From an uncultured cyanobacterium (lineage in GTDB: Bacteria; Cyanobacteriota; Cyanobacteriia; Cyanobacteriales; Nostocaceae), in assembly GCA_903848645.1 (NCBI GenBank), contig CAINGU010000088.1, forward strand, positions 89,276 to 153,275: a stretch of DNA of 64,000 bases, given 5' to 3'. The notes under the pieces were generated by a model, which ran no database searches, had not been told where the DNA came from, and saw only the letters and a program-made list of their open reading frames with translations. This document shows positions 1 to 64,000 of this stretch, in pieces; the stretch's first letter is position 1; every line of letters starts with the position of its first letter. A program made the position numbers and the translations under genes.

Positions 1-21
1 CAGATTGCTTATAAAGAAGCG

Positions 22-255
22 GTGAAAAGTGTAATTTCAGAAACCAAGTGGTTTATTGAGTGGACAGCAGCCGAAATAGAACCTGTTCAAGCTGAGGAAT
101 TGGTGAATATTCAAGTTCAGTTAGCGATGTGGGAATTAACTTGGAATGACATTTGGGCAGATGAAAAAGTGCGGGCTGAAGTTGCAGAACAATCTGGTAT
201 TTGGTCTGAGCGATTATTAGATATGTCAGGCTTACTATCTGAATCTATTGCATAG
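22..255 (+). CDS. hypothetical protein, possibly 5'-truncated at window edge
   Basis: ORF track; GTG start, no recognised domain. Confidence 0.4.
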   Translation: MKSVISETKWFIEWTAAEIEPVQAEELVNIQVQLAMWELTWNDIWADEKVRAEVAEQSGIWSERLLDMSGLLSESIA

Positions 256-417
256 TAATTAACTCAATAAACTCAATAAACTAGCAATCATACTAAACTA
301 GAAAGTGGAATATATAATGAATAAACAATTGCTTAAAAAGTGGTAATTACAAAAAAATATTAGGAAAGACAGTAGCAGCTAACCGCTGCCTGGGAGAGAT
401 GCAATTTTCTTCCAACT

Positions 418-1077
418 ATGCCAATAATTAATCTGGCTGATATTCAACAAATTAATAAAACTCAGCAACAACTTTTATTTCCCCAACAAAACCATCATCT
501 AAATCACTCTGCTGTTGATTCTATTATTGCCGATAACTTCCATTTGCTGATGAAACAATTATTTTTACAACTACCTGTAGAACCTTTATTAAATGCCCAT
601 CCTCAAATTGCTCAATGGGTTGCTCAAGTACAGGAACTTGCACCAGAAATCTTTCAATCTCGCAAAAAGTTATTAGTTGATAATGCCGTCATTGCCCCCC
701 TAATGATTAATAACGATAATTACTTTGTTCAAGTCACCACAAATATAGCATTTAAACAAGGTATTCCCAGACTTTATGAATGGGCTGTGCGTCATCCTCA
801 GTTAAGCTGGCAAGACCGAGTAAAGTTGTGGACTACGACTATTCAATACTCAGTTATTCCTAAGCAAATGCAGCTTGTGATTATAGCATTAGACCCTGTG
901 AAACCACCCCAAAGATTAAATATACGCTGGAACAAGAAGTATCATCGGCAGACTGAAAAATGGTTAATTAAACTCCTGAATCAACCTCAAGAAAATGATG
1001 CCCAATCAAATCAAATTAATCAGGAAATACCGTCATCAATGATAAATTTAGCCGATATTTCTGAAGTTAGCATTTAA
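418..1077 (+). CDS. hypothetical protein
   Basis: 219-aa ORF. Confidence 0.6.
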   Translation: MPIINLADIQQINKTQQQLLFPQQNHHLNHSAVDSIIADNFHLLMKQLFLQLPVEPLLNAHPQIAQWVAQVQELAPEIFQSRKKLLVDNAVIAPLMINNDNYFVQVTTNIAFKQGIPRLYEWAVRHPQLSWQDRVKLWTTTIQYSVIPKQMQLVIIALDPVKPPQRLNIRWNKKYHRQTEKWLIKLLNQPQENDAQSNQINQEIPSSMINLADISEVSI

Positions 1078-1324
1078 CCCTCTTTTGTCACTTTTCCAAA
1101 ATGGAAAGATGTAACCCTTATCAAAAAAGAGTTTTAATCTCGATTTCAACGTCATCTACTTCAACCTCTGCACAACCTTATTCATAAAATTTCTTGCGCT
1201 TCACATCCACCAAAAACTGTTTTTTTAATATCTTCAATCTCACAATCTCCAACTTGCCAGTAATCGTCCCGTCATTTTTGATATAGATTATCCTAGATAC
1301 TTAAAAACGATTTCAGTTAGACTT

Positions 1325-2422
1325 ATGGATAACACGCTGCAATTATTAACCCCTATACAACTCGGTACTTACACCTTACCGAATCGTCTGGTGATGGCTC
1401 CTTTAACCCGCTGTCGTGCTGCGGCTGGCAACGTTCCCTACGAACTTCATGCCACCTACTATGCACAACGAGCAACCGCTGGACTGATTATTTCCGAAGC
1501 AACCCAAGTCTGTCCCCAAGGACAAGGTTATCCCGCTACCCCCGGCATCCATTCCGCTGAACAGATTGCTGGCTGGAAAAAAGTTACCCAAGCGGTTCAC
1601 GACAAAGGTGGGCGCATTTTTCTGCAACTCTGGCACGTTGGGCGCATTTCCCATCCTGATTTTCAGCCAAATGGTGAATTACCCGTTGCCCCTAGCGCGA
1701 TCGCCCCAACAGGAGAAGTCGGAACCTATGAAGGCATGAAACCCTACGTCGCGCCCCGCGCCCTTGAACTCGAAGAAATCCCCAGCGTGATTGACCAATA
1801 TCGTCAAGGTGCGAAAAATGCCCTCGAAGCAGGCTTTGACGGCGTTGAAGTACATGGCGCAAATGGTTATCTAATTGATCAATTTTTGCAAGACTGCACC
1901 AACCACCGCACCGATGCCTATGGCGGCTCAGTAGAAAATCGGTCGCGCTTTTTGATGGAAGTTCTGGAAGCCGTAACCGAAGTCTGGGGTGGCAATCGCG
2001 TTGGTTTGCGATTATCTCCTTCCGGCAGTTTTAACGATATGGGCGACTCAGACCCCAGGACCCTCTTCAGCTATGTCGTGCAGGAACTCAACAAATTTAA
2101 CTTAGCCTACCTGCACCTCATCGAACCCCGTCTTAATGCAAGCCAAGATACCCTAGAACATCTCAGTAGCGACCTCACCGCTGGTTTTTTCCGTCCCCTG
2201 TTTAACAGCAAAATTATTGCCGCTGGCGGATTAAACCGTGAAATTGGCGAACAAATCATCTCCAAGGGCGAAGCTGATCTAATTGCCTATGGTCGCATCT
2301 ATATTTCCAATCCTGACCTGGTGAAACGTTTTGCCCTGAATGCGTCGTTAAATCCCTACGATCGCAGTACCTTTTACGGCGGCACAGAACAGGGCTACAC
2401 TGACTATCCCTTTTTAGCATAA
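1325..2422 (+). CDS. Old yellow enzyme-type alkene reductase / NADH:flavin oxidoreductase
   Basis: Motifs LFTPIQLGxYTLPNRLVMAPLTR, GFDGVEVHGANGYLIDQFL, AAGGLNREIGEQII, ADLIAYGRIYISNPDL. Confidence 0.93.
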   Translation: MDNTLQLLTPIQLGTYTLPNRLVMAPLTRCRAAAGNVPYELHATYYAQRATAGLIISEATQVCPQGQGYPATPGIHSAEQIAGWKKVTQAVHDKGGRIFLQLWHVGRISHPDFQPNGELPVAPSAIAPTGEVGTYEGMKPYVAPRALELEEIPSVIDQYRQGAKNALEAGFDGVEVHGANGYLIDQFLQDCTNHRTDAYGGSVENRSRFLMEVLEAVTEVWGGNRVGLRLSPSGSFNDMGDSDPRTLFSYVVQELNKFNLAYLHLIEPRLNASQDTLEHLSSDLTAGFFRPLFNSKIIAAGGLNREIGEQIISKGEADLIAYGRIYISNPDLVKRFALNASLNPYDRSTFYGGTEQGYTDYPFLA

Positions 2423-2464
2423 GCGTAAAGTTATGATCTCGGAGTGCCGATTTTAAGAGTTGCT

Positions 2465-2596
2465 CTAAGTAGGTGAACAAAATAAAAACGAGGGGTATTG
2501 CGTTTTGTGAAATGCCCCAAACTCAACCAGAATCTCGTATTAAGACAACTTTACATACCGTTACATGAGTTTGTTTTTTTTGGTTCACCTACTTAG
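2465..2596. mobile_element. MITE-like 132-bp element
   Basis: 14-bp perfect terminal inverted repeats CTAAGTAGGTGAAC / GTTCACCTACTTAG, no transposase inside. Confidence 0.55.
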
Positions 2597-2758
2597 CTTG
2601 GCGATTGGCACTCCCCAAAACTGCCTAGAAATATTTTTTGTGATGCGTAGCGATTGCCTCTGGCACTGCGCTCCGCGCAATCGCAGCCTGCAATTGGTCG
2701 GCGCTGGTGATAACTGCATAAACAATTCTAAAAAACGTGTTAGCTAACTGGCATGAAA

Positions 2759-3397
2759 TTAGACAATATACTCCCTCAACTCGTTATGCAGTCTTTCAAG
2801 AGCAATTTCTAGGTATTTCGAGTGCATCCAACCAACGTATCCTCCATAGACACATTTTTCTGAATAATCAGTAATAAAAACATGATCAACGCCTAACTGA
2901 TTTTTCCAGGTGTGAACGGCTAGGCCATTTTTGAAAAGGATATGAGGATGAGACTTGGAAAAATCTGTTTTGTCTGCATCAGTTATGCCCTGTACTCTTT
3001 GTAGTTGATTGATAAGCTGCATAACTGTAGGTTTACTTGCATTCTTGGCGACGTTTACCTCTATGGATGCAATGATGTTTTCCTTTCCCCCTATGATGTA
3101 CGAACCGCGTTTTGAATAGGAACCAGCGATCGCGCCATCTACATAAATCTCGAATCGTCCCAGCCACTCATACTTGCCACTCAGCAACCTTAAGGGATCA
3201 TCCTTAATAGAGTCTGTGCTAACAATAAGTGTGATGATATTAATACCCTCACAAAGGGATGGTGTGATATCAATGCTTGCGCCTGCTTTAAGCGCAAAAT
3301 GCCGATCATTTACATTGATATGTCCTGTATCACGTACCTCAATTAAACGTACTTGTACAAGACTTATATCGCTTATCGAGATAGTGTTGTTTGGCAT
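2759..3397 (-). CDS. hypothetical protein
   Basis: 212-aa ORF. Confidence 0.6.
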   Translation of the reverse strand: MPNNTISISDISLVQVRLIEVRDTGHINVNDRHFALKAGASIDITPSLCEGINIITLIVSTDSIKDDPLRLLSGKYEWLGRFEIYVDGAIAGSYSKRGSYIIGGKENIIASIEVNVAKNASKPTVMQLINQLQRVQGITDADKTDFSKSHPHILFKNGLAVHTWKNQLGVDHVFITDYSEKCVYGGYVGWMHSKYLEIALERLHNELREYIV

Positions 3398-3749
3398 TAC
3401 ACAAGGATTATGGGCATTTTTAGCATAATATCTAGAATTTTTCTGGATATAGTCAATATCTAAGTATTATACAGAAATTTTCTGGATATTATCCAAAAGA
3501 GCAAGATAGCAAACTGCACTGGATTCATAACTATGTGGGGCGATTATGTCGAGTCTAGCGGGTGCAATCCTCACGTTCTGTATGGACAACGCCTTGATAG
3601 ATTACCTACCAACACTCATAGACCAGCGCCTATCCATAGGTGTTTTGCAGGACAGATTCAAGGTTGAAAATGAAGGTGTTGCACCTGAACCTGAGCAATA
3701 GTTTCAAAATCACGACCATTCTCAAAGCAAACGGTTAGGTCGAGGAGTG

Positions 3750-5624
3750 TCAACCTTGCAATCCCGGCGTTTGATACACTCGTGTTGTAAAATTCTCTAA
3801 AACATCAGTTTCTTGATGATTACCAGACCCCTGTTCCTCCTGTTCCTGGACTGTGGCCACATCTTCCTCTGGTAATGGCAACATCCTTCCTGCTTCCTCA
3901 ATGCGGTCATACAATGCCTGGGTCAACATTTTAAGATCAGGAATTGTTACCTGACTTTCTAAAGCCAATCTAACTTGTGTGTCCCAAAGACCTTCACTTT
4001 CCTTAGCTCGGTTTTCATCGGTTTTCGACACCGGAATAATTAAAGGATAGGGAATAGAAGCTTGTCCCCCGGAACTGTAACCGGGACTGGTAATTACACA
4101 TTTACCTTGGGGAAACTTAAGGATTTCATCTGCACTAATTACAGGCATTTTTTGTAAATTCTCACTCCAGCTAATTGAACGGCTCATTTGTCCACCAAGA
4201 GTTCGCCCTGTAGTCCGATTTTTAATCAACACTTCCTTTTCACCGTAACGCTTTGAGTAATCTTCCGCCGTTTTGTAATTACCCGGATTGAATAACACAT
4301 GGGTACTGCAAGCTGATGCGATCGCACTCCCCATTTTATCGCCATAAATATCGTAAAGCTGCTCTAAACTTTGAATACCCAAGATAAAACAAGCCCCATT
4401 AGAACGATATTCATTAATCCACTGTGGTAGTCTATCCAGCTTAATTGATGGTAATTCATCCAAAGAAATAATTAACGGGTCTTTACGGGGACGACTCAAA
4501 TTACCGACAATCATTAAGTGCATTGCTGCTGCCAGTAAAGGACCAACCACACTACGACGTTCATCGTCTAGTTTGAACACCACCATTTCTCTACCTGATA
4601 GCTGAGTAGGAATATCCGATTGACCGATGAATGCCCGTAACAAATCAGCTTGAATAAAAGATGAGAAAGTCCCTGCCGCTGTCGTCAAAATCCCGGAAAT
4701 AGTCTTTTCTGCGTCCTTAGCACTCAAAAATTGGATAAATGAAGTGGCAACCCATTCATCCAACCGTTTGGACTGGACCGCATGATCAAGACGTTGTACC
4801 AATTTTGGCAACCGCAACACTGCATACAGCATTGCCATATCTGGGTAAGGTGAACCCTTGACTAACTGTAATAATGCTTTTGCTAACAAATCCCCAGCTT
4901 TAGCAAAGAATTCGTCACTTTTACCCCCACTAGCAGCATTGCGGTTAATCACTTGACCAATTTCCCCAGCCATGACCCCATCCCGTGCATCACGCATAAA
5001 ATCAAGGGGATTGATGACACCGCTAAAAGCTTCACCGGGGGCAAATACTCGCACTTTGTAGCCATAACGTGCTGCTAGAGGGGCGTGCAGTCGCATTTGG
5101 TCGCCTTTTTTGTCGTAGAGTAAAATTGGAAACCCTTGCTGCATGGCACTTTCTAGCATCCTGTCAATGGTCGAGTAAGTTTTCCCAGAACCAGGCGCAC
5201 CTATTACCAGTGTTCCCCGTTCGGCATGAGGAAACCAAACTGTAGGTGCAGCACCCAGCATGGTTTGCAGGTTAGCCATTAACCCCCGCCACTTCCCTTT
5301 TGTCCAGTAACGGGGTGTACCAGACCACAAGGTAACTTTATTGTGTTTGTGTTCTTTGATTTGTTTAAATGCGAGGTTAGTGGCTGCTAGTTTTTCGCTG
5401 ACACCGCAGACTTTACCAGTGGTGATTTTGCCTTTACCCGTACCACTGATTTGCAGTAGTATTAAAACTACCAGCAGTCCAGCCATCATTGTCCAACCTT
5501 GGGGGTTGTTGTACTGTTGAAAGAATTTACCGAAGTCAATACTGGCTAGTGTTGGTTGGTAAGATGGTACTTCAAATAATGTCGAGTTAGCAGTGTTTGC
5601 TAGATTTTTCTGGTAAAGGTTCAT
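3750..5624 (-). CDS. VirD4/TraD-like type IV coupling ATPase
   Basis: Walker A GAPGSGKTYST, Walker B-like LIISLDELPSI, N-terminal TM segment, Q/R-rich ILGIQSLEQL motif. Confidence 0.9.
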   Translation of the reverse strand: MNLYQKNLANTANSTLFEVPSYQPTLASIDFGKFFQQYNNPQGWTMMAGLLVVLILLQISGTGKGKITTGKVCGVSEKLAATNLAFKQIKEHKHNKVTLWSGTPRYWTKGKWRGLMANLQTMLGAAPTVWFPHAERGTLVIGAPGSGKTYSTIDRMLESAMQQGFPILLYDKKGDQMRLHAPLAARYGYKVRVFAPGEAFSGVINPLDFMRDARDGVMAGEIGQVINRNAASGGKSDEFFAKAGDLLAKALLQLVKGSPYPDMAMLYAVLRLPKLVQRLDHAVQSKRLDEWVATSFIQFLSAKDAEKTISGILTTAAGTFSSFIQADLLRAFIGQSDIPTQLSGREMVVFKLDDERRSVVGPLLAAAMHLMIVGNLSRPRKDPLIISLDELPSIKLDRLPQWINEYRSNGACFILGIQSLEQLYDIYGDKMGSAIASACSTHVLFNPGNYKTAEDYSKRYGEKEVLIKNRTTGRTLGGQMSRSISWSENLQKMPVISADEILKFPQGKCVITSPGYSSGGQASIPYPLIIPVSKTDENRAKESEGLWDTQVRLALESQVTIPDLKMLTQALYDRIEEAGRMLPLPEEDVATVQEQEEQGSGNHQETDVLENFTTRVYQTPGLQG

Positions 5625-5800
5625 AGTAGTTTAGTATGGGTTTACCAGCAATTTTAGTTACCAAGTCAAAGTTAGGGAATTGACCTTATGGATATTTTTT
5701 ACTAACTCCAATAAAAGCTCCACATCTCACCCTAACCCTTTAACTTTGACGAAGGTATTGTATTAAAATAAGTTATTGGTCAAACGCAGGAGGTATTAGT

Positions 5801-6040
5801 ATGAATGAAAGGAAAACAGTTGCGCCAAAATCTATGAATATAAAATTGGTAACTACTCTTATCCAAGTTATTCGCTCTCTTTCTCAAGAAGAACGGAAAA
5901 TTTTAGAACAAGAGCTATTTTTTGATGATTCTGAACCTTCAAATCAAGAAATAATAAAACTTGCTGAAATGGGAAGTGCGTTTAATTTTCTGCACGACGA
6001 ACCAGATATTTATACTTTAGAAGACGGAGAACCTATCTGA
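5801..6040 (+). CDS. putative antitoxin partner of MazF/PemK-like toxin
   Basis: Small ORF overlapping the start of the MazF-like ORF. Confidence 0.6.
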   Translation: MNERKTVAPKSMNIKLVTTLIQVIRSLSQEERKILEQELFFDDSEPSNQEIIKLAEMGSAFNFLHDEPDIYTLEDGEPI

Positions 6041-6387
6041 TGTCTATTAAAAAAGGAGATGTGATTTTAGCACCCTTCCCGTTTACTGATTTGAGTCAAA
6101 CTAAATTACGTCCGGCCGTGATACTATGGGTTAGTTCTACAGGTGGTAATAATACTATTATTTGCTTTATTTCTTCTCAGAATTTAACAAATTTGCAGCC
6201 AGAAGAATTTTTGATTAGTGATTCAGATTCAGAGTTTATCAACACTGGTTTAAAGATTAGTTCTAAAGTGATTGTATCTCGACTTGTTACCATAGACAGA
6301 AATTTAATTACCCGCCGTATCGGTAATTTAGGAATCAATCAACTGCAAGAGTTAAACACTCGCTTAATTCAAACTTTTCAAATATAA
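6040..6387 (+). CDS. MazF/PemK-family mRNA interferase toxin
   Basis: KKGDVILAPFPFTDLSQTKLRPAVIL motif. Confidence 0.85.
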   Translation: MSIKKGDVILAPFPFTDLSQTKLRPAVILWVSSTGGNNTIICFISSQNLTNLQPEEFLISDSDSEFINTGLKISSKVIVSRLVTIDRNLITRRIGNLGINQLQELNTRLIQTFQI

Positions 6388-6485
6388 CAACATGATTAAA
6401 TTAGTAATTACTTTTCGTACCTAATTTGACAATTTGGAATCATTTTCTAAACACTATAACAAAATATGAGTATCTAGCAGAAAAC

Positions 6486-6794
6486 TCATTCTTCTTCTCC
6501 ATAAAAAGCAGCAATCACTTCTTCTGAAGTGTCATCAAAATCATCAGAAATCTTAACTTGTCCTTGCCAAAAACCTGTAACCCTTGGTTTTAAAGTACCT
6601 TCATTACTCATCACTATCGAACTATGATTTAAACCCGCTTTTTCAATTATAGGTTCTGCTTGAGACAGAGGCAAAACTTTTGCCCAGGGAACTCCCTGAC
6701 GAGTTAGCGTAATTTCCACATGATTTTGGATATCTGATAATAAATCAAGTAAATTATCAGATAAATAATCAAGATCGAAAGTTTTTTCTGACAT
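6486..6794 (-). CDS. Phd/YefM-like antitoxin
   Basis: NHVEITLTRQGVPWAKVLPL motif. Confidence 0.55.
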   Translation of the reverse strand: MSEKTFDLDYLSDNLLDLLSDIQNHVEITLTRQGVPWAKVLPLSQAEPIIEKAGLNHSSIVMSNEGTLKPRVTGFWQGQVKISDDFDDTSEEVIAAFYGEEE

Positions 6795-6987
6795 TGTTAT
6801 TTAAGTAATTGTGCGAAATTAATTTCCTATTATTTTATCTCCGCTCAATGTAGTATAAGTCTATAATAATTAAACTTAGGATAAGTTTACAGTTCTCTAC
6901 ATTAAAACCGCTACATTCAGGCAAAGTTACTAACTAAATTTAGAGGCTAACGCCTCAGACTTTGGACAATCATATTTATGCAGTCCA

Positions 6988-8085
6988 ATGGTTAAATCAA
7001 AAGTTACAAACAACTCTAAACACCCCCATCAATCCCCTCCCAAAACTGCTGCTACTAAACCTAAAACTACCAAAACCAGAGCAACTGAAATTGATGATGA
7101 TGACTTTGAAGGAGAAGAATTTGAAATAGACCCAGAACTCTTGAATGATAACTATAACCAAGTCCGTAAACCGCTTCTTCCCTATGGTATCGTCGTTAAT
7201 GATAAACCTGCTGGACTATTAATTCCAGAAGACCAGTTAGAAAAAGCTGGTTGGCTGGAAATGCCTGAAGAAGACGACTTAACTACTGTCACATTAACTG
7301 AAGATGTTACCGGACTATTAATTACTGAAGGTCGGTTACTGGTTTTAGGTTTTGCACCAGAATATATCCGCTATAAATCAGATGTTGAAGATGTCGGTGG
7401 TTCGTTATTTGGACTTTATGATGATTATAAACAAAGTCTTGATAAAAGAACAATGGATGTCTGTTCAGAACACGCAATTATATTTCTGGATGACAAAAAC
7501 AAACCATTACATACTACTCCTGTTGTCGTCCGCTTTAAAAATGTGGCTCTTTGGAGTTTTAAATCAGTCCGTGAGGAGTTTTACCGTTCTTTAGAGAAAA
7601 CCTTTGCTGATTATTTCCAAGTACCATTTAGTGGTAAAAGTGATAAATGGCGAAGTTTAGGGGTGCTGGAAGTTGAGTTTAGAGCAATTAAAGAAGGTGA
7701 AGGTAAGAATAAACACAACTGTTGCAAAACTGTAGCCTATACTAAACCCACAGTTGAGAACTTTCCCCAACTGTATTTAGGTAAACCCGCAGCTAAAGCT
7801 TTAATTTGGCAACAACATGATGCTATCGCTGGTTTCAATGAACCACAATCTCTACCTGCTTTACCAGGAGAATCGGTATCTGTAGAGGTGGAAGTTTTAC
7901 CACCAAACAAAAATAAGAACAAGAGTAAAACTCAAGCTGTCCGTAAATCCAAACCAACAACTAAACCACCTCGAAAAATTCAAATAATTGAAGATGACGA
8001 TGATGAAAATGACGATTTAGACCCTGATTTAGACGATGATGATTTTGAATTTGAAGATGACGATGAACAAGATGATGACGAATAG
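6988..8085 (+). CDS. hypothetical cyanobacterial plasmid protein with acidic C-terminal tail
   Basis: 365-aa ORF; Asp/Glu-rich tail. Confidence 0.65.
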   Translation: MVKSKVTNNSKHPHQSPPKTAATKPKTTKTRATEIDDDDFEGEEFEIDPELLNDNYNQVRKPLLPYGIVVNDKPAGLLIPEDQLEKAGWLEMPEEDDLTTVTLTEDVTGLLITEGRLLVLGFAPEYIRYKSDVEDVGGSLFGLYDDYKQSLDKRTMDVCSEHAIIFLDDKNKPLHTTPVVVRFKNVALWSFKSVREEFYRSLEKTFADYFQVPFSGKSDKWRSLGVLEVEFRAIKEGEGKNKHNCCKTVAYTKPTVENFPQLYLGKPAAKALIWQQHDAIAGFNEPQSLPALPGESVSVEVEVLPPNKNKNKSKTQAVRKSKPTTKPPRKIQIIEDDDDENDDLDPDLDDDDFEFEDDDEQDDDE

Positions 8086-8122
8086 TTGAGTGCTATTAAA
8101 TTACCTGGGTTGAACATAAAAT

Positions 8123-8147
8123 CTGCCGTAGTCAAAAACTATGGCAG
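8123..8147 (+). terminator. putative rho-independent-type hairpin
   Basis: CTGCCGTAGT-CAAAA-ACTATGGCAG stem followed by TTT. Confidence 0.5.
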
Positions 8148-8583
8148 GTTTCTCACTGAAAAAGCTAGACATTATTTTCTTTACAGCCATTTTCACGTAA
8201 ATAGACCATATCTTTAGTAGTCTTTGTTACTTGCTCGTCTTAATTTCTGTCTGGAATCCTAGTAGTCCATCAACATTAATTTTATGTGTCAACGAAATTT
8301 GAAAGTATTACTAACAAACGCTAATAAAATTTGATGCCTCATAATTTCAAGCTTGACAGACTACTAGTAGCATGATTGTATTTTACAGTCAAATACCAGC
8401 ATCGTCACAAGATTTGATGACTTTGGCTGTGAGCATAAGTAATTGGTAGTAATTGTTAGCTGTTCAGCTACGGTTAATTAAACCTAACGGGAGCATTAGC
8501 CATAAATCATGATGCAGACAATTAATATCATATATAATTAAATAAATCCTATTAATCCTGATGAAAGGAAAAAAGATACAATT

Positions 8584-8931
8584 ATGCAAATCACTATCGA
8601 AATTCCTGAAGATATTGGCAACCAACTACAACAGAACTGGCAAGACTTACCGCAAAAAATCTTAGAAACTTTAGCAATAGAAGCTTATCGAAGTGGTATC
8701 ATGACTTCTGGACAAATTCAACAGTTACTACAATTTGATTCACTTTCAAAAACTCAAGTGTTTTTAAACCAATCTCAGGTTTCTCTAGATTATACCCAAG
8801 AAAATCTAGGACAAGCTAAACAAACAAAGATGTTAGCTGATAATGTTAAGGAACTCCAGCAAATCTGTATTGAAGAAGATTATTCCTTAGAAATTCCCTC
8901 TCGTCAAGACCGTCCTAATTTGTTTTTTTAA
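8584..8931 (+). CDS. UPF0175-like / VapB-like antitoxin
   Basis: MQITIEIPEDIGNQLQQNWQDLPQKILETLAIEAYRSG; directly upstream of PIN toxin. Confidence 0.65.
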   Translation: MQITIEIPEDIGNQLQQNWQDLPQKILETLAIEAYRSGIMTSGQIQQLLQFDSLSKTQVFLNQSQVSLDYTQENLGQAKQTKMLADNVKELQQICIEEDYSLEIPSRQDRPNLFF

Positions 8932-8939
8932 TACCTGCA

Positions 8940-9335
8940 ATGACCTTTTTATGTGATACTAATATCATTAGCGAATTAGTGCGACCTCAGCCTAATCCTG
9001 GTGTTTTAACATGGATAAATAATTTGTCTTCGATAAATATCAGTGTAATTACTTTGGAAGAAATACATTATGGTTTAAAATCAAAACCTAATCTAAGAAT
9101 TCAAAATTGGTTTGATAACTTTATTAAAAATGATTGCCAAATCTTACCTATTACGACTGAGATTGCTAAACTTTGTGGTGAATTACGAGGTCAACAAAGG
9201 TTAAGCGGTAAAACAGTTACTCAAGCTGATATGATGATTGCTGCTACAGCCCAGATATATCAATTAACTTTAGTCACGCGCAATATTCGTGATTTTGATA
9301 GTTGTGCTATCCCCCTTCTTAACCCTTTCACTTAA
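8940..9335 (+). CDS. PIN-domain VapC-type toxin
   Basis: MTFLCDTNIISELVRPQPN, ADMMIAATAQ, LVTRNIRDFD. Confidence 0.9.
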   Translation: MTFLCDTNIISELVRPQPNPGVLTWINNLSSINISVITLEEIHYGLKSKPNLRIQNWFDNFIKNDCQILPITTEIAKLCGELRGQQRLSGKTVTQADMMIAATAQIYQLTLVTRNIRDFDSCAIPLLNPFT

Positions 9336-9431
9336 TCCCAAAGATTTTTATAATTTGGGATTTTCTTAAAATGTAGTTTAATGATACTACGAGTGAAGTG
9401 CAGAATGTGGGTTATTGACTAATAAAAACTG

Positions 9432-10223
9432 TTATTTTGGTGGTTTATTCATAGTAGCCAAAAGTTGACTATCGGCAAGTTGATAACGATTACCATTAAA
9501 ACAAAAGTTCAATTGTCGTAATTGCTGTTTTTCTGTTTGCAATACCTTAATACAAGGTAAAGCCTGATGGCGATTTTCTCCTACTGCTAATAATTGCTTT
9601 CCTGGTGGTAATGTAGGATTTAAATAGCTCAAAAATACCTGAGTAATTGGTTGATTTGGTTTGAACCAATAACCAGCATATAGACAACCCAAAGCACCAC
9701 AAACATCTGGAGTATTAAAGTTGAAAATTGTCAGCTTGCCATCTTTTTCCGTCACATTTACAGCCAATGTATTGTCAACAGATGTTTGAGGATTCAAGTT
9801 TGTATTTTCTCCAATTACCTGTTCCACTACAGAACTAGAAACAAGATTAACAGCTTTGTGCCAAGTCACAGTTGCTGCATTCAAACTACATCCTCCTAAA
9901 CCACAGAGAACAGAAAGCAGTAAAAAGATACTTAAACCAACACGAAACCAATGCACCCAATAACGTATCCTCATGGGAGGTTCTGGTAATTGATATCCTG
10001 TTGTTTTCAGTGATTGAAATTGAGTAGAAGAGGCTGACAAAGAAGAAACTACCTTGTCTGCTGTTGCTTGCTCAAATTGCTTTTTTGAATGCAAGTCAGT
10101 ATCGGAAAAATCCTTTGTCTCTGGCGCGGAAGATATAGAGGTTGTAGATAAATTAGTCATAAAAACCACGATGATAAGTATGGAACTTGCAACTTTTGAG
10201 AACCCAAAGGAAAGACGAATCAA
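9432..10223 (-). CDS. hypothetical membrane protein, possibly conjugation-associated
   Basis: TM segment plus lipobox-like LCGLGGCS. Confidence 0.5.
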   Translation of the reverse strand: MIRLSFGFSKVASSILIIVVFMTNLSTTSISSAPETKDFSDTDLHSKKQFEQATADKVVSSLSASSTQFQSLKTTGYQLPEPPMRIRYWVHWFRVGLSIFLLLSVLCGLGGCSLNAATVTWHKAVNLVSSSVVEQVIGENTNLNPQTSVDNTLAVNVTEKDGKLTIFNFNTPDVCGALGCLYAGYWFKPNQPITQVFLSYLNPTLPPGKQLLAVGENRHQALPCIKVLQTEKQQLRQLNFCFNGNRYQLADSQLLATMNKPPK

Positions 10224-10311
10224 ACGAATTTATTTGTTGTGATAAGTTATAACAATAGCCACAATTGTTATAAGTGGCTTTCACTCCTGACTCCTGCTGT
10301 ATTTCGTACTT

Positions 10312-12243
10312 CTAATCACCAATGTTTTGAGCATTACTAATGTATCGAGAAGTTAAACTAGGAATACAGGTCAACGTTCCATTATCGCTGTTATTATTGC
10401 CATAAAAAGCTAAAGCAGTTTGTCCATAATCTTTCAGACTGAGACGACCAAAAACATCAGAACTACTAGCATCAACTTTGCTATTATCACCACCAAAATG
10501 CTTTTGTGCTACTCGTTCAATTAGCCGTTCACCAGTGAATAATTGTCCTGTAATTGGGTCTATTTCCGTTTGAGTTACTTGAATTTTATTGGCGATATCA
10601 GCCATAAATGCCTTATCCTGATCAGCAGGAGGAAAAAACTCAAATAATTCAGCTTCAGTTGGTTGATAACCTTGTCTTACCTGATTAAGAAACTGTTCTC
10701 CTCCAGACTTGGCAGCGATTAACCGCACTGCGTAGGGGTTGTAACTCATGAACTGATACCGTCCCAGTCCTCGACCACAATTTAAACCCCTATCAGCGCA
10801 GGTATGCACACCAACAGCTTTGTAATCCCCACTACCAGCACTTTCAATTTCAGCAATGGCGTTTCCTAGTAATGGCAAATTAACACCGGAAAAAGATTGA
10901 CTGATAATTGAACGATTACTACTGGTAAATCTGCAAGGATTAATTTGACTTGTTGTGCTATTTTGATTGAGATTACTTCTCACCTCTTTATTTGCACCCG
11001 TAGGTGTAGAAGTGGTATTAACACTTTGCTCATTTCCACCGTCCACATTGCCTACAAACATCAAAGCATTCACTTGATAGCTGAAAAAAGGAATTGGACC
11101 AATAAAATAAGGTGTACAACCCATTTTCCCAGCGCAAAAGCGAAAATATAAAGCCGTATCTACTGTATCAGTGGTTTCATCGGTTTCCATCACCACCACT
11201 TTAAAAGCTTTACCAAAGGGTAAACGTCCTGTTGGTTCTCGGCCATTGTTAACCGCTTTGAGGATACCCCAACCTCCCTTAACTTCCTGGTATTTACCGG
11301 AAATCCATTGCTTACCTTCCAAGGATGAGCGATCACTCTTACCTACATTTTCCAAATCATCTAGTTCTAAATAAGCACAATCTTTTTGAGTACAGGGGAC
11401 AGAAAAACCTTGCACATCTGAACCAGAAATTGGATTGTTACGGCGATTTTCTGCTGTTCCATAAACTGCATCAATCCGCATGACTAAATTACCAATTTCA
11501 CTGAGAGGATTGGGCATCAATCCTAAAGGTACTTGTCCCAGTCCTGGAATATTTTTGACAAAACTATTCATCCAATTTGTCAAATCTTGAATTGGTACTG
11601 CTTCTAAATTAGGAATTGAAGTCAGCGAAAACTTGGACAAATCAATTTCTCCCAGCTTGATTTTCCCAACTTCATATTGTGTCAACACTTGCGCTAATGT
11701 TAAATTTGCTGGTTGAATTCCTTTAGTTTTCAGTAAAGCAGCAATAGATTGAATATCTTTGACTGCTGTTTGAGCTAATTGAGGAACAACTTTAGCTAAA
11801 TGACTCAATGTTTGTTCTTTAATCAAAGAAAATTCACTTAATGCAATATTGTTTAAATCAGTAGATGTTATCTCTCTAATAGCTTGCAAAGCAAACTTTT
11901 CTGCTTGCAATGCCTCACTGATATCTCCTAACTTCAAATATTCATCAGGAGTCATGCCCACAGTCCAAGTCCGACTCAAATCATAACCTAATGTTTGGCT
12001 ATAGGGACTGCCATCAATTGCCCCAGATTGACTGATACCTGGTAGTTGACTAAGAGAAATGCGATTCCAGTCTGGCAACAAAAGTTTGTTAGCAGGTAAT
12101 CGAGATTGAGCATTAGTAACTTCTACAATTCGAGTGGGCAGATTGCCATTATTCAATGTACTGTTGGCAGCTTGCACAGTAACACTGTAGATAATAAAAC
12201 TGATGACAATTAGCAAAAATATCCATCTTTTTGAATTGTTCAT
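10312..12243 (-). CDS. lytic transglycosylase-like conjugation protein (VirB1-like C-terminal region)
   Basis: Signal peptide; IAEIESAGSGDYKAVG...GLGRYQFM. Confidence 0.65.
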   Translation of the reverse strand: MNNSKRWIFLLIVISFIIYSVTVQAANSTLNNGNLPTRIVEVTNAQSRLPANKLLLPDWNRISLSQLPGISQSGAIDGSPYSQTLGYDLSRTWTVGMTPDEYLKLGDISEALQAEKFALQAIREITSTDLNNIALSEFSLIKEQTLSHLAKVVPQLAQTAVKDIQSIAALLKTKGIQPANLTLAQVLTQYEVGKIKLGEIDLSKFSLTSIPNLEAVPIQDLTNWMNSFVKNIPGLGQVPLGLMPNPLSEIGNLVMRIDAVYGTAENRRNNPISGSDVQGFSVPCTQKDCAYLELDDLENVGKSDRSSLEGKQWISGKYQEVKGGWGILKAVNNGREPTGRLPFGKAFKVVVMETDETTDTVDTALYFRFCAGKMGCTPYFIGPIPFFSYQVNALMFVGNVDGGNEQSVNTTSTPTGANKEVRSNLNQNSTTSQINPCRFTSSNRSIISQSFSGVNLPLLGNAIAEIESAGSGDYKAVGVHTCADRGLNCGRGLGRYQFMSYNPYAVRLIAAKSGGEQFLNQVRQGYQPTEAELFEFFPPADQDKAFMADIANKIQVTQTEIDPITGQLFTGERLIERVAQKHFGGDNSKVDASSSDVFGRLSLKDYGQTALAFYGNNNSDNGTLTCIPSLTSRYISNAQNIGD

Positions 12244-12412
12244 AATTCAAGTTTTTCTGTGAGGATGGTAACCACCACGGCAACACGATAACTACACCCC
12301 AATCAATCAAGTATTTTCTTAAATCAAGACTGGATTTGTTTGACTTTGGGGTATAAGTATCAGAGAAAATATGATTTATAAATCGCATTCCTGATTCCTG
12401 AATTCTGACGAT

Positions 12413-12778
12413 TTACAACTCTAATTCTGGGGATGTTGACTGCTGAGTTTTCTGAGACTTGTAACCTAAACCAGAGTTATATCCTGGTAATTTTGGATTG
12501 GGATTAGCTGCTGATTCGGTATAGGGTGTATCACCCAAGTTAATTTCAAAAACATTTTCTTGATAACCATCTGCAAATCTGTCTGTTTCCCAAGGGTTAA
12601 TATTATCCTCATCACCCTGCGATTGATAACCTTTGGCAGACTTAACCTGACGATTATTATCATCATCAAAATTTGATTCCTCAAGGCTATAACCATGCGA
12701 CTGATAACCCTTGGTAGATTTAACGCCAGGATTATTTTCATCCTCAGCGTTTTGATTTAATGCGGGTTCTTGATTCAT
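12413..12778 (-). CDS. hypothetical protein with degenerate GYQSxG repeats
   Basis: VKSTKGYQSHGYS... / VKSAKGYQSQG... / LGYKSQ repeats. Confidence 0.5.
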   Translation of the reverse strand: MNQEPALNQNAEDENNPGVKSTKGYQSHGYSLEESNFDDDNNRQVKSAKGYQSQGDEDNINPWETDRFADGYQENVFEINLGDTPYTESAANPNPKLPGYNSGLGYKSQKTQQSTSPELEL

Positions 12779-12867
12779 TGGTATGACCTGAAAAACAATA
12801 CCAATACCAGCATAAAAAATTGATTGATTAACGGCACTAACCGATTGGCTAATTATGTCTTAGCCTA

Positions 12868-13281
12868 TTGGCTATTTTGGGTGATGCGCTCATATCGAGA
12901 AGACAAATGGCACAAATCAACTTGATTCCACCGGAAGTAATAGCAGAAATCAATAATCGTAAAAATGCTAAACTGCCAGACAACACTTTGAAAATGCTGC
13001 AAATTCTCGCTAGTTTAAATACCCCTAAAGAATTGTTAGCAACTTTATTAGAAATAGCCGAATTTTCTATCCACCATATTCGCTATCTAGCAGGTCCATT
13101 AGTGATTTACGGCAATTCTTGGAGTGATACAATTCCTCAATGGCTGAAGTTTGCTTGTATTCAAGACAGGTTAGAACTGATTTGCAATGAGTATGAACAA
13201 AATCAAGTTGGTGAATATGCCACAGCTACAGAAGTTCTCACTTACATGATGCCTGCAAGTTACGAAGCACCCGGTAAGTAA
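12868..13281 (+). CDS. hypothetical protein
   Basis: 137-aa ORF. Confidence 0.5.
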   Translation: MAILGDALISRRQMAQINLIPPEVIAEINNRKNAKLPDNTLKMLQILASLNTPKELLATLLEIAEFSIHHIRYLAGPLVIYGNSWSDTIPQWLKFACIQDRLELICNEYEQNQVGEYATATEVLTYMMPASYEAPGK

Positions 13282-13552
13282 TGAGACAAAATTAATTACA
13301 CAAATATTTGTACTGAAATCCTTAATGGACAAAGGATTGGTAAATAAATAATATGTAATTAATTCTGTCCAGGTACTTAAGCGTAAAGCTCAGTGGCTTT
13401 AGCCCTGAGATATAAGCGATACGGGCAGTTCGGCACGCTCACTGACCACGGTTTCAACCGCATTCAGTCATGTACTGCTAAATATCTTGACAATCTTACG
13501 CCACTAACAGGAATAGTAGTATAAGATTGGAGGTAAGGGGAAGGTAAGAACG

Positions 13553-14416
13553 ATGTTAGTTTTTGAGTTCAAAGTTTACGGAAAATCAGTTCAGTTAACA
13601 GCAATAGATGATGCAATTCGGACTGCCCAATTCGTTCGTAATAGCTGTATCCGGCTATGGATGGATGTTAAAAATACAGGCAAAAATGACTTGCAGAAAT
13701 ATTGTGCAGTCCTTGCAGCTAATTTCCCGTTTGCTAATGAACTCAATTCGATGGCACGACAAGCCAGTGCTGAACGAGCATGGTCTTCTATATCTCGGTT
13801 TTATGATAACTGCAAGAAGAATATTCCTGGGTTAAAGGGATATCCTCAATTTCAGAAAGATTGTCGTTCTGTTGAATACAAAACATCAGGATGGCGGCTT
13901 GCAGACAACCGTAAATCCATTACTTTCACTGATAAAAAAGGTATTGGTAGATTAAAACTCAAGGGAACTCGTGATCTTCATTTCTATCAGATCAACCAAA
14001 TAAAACGGGTGAGACTGGTAAAAAGGGCTGATGGTTATTATTGTCAATTTTGTATTGATGTTAACCGTCAAGAAAATATAACTCCATCAGGAAACACGAT
14101 TGGATTGGATGTAGGATTAAAAGAATACTACACCGATTCCAATGGCGTAATGATTGAGAATCCTAAGTTTCTTCGTGAAGGAGAAAAGGTTCTTAAACGT
14201 TCACAACGTCGCGTTTCCAGAAAAGTCAAAGGTTCAAAAAATCGAGGCAAAGCTAGACAGATTTTAGGAAAACGCCACCTCAAAATAAGTAGGCAACGTA
14301 AAGACCATGCTGTGAAATTAGCACGGTGCGTAGTTCAGTCTAACGACTTGATAGCCTATGAAGACTTGAGAATTAAAAATCTGGTGAAAAATCATTGTTT
14401 AGCTAAGTCAATAAAT
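13553..14416 (+). pseudogene. tnpB: TnpB (IS200/IS605-type RNA-guided nuclease), N-terminal part, interrupted by Tn3-family element
   Basis: FVRNSCIRLWMD, GLDVGLKEYYTDSNG, IAYEDLRIKNLVKNHCLAKSIN then transposon TIR. Confidence 0.9.
14412..14416. repeat. 5-bp target-site duplication TAAAT (left)
   Basis: Matches TAAAT at 18283-18287. Confidence 0.9.
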
Positions 14417-14476
14417 GGGGTAAAGACAAGATACGCGCAAAATTTAGCACGACGTAAAGTTTTGTAACAAAATTAC

Positions 14477-17455
14477 TCAAAAGCCTAAATTTAACGTCTC
14501 CTCAAGTGCTGCTGGAATCGCATCAAGATCAATCAGATAATCACCAAAACGCTTAATATGACTGGTTAAATAAGGACTCAAAGCCGCTAAATCTTCTCGC
14601 TCCCAGAAAAAACCTTCTTTTCTGAGTTGAAGCAAAACCTCAGTTAAATCAACCACATTATGGAAAATAACAGCATTAGCTACTAGATCACCGTACTTAA
14701 TCGTCTTCTCTTGCTGTTCAGGGTCATTACTAGCAATCACGCCTTCCCCTCCAAAACAAAACCACTTAGAAAAACCATTATAAGCTTCGACCTTATTAGT
14801 CATCGCTGTAATTTGTTGACGTAACTTTTGGTCAGAGATGAACTGTAATAAAAAAATAGTTCTAATAACTCTCCCTAACTCTCGAAACGCTTGATAAAGT
14901 TTATTCTTCCGACTATAATTTCCCAACTTTCGTAACAACATATCTGAAGAAATTTTGCCTTCTTTAATAGAAAGAACCACTCGTAATAAATCTGACCAAT
15001 GAGTTTTGATAAGTTCCCAATTAATTACCCCTTTAAATAGAGAATCAATATGCTGATAAACCGTCTCCTTATCAGGACGGTAGAAAACCAAATCTTGCCA
15101 ATTTCTAATGCGAGGCATAAGTTGAATACCTAACAAATAGGATAAAGCAAAAACAGGAGTAGACTGTCCTTGAGTATCAGCATGAATAATCGACGGTTGA
15201 ATGTCTGATTTGTTTTTGAGAAGCCCTTCAATAATATATACAGCTTCCCAAGTTCCACAAGGAATAAAATGACTAAACAGAGCTATATAACTATCAGCAA
15301 CATGATGATAAGCAATCCCCCCGTAACCACCATAGCGAATATGATATTCCGAAAGTAAATTTTGCTCGTAAAGATCATATTTAGTTCCATCAGCAGCAGC
15401 CGTCGTCCCGTCTCCCCAGAACTTAGTTAAAGGCATCACATTGTAGCGATTAATAATATCAACTAGAGCAGCATTAAGTCCTTTTAAACTAATATGTCTC
15501 TGATTAACAAAAGTGAGCATTCTTGACGTAACAACGCCTCTCATGTGACGTGCTGCTTGCGCCGCTCCTAGATTGCATCCATAAGTAAAAGTGGTTAATA
15601 AATAGCGTTCTGTAGACCGTTCTAATTTGGAATCAGAACCACTCACTGGACCAAAATGTCGGGTAAAATTTGTCCAATAGTCCACATCTCTAAGAATATC
15701 AATTAAGTTACGCTCTGGCATTCTTTCAGAAATTACAGCCTCTAAGTTTTTGAGAGAAGCACTCTCACGATTAGCTAATGGACGTTTTAAAACAGGTTCT
15801 CCTTGCTCGCTAATAACAATAGATGTATTATTGGGATAACCTAGATCTATTTTGGATGCTGTTTGGGTTAATGAATTTTTTAGATTCTCGACAAAATCTT
15901 CAGCCTGAGTAGGAAAGCCTAATTGTTGACAGTATGCTTCAACCAATGGCTGACAGTCATTCCAAGAAAGTAATTGTTCTCGATAATCAGCATAAGCCTC
16001 ACTGTTGAAGACACAAATATCCCCTGACTTTAGTTCAGCAGCTACATAAGAGAAAATACAAATCTCGAAATGGCGACGCATCACTTTAGTGACATCTTTT
16101 GACTGAACTAGCACTAACTTTTGCCATGGCTGTGAAACAAAAGATAAATCAACTTCTGTTCCTATCCACTCCCCTCGGCGATGGGAATTAGACAGTAAAA
16201 CTTCCACGGCTTTTACCAATTTATCATCACTACTGGTAGATTCTATCTTCAGGAACTTAAATAATCGAAAGAATGCACTACGATGACTTTTATAAAACCG
16301 CCATAATAAAGGAAAGTAATTATTGCCTTGATAAGCATTAATTTCTTCACACTCAGTTAATAATTGTTCAACTCCTCCCGTTTGTTTGAAGATAGCTTGT
16401 AATTGCTCCAATGGATTTGAATTTGAATCTGGTGGCTTTGAATCTGTGGTATCTACATTGAAAACTACTAAAACATCAGTGAGGACAGATACTAATTTTT
16501 CTGTGGTTATCTGCTGTCTTTTTTTGATAGAGTCTAATTCCTCAATAGCCAGATTATGGATTTTTTTCATCTGTTTGAGGAACATTTCTACTAGGTAATC
16601 ACGAGTCTGCACTTGAGCAGAATAAATGAGGCAAAGAAGTAAGGTTAATTGCTTATTCAGAGTAATATCCTTCATCTCAGAAGCAGTAAGAGCTTTAGCT
16701 TCCGAGGTAAAATGTTTGATTTTTGCCCTAGTTAGTCCTTGAAGATAGGGAGTAATTTCCCCCAGTGTTTCTAACCAAGTTAAATGGACAATTAAATCAT
16801 TAAGATGATTTCGACTTGATTTTTGAGGAAGTTTTTTCAGGTCATTATAAGGACTGCGTTCAACTGCTGCATAATTATCTAATAAATCCTTTAATCGCTG
16901 GATATATTCAGGATTAAGTTGATTAATTACCTGGGAGAATATCTGTTGGTTTACTTCTTTTTTGAGATGATTAACTAAACGGTCTAAGGTATTAAAACCA
17001 GGGAGTTCATAGCGTTCTTTGACAACCTCTTCAATGGCTACATTAATTAAATCGGCTGGATTATCCATCCTTAATGCTGATTCAGTGATAACTGCTGTGA
17101 TTAGAGCCTTGCCTTTTTGATTAAAAGGACTCACCTGGAGATAGGAGCGAATCGCTTTTTTGTGACGGGATAAAGTTGATGGATATTGATAGCTAAAACT
17201 TCTATCTTCTTGAAGATCCAATACTGTCCGAATATGGTTGATAATAGCGAGAGGAATGTCTGTTATTTTGGGAAAATAGCCTAATCTCTGAAATACTTTG
17301 AGTAAAACTAGCAAATTAAAATGGTTTTCTTCCCCAGCCGTAACTTTTAAGGCGAATGCTATTTCTATCCTCGTGGGAGTGTAAATTTTATCAAGTTCAT
17401 TGGCGGTATAGTATCGTTTGAATCTGGGATAAGCTGTCCGTTCAATTGATGCCAC
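14477..17455 (-). CDS. tnpA: Tn3-family transposase
   Basis: 992 aa; FWGDGTTAAADGTKYDLYEQNLLSEYHIRYGGYGGIAYHHVAD, IIHADTQGQS, AYNGFSKWFCFGGEGVIASNDPEQQEK. Confidence 0.96.
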   Translation of the reverse strand: MASIERTAYPRFKRYYTANELDKIYTPTRIEIAFALKVTAGEENHFNLLVLLKVFQRLGYFPKITDIPLAIINHIRTVLDLQEDRSFSYQYPSTLSRHKKAIRSYLQVSPFNQKGKALITAVITESALRMDNPADLINVAIEEVVKERYELPGFNTLDRLVNHLKKEVNQQIFSQVINQLNPEYIQRLKDLLDNYAAVERSPYNDLKKLPQKSSRNHLNDLIVHLTWLETLGEITPYLQGLTRAKIKHFTSEAKALTASEMKDITLNKQLTLLLCLIYSAQVQTRDYLVEMFLKQMKKIHNLAIEELDSIKKRQQITTEKLVSVLTDVLVVFNVDTTDSKPPDSNSNPLEQLQAIFKQTGGVEQLLTECEEINAYQGNNYFPLLWRFYKSHRSAFFRLFKFLKIESTSSDDKLVKAVEVLLSNSHRRGEWIGTEVDLSFVSQPWQKLVLVQSKDVTKVMRRHFEICIFSYVAAELKSGDICVFNSEAYADYREQLLSWNDCQPLVEAYCQQLGFPTQAEDFVENLKNSLTQTASKIDLGYPNNTSIVISEQGEPVLKRPLANRESASLKNLEAVISERMPERNLIDILRDVDYWTNFTRHFGPVSGSDSKLERSTERYLLTTFTYGCNLGAAQAARHMRGVVTSRMLTFVNQRHISLKGLNAALVDIINRYNVMPLTKFWGDGTTAAADGTKYDLYEQNLLSEYHIRYGGYGGIAYHHVADSYIALFSHFIPCGTWEAVYIIEGLLKNKSDIQPSIIHADTQGQSTPVFALSYLLGIQLMPRIRNWQDLVFYRPDKETVYQHIDSLFKGVINWELIKTHWSDLLRVVLSIKEGKISSDMLLRKLGNYSRKNKLYQAFRELGRVIRTIFLLQFISDQKLRQQITAMTNKVEAYNGFSKWFCFGGEGVIASNDPEQQEKTIKYGDLVANAVIFHNVVDLTEVLLQLRKEGFFWEREDLAALSPYLTSHIKRFGDYLIDLDAIPAALEETLNLGF

Positions 17456-17514
17456 GAGTGAGAGAAAAGATGGTTATTTTCAGTTTACAGGAGTATTGTT
17501 ATCACCCCCTTAAC

Positions 17515-18096
17515 TCAATCTGTCCAAAAAGATTCAAATCTTTGGGGGGACATCTGTGTGTAGCGGACTGTATGGTGAATGTTTTTATGTCCTAAGTAGT
17601 CTTGAATCGCTCTGGTATCATGTCCTTGTGAAGCAAGATAATAACCACAAGCATGACGTAGTTGATGAGGATGAACAGATTCCTCAAGTCCGGCTAATTC
17701 TCCGGCTCTGGCTATAATGTGACGGATAGTTCGGGTGGACAGGGGGGCTTTGCGCTCGGAGACGAACACATACTGAGTTTCAGGATAATCTCGTTTAATC
17801 TGACGTAATGACCTCAATTCAGGAGCGCGTAAGGGATGAGTGCTATCATGCCCATGTTTTACTCTTCTTATCTCTATATAGCCGTCGTTCAAATCAATTT
17901 GTGACCATTTCAGAGAAACTAACTCTGCGGTGCGTAGCCCATGCCGAAACATTAGTAAAATAATGGCTGCATCTCGAACTCCGTGTCTTCCAAATGAATG
18001 CGCCGCTTTGATCATTGCTTCCACTTCCTTTGGACGCAAATATTCCCGCTCTCGCTTTGACGCTACTTTTACAGGGGGATGAGGGTGAGAAATCAT
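17515..18096 (-). CDS. tyrosine recombinase (putative cointegrate resolvase)
   Basis: LMFRHGLRTAELVSLKW, HQLRHACGYYLASQGHDTRAIQDYLGHKNIHHTVRYT. Confidence 0.9.
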   Translation of the reverse strand: MISHPHPPVKVASKREREYLRPKEVEAMIKAAHSFGRHGVRDAAIILLMFRHGLRTAELVSLKWSQIDLNDGYIEIRRVKHGHDSTHPLRAPELRSLRQIKRDYPETQYVFVSERKAPLSTRTIRHIIARAGELAGLEESVHPHQLRHACGYYLASQGHDTRAIQDYLGHKNIHHTVRYTQMSPQRFESFWTD

Positions 18097-18172
18097 CTTT
18101 GCCGAAAAGGGAAGTTGGGGTGGTTGGTTAAGAATGGCTGAAAGCCTTATAATCTGTTTCTCTCTTGATTAT

Positions 18173-18205
18173 ACATTGCCTAAAATGAGTCAAACTAGGC
18201 AATGT
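18173..18205. promoter_or_regulatory. putative resolution core site for the tyrosine recombinase
   Basis: Perfect inverted repeat ACATTGCCTA-N13-TAGGCAATGT between recombinase start and TIR. Confidence 0.5.
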
Positions 18206-18282
18206 TTGAAAGGCATAAATATATGAATACTTTACAAAACTTTACGTCGTGCTAAATTTTGCGCGTATCTTGTCTTTACCCC

Positions 18283-18638
18283 TAAATGACGCATCTTGGT
18301 ATCAGTTTCGTGTCTGGCTGGAATACTTTGGGAAAGTATTCCAGAAAGTCGCGGTTGCGGTTAATCCACAATATACAAGCCTTGAATGCTCTAGCTGCGG
18401 TGAAATTGTCAATAAAACGCTATCTACTAGGACACACGCTTGTAAGTGTGGTTGTGTGATGGATAGAGACGAAAACGCAGCCAGAAATATCCTTAGTCGA
18501 GGATTGAGTACGGTAGGGCATACCGGAACTTTTGCGCTAGACGCAAGTAACGCTTTAGGAGATAAGACCTCTATTCAGACTGGAGAAATCCTGCCTGAGC
18601 AAGTCATATCGTTGATTAAAGAATCTCAGTGTCTTTAG
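18283..18638 (+). pseudogene. tnpB: TnpB C-terminal fragment with zinc ribbon
   Basis: DASWYQFRVWLEYFGK...CSSCGEIVNKTLSTRTHACKCGCVMDRDENAARNIL; continues 13553-14416 after transposon removal. Confidence 0.9.
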
Positions 18639-18662
18639 AACTGAGAGTGTCAAGAAGCACCT

Positions 18663-18992
18663 TTGCATCGAGATTACGCTGACCTTTATCTTTGGGTAGG
18701 GAATGAAGTTTTAACTAAATACAATAAATTACCAAAAGATTGCCAGAGTTTTTATGAATTTATTGATGGTACTACGAACGATACTAGCAATAAATCCATC
18801 ATTCATTTTCAGCAGGTAAAAAATGATTTTCACGATATTAGTCAATCAATTCGCCGCAGCATAGTTAAACACGCAGCGCAAGAAGGATGGGGGAAACGTC
18901 GTGTTAATTCTAAGTCTAAAATAGACTCAATTGAAAATACTCCTCCTCCTGAATCTTCCTCCAATTCATCTGTACAAATGGACTTGTTTTAA
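18663..18992 (+). CDS. hypothetical protein
   Basis: 109-aa ORF. Confidence 0.4.
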   Translation: MHRDYADLYLWVGNEVLTKYNKLPKDCQSFYEFIDGTTNDTSNKSIIHFQQVKNDFHDISQSIRRSIVKHAAQEGWGKRRVNSKSKIDSIENTPPPESSSNSSVQMDLF

Positions 18993-19165
18993 AGTTAATA
19001 AAAATCCTCAGTTTAAAACTAGAAGTTCAAGACTGAGGATACATTTACTCTAACCATTGTTATGTTCTAAGTTTCATTGAATCGTGTTGATTGAATGATT
19101 GAAAGCAAGTGAAATGGAAGCTATTGCTTCGTTGTTTTTGATAATCAAATCTCAATTTAGTTACC

Positions 19166-19861
19166 ATGAATATTCAATCAGTTCAAGAAAGTTTAAATTA
19201 TCTCATCCTGGTAATTACAGCATTCTCTACCATTGTCATGCTTGTTGATTTCATAGTGGGATTAGTGCATTTATGGCATCAAGTCGCTCTTAACGTCGAA
19301 CATTATACCACTCACAAAACATCTGAGCAATCAAACATTGAACCTATTGATACCACAAATAGCAATCTTAATGTTGAACAAGAAAATTGTCATCTATCTG
19401 CTAACTATAATTCTGTTGCCAATAGCTCTAAAAATGTTGAACATAACAATTGTAATCAATCAACTATCTATCATTATGCTTCAAATAGTTCTCTAAATGT
19501 TGAAAATGACAATGGCAATCAATCAAATGATAGCACTTCTTTACAACCAGAACTTGAACTTAATAATTCAGTTACTATTAACATAGACAAAATTGATTTA
19601 CGCACAGCTAGAAAAATTGCCAGTGCCATTAAAAAAGTTTCAAAAACCAAGTCTGACTTAATTATCAAACAAACAGTCAATGGTAAAAGCGTTCCTTTAG
19701 CTTGGTTACAAGCACAGATTAAAAATCGCTTAGAAATTGCTCCAGAAATTGTCAAACCAATTATTCAAAAATTAGCTCCTACTGCTATTAATAATTCTCA
19801 ACAGGATATCCAGCATCATCAGGTTGTCCAAACAAGTAAACGTCAGCGTCAAATTAGTTAA
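19166..19861 (+). CDS. hypothetical protein
   Basis: 231-aa ORF with repeated NSSxNVExxN segments. Confidence 0.5.
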   Translation: MNIQSVQESLNYLILVITAFSTIVMLVDFIVGLVHLWHQVALNVEHYTTHKTSEQSNIEPIDTTNSNLNVEQENCHLSANYNSVANSSKNVEHNNCNQSTIYHYASNSSLNVENDNGNQSNDSTSLQPELELNNSVTINIDKIDLRTARKIASAIKKVSKTKSDLIIKQTVNGKSVPLAWLQAQIKNRLEIAPEIVKPIIQKLAPTAINNSQQDIQHHQVVQTSKRQRQIS

Positions 19862-20158
19862 TTGAATCAAGTTATAAGGAGAGGGATATTACATATAAAC
19901 CTCTCTTTAACAAAGTTTGGAGGTTAAATTACCGTGCTTCTAAAGGCAACAAGTTTTGTATCGTGTTCTAAATCCCCATTGCAAAACTTAATTACGAATT
20001 AATTTAATTATTCTTATCAAACAATACCAACTATAGCAGGAGTCACCGAGTCAGGAGTTAAGAGTCTCTTACCGTATGGCTTTTACTGTAGATTCTGTAT
20101 CTCATTCAAGTGCATACCGCTATAATACTTATGGCTTAAAAGCCCAATTGTTATCACT

Positions 20159-21973
20159 ATGAATTACTCTCCAGAATACATTTTAGTCAAAGATATTCCC
20201 ACTCTCAAAAGCGTTATCAAACCTTTGTTTTATGCAGAAATTTTAGCCTTAGATTGTGAAACAACAGGACTCGACCCTTTAACTGACACAATTAGATTAA
20301 TTCAAATAGCTGCACCTAATTACCCAGTTGTACTAATTGATTTACCAGCTATATCTGTGCGCGATAGCGCAGAACACAATACCAAAAGTAATCAGCTACA
20401 CTGCACCGGAAGCACTCGCACTGAAATTTATCGTTTACTACTCAAAAAACTCTTCTGCAACTCTGCTGTGAAAATTGCTCATAATGCCAAATTTGAATGG
20501 CAATTTCTCACTCAAGCTGGACTTCAACCTTCTGGATATTTCTTCGATACTCAACTTGCTTACCAAGTTGTGAATGCGGGAATTAAAACCAGTGCCTCTT
20601 TAGAAAATGTAGCTCGTAAACTGTTGCGTATCCAACTAGATAAAACCTTACAAACTAGCAATTGGCATCAACATCTGACTCCAGCACAATTACAATATGC
20701 TGCTACAGATGCTGCTATTTTACTTAACCTTTACCCGATTTTAGTCAAGAAATTAACACAGGCAAAATTGCTAAAAATTGCCCAACTGGAATTTCATTGT
20801 TTGCCTGTTGTCGCCCAAATGGAACTCAATGGAATGTTATTTGACTTGTCCAAATGGCAAACGCTGGGTGCAAAGTTAGAAGCTGATAAAATAAATGCAC
20901 TTCAACAGCTAAAAGAACTGCGTCTTGCTGGTAAATCTCAACTATCACTGTTACCAGAATTAACGGATACTGTTAATCCTAATTCACCCCCACAAGTATT
21001 AGCTGCTCTCCAAGCTATGGGTATTGCCATACAATCAACTAACCAAAAAGATTTAGTCCCTTTGGTTAATCAATATCCTATTATTAAGGCTCTTTTAGAC
21101 TATCGCCACCTTGCTAAAATTACTGCTACTTTTACTGATAGTTTACCTAAACATATTCACCCCAAAACTGGGAGAATTCACCCCAATTACTATCAACTAG
21201 GAGCAAGGTCTGGAAGATTTTCCTGTCGTCACCCACCATTACAAACCATTCCCCGTCATGCTGCGGCTAGAAATTGCTTTATTGCTGCACCTGGCTACCA
21301 AATTTTAGCAGCAGATTATTCGCAAATCGAATTAAGAATAGTAGCTCGTCTCTCTGGTGATGCTAAGATGCGCCAAGTCTACCGTCAAGGTGCTGATTTA
21401 CACAAACTCACGGCAGCTTTGGTAACTGGTAAGCGGATCATGGAGGTTACTGAGGAAGACCGCAGACTGGCTAAAGCGATTAATTTTGGACTGATTTACG
21501 GTATGGGGGCTGCCAAACTTCGCATTTATGCTGAAACTAAGTATGGTGTGACAATGACACTGGATCAGGCGAAGGCTTTTAGAACCAGGTTTTTTGATGC
21601 TTATTCTGGTGTGACTAAGTGGCATGAAACGATTAAGCAAGCATATTTGCGGGGTATTAAAGAAAGTCGGACTTTAGCAGGGAGAAGACGGAGATGGGCA
21701 GATAAACCAAGGTTAGCAGAAATGCTTAATCATCCTGTGCAGGGTTTGAATGCAGATATTAATAAGTTGGCGATGGTGAAGCTGATTAAGCCGTTAAGTA
21801 GGACTAATGCAAAGTTGATCTGCGTTGTCCATGATGAAATTGTCCTGGAATGTCCAGAGAATGAGGTGGAACGAGTGAGCAAAATGCTACACAGATGTAT
21901 GGTTGCTGCGGCTGATAAGTTTCTCAACCCTGTGCCTGTGGTAGTAGATATTACGGTAGGTGATTCCTGGTAA
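20159..21973 (+). CDS. family-A DNA polymerase with 3'-5' exonuclease domain (plasmid-borne, no 5' nuclease domain)
   Basis: ALDCETTGLDPL exo motif; LAADYSQIELRIVARLSGD; RRLAKAINFGLIYGMGA; CVVHDEIVLE. Confidence 0.95.
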   Translation: MNYSPEYILVKDIPTLKSVIKPLFYAEILALDCETTGLDPLTDTIRLIQIAAPNYPVVLIDLPAISVRDSAEHNTKSNQLHCTGSTRTEIYRLLLKKLFCNSAVKIAHNAKFEWQFLTQAGLQPSGYFFDTQLAYQVVNAGIKTSASLENVARKLLRIQLDKTLQTSNWHQHLTPAQLQYAATDAAILLNLYPILVKKLTQAKLLKIAQLEFHCLPVVAQMELNGMLFDLSKWQTLGAKLEADKINALQQLKELRLAGKSQLSLLPELTDTVNPNSPPQVLAALQAMGIAIQSTNQKDLVPLVNQYPIIKALLDYRHLAKITATFTDSLPKHIHPKTGRIHPNYYQLGARSGRFSCRHPPLQTIPRHAAARNCFIAAPGYQILAADYSQIELRIVARLSGDAKMRQVYRQGADLHKLTAALVTGKRIMEVTEEDRRLAKAINFGLIYGMGAAKLRIYAETKYGVTMTLDQAKAFRTRFFDAYSGVTKWHETIKQAYLRGIKESRTLAGRRRRWADKPRLAEMLNHPVQGLNADINKLAMVKLIKPLSRTNAKLICVVHDEIVLECPENEVERVSKMLHRCMVAAADKFLNPVPVVVDITVGDSW

Positions 21974-22233
21974 CTACGGTACTTAGACAAGGAATGTCAT
22001 AAAAATACGTGGTCTAGCAGTAGCTATAACGATTAGGACATGGATTCCCACCTATACGGCAATAACAAGCCTATATTTTGTGCTAACCGCCCGGTTGCTA
22101 TAATTGAGAAACGAGCGCGTCTTCTTGCAAGCTCAGTGGCACTCAGCCCTGAGTTACTGATAAAATAAAATCAACGTGAATTCAGATCAATTGGGCTAAA
22201 ATTTAATAGCTAAATAGCAGTTTATACCTTGCA

Positions 22234-23022
22234 ATGAACCCCTACGCTATCCTTAATCAGAACAAATATCAACGTGTTAGTGATGGCATGAGCCGACCCT
22301 TGCTAGAAAATTGCGAGACTGCCTCACATATCCTTATTTTAGTTTGGCCACAACTTGGAGATTTTGATAGTCTTGAATATGCGTGGTGGTTGCAGCGTGA
22401 AGCTAAAAACTTGACAGATAAAAAACTCGCTATTCGTGCGGTGGGAATTGGTAATCTCGCTTCTGGCACAAAATTCTGTGAATATACAGGATTTCCGCCG
22501 GAAAATTTATTTGTTGAACCTGATGGAGAACTACATCGCCAACTCAATCTCTATTCTGGTCTGAATCTTTCTCTCCCTGGACTTGCTGAGTCTCGGAAAG
22601 CTTGGCTAAATCTAATTTTGATGTGTGCAGGGATTGGTAGTCCGGGAACGCTGGCGGAAGTTTTTCGGGGATACAAGGGCGACCGCAAAGCCCCTCAACT
22701 CATTGGGGATAATGAAATCATTCAAGGTACTCCTCTACCTGCCTTCCAAGGCTCATTTTTCCAATTAGCCGGCGGCAGTGGCTTTCAACGCCCCTTTGAG
22801 TTAGCTACTCTGCGGCTACGGAATATGGTGGAAGTTCTCAGAAATTGGCAGACTTATGTACCGAATTCTACTTACTTAACTCAGCGCGGTGGCACTTTTT
22901 TGTTTGATAGCAAAGGTCAGTTACTTTATGAACATCGAGATCCAGGAATTCTCGGCTTTGCTGCTAATATGAGCCAACCGCTATCATTTTTATCCTTAAT
23001 TGAAACAGACAACTGGGCGTAA
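22234..23022 (+). CDS. peroxiredoxin-like (AhpC/TSA-related) family protein
   Basis: 262 aa; GGTFLFDSKGQLLYEHRDPGILGFA. Confidence 0.6.
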   Translation: MNPYAILNQNKYQRVSDGMSRPLLENCETASHILILVWPQLGDFDSLEYAWWLQREAKNLTDKKLAIRAVGIGNLASGTKFCEYTGFPPENLFVEPDGELHRQLNLYSGLNLSLPGLAESRKAWLNLILMCAGIGSPGTLAEVFRGYKGDRKAPQLIGDNEIIQGTPLPAFQGSFFQLAGGSGFQRPFELATLRLRNMVEVLRNWQTYVPNSTYLTQRGGTFLFDSKGQLLYEHRDPGILGFAANMSQPLSFLSLIETDNWA

Positions 23023-23172
23023 ACTATAGGAATCCGGTTTGATTCTTGTTCATTATACTGAGACTCAATCGTTGATTCGATGGGGTTTACGGTTTACAGC
23101 TTGTATGGCTTACGCCACGCTACACCACGCCACGCTATCAAAAATCGAATAGTAGCCCTATATATCGCTTTT

Positions 23173-24105
23173 TTATTTGCCAAAATTGACAGAAGAAGGA
23201 TAATTCCACTGCACCGGATCTAAATGATAGTAACATTGTAGCTGCTGATAAACTGCCGGATCATGAGATAACAATTGGTGTGGTTTTTCAAAGAAAGTTT
23301 CAGTCGCTACCGCAAAAAATTCTGCGGGATTCGTTGCACCATAACTATCTATGACATTATTGACTCCTTGGAGAACATCGTTACAAAGTTGTTGATATGC
23401 TTCGCTCATCACCTTTGCCCAAATCGGATAGTCAGAGTTGCGTTGTAAAATCGGCACACCTTCAGCTTTACCATCCTCTTGATCTAACTGATGGGCAAAT
23501 TCATGCAGGACAACATTATGTCCATCTTGCCAATTAAAAGTATCCTGTTTTATCTGTTCCCAAGACAATATTAACTGGTCTTTTGTCCACGATTCTCCTA
23601 GTCTTGCTACACGCCTTTCCTCAACAACATAATTGCTAATAGCAGCCGTTTCTTTAACAATATAGGCACTGGGATAAACCAGAATTGAACGCAGTTTTGG
23701 GAAGTATTCTCCTCGTTCATTGAGTAGAAGTAAACAGGCAACAGTCGCAATAATCAGTTTCATTTCTTCTGTTACCTGTAATCCTCTACAGCCAATAAAT
23801 TGCTTTTCGGTTAAAAACACTTGAATATGTCCTTGAAGTCGCCTTCTTTCATCAGCAGAAAGATAGAGATATATAGGAAGATTATTCTCAATAACGGCAT
23901 TCCAAAGGGGAGGAAAAGGGCGACGTTTGAGACGGTTTCTTCTCCTTTTCATGAGGAAGGGATTGGCTAAAATTACCGTGATAATTAGCCCAATAATGAC
24001 AAAGACAATAATTGTTTCAATCATTGATTTTTGAGCATAATACAATTTTATGATACAGCAAATTTTATCTGGGTGAGGTACACTCGTAGCGGGCAAGATG
24101 CCCAC
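23173..24105 (-). CDS. MtfA-like zinc-dependent M90 peptidase
   Basis: VVLHEFAHQLDQEDGKAEG; NPAEFFAVATETFFEKP. Confidence 0.88.
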   Translation of the reverse strand: MGILPATSVPHPDKICCIIKLYYAQKSMIETIIVFVIIGLIITVILANPFLMKRRRNRLKRRPFPPLWNAVIENNLPIYLYLSADERRRLQGHIQVFLTEKQFIGCRGLQVTEEMKLIIATVACLLLLNERGEYFPKLRSILVYPSAYIVKETAAISNYVVEERRVARLGESWTKDQLILSWEQIKQDTFNWQDGHNVVLHEFAHQLDQEDGKAEGVPILQRNSDYPIWAKVMSEAYQQLCNDVLQGVNNVIDSYGATNPAEFFAVATETFFEKPHQLLSHDPAVYQQLQCYYHLDPVQWNYPSSVNFGK

Positions 24106-24211
24106 ACCACAAGATTTATAATATTAAGATGTGTAATTCATTTACTGGCAAAGTGCCGTATCAAATTCGTTGAAAAAAATCACACTAAAAACACGCTAAA
24201 GCTATGGCAAC

Positions 24212-24850
24212 TTACTCAAAAAAAGATTGAACAGTCAAATCCTTGAGGGTAATAGTGAAGTTACGCTGTTCTGCTGTAGCAATGAAGGAGATAATTGCCT
24301 CACAGGCCACAGCAACCGTTAACATCACTAGATTTCGTGCTAGGGGATAATCACAGACATCATCATTAACCTCAGAAGGAACACGATAAACATCATTCCA
24401 AATTACTTCTGCATAATCAGATGATAGCCCAGCATGAAGACAAGAAACACGTTTTTGATCAGCATAATCTTTCACTGCTTGACGTGCCACACTGTTGTCA
24501 AAAGCATCAATAATTAACTGACTGTCTTGGAGTAATTGATTAGTATTTGCTGGTGTCAACTCCTTTGTTTTAGCATCAACTTTAGTGCCAATTGCTCGAT
24601 ATAAATTGTTGGCTAAAATCTTCGCCTTAAATGCTCCTACATCAGAACGGTAGTAGGGTTGGGTAGAAAGATTACGTTCCTCAATGCGATCGCAATCAAT
24701 CACTGTAAGTTTATCAAAACCAGAGCGAGCTAAGTTTTCTACAATGTTAGCTCCTAATGCTCCCGCCCCACAAATTGTGATCGGATAATCCTTTAACTTT
24801 GTCATCACAGCATTGCTGCGGTAAAGCTGTTCATGGAAAAAGATACTCAT
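24212..24850 (-). CDS. ThiF/MoeB/E1-like adenylating enzyme
   Basis: ITICGAGALGANIVENLARSGFDKLTVIDCDRIEERNLSTQPYY; LIIDAFDNSVARQAVKDY. Confidence 0.9.
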   Translation of the reverse strand: MSIFFHEQLYRSNAVMTKLKDYPITICGAGALGANIVENLARSGFDKLTVIDCDRIEERNLSTQPYYRSDVGAFKAKILANNLYRAIGTKVDAKTKELTPANTNQLLQDSQLIIDAFDNSVARQAVKDYADQKRVSCLHAGLSSDYAEVIWNDVYRVPSEVNDDVCDYPLARNLVMLTVAVACEAIISFIATAEQRNFTITLKDLTVQSFFE

Positions 24851-25064
24851 AATAGGTAATGGGTAATTGGTAATTAAGACACACTCTTAGTAACGTAAGT
24901 TGCTAGTTAGGGCAACTGTCAGAAATGGCTAACGCTCCCGTAAGGGATACAGGATTTCCATGATTTAAGGATAAACAGGATTAAAACTGGGATTTTATCC
25001 CCAATTATCCAATCCATTACCAATTACCAGCCTCAACTAGATGACTAGCAACTTGGGTTAGTAG

Positions 25065-25910
25065 TTAGTATTCTTGTTGTTCCATTACAGCTACTAAGGA
25101 TTGCAAGTCAAAATCGCGGTCGCGTCCACTCAGACAAATACCAGAACTGACAACAGTTAAATCAGATTTAGCGATCGCACTACTATGACGAATACCATCC
25201 GCAGTAGTCCAGTCAACAGTCCAATAATCACCGCGATCATGGAATTGAGTTAAAGTACCACCCCCCATTTGTAACGCCTTTCTCAATCGTCTTTCATCCT
25301 GTTGGGCTTGAGTAAAGCCCTCAACCTGCTGACTTGCTAATTCATACACCGTGCGGATTTCTGGAGTAATGCCTTTGAACTGCAAATCCTGTGTTGGGGT
25401 AAATTTTTTCACAGCAGATTGCAGAGTTTCCACAATTTCAGGATCGGTACGGCGATCAACTTCCTCAAACCAGCAGGATTTTCCATCCCAACGAGCTATG
25501 ATTTGCTCAAAGGCAACACCCTCAGTTACTAAATGTAATGCGATCGGCTTAACCAGCTTCAACCGTTGACGCATATCCGCTTCATTCACAGGGTATGCTA
25601 ACCAAGTTTGTTTTTGAAGTTCTTGTGCTAACCGCAGTCGGATTTGGGGAAAATGTTGCAGGTATTCGGCAATTTGGGGTAAATCTGCCTCTTCTACAAG
25701 CTTTGCTGTCTTTTCATCCACAGCCTGAAAGATGCCCCAACCTGCAAATTTACTAGGCTTTGGTGTGAAGGTGTAAACCATCCCAGCTACCCTTATGCGG
25801 ACTCGTCCACCTTTGACACAGGGCGCAAGGAATTGAGTTTCAGACAACTGTGCTTCTGCATTAGCTATTTGGTTGATTAGGTTAAATATGTTAGTCATAA
25901 CTAATACCAA
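25065..25910 (-). CDS. conserved hypothetical protein of the TROVE/Ubl/E1 cluster
   Basis: APCVKGGRVRIRVAGMVYTFTPKPSKFAGWGIFQAV; co-directional with E1-like gene. Confidence 0.6.
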   Translation of the reverse strand: MVLVMTNIFNLINQIANAEAQLSETQFLAPCVKGGRVRIRVAGMVYTFTPKPSKFAGWGIFQAVDEKTAKLVEEADLPQIAEYLQHFPQIRLRLAQELQKQTWLAYPVNEADMRQRLKLVKPIALHLVTEGVAFEQIIARWDGKSCWFEEVDRRTDPEIVETLQSAVKKFTPTQDLQFKGITPEIRTVYELASQQVEGFTQAQQDERRLRKALQMGGGTLTQFHDRGDYWTVDWTTADGIRHSSAIAKSDLTVVSSGICLSGRDRDFDLQSLVAVMEQQEY

Positions 25911-25988
25911 TTATTCAAAATCAGCTAGAAATTCAACCTAGAAACTCGCATAAAATCTAACTTTCTTAATTACGAATTAATCTAAATA

Positions 25989-26203
25989 TTTCCTGCGTGC
26001 AAGTTAGTGGAGCATTGCGTGTTCTCAGTTACTAGAGGGACTCCACTGGTGAGTTGTTACACACTCTTTAAAAGATGGCTGCTTTCAAGCCTACTTCCCA
26101 GGTTCTTCGCACTCCCCGTTCACACACGCACACTGCATTTGGCAGTGTTACCTTTCCTCTCGTACTAGTATGTAGGCTCACACGAGTTAGGTCACGCAAG
26201 AAA
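25989..26203 (-). ncRNA. Y-RNA-like RNA 5: cargo mimics 23S rRNA sarcin-ricin loop and GTPase-associated centre
   Basis: Lower stem UUUCUUGCGUG/CACGCAGGAAA; loops ACCUAACUC / UAACUUG; upper stem GUGUGAGC/GCUCCAC (bulged U); AGUACGAGAGGA at 26155-26166; GGCUUGAAAGCAGCCAUCUUUUAAAGAGUGUGUAACAACUCAC inside 26046-26102; TATAAT box upstream. Confidence 0.82.
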
Positions 26204-26211
26204 CATATTAC

Positions 26212-26217
26212 ATTATA
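26212..26217 (-). promoter_or_regulatory. -10 element of Y-RNA-like RNA 5
   Basis: Perfect TATAAT on the minus strand, 8 nt before the lower stem. Confidence 0.5.
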
Positions 26218-26380
26218 CTACAGCATAGTATAAATAAATTTCCACTTTTCGGGCAAAAGGTAAAAGTAACGCTAACGTGTCAGCAATATGGTCATAAACG
26301 AATTTTTGTAATTCGGGATACTAGCAAAATTTCGTAAAATAAGATTTACTATTTAAGTAGTACCAATATACTAAAAGCTC

Positions 26381-26773
26381 ATGACTAAAAAGAAAAATTT
26401 AGGTCATAATTTTGGATTCCAAGAGCCTCCACTCCCCAATACTCTAATATCAGAACCGCTACTGCCAGATCCAAAAGTCTTAGAACTTATCAAACAAGCA
26501 ATTACCCAAAAGCGTTTAATTGAGTTTTACTATCAAGATTTCCAACGTATCGCAGAACCTCGTATTCTTGGATTAAAGGATGGATTTACAAAAGTTTTAG
26601 TTTATCAAGTTAGTGGTCAGAGTGGTTCCGGTCCACTTCCTGATTGGAGACGCATGAATGTTGAGAATATCTTACGTCTTCGGCTTCTTGATGAAACTTT
26701 TTCTAACCCTCGTCCTTCTCCATCTGGGAATCATAGTTCATGGGATGAAATTATAGCTACCGTTATCTTTTAA
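26381..26773 (+). CDS. small WYL-like domain protein
   Basis: QKRLIEFYYQDFQRIAEPRILGLKDGFTKVLVYQVSGQSGSG. Confidence 0.5.
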   Translation: MTKKKNLGHNFGFQEPPLPNTLISEPLLPDPKVLELIKQAITQKRLIEFYYQDFQRIAEPRILGLKDGFTKVLVYQVSGQSGSGPLPDWRRMNVENILRLRLLDETFSNPRPSPSGNHSSWDEIIATVIF

Positions 26774-26873
26774 TGTTTAGGTTGTTTTACAAGAGAGAAA
26801 TTGCTCTAAACAGCAAGGATATTTCTTGTGAATTTAGGATGTCTAATAGACAGAATCAATTGAAAATTTACAA

Positions 26874-26915
26874 AGTAAGTAATGCTTACTATTACAAATA
26901 GTGAACATTGCTTAC
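26874..26915 (-). terminator. hairpin downstream of the TROVE gene
   Basis: AAGTAAGCAATG...CATTACTTACTTT inverted repeat just after the stop codon. Confidence 0.4.
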
Positions 26916-26923
26916 TTTTTAAC

Positions 26924-28562
<1,639 letters not shown>

Positions 28563-28582
28563 AATGGAAATAAATAAAATCA

Positions 28583-28706
<124 letters not shown>

Positions 28707-28714
28707 TGAAAATT

Positions 28715-29440
<726 letters not shown>

Positions 29441-29562
29441 TCACGTTTTTTAAATGCAAATGCAGTTGTAACGATGGGTTTTTGATTGCAAATGATTTAG
29501 CGAACATCATTGGATTGACCTCCTTATAAGTGATTGAGTTAAATACAATTTAAATAATCAGA

Positions 29563-29747
29563 ATTCCGCACAAGTTCAAGAAACTTTTTACAGCTACGGT
29601 TGTTCTTACCAAATATTGGCAGTGGACACGCAAGCTAAATCTGCGAGAGACTGATCATGCTTCGCTGGTTCGATTGCTCGAATTTTGCTACCTTAGAACC
29701 GTTATAAATGTGTATGTATGTATGTTTCTTCTGTCGGGGCGCGGAAT
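29563..29747 (-). ncRNA. Y-RNA-like RNA 4: cargo mimics a circularly permuted 23S rRNA helix 69-71 region
   Basis: Lower stem AUUCCGCGC/GUGCGGAAU; loops CCCGACAG / GAACUU; upper stem AAGAAAC/GUUUCUU; UAUAACGGUUCUAAGGUAGCAAAAUUC (29680-29706); CCGUAGCUGUA (29589-29599). Confidence 0.82.
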
Positions 29748-29757
29748 ACTAAACACT

Positions 29758-29973
<216 letters not shown>

Positions 29974-29995
29974 TTAAATTACAAATTGTTATTCA

Positions 29996-30204
29996 TGGAT
30001 CTGATCGGGATTGAACCGATACCCTCCCTGTGAGAGTTGCACTCACACCTCGTGTAAGTTGAAAAAGCTGTGATTACACCGCAGGACTTGAACCTGCAAC
30101 CTATCATTTTCAAGATGATCGCTCTACCAATTGAGCAAGTATGTAAGCTTTTTCTGTCAGGACACAAGTGAATCCAGGAACTCTACCATTAGAGCTACAG
30201 ACCC
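29996..30204 (-). ncRNA. outer tRNA-like structure split by Y-RNA-like RNA 2 at the anticodon-arm position
   Basis: Acceptor GGGTCTG/CAGATCC (7 bp, one G-U), D arm GCTC-TAATGGTA-GAGT, anticodon-stem halves TTCCTG/CAGGGA, T arm ATCGG-TTCAATC-CCGAT. Confidence 0.75.
30049..30168 (-). ncRNA. Y-RNA-like RNA 2 with tRNA-like cargo (anticodon UGA, short variable loop)
   Basis: Lower stem CUUGUGU/ACACGAG; loops CCUGACA / AACUU; upper stem GAAAAAGCU/AGCUUUUUC; D arm GCTC-GAGC, anticodon arm ATCAT-CTTGAAA-ATGAT, T arm GCAGG-TTCAAGT-CCTGC. Confidence 0.82.
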
Positions 30205-30263
30205 AATAAAAGCATGATTGCTCTGAGTGTTTTTTTGCCTTTTGGAGGAGGCGTTTGTGTTGA

Positions 30264-30279
30264 TATTACATTTGTAATA
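30264..30279. promoter_or_regulatory. palindromic operator-like site upstream of the RNA/TROVE cluster
   Basis: TATTACATTTGTAATA perfect palindrome, downstream of a minus-strand TTGACA. Confidence 0.4.
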
Positions 30280-30632
30280 CAAATACTACTCTATGTCAAG
30301 AGCATACTACAAATTTTTGGGAAAGTCAGAGAACTGCACCATGAATTAATTCACGGTGCGTAACATTCATCTTGTTTTTTGCGAGATACTCCATCTCATT
30401 TACTCCTTCAAAGAAGCAAGCTACAGCGTAGCCAGGTGGGGAAGTTGAAGAGGTTAAAATGTCTTTTATTTAACAATTAGCCAATCAACCACATAAGTAA
30501 GTCAGCACTTTACACAAGTTAATAAATTAGAGAGACGGATCTGGATTACCCATTAAGGGTGACAATAAAAATCAGACAACACAAAACCAGACTTAACTTG
30601 GGTTATGTCTTATTGATCATAGTGTAGAAATT

Positions 30633-31562
30633 ATGCCTCTCTCACTCGTCCACGTTTCTCAATATCGCCAGTCCATCTCGGAACTATCCCCGGCTCAAGC
30701 TGAAATGAAGTTGATTACTTTGTGGTTGGATGGTAAGGCGGAGTCATCGGTGCGTGCCTATCAGCGTTACGTTAAGCATTTCTTGCGGTTTTTGAGGAAA
30801 CCTTTGCGCCACATTACTTATGAGGATTTGGTGGAGTACAGCACCCAGTTTTCCACACAATCTGCCAGCACTAGGCGCATTTATCTGGCAGCGGTGAAAA
30901 GTTTGATTAGTTTTGCTCACAAAATTGGTTATTTGCCCTTCAATGTGGGGATGGCTTTGAAACTAGGAGAAATACCCGATGCGATTAATGAACGCTATTT
31001 GGATGAAGCTGATATTAAGTTGATGGTACGGGCGGCAGCAGCGATGGTGGGTGATGCTAAAACTGCTAAACGGCAAGCGATCACTCGACGCAATCTGTTA
31101 ATTGTAAAATTGTTGTATCAGGCAGGCTTGCGCTCTCATGAGCTTTGCCAGTTAACTTGGGGGGATTTATCTACTAGAGGTGATAGTGGGCAAGTATATG
31201 TGCGACAGGGTAAAGGTAATAAGTCGCGCACTATTTTGCTGAAATCAAAGTTGTGGACAGAACTGATGGAATTTAAAGGGGATGCTGTGGGTACAGATGC
31301 TGTGTTTTCTAGTCAGAAGGGGGGACATCTAGAACGCCAGAATCTCCATCCAATTATTAAGGTGGTGGCAGCCGCAGCAGGTTTGAGTGATAAAGTTAGT
31401 TGTCACTGGTTGCGCCATGCTCATGGTTCACACGCAGCAGAAAGGGGGGTAAATCCGGTGCTGATTAAGGATACTTTAGGTCATAGCAATTTAGCTATCA
31501 CTGACAGGTATCTTAAGGCTAGACCAAATGATAGTAGTGCTTTGAAATTAATGGATATTTAA
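30633..31562 (+). CDS. tyrosine recombinase / integrase
   Basis: LLYQAGLRSHELCQLTW, HWLRHAHGSHAAERGVNPVLIKDTLGHSNLAITDRYL. Confidence 0.93.
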   Translation: MPLSLVHVSQYRQSISELSPAQAEMKLITLWLDGKAESSVRAYQRYVKHFLRFLRKPLRHITYEDLVEYSTQFSTQSASTRRIYLAAVKSLISFAHKIGYLPFNVGMALKLGEIPDAINERYLDEADIKLMVRAAAAMVGDAKTAKRQAITRRNLLIVKLLYQAGLRSHELCQLTWGDLSTRGDSGQVYVRQGKGNKSRTILLKSKLWTELMEFKGDAVGTDAVFSSQKGGHLERQNLHPIIKVVAAAAGLSDKVSCHWLRHAHGSHAAERGVNPVLIKDTLGHSNLAITDRYLKARPNDSSALKLMDI

Positions 31563-31809
31563 TAGGCAAGAAGATGGTAGATTCAGGTGTACGCAATTTT
31601 TTTAAATCAAACATGAGTTCTATATTTTTGATCACCTGTTTTCAATTCAACCAGTTATTCTGATAATTTCCTGTTCAGTCTCACTTTAAATTATACTGAA
31701 TATTGACCAAACTATTCTTAGTATTTAGTTGGTAATCAAAAATATCAGAAAATTTGGTGCAATTTTCTCCTAACAATATTTGATAAGGGTTGCCTAGCAA
31801 TCTAATGTT

Positions 31810-33411
31810 ATGAATCAAGATCCATCAAAACTTCCTAGTTCTCATGATCTAGAGAAACTTATTCCGCCTATTTTATTGGAAATTCAAGATAATATTAGAC
31901 AAGTTATCCGTGATAAATTAAATCAGTATTTTCTATCTAATCCGGCATTATCTGCTACTGAAACATCAGATAATTCTGAATTGTTTGAATCCATCTTTAA
32001 TGAAGTATTATATAGTACGATATATTCAATAGTTTCCGCCAAATATCAAGTTGATGAAAATACCATCCAAAATTACTATAATGTAATAAATGACCATCTT
32101 CAAGGCTATAGAGACAGCCAAGAAAATTCATTATTTAAATCACAGCCATTTGAAGCGATTCCTACAGCAGCACTTATGCTTTCAAGTATTAATTCTCAAA
32201 TTAAAAAACAAGAGTCATGGCAAAAAAATGAAGAGGGGATAGCAGTGGCGCAACACAGAGCTAAAGGTAATCCCCAAAATTATATTGAGCATTATATTAG
32301 TACCCCCGGTGATGTTACATTACTTCCTTGGCATGAAGCCCAACAGATTATTGATAAATTTGGGTTTAATAGTGTTAAATTACACTTAATATTTGCTGCT
32401 TATACAATGGAGCAGGATAAACCTTGGGACAGCTTATTTACGATTAAAGGTAGTGAGTTAATTGAAAAACTAGGCTGGGATAAGCGCACTGATTTACCCA
32501 AACATCAAAAACTTCTAGAAATAGCAAAAACCGCGTTTGCATTGGATTGTTTGTTAGTGAAAACAGTATGGATAGAAGGGAGAAATAGAAAAGGTGGTAT
32601 AAATGCTAGTACACCTATTGGTCGGATGTGGAACATCACGATTGTCCCCTATGGTCAGGTAAATTCATCTGGGAAGATAGAAGAGCCTGATGAAGTGCAG
32701 ATAATTGTTCAACCAGGTGCTTGGACGAAATACTTTTTAAACCGAGCGGGAGCAGAATCGCGGTCAGCTTTATATCAGTTTGGCTACTTAGCTCAAAAAG
32801 TCTTAGAAATTGATCCTTATCATGAAGAACTCACACTAAGGTTGGCTATATATTTGACATTGGATAGCCGGGTTCGTCTGGATGGCAACTACAGGGTACA
32901 GGAACTAATAGAAATTGCTTTGCCCAAAACAGAACTAGATAAAGCTTTATGCGATCGCTTGAAAGCTTTCAAGCTAAAGCAGCGCTGGGATAATGCTTTA
33001 CAGCACTTGCTTAACAAACTGAATTGGCAGATTGTATTTGACCCAAAAACATATCCTGAATCGCTTAGACCAGAGTATACACAGAAACAGCCTAAAGGCT
33101 ACTTTCAAAAATTACTTGATGCCAAGCTGACCATCAAACCCCCACATCCTATTCCTGAACTGATAGCATCCAAGGTTAAGCCAAAAGTAGAACGATTACA
33201 GCCCAAAACCAAGGATACACCACCAGAAGATATTGAATTGACTGGCAGCCAAGTGAGAGAAGCGCGGATTGCTAAAGGCTGGCCACAGACTAAATTAGCT
33301 AGTTTATTAAACGTATCCCAAAAGTTTATCTCACTGGTGGAACGAGGCGATCGCCCACTAAATCCGCAACAATCCGTCTATATTCGCATCCTCTTAGATA
33401 TTAAACTTTAA
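31810..33411 (+). CDS. putative plasmid replication/regulatory protein with C-terminal HTH (XRE-like)
   Basis: VREARIAKGWPQTKLASLLNVSQKFISLVERGDRPLNPQ. Confidence 0.6.
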   Translation: MNQDPSKLPSSHDLEKLIPPILLEIQDNIRQVIRDKLNQYFLSNPALSATETSDNSELFESIFNEVLYSTIYSIVSAKYQVDENTIQNYYNVINDHLQGYRDSQENSLFKSQPFEAIPTAALMLSSINSQIKKQESWQKNEEGIAVAQHRAKGNPQNYIEHYISTPGDVTLLPWHEAQQIIDKFGFNSVKLHLIFAAYTMEQDKPWDSLFTIKGSELIEKLGWDKRTDLPKHQKLLEIAKTAFALDCLLVKTVWIEGRNRKGGINASTPIGRMWNITIVPYGQVNSSGKIEEPDEVQIIVQPGAWTKYFLNRAGAESRSALYQFGYLAQKVLEIDPYHEELTLRLAIYLTLDSRVRLDGNYRVQELIEIALPKTELDKALCDRLKAFKLKQRWDNALQHLLNKLNWQIVFDPKTYPESLRPEYTQKQPKGYFQKLLDAKLTIKPPHPIPELIASKVKPKVERLQPKTKDTPPEDIELTGSQVREARIAKGWPQTKLASLLNVSQKFISLVERGDRPLNPQQSVYIRILLDIKL

Positions 33412-33419
33412 ACTACATA

Positions 33420-33465
33420 GAGGTAAAGACAAGATATGTACAAAATTTATCACTATGTAAATTAA
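33420..33465. repeat. diverged solo copy of the Tn3-family TIR
   Basis: GAGGTAAAGACAAGATATGTACAAAATTTATCACTATGTAAATTA resembles the first ~45 nt of the TIR at 14417. Confidence 0.65.
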
Positions 33466-33471
33466 CGCAAT

Positions 33472-34137
33472 TTACCAAGGCAAAATTTCACCATTAGAGT
33501 GCCAGAAAGTCCCCGTATTTTCGAGATTCAATTCGTCAATGCGAGCCAGTAGTCCTTTAACTGCTTGTTCTGGGGTTATGCCTGAGTCGGTAAAACCAGT
33601 CATGCGAGTCTTTACCAATCCTGGATGAAGAATGCCAACAGCAATTCCTTGTGATTTTAGATCCACAGACAGTGATTTACCAGCCATTGATAACGCCACC
33701 TTAGACATCCTATAACCGTAAGAACCACCCGAAGTATTATCTTCAATTGAACCCATACGGCTGGTCATCATAATGACTTTTGAGCCTTGTTTGAGATTGG
33801 TCAGCAAAGCTTGAGTCAGTCGTAATGGACCGAGTGCATTAACTTCAAATTGCCTGCGGATGCTATTCATATCCAGGCGTTCAAGACTAACTCTTTCTAC
33901 AATACCAGCATTGTTAATCAAAACATCAATTGGTTGACCATCAAGTCTTGTGACTAAATCGGCAACCGACTCATCAGAGGTGATATCTATATCCGTTTCT
34001 ACAGATATACCTAAATTCTTCAATTCGTCTGAAGCCGAGCGACAGACAGCAATCACGCGCTCACCTCGCTCTTTCAGTTGACGACAATACTCTAAACCAA
34101 TGCCTCGATTTGCTCCTGTTACTAAATACGTAATCAT
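33472..34137 (-). CDS. short-chain dehydrogenase/reductase
   Basis: TGANRGIGLEYC, NNAG, YGYRMSK. Confidence 0.93.
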   Translation of the reverse strand: MITYLVTGANRGIGLEYCRQLKERGERVIAVCRSASDELKNLGISVETDIDITSDESVADLVTRLDGQPIDVLINNAGIVERVSLERLDMNSIRRQFEVNALGPLRLTQALLTNLKQGSKVIMMTSRMGSIEDNTSGGSYGYRMSKVALSMAGKSLSVDLKSQGIAVGILHPGLVKTRMTGFTDSGITPEQAVKGLLARIDELNLENTGTFWHSNGEILPW

Positions 34138-35239
34138 TAAGTTACCTCACCAGCTTTTTAAAACACTAACCGTTATTTTGACTCATCTGAGGAATTTAAG
34201 ACTTTGTCAACTAAATCGTTGCTTGGCGGTTAATGGCGTAATTTTGCTCCAGCTATCAGCTTTAAGCGGCTAGTTTTTGTTCTAGTTTAGTTCCAAAACA
34301 AAATTTTGTTCTAAAGAAAAAAGTTGGAAAAATAGACTTCTAATCCTTGTGGGATATAGCTTCAAGCGTTAGAACAACGACTCTAGTATCCTATAACAAA
34401 AACTCTAGTATCCCGTAACAAACTGGGGCTAGAACCCTTGCTAAATCAGGATTTTTTTCTGCGGAGAAGATAGATCCGTTTTCAAACACTGTTTCTGCCA
34501 ATATGGCATAATCATGAATATTTACTTATGCGACTGCAAAAATCCCCTTTTGATGCGAAATAAGGGAGATGTGCCTACGTCAATCGCAGTTTCACCGGGT
34601 TACAATAAAAAGACTGCATTTACTAAGGAATTTTGTGTATGGATTTAAAAATAGAACTGCTGAATTTAATCAATCAGTCTTTGTTACGGGAGTCTCACCA
34701 CTCCAAAAAAAAAGCTGGGTAGTCCGCTAGTTGCTTAGTTTAGGTAACAGGACAACTCAAAAGTCTAGAAAGAGAAAGTCTAGAGAGAATGAGAAGACCA
34801 AAACAGCGAAACGACTGGAAATCGTTTCAGCAACGGGCGAGCCATCCAAGCTCATCCAAAAAAGATATAAATATTTTGATCTCCATTCTAGACCATGAGT
34901 TACCCATTTACCAACAATTAGGCATTAAATCAAGATAGTAAAAATCTGCGAATGGCTCTAAACCCCTTATATGAAAGAGTTCTGGGAATTTCTGATCACA
35001 GCAAAATTCATGTATTTGTACTACACTCTTGTTTCTCTATTTCCTTCTGGCCTTGCGCCTGGAGCCTGAGAAAAAATGTAGTTCATTTACCTGAAAATAG
35101 CTGAAAATTGCTAACAGCAACAAAAATCAGGCTTGTTCAGAGCTTTTAAGCCCAACAGCAACTTTTTACATCCACAGAGGTTAAATGCCAACTAGCGGCT
35201 ACCCGATGAAAAAACACAAAACATCGAGGCAAGCCAATC

Positions 35240-38068
35240 ATGTATCTACCAGAAAACCCAGACAATTTCAGCAAACCAGCCCGTCGTCAAAGCAAAAAAA
35301 ACAAACCCCACCTACCAGCCTCCGAAATAGGGAAAAGGTACGTCACATATTTTTGGCATCCTTGGAGTCCGATAATCGCCCCAGCCAACAACTTCCTCAG
35401 CAAACCAGCCTGGAGAACAGAAGATTATTACCTTCAGCCATCGGAACTGTGGGCATATCATCAAGACAGAAACTATCTCATAGGCATCCGCTTTAGTTCA
35501 TATACCCGTTACGCCACAATAGACATAGACACAGGCAGCGACTACCATAACCTAGAAGCCTATCAAACCATCAAAGCCGCATTAGAAGACATAGGCATAA
35601 TCAGCTTAGTCCCCATCCAATCAAGTTATAGCGGCGGCTACCACCTAATCATCCCCTTCACAGCCCCAATCCCCACATTCAACCTAGCCTGCGCCCTAGA
35701 ACAAACAATCAAAGATACAGGCGGCAACATCAGTGCCGGACAAATAGAAATATTCCCCAACCCCAAACCCTGGGGAAAAGACAGCATCACCAACTACAAA
35801 GCCATTCGTTGCCCCATGCAGCCTGGAAGCGGCGCACTCCTTCTAGACGACGACCTGCAACCAATCAGTGACTCAGTAGCCACCTTCCTTGACCATTGTG
35901 ATCATGCAGCCCGTCATCAAGACCTCAGTAAACTTAGATACGCCTGCAAAAAAGCCAGAAAGCGGCATACAAGAGAACAATATCGGCAAAAAGCCAGCAT
36001 CAAAATCGAAGAATGGCAAAGTAACTGGGAAGAAATCATCGCCACAGGTTGGACAGGGTTTGGACAAACAAACACCCTGCTGCAAATCATCGTTGGCTAC
36101 GGCATCGTCTTTTTAGACCTACAAGACGAAAACCTAGTTAAATATGCCATAGAAACCGCTAGAAACGCCCCAGGCTACACACAATATTGTCGTCACCAAC
36201 ACCGCATCGAAACCAGAGTCAGAGACTGGGTAAAATGCACAATTAGACATCAATGGTATACACCCTACGCCAGCTATCCCAAGCGCCCATTAGGAACATA
36301 CTTGAATACATTTGCCCTAGCCATAGCAGATATTAGAGAAATAACCAAATATCAAAACCAAGATAATGTCATCCCCTTTGAAAAACCCAAAAGTAAAAAC
36401 CAGCAACGCAGCGAACAAACGCAAAAACGCATTAAAGTTATAGTGCAAAAATTAGAAACACAACCAAGAATACAGGAATGCAGAAGTACAGAAGGTCAAA
36501 GTACCTTACAAGTACAAACAGAGTTAAACACACAAGTAGAAACAGAACAACAACAACTAACAGAACTTACAGAATCAGGATTAAGTGAAGGAGTAACCGA
36601 AAGAAGCCAACAAATAAGTGCAGAATATAAACGTCAATATAACAAAACACTAAGTCAAAACACATTATATAAGCATAAGCATTTATGGCATCCCCAATGG
36701 TACATCCCAGATCCTTGGTTAAATAACAGCAACTTACAAAATCTCAACACAGACAATCGCATTAAAACAAATAACGTCGAAACAAATAACAACAAACAAA
36801 ATAGGATTCAAATAAACAGCATTAATCTAGCAGATACAATCTTGGATAGAAACATCAATTCAGGAAACAGCCAAGAGCCAAAAAATAGCGCAAACCCTTA
36901 CCCAGAGGACGATTACACTCACTTTTACCTAACTAATCAAACGTGGAAAAAACAAGAACCTCAAAACCCTTACCCAGAGGGCGATTACACTCACTTCTCC
37001 TATATGAAGGTATTATGTTTACCTTTCGCTACCAGTCCCGCAGGGGCTGAGGTAGCTGAAGAGATTATTGAACAACAGGAAAAAAACGAAAACTCCGAAG
37101 TTCAGGATTGTGATCTGGAAGTTCTAGTTTGTCAGCAGGAATCAAATCAACAGGAATTAAACCAATCAGAAGTAATTCAGTCTCTAGAAAATATTGAATT
37201 CATAAATTCTCTTAATAGTCCTGAAACTGATTTAACTCAAGTCAACAATCAATCAGAGTTAACAGTTAAACCGATTGTTTTGCAGTTAAATCAAGTTCCT
37301 ATTCATCAGGTTTTCTTATCTTCTTTGATTTGCAGCGACTCGCTAAAAAGCGATAAAGAAAACTTATCAATGACGGAGACTGACGAACTGCTGAGTGTAG
37401 TTGAATTGGGTTTAGTTGTTTCCGGACCAGAAGAGACGGCAGAACATTCGCTCTACACGTCCAAGAATGGGCAGGAAATCGTTTTAACTGGTGATTTGAT
37501 AGAATCCCCTGTTTTATTAGAAACATCAACCCTAAATGGCAATAACGGGGGGCAAATAGATTCTGTTGAGGATGGCATACCAGCTATGGTAACACCAGAA
37601 CCTGCACAGGAAGTTGTTAACAACGGGTTACACAGCGCGTTTATTGGGAATGGGACACAGCTAGATCCAGTTTCAAGAGAACCACTGCTTCAATCTGGTA
37701 ATAATGGGTGGCGAAGTGGCTCTGTTGATAATCTGATACCGGATACTAAAATACCAGAACCTGCACTCCGAAGTGTTAATTATGGACAGGAAAATACCTC
37801 TGTTGACAATTCTACTGCTGATGAGGACTTAAGAATCGAGGAACTCAAGCGGGTAACAAAGCTGCGACTAATGGCATTAAGCCATGCTAGAAAAAAGGTG
37901 CGGGAATACTGCCTAATTTCAAGGCGACTCATTGGTGGTCAAGAGCGCCAACACCTGGAGAAGACGTTCAAGATGCAATTTTACTTAGATTCGGGTCACG
38001 AATTGCTAGTAGCAGAAGCTACTGCATGGGCAGAGGATAATCCTGGGTGTTTGCCGTTTAGGTATTGA
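35240..38068 (+). CDS. AEP-type primase-like plasmid replication protein
   Basis: RYATIDIDTGSDYHN, SSYSGGYHLIIPF, QIEIFPNPKP, AIRCPMQPGSGALLLD. Confidence 0.7.
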   Translation: MYLPENPDNFSKPARRQSKKNKPHLPASEIGKRYVTYFWHPWSPIIAPANNFLSKPAWRTEDYYLQPSELWAYHQDRNYLIGIRFSSYTRYATIDIDTGSDYHNLEAYQTIKAALEDIGIISLVPIQSSYSGGYHLIIPFTAPIPTFNLACALEQTIKDTGGNISAGQIEIFPNPKPWGKDSITNYKAIRCPMQPGSGALLLDDDLQPISDSVATFLDHCDHAARHQDLSKLRYACKKARKRHTREQYRQKASIKIEEWQSNWEEIIATGWTGFGQTNTLLQIIVGYGIVFLDLQDENLVKYAIETARNAPGYTQYCRHQHRIETRVRDWVKCTIRHQWYTPYASYPKRPLGTYLNTFALAIADIREITKYQNQDNVIPFEKPKSKNQQRSEQTQKRIKVIVQKLETQPRIQECRSTEGQSTLQVQTELNTQVETEQQQLTELTESGLSEGVTERSQQISAEYKRQYNKTLSQNTLYKHKHLWHPQWYIPDPWLNNSNLQNLNTDNRIKTNNVETNNNKQNRIQINSINLADTILDRNINSGNSQEPKNSANPYPEDDYTHFYLTNQTWKKQEPQNPYPEGDYTHFSYMKVLCLPFATSPAGAEVAEEIIEQQEKNENSEVQDCDLEVLVCQQESNQQELNQSEVIQSLENIEFINSLNSPETDLTQVNNQSELTVKPIVLQLNQVPIHQVFLSSLICSDSLKSDKENLSMTETDELLSVVELGLVVSGPEETAEHSLYTSKNGQEIVLTGDLIESPVLLETSTLNGNNGGQIDSVEDGIPAMVTPEPAQEVVNNGLHSAFIGNGTQLDPVSREPLLQSGNNGWRSGSVDNLIPDTKIPEPALRSVNYGQENTSVDNSTADEDLRIEELKRVTKLRLMALSHARKKVREYCLISRRLIGGQERQHLEKTFKMQFYLDSGHELLVAEATAWAEDNPGCLPFRY

Positions 38069-38328
38069 GTGGAGATTCTGCATAGTCTTTGAGTATAAGA
38101 GTATGCAAACGGGTTGACGATGTGGTTGCTTCCCCTTTGCCCAATTTAATACCTATTAAGGGGTATAGCCGGGATACCCCTTAATAACTAAAACTGGTTT
38201 TCATCTGTCATGCTCTATATATCTAGTTTATCTGCGGTTACAGGTAATGCCATACTCGGATCATAAACTGTAATACCAGGCGTTATGGTATATTAGCTAT
38301 AACCAGTAGATTCGCTTTCCTTAATAAT

Positions 38329-38730
38329 ATGAAATCCTTAATAAAAAATAATGTGCAATTCGTAAAAAGAGAAGAAAAAAAACGTGGCTCAAAAATCTCT
38401 GATTTTAAGGAAGTTAATTTTAGCTTTGAGTTTCGTTTTGAATTAGACTTGGAGTTAAGCGAGTGGGATTTTATGCACTTGGATGGATGGAGGTGCGAAG
38501 AATATTTAACAGAGACGGAAGAAGGACGATTTGAGAAAACTATTACTACTGTTGTTCCCTTTATGAGCGATTGGCTATCAGACATTTTGGATACTTACAA
38601 ACAAAGCATAGATTACGATAAGCTAAGACCAGCGGATAAAAGAACATATAGAGAGGGAATAGATTTGTTGAGAATCATGGTTGAAGCAGGGGAATTGTTT
38701 ATTCTCATAACAGAAGTTTTTAAGCAGTGA
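38329..38730 (+). CDS. hypothetical protein
   Basis: 133-aa ORF. Confidence 0.5.
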   Translation: MKSLIKNNVQFVKREEKKRGSKISDFKEVNFSFEFRFELDLELSEWDFMHLDGWRCEEYLTETEEGRFEKTITTVVPFMSDWLSDILDTYKQSIDYDKLRPADKRTYREGIDLLRIMVEAGELFILITEVFKQ

Positions 38731-38922
38731 TAAATGTAATCAAACCAGCAATTACACTTTACAGGATAAAACAATCACTGTAACTTTCTAAAGTTAGATT
38801 TATGAATGAATTTTATCCCTAGCGATATGCGGCTTGGTGAATCATTTAGCCATACTTTATGGTCAATGGCAACACAATCACCGTCAACGCGGACAACTTG
38901 GGGGTATCCCGGCTATATCCCA

Positions 38923-40047
38923 TTATGACGAATTAATTAATTGAGCAATTTCATCTAACTTCTGTGCCAAGATTTCTTGTAAAGATTGCAGTTGTTCACG
39001 ACTAGCATTAGCTAAAGTCGTCTCAGATAACCCACTACTAATTTTTTGAAGAACTGCTTTGATTTCTTTCGATTCTGATGGCTCTGGTGTTAAATATCTA
39101 GCCTTAATGCCTTTGATTAAATCCCGTGTCTCAGGTACAGTTAAATTTTCCTTCAATACCTGTTCTGTGGCTTTGATTCGTTCTCTAGCTGCTTCTTGTT
39201 CCGAAATTTTCAAAGTTTTTGCTGACAATGTTGCTAATGCTAAAGCGTGTGCGCCTTTCAATCCTTTTTCACGAATGGCTTTTTTTAAATCTTCTGGCAA
39301 AGATAACATTGGTAAAAGATTGGATTTAACAGAAGCTGGATTTAAGCCAAACTCCAAAAACACTAAAAATAAAGCTTGCTCTTCATTAATAATTTCCAGT
39401 GCTTCTAAACCCTGTTGTTGTTCTTCACTATTAGCAACTAATAATTTTGTCAATTCCTTAATTTGATTATTACGTTCAATCCGCTTGAGTACAGTTGCTA
39501 GACTTGTCGTAACTTCATCCAATTCTAATCCAGTGGATTTAGTAATCTCCTTAAATATGGCTTCTGCTTTATCTAGTGGATTTAAATCTTCAAAACCCAG
39601 AAAAGTCAATAACGATGATTGGTCTAAATCCTCTGGAGGTGGGACGATTAATGCCCGAATAGTCTCCCATCCTAAGACCTGCGCTCCTGACCACCGTAAC
39701 TGCCCGTCCAAAAGTAGATAACGACCGTGATTGTGCGGAACTAAAATTATTGGTGTAATCTGCCCATGTTTTTTTAGTAATCTGGCTTTGGACTGAATGG
39801 ATTCTTGGGTAATTGTTTGTCTTGGTTGGTTAGGGTTAGGATCTATTAAACCTATATCAATGGCAATCTCACCTGTTTGCGTTTGCAATTGTTCCCGCAG
39901 TTTGGCTATTTCCGTCTCTAATTCTGGTGATTGCAATGCTCGTAGTTTTTCTACTTCAGCTTGCAAATCCGTAATTTTCTGTTCTTGATCTGTTTTCTGG
40001 ACTGCCCCTTTAAATTTATCACCTATTTGCGGTAATCCTTTTGCCAT
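38923..40047 (-). CDS. parB: ParB/RepB-like partition protein
   Basis: IDIGLIDPNPNQPRQTIT...LVPHNHGRYLLLDGQLRWSGAQVLGW. Confidence 0.9.
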   Translation of the reverse strand: MAKGLPQIGDKFKGAVQKTDQEQKITDLQAEVEKLRALQSPELETEIAKLREQLQTQTGEIAIDIGLIDPNPNQPRQTITQESIQSKARLLKKHGQITPIILVPHNHGRYLLLDGQLRWSGAQVLGWETIRALIVPPPEDLDQSSLLTFLGFEDLNPLDKAEAIFKEITKSTGLELDEVTTSLATVLKRIERNNQIKELTKLLVANSEEQQQGLEALEIINEEQALFLVFLEFGLNPASVKSNLLPMLSLPEDLKKAIREKGLKGAHALALATLSAKTLKISEQEAARERIKATEQVLKENLTVPETRDLIKGIKARYLTPEPSESKEIKAVLQKISSGLSETTLANASREQLQSLQEILAQKLDEIAQLINSS

Positions 40048-40100
40048 CTAAACCTCCTTATGTTATTTCTGCTACATCTGTAGCCTTAGCGGTGAGAGTG

Positions 40101-40952
40101 TCAATATTTTTCCTGAATTAAGGCAATGACATCATCAACAACTAATTTAAAATCTTTACAAGCTGGATGCTTGGGACGATACTTGTGCAATGGTAAACCA
40201 TAGGCACTAGCATTTTTAAATTCGTTAGAACTCCGAATTTTGGGATATAACTTGATTCCTAATCTCTCCGCAATTGCCGGTAACTGTGCTAAATATTGTC
40301 TGTGCATAGCTACTGCTCCGTTATACATACTGGGAACAAACCCTAAAATTGGTGGTCGGGGTTCAAGTTGTAACTCGTCACTGGTGGAAATACACCATTC
40401 AACTAACTCTGCTGAACCAGAAATAGCTTTCATTTCTAACTGGACTGGAACTAATACATGAGTAGCCGCAGCTAAAGCATTGACATTGAGCATCCCCAAT
40501 GTTGCTGGACAGTCCAAGATAATTAAGTTATGAGGTAATGGATATTTATTGAGTTTGTCCGCTAAACTGTATTCTCCCCGTTTTCTGATGACCAGTTCAT
40601 TAGCCATTTCTGCTAATAAGGGATGTCCTTGGCACACTTCAACTTTAGAATCCCAAACTGGTGCTAATGACCAATCACCTTTAAAATCTTTAGAAAATAA
40701 TTCTACTGTTGTTAAATTTGCTTCGGCTGGCGATAAACCACAAAATACATCTAATGAACGTTGGGGGTCTAAATCTAGCATAGCTACTCGATAACCCCGC
40801 TTACTGACTTCATAGGCAAGATGTGTACTAATAGTAGACTTACCTACTCCCCCAGCGTTAGCCAGAAGTGCAATAACTATCTGTTTCATAAAATTTTTAC
40901 TCGCGCTTGCTTTTAATATATCAATTTTTTGTCGTATTTTAAAATTCGACAA
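40101..40952 (-). CDS. parA: ParA partition ATPase
   Basis: LLANAGGVGKSTISTHLAYEVSKRGYRVAMLDLDPQRS. Confidence 0.95.
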   Translation of the reverse strand: MSNFKIRQKIDILKASASKNFMKQIVIALLANAGGVGKSTISTHLAYEVSKRGYRVAMLDLDPQRSLDVFCGLSPAEANLTTVELFSKDFKGDWSLAPVWDSKVEVCQGHPLLAEMANELVIRKRGEYSLADKLNKYPLPHNLIILDCPATLGMLNVNALAAATHVLVPVQLEMKAISGSAELVEWCISTSDELQLEPRPPILGFVPSMYNGAVAMHRQYLAQLPAIAERLGIKLYPKIRSSNEFKNASAYGLPLHKYRPKHPACKDFKLVVDDVIALIQEKY

Positions 40953-41002
40953 CTGTAAGAAGATAGAGAATTTTCATAAATGTCGTATTTCAAAATACGA
41001 CA
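40931..41002. promoter_or_regulatory. two parS/operator-like palindromes upstream of parA
   Basis: GTCGTATTTTAAAATTCGAC (40931-40950) and TGTCGTATTTCAAAATACGACA (40981-41002). Confidence 0.65.
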
Positions 41003-41032
41003 TTGGGCATAATTTTCAAGACTACATTCAGG

Positions 41033-42622
41033 TTACTCAAATAATTCCTGATGTTGATAAGCAAACGGTGAAACATCCTGACTCGATACAGGTTGAGCAT
41101 AAATAGCCTGATTGCGAATAGCTTGCATTTGTTCTGATTCTCGCTCCATTGCTGGGGTAAATTGCGATCGCTGTCTCAACAAATCCTCAAACTCAATTTG
41201 CCCCGGTCTACCTTGAGCAAAAGCATTCTCAGCACAACGACGCACAGCATTACCAATTTCGGCTGGAGTACAAATTCTATACTCAGCCAACAGCCTCCGC
41301 CATTGCTCATCACTCCAAGGTGAATCATTACCTGAAAAAGCTGAAAAATACTTAGCTAAATGCAAATTGAAAACTTCGTATCTTGCCCCCTCATGGGGTA
41401 AATCTACAAAAAAGATATCATCAAAACGACGCACTAATTCAGCAGGTAGCATTTCTAGACGGTTGATAGTGGCAATCGTATAAACAGGTTCTTGGTGTTC
41501 CTGCATCCAAGTTAACAACCCCGCAGACAACCGCCGGGCTACACCTCCGTCTGCATTCGAGTCCCAACCGGCAAAACCTTTATCAAAATCATCCCAGTAG
41601 AGAACGCAGGGAGCAAGGGATGTTACCAAACCGATAAATTCCTTTAAAGCTCGGTCAGGATGAGGACTACCCAATAGTACACCCCAATTAGCGGCTAACA
41701 GTGGCAAGCCCATTTTCTTGGCTGCTAACTTGGCAGATAAACTTTTACCTGTTCCTGGTGGTCCCCATAACAACATTCCCGTGGGAAACTGCAAATTATA
41801 TGTTTGTGCTTCTGGTTGCAGCAAACAGGTAATAGTCTCCAACCTTGTTGCCAGTAAATCTAACCCCGCAGATGAAGGGATATCCGGTTGAGCAATGTAC
41901 TCTAAACCCCGTCCCTTTAATTTGTTAACTTTATGATCAAGAACTAATTGGGCGATATCCTCAAGCTGATTTGCAAAACCCAGACATTGTTTCAGTAGCA
42001 AATTTATCTCGTCTCTGGGTAAACCTTGACAGGCACGAATTAGCAATTGCAATGCTTGGCTTGTTGAATTTGTTTTTGAGTAAGGATAAGCATTGGCTAA
42101 AGTCGAGTGCGAACAACAATCAAAAAACTGCTGTACAATCAGTTCTACCTGCTGTTGGTTTGGCAATGGATGAGACAGTACAGGAATAAAGGGCTGTAAT
42201 TCTAAAGGTAGTTGAACGTAAGTTTCTAGTAATACCCAGTAATTATCTTGTTGACTCCACAAAGCTTGATGATAAGCATTCAGTAATTGATAGCTAAGTT
42301 TTTGACTAATTTGGCTACCATTATCTTCCTGTAACACTCCCTCTAACAAATAAATACCTGGTTGATAGTCTGACAAAAGATACTGAAGAATATCCTTCTT
42401 GTTACTACCCCTATCAGTTGACTGTAAGATGTACTGACCTTGATGCTGAATTAATTGTTGTAGTTCGCAATAACCGGGATTCCAGAGAAAGACTGACAAA
42501 GATTGCTCCTCACCCCAATGATAAAACTGCTCTAAAATCTGCATTCTATCAGGTGTCTGATATTCCACAGCCACAATTGCCGTATTTTGGTTAGCTAAAG
42601 CAGGCCAGTCTGTCAACTTCAT
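41033..42622 (-). CDS. AAA-family ATPase (Ycf46-like architecture)
   Basis: GMLLWGPPGTGKSLSAKLAAKKMGLPLL, CVLYWDDFDKGFAG, ATINRLEMLPAELVRRFDDIFFVDLP. Confidence 0.85.
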   Translation of the reverse strand: MKLTDWPALANQNTAIVAVEYQTPDRMQILEQFYHWGEEQSLSVFLWNPGYCELQQLIQHQGQYILQSTDRGSNKKDILQYLLSDYQPGIYLLEGVLQEDNGSQISQKLSYQLLNAYHQALWSQQDNYWVLLETYVQLPLELQPFIPVLSHPLPNQQQVELIVQQFFDCCSHSTLANAYPYSKTNSTSQALQLLIRACQGLPRDEINLLLKQCLGFANQLEDIAQLVLDHKVNKLKGRGLEYIAQPDIPSSAGLDLLATRLETITCLLQPEAQTYNLQFPTGMLLWGPPGTGKSLSAKLAAKKMGLPLLAANWGVLLGSPHPDRALKEFIGLVTSLAPCVLYWDDFDKGFAGWDSNADGGVARRLSAGLLTWMQEHQEPVYTIATINRLEMLPAELVRRFDDIFFVDLPHEGARYEVFNLHLAKYFSAFSGNDSPWSDEQWRRLLAEYRICTPAEIGNAVRRCAENAFAQGRPGQIEFEDLLRQRSQFTPAMERESEQMQAIRNQAIYAQPVSSQDVSPFAYQHQELFE

Positions 42623-42717
42623 GAATTTGATTTGAATGACTTACTTTCCCCTTGTAGAGCAAATTGATTACTAATGCCTTAGCCTTATGGATAATTATTA
42701 CTAACCAATGGGCTTTG

Positions 42718-43062
42718 TTATAACCTAAGCAGAGCTTGAGCTTTAGCAAGACGCACTAAATTTTCGATAAACTCATAATGTTGCCACAGACACAGATCGC
42801 TTTCATCTAAACCTTGATTACGATTTTTGTCTAAGAGAAATTCAATTTCAGCTTGCACAACAGGTGAAAGACGGAGAGTTAAAATTTCTTGAGGAGATGG
42901 TAACTTTGCCAAAAACTCTAAAACTTCAGTTAGTCCAGAAAAACCTGTCGCCGGATTAGCACTAATTTCTCGCAATCCTAAAGCCAAAATTTGGGGTAAA
43001 TCTTCCTTGCGAGATTCTAAATTTCGCGCCATTTCATCAGGTATGTCTAAAGTAATTTGCAT
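42718..43062 (-). CDS. hypothetical (UPF0175/VapB-like N-terminus)
   Basis: MQITLDIPDEMARNLESRKEDLPQILALGLREI. Confidence 0.5.
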   Translation of the reverse strand: MQITLDIPDEMARNLESRKEDLPQILALGLREISANPATGFSGLTEVLEFLAKLPSPQEILTLRLSPVVQAEIEFLLDKNRNQGLDESDLCLWQHYEFIENLVRLAKAQALLRL

Positions 43063-43088
43063 AATTTTTGGCTCTTCGGTAATATAAA

Positions 43089-43385
43089 TTATATATAAAT
43101 TGCCTCGGCTAAAACACGCTCACGAATCCGGGGTTTAAGCCCATTCTTAGTAACAACATCCACCTTCAAGCCAAACAACTGACTTAAATAAGCTCTAAAT
43201 TCCACCAACATTATAAAAGTAGGTGCTGTTTCATAATGAACCAAAATATCTATATCACTTGCTTCCGTTTCCTCTCCCCTAGCATAAGAACCAAAGATCC
43301 CAATTTCTGTAATTTGATAAATTTCACAGAGAGATTGCTTTTGTAGTGATAAAACTTCCCGAATTTCATGAATACTTTTTATCAT
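43089..43385 (-). CDS. MNT-type minimal nucleotidyltransferase
   Basis: EIGIFGSYARGEETEASDIDILVHYE. Confidence 0.85.
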   Translation of the reverse strand: MIKSIHEIREVLSLQKQSLCEIYQITEIGIFGSYARGEETEASDIDILVHYETAPTFIMLVEFRAYLSQLFGLKVDVVTKNGLKPRIRERVLAEAIYI

Positions 43386-43415
43386 ATTTTATCGTCAGCC
43401 ACAGTTAATTTAATC

Positions 43416-43667
43416 TTAACAAACACAATTATTTCCGCCTTGCTTGCAATTTTTCCATCCCGTCCAAGACTGCACCCGACTTTCTGCTTCCATCGGTAAT
43501 ACCTCCGCCCGTTGACGAATACGAGCAAGCACTTCATCCCGTTGCCCATAACGTTTTTGCAACAAATCACGGACTTCTTGCTCCATCGAAATCCCCTTTT
43601 GTGCCGCCAAACGTTTAATGCGCTCAAGCAACTCATCGGATATATTGCGAATGGTAATTGTTGCCAT
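43416..43667 (-). CDS. FitA-like ribbon-helix-helix antitoxin
   Basis: MATITIRNISDELLERIKRLAAQKGISMEQEVRDLLQK. Confidence 0.8.
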   Translation of the reverse strand: MATITIRNISDELLERIKRLAAQKGISMEQEVRDLLQKRYGQRDEVLARIRQRAEVLPMEAESRVQSWTGWKNCKQGGNNCVC

Positions 43668-43702
43668 ACTGCCTCCTTTGCTAGTGCTAGTCTACTACTG
43701 GC

Positions 43703-44185
43703 TCATGTTGGCGTTTGATGATAGCTCTGTAAATCTCTGTCTAGTGACCAGATAAATACTTCACTCATGGGGAAACGTTTACACGATTTATTAAATTCTT
43801 CAATGATGCTGAGATCCCCGAAGCTTGTTCCTTCTTGTTTATCGGGAGCTTTGTTTTTACCAGCCAACTCCGGGAACTGGTCAATCCATAACATTATCTC
43901 TGTTGTGTTTGGGAATGTAGTAGTTCGCCAGGGAGCTTCACCTGTGAATGCTTCTTTAACTGCTTTAACAAAACGTAAGGCTGTTATCCTTCGCATTGTG
44001 CCGTCGCCGTTTTGGGCAATATGGTTGCCTGTTTCGAGTATCGTCGCCATAGGCAACAGAAAAGTACAGCCAGATTGAGCATAGGTCTGAAAATCTTCGA
44101 GAACTGATGCTCTATGTTGATTATAGTTGGGAACGTTAAGTATTTCCAGGAATATGCTGGTATCAATCAGACAAATACTACTCAT
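43703..44185 (-). CDS. PIN-like nuclease candidate
   Basis: ICLIDTSIFLEIL, TILETGNHI, SFGDLSIIEEF, WSLDRDL (spaced acidic residues). Confidence 0.6.
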   Translation of the reverse strand: MSSICLIDTSIFLEILNVPNYNQHRASVLEDFQTYAQSGCTFLLPMATILETGNHIAQNGDGTMRRITALRFVKAVKEAFTGEAPWRTTTFPNTTEIMLWIDQFPELAGKNKAPDKQEGTSFGDLSIIEEFNKSCKRFPMSEVFIWSLDRDLQSYHQTPT

Positions 44186-45590
44186 TACTGTACTCCTGTA
44201 AACGAGACAGCCAGGCCAGAGCTTGCTGTTTTCTGTCTTCAGGTGTGTGCGGTGACTTAACGAACCTATCCACTACTCCAGCAGTTACCAGTTGTCCTAA
44301 TGGTCCTTGCGATATGAGACTGGGGAAATCATACATATCCCCAAGCCTGATCAGGCGACTATTTCCTTGATTCCCTTCCTCTGGATCTCGGAAACAAAAG
44401 ACTACATCGCCTAAAGCAGCATCGGGTAAAGCATCCATTAGGGCTGGGTTGTGTGTGGAAAGCAGCACTCGTAATTTACGCCGCTCGGCGATATCTCGGA
44501 TGCTAGACAGTAGATGCTTGGCACGGTTGGGATGAACGCCGTTGTCAATTTCTTCGATAACTACCAAACTTCCTTCAGTTGCTGATAGCATAGCTGCTGC
44601 GATCGCTAACACCCGCAATGTGCCATCTGATAACAATGCGGCTTCACAATAGCGACGGGTATTACCAAAAGTTTCCGCTAGTTGCACCATGACTTCATCT
44701 CGTGGACCAATAAGGAAATCTAGCCCTTCTATAGCCTGTTCTGGTAAACTTTGGATAAAGTTGAGAATGGTCTGTTGATTTTCTGGTTGGTTCTCCCATA
44801 AGCGATAGAGAACGCTGGATAAATTAGTACCATCTTCTTGTAATCGCTTATCAGATTTGAAGCTGTACTCGCGCATTTTGGCGGGAACGGGATCTAGAAA
44901 CAGGATATTCTGTAAGACTCGTTGATATTCGCGGACTGTTTCAGGAATTATCTTTTGGGAATTTTCATATTTGGCATCAAAACGGGCAGGGCTGTCTAAT
45001 TGCACAAAGATAGCCATTTGATCACTGCACGTTATTTGTGGGTTGTTCTTTCCTTTGGTAAAATTGTTATACGCGACACTAACATCAGTATTTATCCCTT
45101 CAGAAGGCTGATTTAGCTCATATAGCGGGACTGAATTTGTCGAGTCAGCAATTCGTTCGCTACTGATATGCAGTTCTCCGTCACGCACATTGAGGGTTAT
45201 ATTAAGTTCGTTCCACTCTGTTGAGTCTAAACGGCAACCGATAGTAAAACTTGATTCTCCCCGATGACACAAATCATTAACTCGACCACGTACAACTCGC
45301 TCGGCGCTATTCACCGCATATTGAATGCTGGAGAGTTTTTGCCCTTGTGCCAGCCATGACAGAAAGCGCAAACCTTCCAGGGCGTTACTTTTACCTGCGG
45401 CATTAGCTCCTATTAGGACAGTCAAAGATCCTAGAGGCAATCGGCTTTTCGACAGGTGGGACAGTGGGACTGCCGAACTGTTCAAAGTTCCGCTTGTACT
45501 GTAACTTTTAAAGTTGGCGAGGGTAAATTCGGTTAGCATGGCACTCATCTTACAATTTTCCTCTAAATGCTCGATTTTATAGTGAAGCAA
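44178..45590 (-). CDS. RecF/OLD-like AAA ATPase
   Basis: LTVLIGANAAGKSNALEGLRFL; LVVIEEIDNGVHPNRA; LLSTHNPALMD; overlaps PIN-like gene by 8 bp. Confidence 0.85.
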   Translation of the reverse strand: MLHYKIEHLEENCKMSAMLTEFTLANFKSYSTSGTLNSSAVPLSHLSKSRLPLGSLTVLIGANAAGKSNALEGLRFLSWLAQGQKLSSIQYAVNSAERVVRGRVNDLCHRGESSFTIGCRLDSTEWNELNITLNVRDGELHISSERIADSTNSVPLYELNQPSEGINTDVSVAYNNFTKGKNNPQITCSDQMAIFVQLDSPARFDAKYENSQKIIPETVREYQRVLQNILFLDPVPAKMREYSFKSDKRLQEDGTNLSSVLYRLWENQPENQQTILNFIQSLPEQAIEGLDFLIGPRDEVMVQLAETFGNTRRYCEAALLSDGTLRVLAIAAAMLSATEGSLVVIEEIDNGVHPNRAKHLLSSIRDIAERRKLRVLLSTHNPALMDALPDAALGDVVFCFRDPEEGNQGNSRLIRLGDMYDFPSLISQGPLGQLVTAGVVDRFVKSPHTPEDRKQQALAWLSRLQEYSNE

Positions 45591-46171
45591 AGAGGAGATT
45601 ACGCAAATATATTCGTCAGTATTCGCTCTTGTTGCTCCTGTTTAACTTTGTACTTTTTTACTGCTTTATTGAGTATGAATAAGCATATACAGCACTTCCC
45701 GGTGTTATGAGGTACACATCTAGCGGGCAAGATGCCTGCACCACAAGAGTTTCATGATTCAACTTTGTACCTCATTAGAGCGGAATCTGCTGTATAGTAT
45801 TTCCTAGTCTAACGGGGTACAAATTTATCTGTGTTTATCTGCGCTCATCCTTTTCCATCTGCGGTTAATTCTTTTTGCTCATACGTCACTTAAATGGGAA
45901 TTGCTATAGTAATTCTAAATAAAATGTGAATGCCTTTTGTTGCTTGTTTTATGATTCAGTATGGCTACGCCTCGCCAGCTATAATAACTCAAATCTGATT
46001 GCTATATCACCAGAATAATCTGCTTGTTTATTTGGATATTTGCAAGTGTAAATAGTTGTCACAGCAAAGATAGATTTGGAATCTCAATCATGAAATTGGA
46101 AGTAAATGGAGATGAAAGCCGCGATTGCGGCAAGGAGGTGAAAATTTCACTTTCTTAAAGGAGTTTGTTAA

Positions 46172-46804
46172 ATGGCAATCGCCAAAACTCGTACTAACGG
46201 TAATACTCGCCATACAGCTAATGGTAAAGTATCAGCGAAAACAAATAACACAGCTACCGCAACTAAATCTAAGGCAGTAAAGGCTTCACCACAACAGGAA
46301 GCATTAGCCTTATTGAAGGAATTGCGAAATTTAATCTTCAAAGAGTACGGGATTAAATTACAGTTACGAGACTCCAGAATTTCTACCAAAATCGGTCATG
46401 CAGCCCGTGAAAAACTCGGACTTGATATTGCTGCTCAAGTTAAAAAGAAAGGTGGTAATAAAAAGTTTGATTGGCAGAAATGGAACAGCAAATTATTTCC
46501 TAAATTGTTTGGACAACCAGATGCCCTCAAATATCCACCAGAAGTAGTTGCTATTTTCATGAGTATGCTGTACGACACAATCAGCAAAGACCCGGAGCAA
46601 GCAATAGCTGATTTAGTCGAATTCAACCGGGCATCACTAGAACGTCGCAACTCATTCCAAGAACAAGAAGTGGAAGAACTGGATGATTTAGATAACGAAC
46701 TTGACGAGGACTTGGACGAAGATGAGGATGATGACGATGAACTCGATAAGGACTTGGATGAAGATGACGATTTAGATGAAGATGATGAGGACGATGACGA
46801 GTAA
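46172..46804 (+). CDS. hypothetical protein with poly-Asp/Glu tail
   Basis: 210-aa ORF. Confidence 0.6.
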   Translation: MAIAKTRTNGNTRHTANGKVSAKTNNTATATKSKAVKASPQQEALALLKELRNLIFKEYGIKLQLRDSRISTKIGHAAREKLGLDIAAQVKKKGGNKKFDWQKWNSKLFPKLFGQPDALKYPPEVVAIFMSMLYDTISKDPEQAIADLVEFNRASLERRNSFQEQEVEELDDLDNELDEDLDEDEDDDDELDKDLDEDDDLDEDDEDDDE

Positions 46805-47037
46805 TTGATTCTCAACAAGTGACAGAATTATAACTACAAATAACCATGTATTGCTACCAACAATACAGGTTATTTTTTTATTGAATTTGAACAAAATAAT
46901 GCAGAAAAATCAGAATTATTACTTCTTGTAATATTTCAAACAAACTTTTAAATTTATCAATTGTCATTGTCTAAATGCGGAATTAATTAGAAACTGAAAA
47001 CATCTAATTTCATTTTAAAAGCACAAAAATTTATCCT

Positions 47038-47280
47038 ATGAGCCATAGCTTGTATGAAGAAATAGGAGTCATCCGCCAAGTTATGCTAACAGGAATACCT
47101 ATGAACCATAGCTTATATGACGAAGTAGAAATCATCCGCCAAGTTATGCTAACAGGAATGCCTATAAAAAAACTAAATTTAGTAAAACAAACTTTGGAAA
47201 GAATGAACGAATTGGAATTTCAGCGAATTGCATCTTTCGATGCGGTTTCTATGAGAAAAACAGAAAATATCAAGGAGTAA
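47038..47280 (+). CDS. small protein with internal duplication
   Basis: MSHSLYEEIGVIRQVMLTGIP / MNHSLYDEVEIIRQVMLTGMP. Confidence 0.45.
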   Translation: MSHSLYEEIGVIRQVMLTGIPMNHSLYDEVEIIRQVMLTGMPIKKLNLVKQTLERMNELEFQRIASFDAVSMRKTENIKE

Positions 47281-47285
47281 TTCTC

Positions 47286-47717
47286 ATGCTGAAGACTCGC
47301 AAAGCCACTAAAACAGCCTCTACCTCTAAAACTAAAAAGCATATTCCAGCTTTAGAGCGAGTAATTACTTATCAGGAAAAAGTCCACTTGATGGTAATTG
47401 AGGTATTACGGGAAGAATCGGGGAGAGAATTAGCAGCTACCGCCCGATTTAATGAACAAGAGTTTGATTGGGAAAAACATAACACACAGTTTCGTAACGA
47501 TTATCTGAACACACCATTGAAAGAATTGGTGAATTATGCCCGCAAACTTTACGGGTTGAATAATCTGGATGAAATTCGAGATAGACGTGCTGCTCATAAA
47601 GCTGTTCGCTCTAAACGCATGGAGGGACTTAATGGTTTAAGTAATAACTCAGATGACTGGATAGATGACGATTTTGAACAGGATGAAGATGACGAAGATT
47701 TAGAAGTTGAAGATTAA
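47286..47717 (+). CDS. conserved cyanobacterial hypothetical, paralogue of 47914-48303
   Basis: LMVIEVLREESGRELAATARFNEQEFDWEKHNTQF. Confidence 0.65.
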   Translation: MLKTRKATKTASTSKTKKHIPALERVITYQEKVHLMVIEVLREESGRELAATARFNEQEFDWEKHNTQFRNDYLNTPLKELVNYARKLYGLNNLDEIRDRRAAHKAVRSKRMEGLNGLSNNSDDWIDDDFEQDEDDEDLEVED

Positions 47718-47722
47718 TTATT

Positions 47723-47750
47723 ATGCCCCGATTCAAATAATTCGGGGCAT
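47723..47750 (+). terminator. rho-independent-type terminator
   Basis: ATGCCCCGA-N10-TCGGGGCAT followed by TTTTATTT. Confidence 0.75.
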
Positions 47751-47913
47751 TTTATTTGAGCGCATAGCTAATACAACAAACAGAATTGAAGACAATAATT
47801 GCAACTGAATTTTAGCTTTAGCAATCAGAAAGTGAATTTTAATTCAGAAGGCATCTGTCGATGCTATCTATGCGAGATCCAAGTAAGTAATTCGTTAATC
47901 AAAGGACAATGCT

Positions 47914-48303
47914 ATGAAACGTAATCAGCAACAAACTAAAGTTTTAGAAAAAGCGATGGAATATCAAGGTCAGGAAAATCCAATTAAACGGAAACGTAAT
48001 CAACAAGAAACCAAAGCTTTGGAAAAAGTTATGGGATATCAAGATAAAGTACGATTAATGGTACTCGAAGTTTTAAGAGAGGAAACTGGACGAGAACTCG
48101 CTGCTAAAGCCCGGTTTAATCAAGAAGAATTCGACTGGAACGAACACAACACAGAGTTTCGTCTGGACTATGCTGATACTCCAATCAATGAACTGTTAGC
48201 TTACGCTAAACGTTTCTATGGATTAAAGGATTTGGATGCAGTGCGCGAGCGACGCAAGGCTCACAAACAACAACGTGCAGCTAGATTTGCTGAAGCATCT
48301 TAA
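47914..48303 (+). CDS. conserved cyanobacterial hypothetical, paralogue of 47286-47717
   Basis: LMVLEVLREETGRELAAKARFNQEEFDWNEHNTEF. Confidence 0.65.
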   Translation: MKRNQQQTKVLEKAMEYQGQENPIKRKRNQQETKALEKVMGYQDKVRLMVLEVLREETGRELAAKARFNQEEFDWNEHNTEFRLDYADTPINELLAYAKRFYGLKDLDAVRERRKAHKQQRAARFAEAS

Positions 48304-48324
48304 GTATCTACTTCTGAAAACAGC

Positions 48325-48354
48325 AACCCCACATTTAAGTGGGGTAACTTTTTG
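48325..48354 (+). terminator. rho-independent-type terminator
   Basis: ACCCCAC-ATTTAA-GTGGGGT then AACTTTTT. Confidence 0.65.
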
Positions 48355-48480
48355 CCCACCCACCCTTACCCATAAAAACTGTATTTTCGAGGCTAAATTC
48401 GCATAACCACACCTGAACGGACGGACACCACTACCGTTACAAAAATTAAATTTACTTAATATTTCGTTACGATAAGGGCA

Positions 48481-49653
48481 TTGAGAGAAAAAACAAACTT
48501 CTCAATGCCCATGTCACAGGTAAACGCCATGAATAGCACAATTCGGGTTGGCAACCTCTTTGGAATACCTTTCTATATACATCCTTCCTGGTTTTTAGTT
48601 CTAGGTTTGGTAACTTGGAGCTATAGCAGTGGACTAGCGGCACAATTTCCCCAATTAGGTGGAGGATTGCCTTTGGTACTGGGATTGATGACGGCGCTAC
48701 TGTTATTCGGCTCAGTTGTCGCCCATGAATTAGGACACAGCTTTGTCGCTATTCGCCAAGGAATTGATGTTAAATCAATTACACTATTTATATTTGGTGG
48801 ACTGGCAAGTTTAGAAAAAGAATCGCCAACTCCAGGAGCAGCTTTTTGGGTAGCTATTGCCGGACCAATAGTTAGTTTGATGCTATTTGCTACAGCGACA
48901 ACAGTTGGTTTTGCGACTGCTGCATCTGGACCGTTGGCTGCTATCCTGGGTCTACTGGCTTCTGTTAATTTGACCTTAGCTCTATTTAACCTCATTCCTG
49001 GCTTGCCTTTGGATGGGGGTAATATCCTAAAAGCAATAGTTTGGAAAATCACTGGTAAATCCTATAAAGGAGTGGTTGTTGCCAGCCGAATTGGACAAAT
49101 CTTTGGTTGGTTAGCGATCGCTTCTGGTTTAATTCCTCTACTATTGTTGGGTAGCTTTGGTAACTTCTGGAACTTGTTAATCGGCTTCTTTTTGCTACAA
49201 AATGCTGGTAATGCTGCCCAATTTGCGAGAGTGCAAGAAAAACTCACAGGTTTAACAGCAGCGGATGCTGTAACGAACGATAGCCCGATTGTCAAAGCGA
49301 ATTTGAGTTTAAGAGAGTTTGCTGATCAACATCTCTTAAATGCTCAGGAATACCGTCAGTTTTTGGTGACAGATGAGCAAGGACAATTGTTAGGAGCAAT
49401 ATCAGTTGATGACTTGCGAACTATCCCGAATACATTGTGGGCAGAAACTCAAGTTCTCAAAGTCATGAAACCAATTGAGCAGTCTAGCACTGTACAATCG
49501 GATCAACCGTTGCTAGAAGTAGTACAGTTACTCGAAACACAAAAATTATCAGCACTGACTGTAATTCGTGAAAATGGTTTTCTGGTTGGTATTTTAGAAA
49601 AAGCTGCAATTATCAACTTACTTCAGAAGAAAGTACAAACAAAATTTGCATAA
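48481..49653 (+). CDS. M50 site-2-type metalloprotease with CBS domains
   Basis: VVAHELGHSFVAIRQGI, NLIPGLPLDGGNIL, C-terminal CBS-like pair. Confidence 0.92.
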   Translation: MREKTNFSMPMSQVNAMNSTIRVGNLFGIPFYIHPSWFLVLGLVTWSYSSGLAAQFPQLGGGLPLVLGLMTALLLFGSVVAHELGHSFVAIRQGIDVKSITLFIFGGLASLEKESPTPGAAFWVAIAGPIVSLMLFATATTVGFATAASGPLAAILGLLASVNLTLALFNLIPGLPLDGGNILKAIVWKITGKSYKGVVVASRIGQIFGWLAIASGLIPLLLLGSFGNFWNLLIGFFLLQNAGNAAQFARVQEKLTGLTAADAVTNDSPIVKANLSLREFADQHLLNAQEYRQFLVTDEQGQLLGAISVDDLRTIPNTLWAETQVLKVMKPIEQSSTVQSDQPLLEVVQLLETQKLSALTVIRENGFLVGILEKAAIINLLQKKVQTKFA

Positions 49654-49786
49654 CCTCTTCAATTCTCCAAATAAAAACTCAAAATTGCCTTGAAAAGAAA
49701 GCAGTTTTGAGTTTTTATGTTTGTAGACAAATATTCAGAATACAGAATATCGTGCTACAAGTTAGAACAAACATATCGCTGAAAAA

Positions 49787-50371
49787 TCACTTTTTCTTCA
49801 CAGGTACAGGTAGAGGCTCACAACCAACACCACCAAATGTGGCAATTCTTCGAGTAGAAAACTGACTGGTCATTAAATTGTAAATCTGCTGATTAGACAG
49901 TTGAGTTTTGTTAATTTCAATTGTTGGTTTCGTTTTCCCCTTATTGACATAAATCAGCATATCTGCCCAATAAAACCGTGGTTCGGAAGGTTTGGAATAA
50001 ACAGGATAACAGCCTTTAGAACTAATCGCTAATTTATGATCTACAGCAGACATTGATCCCAGAGGAATACCAGTCTGAACCAATTTCGCTGCTTCTATTG
50101 GTCCCCACAAACGCAGATTGTCCTTGATGCAGCGTTTACCATCTTTAACTGGGGCAATGATATTCCCACAAACTTTTACCTCAACATCATACATTGGTGG
50201 GTAATTAGGTACAGAGGGAGTTTGTGCTTTGGCAGTAATGCTTTGGCTATTAGTGCTTAAATCAACACTTGCATTGGTGCAAGCTGCTAAAATTCCGCCT
50301 ATTACTAATAGCCAAGTTGTGCGAAGTTTACGGCTCATCATTGATTTCACTCCTATTTTAGAATTAAACAA
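49787..50371 (-). CDS. hypothetical lipoprotein-like protein
   Basis: LLVIGGILAACTN lipobox-like. Confidence 0.55.
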   Translation of the reverse strand: MFNSKIGVKSMMSRKLRTTWLLVIGGILAACTNASVDLSTNSQSITAKAQTPSVPNYPPMYDVEVKVCGNIIAPVKDGKRCIKDNLRLWGPIEAAKLVQTGIPLGSMSAVDHKLAISSKGCYPVYSKPSEPRFYWADMLIYVNKGKTKPTIEINKTQLSNQQIYNLMTSQFSTRRIATFGGVGCEPLPVPVKKK

Positions 50372-50472
50372 CTAATATCAAATCCGGTTAAATGTACATA
50401 ATTTCAATCCTGAAATAACAGGGGTTGTAGCTCGTTTTTAGTGCGGTTGTTCTTACGGATTTGATATCAAAA

Positions 50473-51255
50473 CTAATTTTTTGATTGAGAAACAAACTTA
50501 CGTTGATTAAGAGGTTGCACCCAAAGAGTACAAAAACCTGATACGGCTTTTTTGCTGCTTGCTCCCATTTCTAAAGTTACCCCTAAGCGTTTTACTTCCT
50601 TCGTACAAGTCAATTGACCAGCACTATCTCGACTCAATAAATCTCGATTCCATTCCATGAAATTACGAGCAAACTTACCTTCATTAGTGGTTGTCCATGC
50701 CAAAGCATTAGCTTCTTGTTGAGTCAATTGGCGTGAACCAGTCGGGTCTAAATTGCTAGATTGATACCAAAGCATTGCCCCTATACCCAGGAGTCCACCC
50801 ACTGTTGCGGTAATCAATAAGAGTATTCCAGCAACAATTAATGAAGGAACTGAATGAATAGCACGCTCAAATTCTGTATGCTTAATTAATGTCGTGACTG
50901 CATGAGCGATCGCTTTCTGCTGTCCTTTGACTGCTGCTTTTTCATAGCTTTGCAGATGCTCATAAAGTTGGGTTTGCCACTGGTCAAACATTGTCTCCAT
51001 TTCTTGAGGACTGTCTTCTAACAACACTTGTAGTCTGCCAGTCGCAATCATCATTAGAAATGCTGGATCATCGGGGTCAAGTCCGGTTTGAACAACTATT
51101 TCCCAAACCCTCGCTTTAAAAGCATCATCCTTACCACGAATTGCTAAGTCTAGTAAAGTAGGGTAAGGAATTCGACTTAAACCTCTACCTCTAGCAGCGA
51201 CTGAATCCAAAAAATCATCATCTAAATCGAGTTCTTCGGTGTGAGAATTCTTCAT
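50473..51255 (-). CDS. hypothetical membrane protein (plasmid cluster)
   Basis: One TM segment. Confidence 0.55.
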   Translation of the reverse strand: MKNSHTEELDLDDDFLDSVAARGRGLSRIPYPTLLDLAIRGKDDAFKARVWEIVVQTGLDPDDPAFLMMIATGRLQVLLEDSPQEMETMFDQWQTQLYEHLQSYEKAAVKGQQKAIAHAVTTLIKHTEFERAIHSVPSLIVAGILLLITATVGGLLGIGAMLWYQSSNLDPTGSRQLTQQEANALAWTTTNEGKFARNFMEWNRDLLSRDSAGQLTCTKEVKRLGVTLEMGASSKKAVSGFCTLWVQPLNQRKFVSQSKN

Positions 51256-51336
51256 AGGATAACTGGGTAATTAGGAAACGAGCGAGTCTATGACTAAAGC
51301 CAGACTCCGCTATTAGATTGAAGAGTGTTAAATAGG

Positions 51337-52107
51337 TTATTTCTTGGTAGCGACTTTGCCATTAGTATTAGAACTATCAGCTTTTTCTGACGGTGGAGTA
51401 ATTGAAGCTGCTGGTAGATTCCAAATTTTAGCTTTTTCAATTTCCTCACAAGCTTTTTTGAGAAAACTGTGCAGTCTCTGCTTACCTAATATTCCTAATT
51501 CTCCATAATCTTTAGCCTGAGAAAAATTTATCCGATGGGCATCAAGGAGATCCCGTTCTCGATAACTAAACTTGGGAAAGTCAATGACTGCTACTTTATA
51601 AGCCTTAATTAAATCCTGTAAATCTTCACGTCCATCTATGTGTTTCCAATCATCGCATAAACCAAAGTTACGGACAAATATATGTTTAATATTTTTTTCA
51701 AATCTTTGAAGAGATTGCATAAATAACTGCACACTATCATATCCTCCACTACAAACAAACCATTTATTTATCTTGACTTTATTTTTGCCAGTAATTTCTA
51801 GAATTTGATTACGCTCAATCCAATCAGTTACGGCTGGGTAGACTTGAGCAGGTAAATTGACAATTACAGAATTTGTCAGTGCCAAATTAAAGATTTCATC
51901 AGCTTCGTAAGCTTTGCGCTCTGATTCACTAAAAATGGCTGTTTTATGATTGTCTGGGTAAAATGCACCTACGTCTGGATTACTTTGGTCTGCTTCCACC
52001 AACTCATAAAGTAATTTATTGTCAATGCAGTATTGCACCATGACTCTGGCAAATAAAGACTTGCCAACACCACCTTTTTCACCATCAATGAAGTGAATTG
52101 TAGCCAT
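51337..52107 (-). CDS. MinD/ParA-like (MobD-type) P-loop ATPase
   Basis: IDGEKGGVGKSLFARVMVQYC. Confidence 0.85.
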   Translation of the reverse strand: MATIHFIDGEKGGVGKSLFARVMVQYCIDNKLLYELVEADQSNPDVGAFYPDNHKTAIFSESERKAYEADEIFNLALTNSVIVNLPAQVYPAVTDWIERNQILEITGKNKVKINKWFVCSGGYDSVQLFMQSLQRFEKNIKHIFVRNFGLCDDWKHIDGREDLQDLIKAYKVAVIDFPKFSYRERDLLDAHRINFSQAKDYGELGILGKQRLHSFLKKACEEIEKAKIWNLPAASITPPSEKADSSNTNGKVATKK

Positions 52108-52254
52108 CTTATTCTCTCCTTTGTGATTTGACTAACTGTGCATTCATATAGGAATCTGGTTTGAATTTTGAAAATATGCTGAGACTTAAATCTCTGTCTA
52201 AACAGGGTTTTATCTGAAAAACAGGTCAGAAATTTAATAGAGTCCTATAGATGC

Positions 52255-52806
52255 TTAAATATCTGTAAACATATCATTATTGTCATCATAAAAAGACCCT
52301 TTACCAGGAATGAAAGAATCAGAATCAATTTGATTTTTTGCCTGATTACTATTACTTTGGTATTGGCTACTACTATCATCATTACTACTGGAATTACCAG
52401 CATCTGAATCGAACATAGTAGCCATTGTCTGAGGATTAGTTATCGTACTTATAGGTACAGCTAAAACATCACTTGATTTGTGTGGTAATCCTAATTCCAT
52501 TCGCAAATAAGCTAGGTGTTGCTCTAGGGCATGACAACAAATCAACCCTATCCGATGCACTTCTTGATCACTAATATCTACACCTGTATTTACTTGGGCT
52601 TTGTATGCTAATGGCAACCAGCATATTCTAATTGCTTGTAATACCATTTCTTTACCAGTTTGTGCTTTATTTCCCTGTTGTAAATATGCAATTAGTTTCC
52701 CATCTACAGTATTTGCCAGAGGACGATATCGAAAACTAAAATCTTCCTTTTGTCTGTTGTGTTGTCTATTAGGGTCATGATTTTTAGGTAATTTATTATT
52801 AGTCAT
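52255..52806 (-). CDS. hypothetical protein of the ParM-like cluster
   Basis: Three bp downstream of the ParM-like ORF. Confidence 0.5.
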   Translation of the reverse strand: MTNNKLPKNHDPNRQHNRQKEDFSFRYRPLANTVDGKLIAYLQQGNKAQTGKEMVLQAIRICWLPLAYKAQVNTGVDISDQEVHRIGLICCHALEQHLAYLRMELGLPHKSSDVLAVPISTITNPQTMATMFDSDAGNSSSNDDSSSQYQSNSNQAKNQIDSDSFIPGKGSFYDDNNDMFTDI

Positions 52807-52808
52807 AT

Positions 52809-53963
52809 TTATGCCACTTTCTCCATTTGCGCTCTAAATCGCATAAACAAGCCAAAAGCATCAATTAACCTAAAGGACAAAGCTTCTTGTTCTCGGAAAC
52901 TATGGTAATAATCATTATTGGCATTCTTGAAAGCTGCTTGCACCTGCTGCTGTAAATCCGTACCCCAATAAGTGGGAATTTCTTGAAAACATTCTTGTAA
53001 TTCTTGCTCTAAGTACAAAGCTGCACCACCACTCAAAATCACTTCGTTGACCGCAGGTAAAGTTGATTCCAGCCAATCGTAAAGCCTAGACCAATACTCA
53101 GATTTAGCAGTCGCAATGGCATTAACAATCATCTGCAACTCATAATCAATGTTTTTTGCGTCTCTACTTTTAACCAAAGCACGAATCGCTTGGTTATTTG
53201 CTGTGATATCTGAACCGGCTGCATAGATAGCAGCAGTCAAAGTGGTGGCATCTTGTCCAGATGTGCGTTCAATTACCCGTTTTACCATTTGGTGGAAACC
53301 CAACCCATTGGTGTAACCCGCTGTCATCTTCCCTCGTTCAAATAAGAGCAGACTGGTATTGCGATGCCCAAACATCAGCACGGCAATGGTTTGGGAGTTA
53401 AACCATTCTTTCCCATTCTGGCGTTGGCGAATCATGGCTAATCCCGCACCTTCAGGCAGACACTCGAATCGTTCCAGTTTTACCCGCAACCTTTGACCCC
53501 GAAATTTAAAATCTTTGAGTGCTACCCGCAACTGTTCTTCAAAGGCTTGGCGATTTTGATATTCTCCATAGGGTAATAGTGAGGTAAGCGATAGTGAAAA
53601 TCGGTTTGGCAATTTATTGTGTTGAGCGATCGCACCAATTACTGCTAGAGCTTTGTCAATTGAAGTTTCGTACTTGAGTTTATCTAGTCTGGCGGATGCT
53701 GAAAACTGACGTGCCAGGAATCCAACTACTGTACATTGTGTATCACCATCTACCGCACAAGACACCCAAGCTTCATCTACTGGTTTAGAAGATTCCAGAC
53801 CCTTGCGACTTGACATATAAGCGTCAATCGAACTTTGGGGCAACTTCAGCATTTCTGGTTCCATTGTCATTAAACATGGTTGGCCTTCAGTTGCTAGTTC
53901 GTAAACAATCTTGGTCAAGGAAGCACCAGGGTCAAAACTGACTATCAGGTTTGACATTGACAT
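52809..53963 (-). CDS. ParM/StbA-like actin-family protein
   Basis: LIVSFDPGASLTKIVYEL; VNEVILSGGAALYLEQEL. Confidence 0.75.
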   Translation of the reverse strand: MSMSNLIVSFDPGASLTKIVYELATEGQPCLMTMEPEMLKLPQSSIDAYMSSRKGLESSKPVDEAWVSCAVDGDTQCTVVGFLARQFSASARLDKLKYETSIDKALAVIGAIAQHNKLPNRFSLSLTSLLPYGEYQNRQAFEEQLRVALKDFKFRGQRLRVKLERFECLPEGAGLAMIRQRQNGKEWFNSQTIAVLMFGHRNTSLLLFERGKMTAGYTNGLGFHQMVKRVIERTSGQDATTLTAAIYAAGSDITANNQAIRALVKSRDAKNIDYELQMIVNAIATAKSEYWSRLYDWLESTLPAVNEVILSGGAALYLEQELQECFQEIPTYWGTDLQQQVQAAFKNANNDYYHSFREQEALSFRLIDAFGLFMRFRAQMEKVA

Positions 53964-54149
53964 TAGCTGTGGTTATACGTAAAAGCTGCTTTTAACTTAA
54001 ATCCAAATATTGCTTATGAACATCACTCTATTGACTATTTTTTTGCTGCAAATTTTAGCCAGTTGGTTATTTTTTTCACAATCGTTGTTCAATTCTTGGC
54101 TTTTCTGTTAATTTGATCCAGTTCTAAAAGTATGGCAATGCAACGCCAC

Positions 54150-54340
54150 TGGTACTCCAGTAGAACTCCACTGGAATTACACTCAACCGCCATTAAAACT
54201 CCAGTAAAACTCCACTCAACCGCCATTGTCTGCTGTTTGTATAGTTAGAAACTGTCAATAAAAAAGCTTGTTGATAATAATTTTGGCAGTGAAACTCCAC
54301 TCCTACTCCATTGGTACTCCACTGAAACTCCACTCATATT
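54150..54340. repeat. iteron-like cluster of ACTCCA motifs (8 copies)
   Basis: Repeated ACTCCA(C/G)T plus two copies of ACTCAACCGCCATT. Confidence 0.7.
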
Positions 54341-54702
54341 TTTGATTTGAGCAGACTAAAAAAACGTTTGGAGCATAGCAAGCCATGTCGCAATGTGCAT
54401 CTCTAGGATGCAAAAATTTTGTACTTTTCAGGGAAGCAGCGACAGACTTGCCCTCCTTTCACGGTTCCCCTACCTCAGTAGGTTAACCACCGTGACGGAG
54501 GGGAGGATGATACGAAAAAAATCAAAACTCACAGGACTTGCCTTCACTCTCAATATACGAAAAAATCAAAACTCATAGGACTTGTATTCGCTTTCAATGC
54601 TGGATGTGAAATTCAAATCGAAAATAGCCATTTGGTTAATGACTAATTGACTTACATATTTCAAACTGGAAATAAAACATAATCTTTGCAATAAATTAAG
54701 CC

Positions 54703-55065
54703 ATGCCTCAAAAAGATCGCACAATTAGATTTCATATTTGCCTTACACCGCAAGAAAAAGAACAGGTGCGACAAATGGCAGCAGAAAATAGCTTGACGAT
54801 GGCAGAATTATTCCGTGCTAAGACTATCAAAAATAGATTACCCAGGCGTGTCACCAAAGTAGCAGGTCAAACTTACTGGGAATTGGGGAAAATAGGCAAT
54901 AACCTCAACCAAATAGCTAAAGCTATCAATACATCGGTACTCATGGGTGAGCCAGTGGTTGTTGATAGAGGATTGTTGGAACAGGTAAGAGATTTGGTGA
55001 AACAGGTGCGGCGAGAGATTACAGAAGTTGATTTAATCACTGATTTACAAGACGAGGAAGATTGA
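54703..55065 (+). CDS. mobC: MobC-like relaxosome accessory protein
   Basis: RTIRFHICLTPQEKEQVRQMAAENSLTMAELFRAKTI; WELGKIGNNLNQIAKAIN. Confidence 0.85.
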   Translation: MPQKDRTIRFHICLTPQEKEQVRQMAAENSLTMAELFRAKTIKNRLPRRVTKVAGQTYWELGKIGNNLNQIAKAINTSVLMGEPVVVDRGLLEQVRDLVKQVRREITEVDLITDLQDEED

Positions 55066-55137
55066 TTTGTCAAACAAGTGCGGCGAGAAATTACGGAAGT
55101 TGATTTAACCACTGATTTACAAAATGAGGAAAATTGA
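54994..55137. repeat. 72-bp tandem duplication at the mobC 3' end
   Basis: CAGGTGCGGCGAGAGATTACAGAAGTTGATTTAATCACTGATTTACAAGACGAGGAAGATTGATT vs CAAGTGCGGCGAGAAATTACGGAAGTTGATTTAACCACTGATTTACAAAATGAGGAAAATTGATT. Confidence 0.85.
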
Positions 55138-56927
55138 TTGGTAAACAGGTTAAAGGTAAAAGTTTTATCAAATTGCTCAAATACCTTTTTGGCAAGGAAG
55201 GAGCAAGACAAATTGGTGGCAATATGGACGAAACAACCCCACGTTCATTAGCGGCTGAGTTGCAATTTTCTACACGCATTAACCCAAAAGTTACTAGAAA
55301 TGTTTATCATGCTTCTCTCAGCTTGACCCACAATGAGAGTTTAGATGATGACACTTGGCATGAAATCGCCCAGAAATATCTGCAAGCAATGGGTTTTACT
55401 ATGAACCAATATATCGTAGTGCGACACACTGACCGGACTCATGATCATGCACATATTGTTGCCAATCGTATTCGCTTAGATGGAACTACAGTTTCCGATA
55501 GCTGGGACTATCCTAGAAGCGAAGCTGTGATTCGCAAATTAGAAAAAGAATACAATTTGCAATCAGTAGAATCAAGCAAGAGAAAAGAGAATCGTAGTCC
55601 TACTACTGGTGAACGCAGACAACTTGCTAGAACTGGAGAGGAAAGTGTTAGAGTCAGACTTCAGGGATGTCTACGGCGGGCGTTGCGAACTGCTTGCAGC
55701 AGCGCTTCGCTATCGTTTGATGAGGCAACCCACTACCACCCAACTATGCCGGAGTTAATAGAGAAAGCGCAACAACAAGGTATTAATGTCTGCGTTGGTT
55801 ATACTCGCACAGGCAAAGTCAAAGGCATTAGTTACCAACTTGATGGCGTGGCTTTCAGTGGGACGCATCTTGGTAAAGCATATACTTTTCCCGGTTTACA
55901 AAAACATCTAGGTGTCAGCTATATTCCTAAGCGGGATGATCAACTCATCCAAAAACTGACAGAGCGAAATATTGAAAATGTTACATCCAATCAACCAAAC
56001 CAGGACGAGCAAGGCATTCAAGTTCAGGCAAATGTTGAAAATAGCACAATAAAAGTTGCTTCACCACTGGATAAGAAACACATTGAAATCGGGCAACCTG
56101 TTGAAAATTCCACACCAACAGTTGCTCAAAAACACAATGACAAACATCTTCAAATCCAACAAACAATTGACCATTCAACATCAAAAGTAAGAACAAAACA
56201 AGATGATGAACTCGTCCAAAGACTGACAGTGCAAACAGTTGACCATTCAACACCACCTATCAAGCAACCAAATTCTTCACCTACACCAGAACCAGCAAAC
56301 TGGGAACAAATACGCCTAAGTTTACACCAGCAGTACAATTTACCCAATTCTCTGCTCACAGAACTGTATCAAAAAGGTTGGCTATATCCCAGTAAAACAG
56401 GTCAACCAGTATTTGTAGAACGCACACTTGATGATATTCCCACTCAAGCCAAGCAGCTAGAACCAACAGGTGACTTCACTGCTATTCCTCTCAACTCTGA
56501 ACCTACGAAAAACGGTGGTTTTTGGATTGCTACGGATACCACAGTCAAAAGAGCAGTGCTACTGAGTGACCCTATCGAAGTTCTTTCTGTTATTGCCTTA
56601 GAATCAACTGTTGACAAAAGAAAGCGGCAACCAACATTGTATTGGAGTGTAGGCATGGAGAGAGAGTACAATGCCACAAGCGAACTGCTTGCAGCAGCAC
56701 CGAGCGATCGCTCTCAAATACCTTTAGAATTTTTACGCTCACTTGATACAGTGATCATCGCGGTTAAAGATAATGAGAATGAGGACTTGGTATCTGAGAT
56801 ATTAGCTGAACTACCACAGGCCAAACGAGTTTTTCCTGGTCAAGCGGGTTGGAATAAGCTGTTAACTGATAGTAAAATGCAACCCAAGCATAGCCAAATC
56901 CCACAACCTCAAGATTGGGAACTTTGA
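55134..56927 (+). CDS. MobA-type relaxase
   Basis: [44 protein letters not shown]. Confidence 0.9.
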
Positions 56928-56964
56928 TATTATTCATCAGTGCATAGCCAAGCAACATAAACCC

Positions 56965-58611
56965 ATGACTAAATACGTCGCTGCAATTGACCAAGGAACG
57001 ACCAGTACCCGCTTTATCATGTTTGACAAGCAGGGTAAAATTGTTGGCTATGCCCAAAAAGAACATCAGCAGATTTATCCCCAGCCAGGTTGGGTAGAAC
57101 ACAACCCCAAGGAAATCTGGTCATCTACTCAAACTGTAATTAAAGATGCTTTAGAGCAGAGTAATATTACTGTTGCTGAGATAACAGCGATTGGCATTAC
57201 GAATCAGCGAGAAACAGTAGTAGTTTGGGATAAGAACACAGGCGAACCTTACTACAATGCCATTGTCTGGCAAGATACCAGAACTGATTATATTTGTAAT
57301 CAACTAGCAGCAGATGGTGGGATAGACCGTTTTCGCGCCACAACAGGTTTACCACTGGCTACCTATTTCAGCGCCCCCAAAATTAAGTGGTTACTGGAAA
57401 ACATACCAGGATTAAAAGCCGCAGCCGCAGATGGTAATGCTCTTTTTGGCACAATTGACACTTTTTTGATTTGGCATTTAACAGGTGGTACAGAAGGCGG
57501 TTTGCACATTACCGATGTGACTAATGCTAGTCGTACCTTGTTGATGAATTTGAACACTCTGGACTGGGAAACTGAAATATTGGAAATTATGGGTATTTCC
57601 CGGCAAATGTTACCAGAAATTCACCCTTCATCGGCTATTTATGGTCAAGCTACGGGTATTTTGGCAGGAGTTCCCATTGCTGCTGATTTAGGTGATCAAC
57701 AAGCCGCATTAATTGGACAAACTTGTTTTCAGGTGGGTGAAGCCAAAAATACCTATGGTACAGGTTGCTTTATGCTGCTGAATACAGGCCAGCAAAAAGT
57801 GATTTCCCAACATGGTTTATTAACAACCGTAGCTTACAAGTTGGGTGATGCTCCGGCAGTTTATGCTTTGGAGGGGAGTATTGCGATCGCTGGCGCTTTG
57901 GTTCAATGGTTGCGTGACAATTTGGGATTAATTCAAAGCAGTGCAGAGGTAGAATCATTAGCCAGTACAGTTACAGATAACGGTGGTGTTTATTTTGTGC
58001 CTGCGTTTTCTGGGTTATTTGCTCCCTATTGGCGCAATGATGCTAGGGGTGTAATTGTGGGTATGACTCGCTACACAAATAAAGGTCATATTGCCCGTGC
58101 GGTGTTGGAAGCTACAGCATGGCAGACTCGTGAAGTTTTGGATGCGATGAGAGAAGACGCGCAGGTAAATTTAACTGCTTTGAAGGTAGATGGTGGGATG
58201 GTTTATAACAATCTGCTGATGCAATTTCAAAGCGATGTGTTAGGTGTGCCAGTGATTCGTCCCCAGGTAGCAGAAACTACTGCTTTAGGGGCAGCTTATG
58301 CTGCTGGGTTGGCGACTGGTTTCTGGAGTAATTTGGAGGAGTTGTCTGATAATTGGCTTTTAGATCAGACTTGGGAATCAAAGATGGATGCTGTGGAGAG
58401 GGAAGGTTGTTATCGGCTTTGGAAGAAGGCGGTTACTAAAACTTTTGATTGGGTACAATACTATTGCCAATTTTCTCAAATATGTCTGAAACCCAATAAA
58501 ATCGTGACGATATCAATAGGGTTTCAGGGGTTTGGCAATAGTATTGTTGGGTATAGATGTAAATTTTGTCTCTATGAACTTGCTATACTCGGTATAATCG
58601 GTTTTGACTAA
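56965..58611 (+). CDS. glpK: glycerol kinase, C-terminus altered by MITE-like insertion
   Basis: [53 protein letters not shown]. Confidence 0.95.
58456..58546. mobile_element. 91-bp MITE-like element inserted at the glpK stop codon
   Basis: TIRs CAATACTATTGCCAA/TTGGCAATAGTATTG, inner TGAAACCC/GGGTTTCA, 7-bp flanking direct repeat TTGGGTA (58449-58455 / 58547-58553). Confidence 0.88.
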
Positions 58612-58632
58612 GTAACCCAATTACCATAGATT

Positions 58633-61600
58633 ATGACAAACAACCAAATCGCAACACCCTTTAGTCAAGATGATAATAATCTCATGCAGCAACTTCTGCA
58701 ATATTGGGGATTGTCAGAACCAATACTGATGGGACAATATACGAGAGTTCAAGACAAACCTTTCGGTTTTTTTAATAATGTTAAGAATAAAGCTGGTAAA
58801 CTTTTATCATATCCGCAGCGATTAGATGAAGTTAGTGTATATATTTATCGGGACGATTTAGAGGAAGGAGCTTATTATAAATTTAGGTTCTGTTTAGCAT
58901 CTCTAAAAGAAAGCCAAAATAAAAATAATCGTTTTCTGATTCAAACCGATACAAGCCAGGAAATTATTAAACTTGATTATAATCAAGAAAATAAAAATAA
59001 TACAGATTCAAATAAATTAGTCATTAAAACACCAAAGCCAAAACTTGAAAATTATAAAAGCTGGGTGCAAGAAATATTTGATAGAAAGGGAAAAACAGAA
59101 GAAGATGCTAAAGATATAGCCAGTTCATTAAATATCTTTTCTGAAGATTTATACACAAAAGCAGAACGTTTTATTTTTGAGCTTTTACAGAATGCTGATG
59201 ATTTTCCAGGAGCATCAGGAAAGGTACAAATTAAATTTATGCTTTTACAAGAGCATTTATTGATTCTTCATACTGGTAAATCGTTTTCTAAAGAAGAAGT
59301 AGAAGCAATCTGTAGGATTGGCAATAGTACGAAATCAACAGATGCTTCTAAAACAGGCTATAAAGGTATTGGTTTTAAATCTGTTTTTGTTCATGCAGAC
59401 TGTGTTTATATATTCTCCGGTAATTATCAGTTTAGATATGATAAAAACTACTATAAAAAACCAGAAATAACTCCTTGGCAAATTAAACCAATATGGACAG
59501 ATAAACATGAATTACCACAAGAAATAAGATTAGCTGGCGATTTTTTTGAATATCCTGTCGCAATTGGTGTTCATGTTGGAATAGATAAAGTAAATGAATA
59601 TAGACAAAAAATTAAAGAGATTTTCTCTGAACCCAGATTTATGCTATTTTTACGTCATGTAAATTTAATAGAAATATCAGGGTTAGTTCATGATTTAAAA
59701 ATCAGCTTGCAATTAGATAGAGAAAACAAGTTTAGTAAAATATCATCTAATGGTAAATTTAGAAATAACTGGTTAGTTGAAGATTTTGTATTTGAAGTTA
59801 CCCAAGATGTCAGGGATAGAGTTAAAAATGATAACAGTGTACCTACAAAATTACAACAAGCTACAAAAACAAAATTAAGTTTTGGTACTAAAATTGAGAA
59901 TGAAAAATTAATTGCTCTATCAACTGATGAATCAGTATTATTTAGCTATTTACCTACTAATGTTAAAGATTATCAGTTTCCTTTGTTAGTTAATGCGGAT
60001 TTTTTGACTAAAGCTGATCGTGAAGATTTACATCGGGATAATGACTGGAATTGTTTTATTTTTGAACAAATAGGCTACCATATTTTTGAATTTTTAGCTC
60101 GGATATGTAATTCCTATCCAACATATAGAAATTATATTACTGACTTAATACCTTCTCCATTAAATAGCAAAGAAAAGGTATCACAAAGTTTTAATGATGG
60201 ATTTGCTAAAGGTATAGAAAATATTGCCTTTATCCCATCAGATGAAACAGATAAACTTTTGAAAGTAAATGAAGCAATTATTGACAATACAGGTATTACT
60301 GAAATCATTCCTACTTCAAAAGTCAAGTCTATCTTAAATATTCAAAAGTGTTTTGTAAGTAGAACATTAAGAAATTCTGACAAATTACAGCGACTAGGTG
60401 TTGAAACATTTGATTTGAATCAGCTTATTAATTTACTTAAGCAATATTCTTATGAATCTTTAGAAGAATATATCAAAATTATTATTCATTTAGAAAATAA
60501 AAAATATGCTACCAAGATAAAAGAAAGACAATTACCAATGATTTGGGGTGAAAATGGAAAAATTATAGTATCTACATCTGAGCAAACTGTATATTTTCAA
60601 CCATCAATAGAATCGAAAAAGTTATTGACTTTTGATAATTTTGCCTTTATTCTCCCTCAACTAGATCAGGACAGTTATGAAAATACTCATTTGCATTCTG
60701 CTTTAACATCACTAGGAGTAAAAGATTTTAATCCTATACAAGTGATTAAAGAAAGAATGAGAAAAAGTCAATATGAACCTATAGCTAATACAGTTAATGA
60801 TCATATTAATCATATTCGTTTTATTTTTCAAAACCGTCATCAACTTACTGATATTGAATATCAACGATTAAGTAATCTCAAACTTCTTTATAGAATAGAG
60901 GAAAAATATTTTCCTGCGGTAGCTTCTAGTTGCTATTTATCTGATTACTATCAACCACAATATGCTTTAGAGTCTGTAGCTAAAAATTTAGGCGAAAATA
61001 ATAAAATTGCTAATAATTTTCAATTTATTGCATCTGATTACTGTGAATATGAGAAAGATATTACCTCATGGAGACAATTTTTCCTTAAAATTAATATTGT
61101 TAAACCAGATGGGTTAGAAATTATTAAAAAGTATATTTTACCCCTGATTGATAATAATCAAATTAATGAAAATAACACTATACAAATTACCAGATTTATG
61201 TTTAGTGTACTTCATAACCAAATAATCAATATTGATATTAAACAAAAACTTAGTAAGTTATTATTGCTGACTAATGAAGGGTTAAAACAAGTTATTGAAT
61301 GTAATTTATCTGAATTTTACATTAATGTCTCTCAATCATCAAATTTTCTACAAGAATTTAAACTTCCTAACCGTATTAGTAATCAATATTGCAGTGGTAA
61401 TGAATCTCCAGAAAAATGGAGACAATTTTTTGTTAATATAGGTGTTAAAGAGGTTAATGGAATAGAATTAATTAGAAAAAAAATTGCTTTGTTAGAAACT
61501 AACAAGGATTTTATTAATCCCAAGAATGTTATTCAAATTACTATAGAAATATTTAATTATAACCGTGATTTAACACAGGATGATTTTCAGAAATTATCTG

Positions 61601-63585
61601 AACTACCCATCTTAGTAAAAAACGGTCAACTTGCACCAGCAAATGAATGTTATCTATCTAATGATTATCATCCTAAACAAGATTTAGAAAGTTTATTTGC
61701 TAGTACAGAATTTCACAAAATTGTAAGTTCTCAATATATTACTGAAAATAATGCAGAATTATGGAAGCAATTTTTTGTCAAAATTCAAGTCGCAGAAGAG
61801 CTTAGAGTTTTAAAATATGAGGAACGAGTATCTTTTATATCTACTAAAGATGTAGAAAAAGCATATTTAAAATATATTCAAGTGGATTATGCTGATAGCT
61901 ATGATATGGAAAATTTTGTTGAAATTACTGACATAGAGGATTATATTCAAAACTATGACTTTGCTTACCAACTATGGTCATATTTGAAGCAAATTTGGAA
62001 TATCAATTTAGAAGCTGATTCCCAAATTTGGATTAGTTCTGACAAGAGACGAAAAGTTTTTTCTTACTTCAAGTTTTTATTTACCCAATATCCATCAATT
62101 CCTTGCATAGATAAACGATGTCGTAAACCTGCTGAAATTTATTCATATTCTATTCCTACCAAAAATGATTTAATCGCTTTGGGTTTACCTGTATCATCAA
62201 TAGATTTTCCAAGTAACATAGAATCTTTTTTAGGAATTAAGAAAACGTTAGACGTTAAAGCATATCTACAAATAATAGATAATATAAATGCTAATTTTTC
62301 AAAAAACCACATACCAAAATTGTTGTCTGCTTATGAAGGACTATTGAAAGTTTTACAGAGTGGAAATTCTGGAGATAAAATTTTGATTAGTCAATGGAGT
62401 AAAACTGGTAAACTGCTTGGTTGTGATGAACAACTTCATCCTACTAATGAATTATATTATCTTGATTCATCACTGGAGTTACCTTATAAACAAAATCCCC
62501 GACTGGTTAAGTTTCCAGAAAGTTTGAGGAGTTATAATGCTGAAAATTTATTATCTGCTTTTCATGTAAAAAAAATTCAAAATGCTCCAGTTTATTATGA
62601 TGCAGATAAAACCTGTACAATCTTACCGCAATTAATACATGATAGACTTTACTATATTAGTGTTTACTTAGTAAATTCTACTATTCCTGAATTAATTGAT
62701 GAGCAAACTAAAAAAGTTATTATTGCTTTATCTCAACTTAGTATTAGTAATCCTAATAAACTTTATCGTTCTATTAAAGATATAGACTATGAAGAAGCAA
62801 TTTATAATTTTTATGGTAATAATGGAATTTTTTATGTTGGTCGGTGGAATAGCAGGAAAAATGCTAAAATTGGTGAATATCTCATTAAAGCATTGGGATT
62901 AGATGAGAGAAAAATTAGTAGTGAAAAATTATTAGATTTCTTAGATGATCCTTTAGAGGAAGTAATTAGTTATCTGAGAGAAGGTGGTTTTGATATTCCT
63001 GAACCACCAAAACCTGAAGTAATTCCACCTATAGAGACTTCAATTACAAGTAGTGTTATTTCAATTGACGAACCAGGTAAAGGATATAAACCAGAACAAT
63101 GGGGTAAATTTGGTGAAGATAAAGCTGAATTATTTTATAAAAGATTAGGTTATACTATTGTCAAACAACCAGACGGAACTGGTTATGATTTTCGATGTAC
63201 TAAACCAAACAGTGAATTATTTGTAGAAGTCAAAACCATTAATCCTAATTATAATGATGTGATTAGGATTACGCCAAATGAGTGGCAGAAAATGTGTATA
63301 CTTGATAATCAAAACAAGTATGAATTATTCATTGTTCTCCATGTTGGTGAATCAGTTACTAAAATGATTCGGATTCAATCTGCATGGAAAACATTACAAG
63401 AGGTTTTATCAAAACTTAATCAACAATCTCATACTGCTTATGGATATAATAGTAATATGATAGAGGTATTGATTGGTTTACAAGGTAATTCTAATAATTC
63501 AGGTAATGACATTATATTTAATTGGAAACGATTAGCTGAAAAGGGAAATTTATTAAGTTCAAATATACAAGAATTTTCCTCTTGA
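58633..63585 (+). CDS. sacsin-like Hsp90-fold ATPase with C-terminal DUF3883-like nuclease domain
   Basis: RFIFELLQNADDFPGASG, TGYKGIGFKSVF; C-terminal GKFGEDKAELFYKRLGYTIVKQPDGTGYDFRC...ELFVEVKTI. Confidence 0.75.
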   Translation: MTNNQIATPFSQDDNNLMQQLLQYWGLSEPILMGQYTRVQDKPFGFFNNVKNKAGKLLSYPQRLDEVSVYIYRDDLEEGAYYKFRFCLASLKESQNKNNRFLIQTDTSQEIIKLDYNQENKNNTDSNKLVIKTPKPKLENYKSWVQEIFDRKGKTEEDAKDIASSLNIFSEDLYTKAERFIFELLQNADDFPGASGKVQIKFMLLQEHLLILHTGKSFSKEEVEAICRIGNSTKSTDASKTGYKGIGFKSVFVHADCVYIFSGNYQFRYDKNYYKKPEITPWQIKPIWTDKHELPQEIRLAGDFFEYPVAIGVHVGIDKVNEYRQKIKEIFSEPRFMLFLRHVNLIEISGLVHDLKISLQLDRENKFSKISSNGKFRNNWLVEDFVFEVTQDVRDRVKNDNSVPTKLQQATKTKLSFGTKIENEKLIALSTDESVLFSYLPTNVKDYQFPLLVNADFLTKADREDLHRDNDWNCFIFEQIGYHIFEFLARICNSYPTYRNYITDLIPSPLNSKEKVSQSFNDGFAKGIENIAFIPSDETDKLLKVNEAIIDNTGITEIIPTSKVKSILNIQKCFVSRTLRNSDKLQRLGVETFDLNQLINLLKQYSYESLEEYIKIIIHLENKKYATKIKERQLPMIWGENGKIIVSTSEQTVYFQPSIESKKLLTFDNFAFILPQLDQDSYENTHLHSALTSLGVKDFNPIQVIKERMRKSQYEPIANTVNDHINHIRFIFQNRHQLTDIEYQRLSNLKLLYRIEEKYFPAVASSCYLSDYYQPQYALESVAKNLGENNKIANNFQFIASDYCEYEKDITSWRQFFLKINIVKPDGLEIIKKYILPLIDNNQINENNTIQITRFMFSVLHNQIINIDIKQKLSKLLLLTNEGLKQVIECNLSEFYINVSQSSNFLQEFKLPNRISNQYCSGNESPEKWRQFFVNIGVKEVNGIELIRKKIALLETNKDFINPKNVIQITIEIFNYNRDLTQDDFQKLSELPILVKNGQLAPANECYLSNDYHPKQDLESLFASTEFHKIVSSQYITENNAELWKQFFVKIQVAEELRVLKYEERVSFISTKDVEKAYLKYIQVDYADSYDMENFVEITDIEDYIQNYDFAYQLWSYLKQIWNINLEADSQIWISSDKRRKVFSYFKFLFTQYPSIPCIDKRCRKPAEIYSYSIPTKNDLIALGLPVSSIDFPSNIESFLGIKKTLDVKAYLQIIDNINANFSKNHIPKLLSAYEGLLKVLQSGNSGDKILISQWSKTGKLLGCDEQLHPTNELYYLDSSLELPYKQNPRLVKFPESLRSYNAENLLSAFHVKKIQNAPVYYDADKTCTILPQLIHDRLYYISVYLVNSTIPELIDEQTKKVIIALSQLSISNPNKLYRSIKDIDYEEAIYNFYGNNGIFYVGRWNSRKNAKIGEYLIKALGLDERKISSEKLLDFLDDPLEEVISYLREGGFDIPEPPKPEVIPPIETSITSSVISIDEPGKGYKPEQWGKFGEDKAELFYKRLGYTIVKQPDGTGYDFRCTKPNSELFVEVKTINPNYNDVIRITPNEWQKMCILDNQNKYELFIVLHVGESVTKMIRIQSAWKTLQEVLSKLNQQSHTAYGYNSNMIEVLIGLQGNSNNSGNDIIFNWKRLAEKGNLLSSNIQEFSS

Positions 63586-63717
63586 CTATATTTATCCATT
63601 AACACCGTAATGATTTTAGCGATCGCTCACCCTTTCCTTTCTCAATAAGCGATCGCTACTAGAAAAGATCACTAAGTAATTGTAAATTTTTTTGCCATTA
63701 AGCGGTAATATATCGCT

Positions 63718-64000
63718 TTATTTTAGCATTTTTGGCAGATAAGACTGACGATAATTATTCTTAGCCATTAGCCTAGCTTCACGCCTTGTCCAGCGTTTTT
63801 GTAAAGGTACATCAGCCAATCTTTGTAGCAGCATAAACACACTATTATCTCCTGTCAACTTAGCAATTGTTTGAGCAATAACCTTACAACAATTCCAAGG
63901 ATGACGCACCACCTGAATTTCTGCAAATCTGATTACACCCCAATTCCGTTCCAAGAAAAATCGGTTACGAATTTTATCATCATCAACATCAATACAGTGG
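63718..64000 (-). CDS. C-terminal part of a DUF559/Vsr-like endonuclease, continues past the window edge
   Basis: Minus-strand reading continues upstream as IDVDDDKIRNRFFLERNWGVIRFAEIQVVRHPWNCCKVI. Confidence 0.45.
   Translation of the reverse strand, partial: HCIDVDDDKIRNRFFLERNWGVIRFAEIQVVRHPWNCCKVIAQTIAKLTGDNSVFMLLQRLADVPLQKRWTRREARLMAKNNYRQSYLPKMLK

Follow-up and report, generated by a model that had tools for sequence, protein, structure and literature searches.

Two overlapping minus-strand genes in the window (the whole 64,000-nucleotide stretch of DNA analysed) encode an ABC-type ATPase and a predicted PIN-fold nuclease, and on sequence grounds this pair is a member of PDC-M07, a phage-defence candidate already catalogued in PADLOC-DB 2.0. 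The pair probably represents a candidate defence system carried as plasmid cargo, in which the ATPase would silence a PIN ribonuclease until phage is sensed, whereupon translation would stop. PDC-M07 is widespread, occurring in cyanobacteria, proteobacteria, methanogens, and on a Lactococcus plasmid; a literature search found no functional study of it, although it may have been tested under another name.

The ATPase and its PIN-fold partner

The five minus-strand open reading frames of the original prediction are all present at the positions given, including that of the ATPase (44178–45548), although translation of the latter probably begins at the ATG at 45548, yielding 456 residues in line with the annotation of a close relative, NZ_CP051207.1, rather than at the TTG at 45590 first assumed. 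The product matches PADLOC model PDC-M07A (hmmscan, 5e-210, 696 bits) as well as the Pfam families AAA_21 (6.6e-30) and AAA_15, which upholds the predicted ATPase class. It is OLD/AriA/AbiLi-like, and also matches the PADLOC model for AriA of the PARIS system (3.4e-29). The Walker A (GANAAGKSN), signature (LSDGT), Walker B (VVIEEIDN), and H motifs are kept in 42 homologues, and the ABC-ATPase motifs of the window copy are intact as read from its sequence; relative to M07A, the window protein carries a short extra loop around residues 18–29. Its AlphaFold (AF2) model (pLDDT 87.9) adopts a fold like the heads of SMC, Rad50, and retron PtuA. Neither TOPRIM nor HEPN domains were matched on the ATPase, and about 85 residues remain past the H motif.

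The second gene (43703–44185, minus strand) encodes 160 residues, and its start overlaps the ATPase stop by the predicted 8 nt (44178–44185, minus strand), as read from the sequence. The protein matches PADLOC model PDC-M07B (hmmscan, 1.1e-78, 261 bits). Pfam returns only a sub-threshold PIN_12 match for the window protein and no family for seven diverse M07B homologues, which is why annotated relatives label M07B a 'hypothetical protein'. The AF2 model of M07B is of high quality (pLDDT 95.8, pTM 0.89), and the top Foldseek matches in the PDB are almost all PIN proteins: the best is the VapC20 toxin (E 8.5e-4, TM 0.58/0.70), followed by FitB and other VapC or VapBC proteins. VapC20 is a toxin that cleaves the sarcin–ricin loop of the ribosome. 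A comparison of the M07B PIN profile with PDB chains by sequence gave no significant match, and the PIN fold therefore rests on the model. The four acidic residues of the PIN catalytic tetrad (D8, E51, D124, and D149) show no substitution among 52 of 52 aligned M07B homologues at identities down to about 29%. M07B is predicted with high confidence to be a PIN-fold protein, and fold prediction, a negative outcome of which was to have refuted the original assignment, came out in its favour.

Both window proteins match M07A and M07B over their full length, with the same gene order and pairing as in PDC-M07. Nothing essential differs: the window proteins fall close to models PDLC04392 (M07A) and PDLC04395 (M07B), as expected of a typical member. 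The suggestion that the PIN pairing might be a new variant is accordingly withdrawn, since both proteins match the catalogued candidate; the broader idea of an abortive-infection pair of ATPase and PIN nuclease, by contrast, finds good support in co-conservation and in the predicted fold.

The likeness of the ATPase to SMC, Rad50, and PtuA heads could also suggest that it loads phage DNA with the PIN protein, which would then cut that DNA, in the manner of Septu, Gabija, or SMC-type machines, and the location of related copies within restriction–modification (R-M) and BREX operons, described below, would suit DNA targeting. However, the closest solved relatives of the PIN protein are VapC-type RNases such as VapC20, and its 160 residues include no DNA-binding extension, making a DNA-directed nuclease quite improbable.

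That the ATPase and PIN genes belong together is apparent from their distribution. When GTDB genomes were searched with the PIN protein alone, an ATPase gene lay directly upstream on the same strand in 63 of 64 loci, the sole exception being an N-terminally truncated PIN fragment; this conservation of neighbourhood, likewise proposed as a check, spans cyanobacteria, gamma-, beta-, alpha-, and deltaproteobacteria, Methanothrix, Chloroflexota, Salinivenus, Cloacimonadota, and Myxococcales. The same picture emerged from 386 genomes of the phylum that were sampled separately, with an ATPase beside PIN in 28 of 30 fetched loci and fragments in the other two. Gene overlap amounts to 8 nt at 29 loci, 4 nt at 25, and 1 nt at 8 (62 loci, a count that takes in closely related and duplicate records), and the Lactococcus plasmid homologue also shows the 8-nt overlap. 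Pairwise identities of the two proteins are correlated across 75 loci (r = 0.94), which measures co-inheritance rather than interaction. In both genes dN is well below dS (in the comparison with locus L014, dN/dS is near 0.2 in the PIN gene and near 0.1 in the ATPase gene), indicating from sequence comparison that purifying selection acts on both. Taken by gene order and sequence, the ATPase and PIN genes form a co-conserved, translationally coupled unit. Searches of the locus with Rfam found no structured RNA, and a promoter and terminator scan gave signals no more numerous than in shuffled sequence.

ATPase genes do occur without PIN. Those in two genomes (G087 and G243) are broken or truncated, and a third (L133; G103:C1:418783-420132) is a chromosomal, intact-looking M07A of 449 residues, about 90–95% identical. 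An HsdS fragment lies upstream of this copy and a small insertion directly follows its signature motif; the copy is decaying, and its strain also possesses an intact plasmid-borne pair. Two further genomes (G091 and G172) hold distant, intact-looking ATPases with no detectable PIN, and the ATPase may therefore have other roles. PIN without the ATPase, by contrast, is found only as truncated fragments. This asymmetry is suggestive, fitting a toxin that may be tolerated only beside its ATPase.

Three neighbouring genes from other cassettes

The original prediction treated all five genes as one module. This five-gene arrangement is rejected, as the three downstream genes are not co-conserved with the pair and adjoin it only in a few Nostocales. 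Judged from gene content, they are orphaned pieces of other cassettes beside an intact ATPase–PIN pair, and can be disregarded when considering it.

The first of the three (43416–43667, minus strand) is, as predicted, a FitA/VapB-like RHH antitoxin gene outside the pair (Pfam FitA-like_RHH, 5.7e-16). Such RHH proteins usually partner PIN toxins and this one begins 36 nt past the PIN stop, so that the two might be read as a VapBC/FitAB toxin–antitoxin pair with the ATPase a mere neighbour. The RHH, however, has a different toxin of its own: its intact relatives are 74 residues long, end in RVQSWKSEGRP, and are followed by a 130-residue VapC-like toxin in two genomes (G103:C1 and G444:C146), in the latter of which the RHH–VapC pair immediately precedes the plasmid AAA gene that is also present in the window. 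The RHH is, moreover, missing at nearly all other PIN loci, where the ATPase is always present, and a PIN–RHH pair is extremely unlikely. In VapBC and FitAB the PIN protein is neutralised by an adjacent RHH, whereas the window RHH is not co-conserved with PIN and belongs to another VapC. By sequence comparison it is the antitoxin of a separate vapBC pair; in the window its C-terminus is altered and its VapC-like toxin has been lost.

The second (43089–43385, minus strand) is the predicted MNT-type nucleotidyltransferase (Pfam NTP_transf_2, 1.9e-19), also outside the pair. It is PDC-S09-like (PADLOC, 6e-29), its MntA score of 46.5 falls under the 60-bit cut-off, and it is missing from nearly all other pair loci. 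The observation that it has no HEPN partner is borne out, no HEPN match being found among neighbouring open reading frames; in MntA–HepT (type VII) systems a HEPN (HepT) gene lies beside MNT, and a role as a type VII antitoxin is rejected.

The third, ORF5 (42718–43062, minus strand; 114 residues), had been considered VapB-like. It has no VapB match in Pfam and is one of a cyanobacterial family whose members usually precede a CCEYC-type HNH open reading frame, as in seven loci (L153, L154, L156–L158, L160, and L045), and its identification as VapB is therefore rejected. ORF5 lies outside the pair and is an orphan, since the HNH gene that would normally lie downstream of it is absent in the window. 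At L045, the R-M region that includes hsdS also holds the order MNT–ORF5–HNH, on the upstream side of hsdS. The Anabaena cylindrica plasmid pANACY.01 has the same gene row as the window, but there (L144, 9736–11429) ORF5 is separated by an IscB gene from a small HNH open reading frame, the usual partner of ORF5, which suggests that IscB-linked DNA split the ORF5–HNH pair.

Plasmids and defence operons as settings

Between positions 28000 and 52000, 55% of the window aligns at 95.5% to the Dolichospermum flos-aquae plasmid pAfl69 and 44% aligns at 95% to a DET69 plasmid, the alignments taking in the AAA–ParA–ParB genes that neighbour the pair. On these alignments, the contig looks plasmid-like, of a Dolichospermum type, with the pair apparently carried as cargo. 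The same is suggested by Nostoc plasmids, which match the window at 46172–48303 (plus strand) but not over the ATPase and PIN genes. This matching region contains three neighbouring genes, two of which (47286–47717 and 47914–48303) are clearly paralogous, and the first (46172–46804, plus strand) encodes a protein with a long tail rich in the acidic residues Asp and Glu. On the Nostoc plasmids, relatives carry the annotation 'primosomal protein'. The AAA ATPase adjoining ParA/ParB (41033–42622, minus strand) is conserved on Nostocales plasmids, and has a weak match, far under the cut-off, to the anti-phage ATPase IteA (5.7e-16). Genes for tRNA-Leu(caa) and tRNA-Ser(tga) lie at 28608–28682 and 30072–30146 on this otherwise plasmid-like contig. 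A search of phage records gave no match, and IMG/VR gave one weak match only.

Plasmid-borne pairs are known from Dolichospermum, Anabaena, Photobacterium, Vibrio, Acinetobacter, and Lactococcus. This distribution, together with the AAA–ParA–ParB genes adjoining the pair in the window, would be expected if the ATPase were an antitoxin and the PIN protein a toxin, kept for plasmid stability rather than for blocking phage. Many other copies, however, are chromosomal or lie inside R-M or BREX operons, and ABC ATPases of this superfamily act in known systems as stable sensors rather than labile antitoxins (PMC12409363). An addiction module is therefore unlikely to be the main explanation, although addiction and defence roles are not mutually exclusive.

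Relatives of the pair are found within other defence operons. The order hsdS–ATPase–PIN–hsdR is found in eight genome loci (L040, L061, L063, L065–L068, and L075) and also on the Photobacterium plasmid pAQU1, in which every junction overlaps by a few nucleotides; one small open reading frame sometimes precedes hsdR. In L057 and L062, hsdR lies downstream of the pair and hsdS further upstream. Five loci (L081, L082, L086, L096, and L098) have the BREX order brxC–ATPase–PIN–pglX, with the BrxC and PglX flanks supported by PADLOC scores in representative loci, and pglX is present in L092 and L093 too, both of which are cut off upstream. Bracketing inside another defence operon is thereby seen in 13 loci (eight hsdS–hsdR and five brxC–pglX). 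Two-sided bracketing by the parts of one operon would be hard to obtain by chance, as judged from gene order, and embedding in known defence systems is the criterion that defines such candidates (PMC12988326, PMC12255303). The window copy is not itself embedded in an R-M or BREX operon; close relatives from its own order are, with hsdS lying immediately upstream of the pair (L040, L045, and L052).

Proposed mechanism and relation to known systems

The preferred reading of the pair is that of a sensor holding a ribonuclease in check. An ATPase oligomer would bind the PIN ribonuclease and keep it silent until some product or event of phage infection altered the state of the ATPase, whereupon the PIN protein would be freed or activated to cut tRNA, rRNA, or mRNA. 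Translation would halt, and the phage would be unable to multiply. In PARIS, AriB stays sequestered by AriA and cuts tRNA once a phage trigger has freed it, and ABC ATPases of this superfamily serve as sensors by which a nuclease is kept inactive (PMC12409363). In tested pairs such as AarT:AAA-D29, AAA-D29 ATPases neutralise RNase-like and TOPRIM toxins (PMC10440598).

A more specific role, tentative and rather unlikely but drawn by analogy with PrrC and PARIS, is that PDC-M07 guards other defences. The ATPase would monitor R-M or BREX machinery, or phage anti-restriction proteins, and would fire PIN when the first line of defence is blocked, as PrrC and PARIS do. This guard role is suggested by the repeated insertion of the pair at two precise points, the hsdS–hsdR junction and the brxC–pglX junction. 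The gene for the PrrC anticodon nuclease lies in the hsdS–hsdR slot of a type I R-M operon, and its occupation of that same slot makes a guard role plausible.

The anatomy of PDC-M07 is now defined as a PIN nuclease, true to its predicted fold, with an invariant tetrad, and an ABC ATPase without a nuclease of its own, together showing a preference for slots within R-M and BREX operons. This opens the concrete question of whether PARIS- or PrrC-like sensors can use PIN RNases as their effectors. The sensor–ribonuclease logic proposed for the pair is shared with PARIS (ATPase and TOPRIM tRNase) and PrrC (ATPase and HEPN tRNase), the effector here being PIN.

PARIS (AriA/AriB) resembles the pair in having two genes, for an ABC ATPase of AAA_15/AAA_21 type and a small nuclease, but its effector AriB is a TOPRIM/DUF4435 protein rather than PIN. 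PrrC likewise joins an ABC ATPase to an RNase, and several relatives of the pair occupy its hsdS–hsdR slot; it is, however, a single protein with a HEPN nuclease and an ATPase of a different family, whereas the window encodes two proteins, of AAA_21 and PIN type. In PrrC and RloC the ABC ATPase is fused to HEPN, while the window ATPase has no HEPN match and its PIN partner is separate. The C-terminal TOPRIM carried on the ATPase in OLD and Gabija GajA is absent from the window ATPase, and the HNH partner PtuB of Septu (PtuAB) is here replaced by PIN. AbiL, Septu, and NetFlax AAA-D29 all combine an ATPase of the same broad superfamily with a separate nuclease, but their partners are RloB/TOPRIM, HNH, or AarT proteins as opposed to PIN. 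PIN partners within NetFlax are described with ImmA (D25) and not with the AAA hub, whereas in PDC-M07 it is the ATPase that is paired with PIN.
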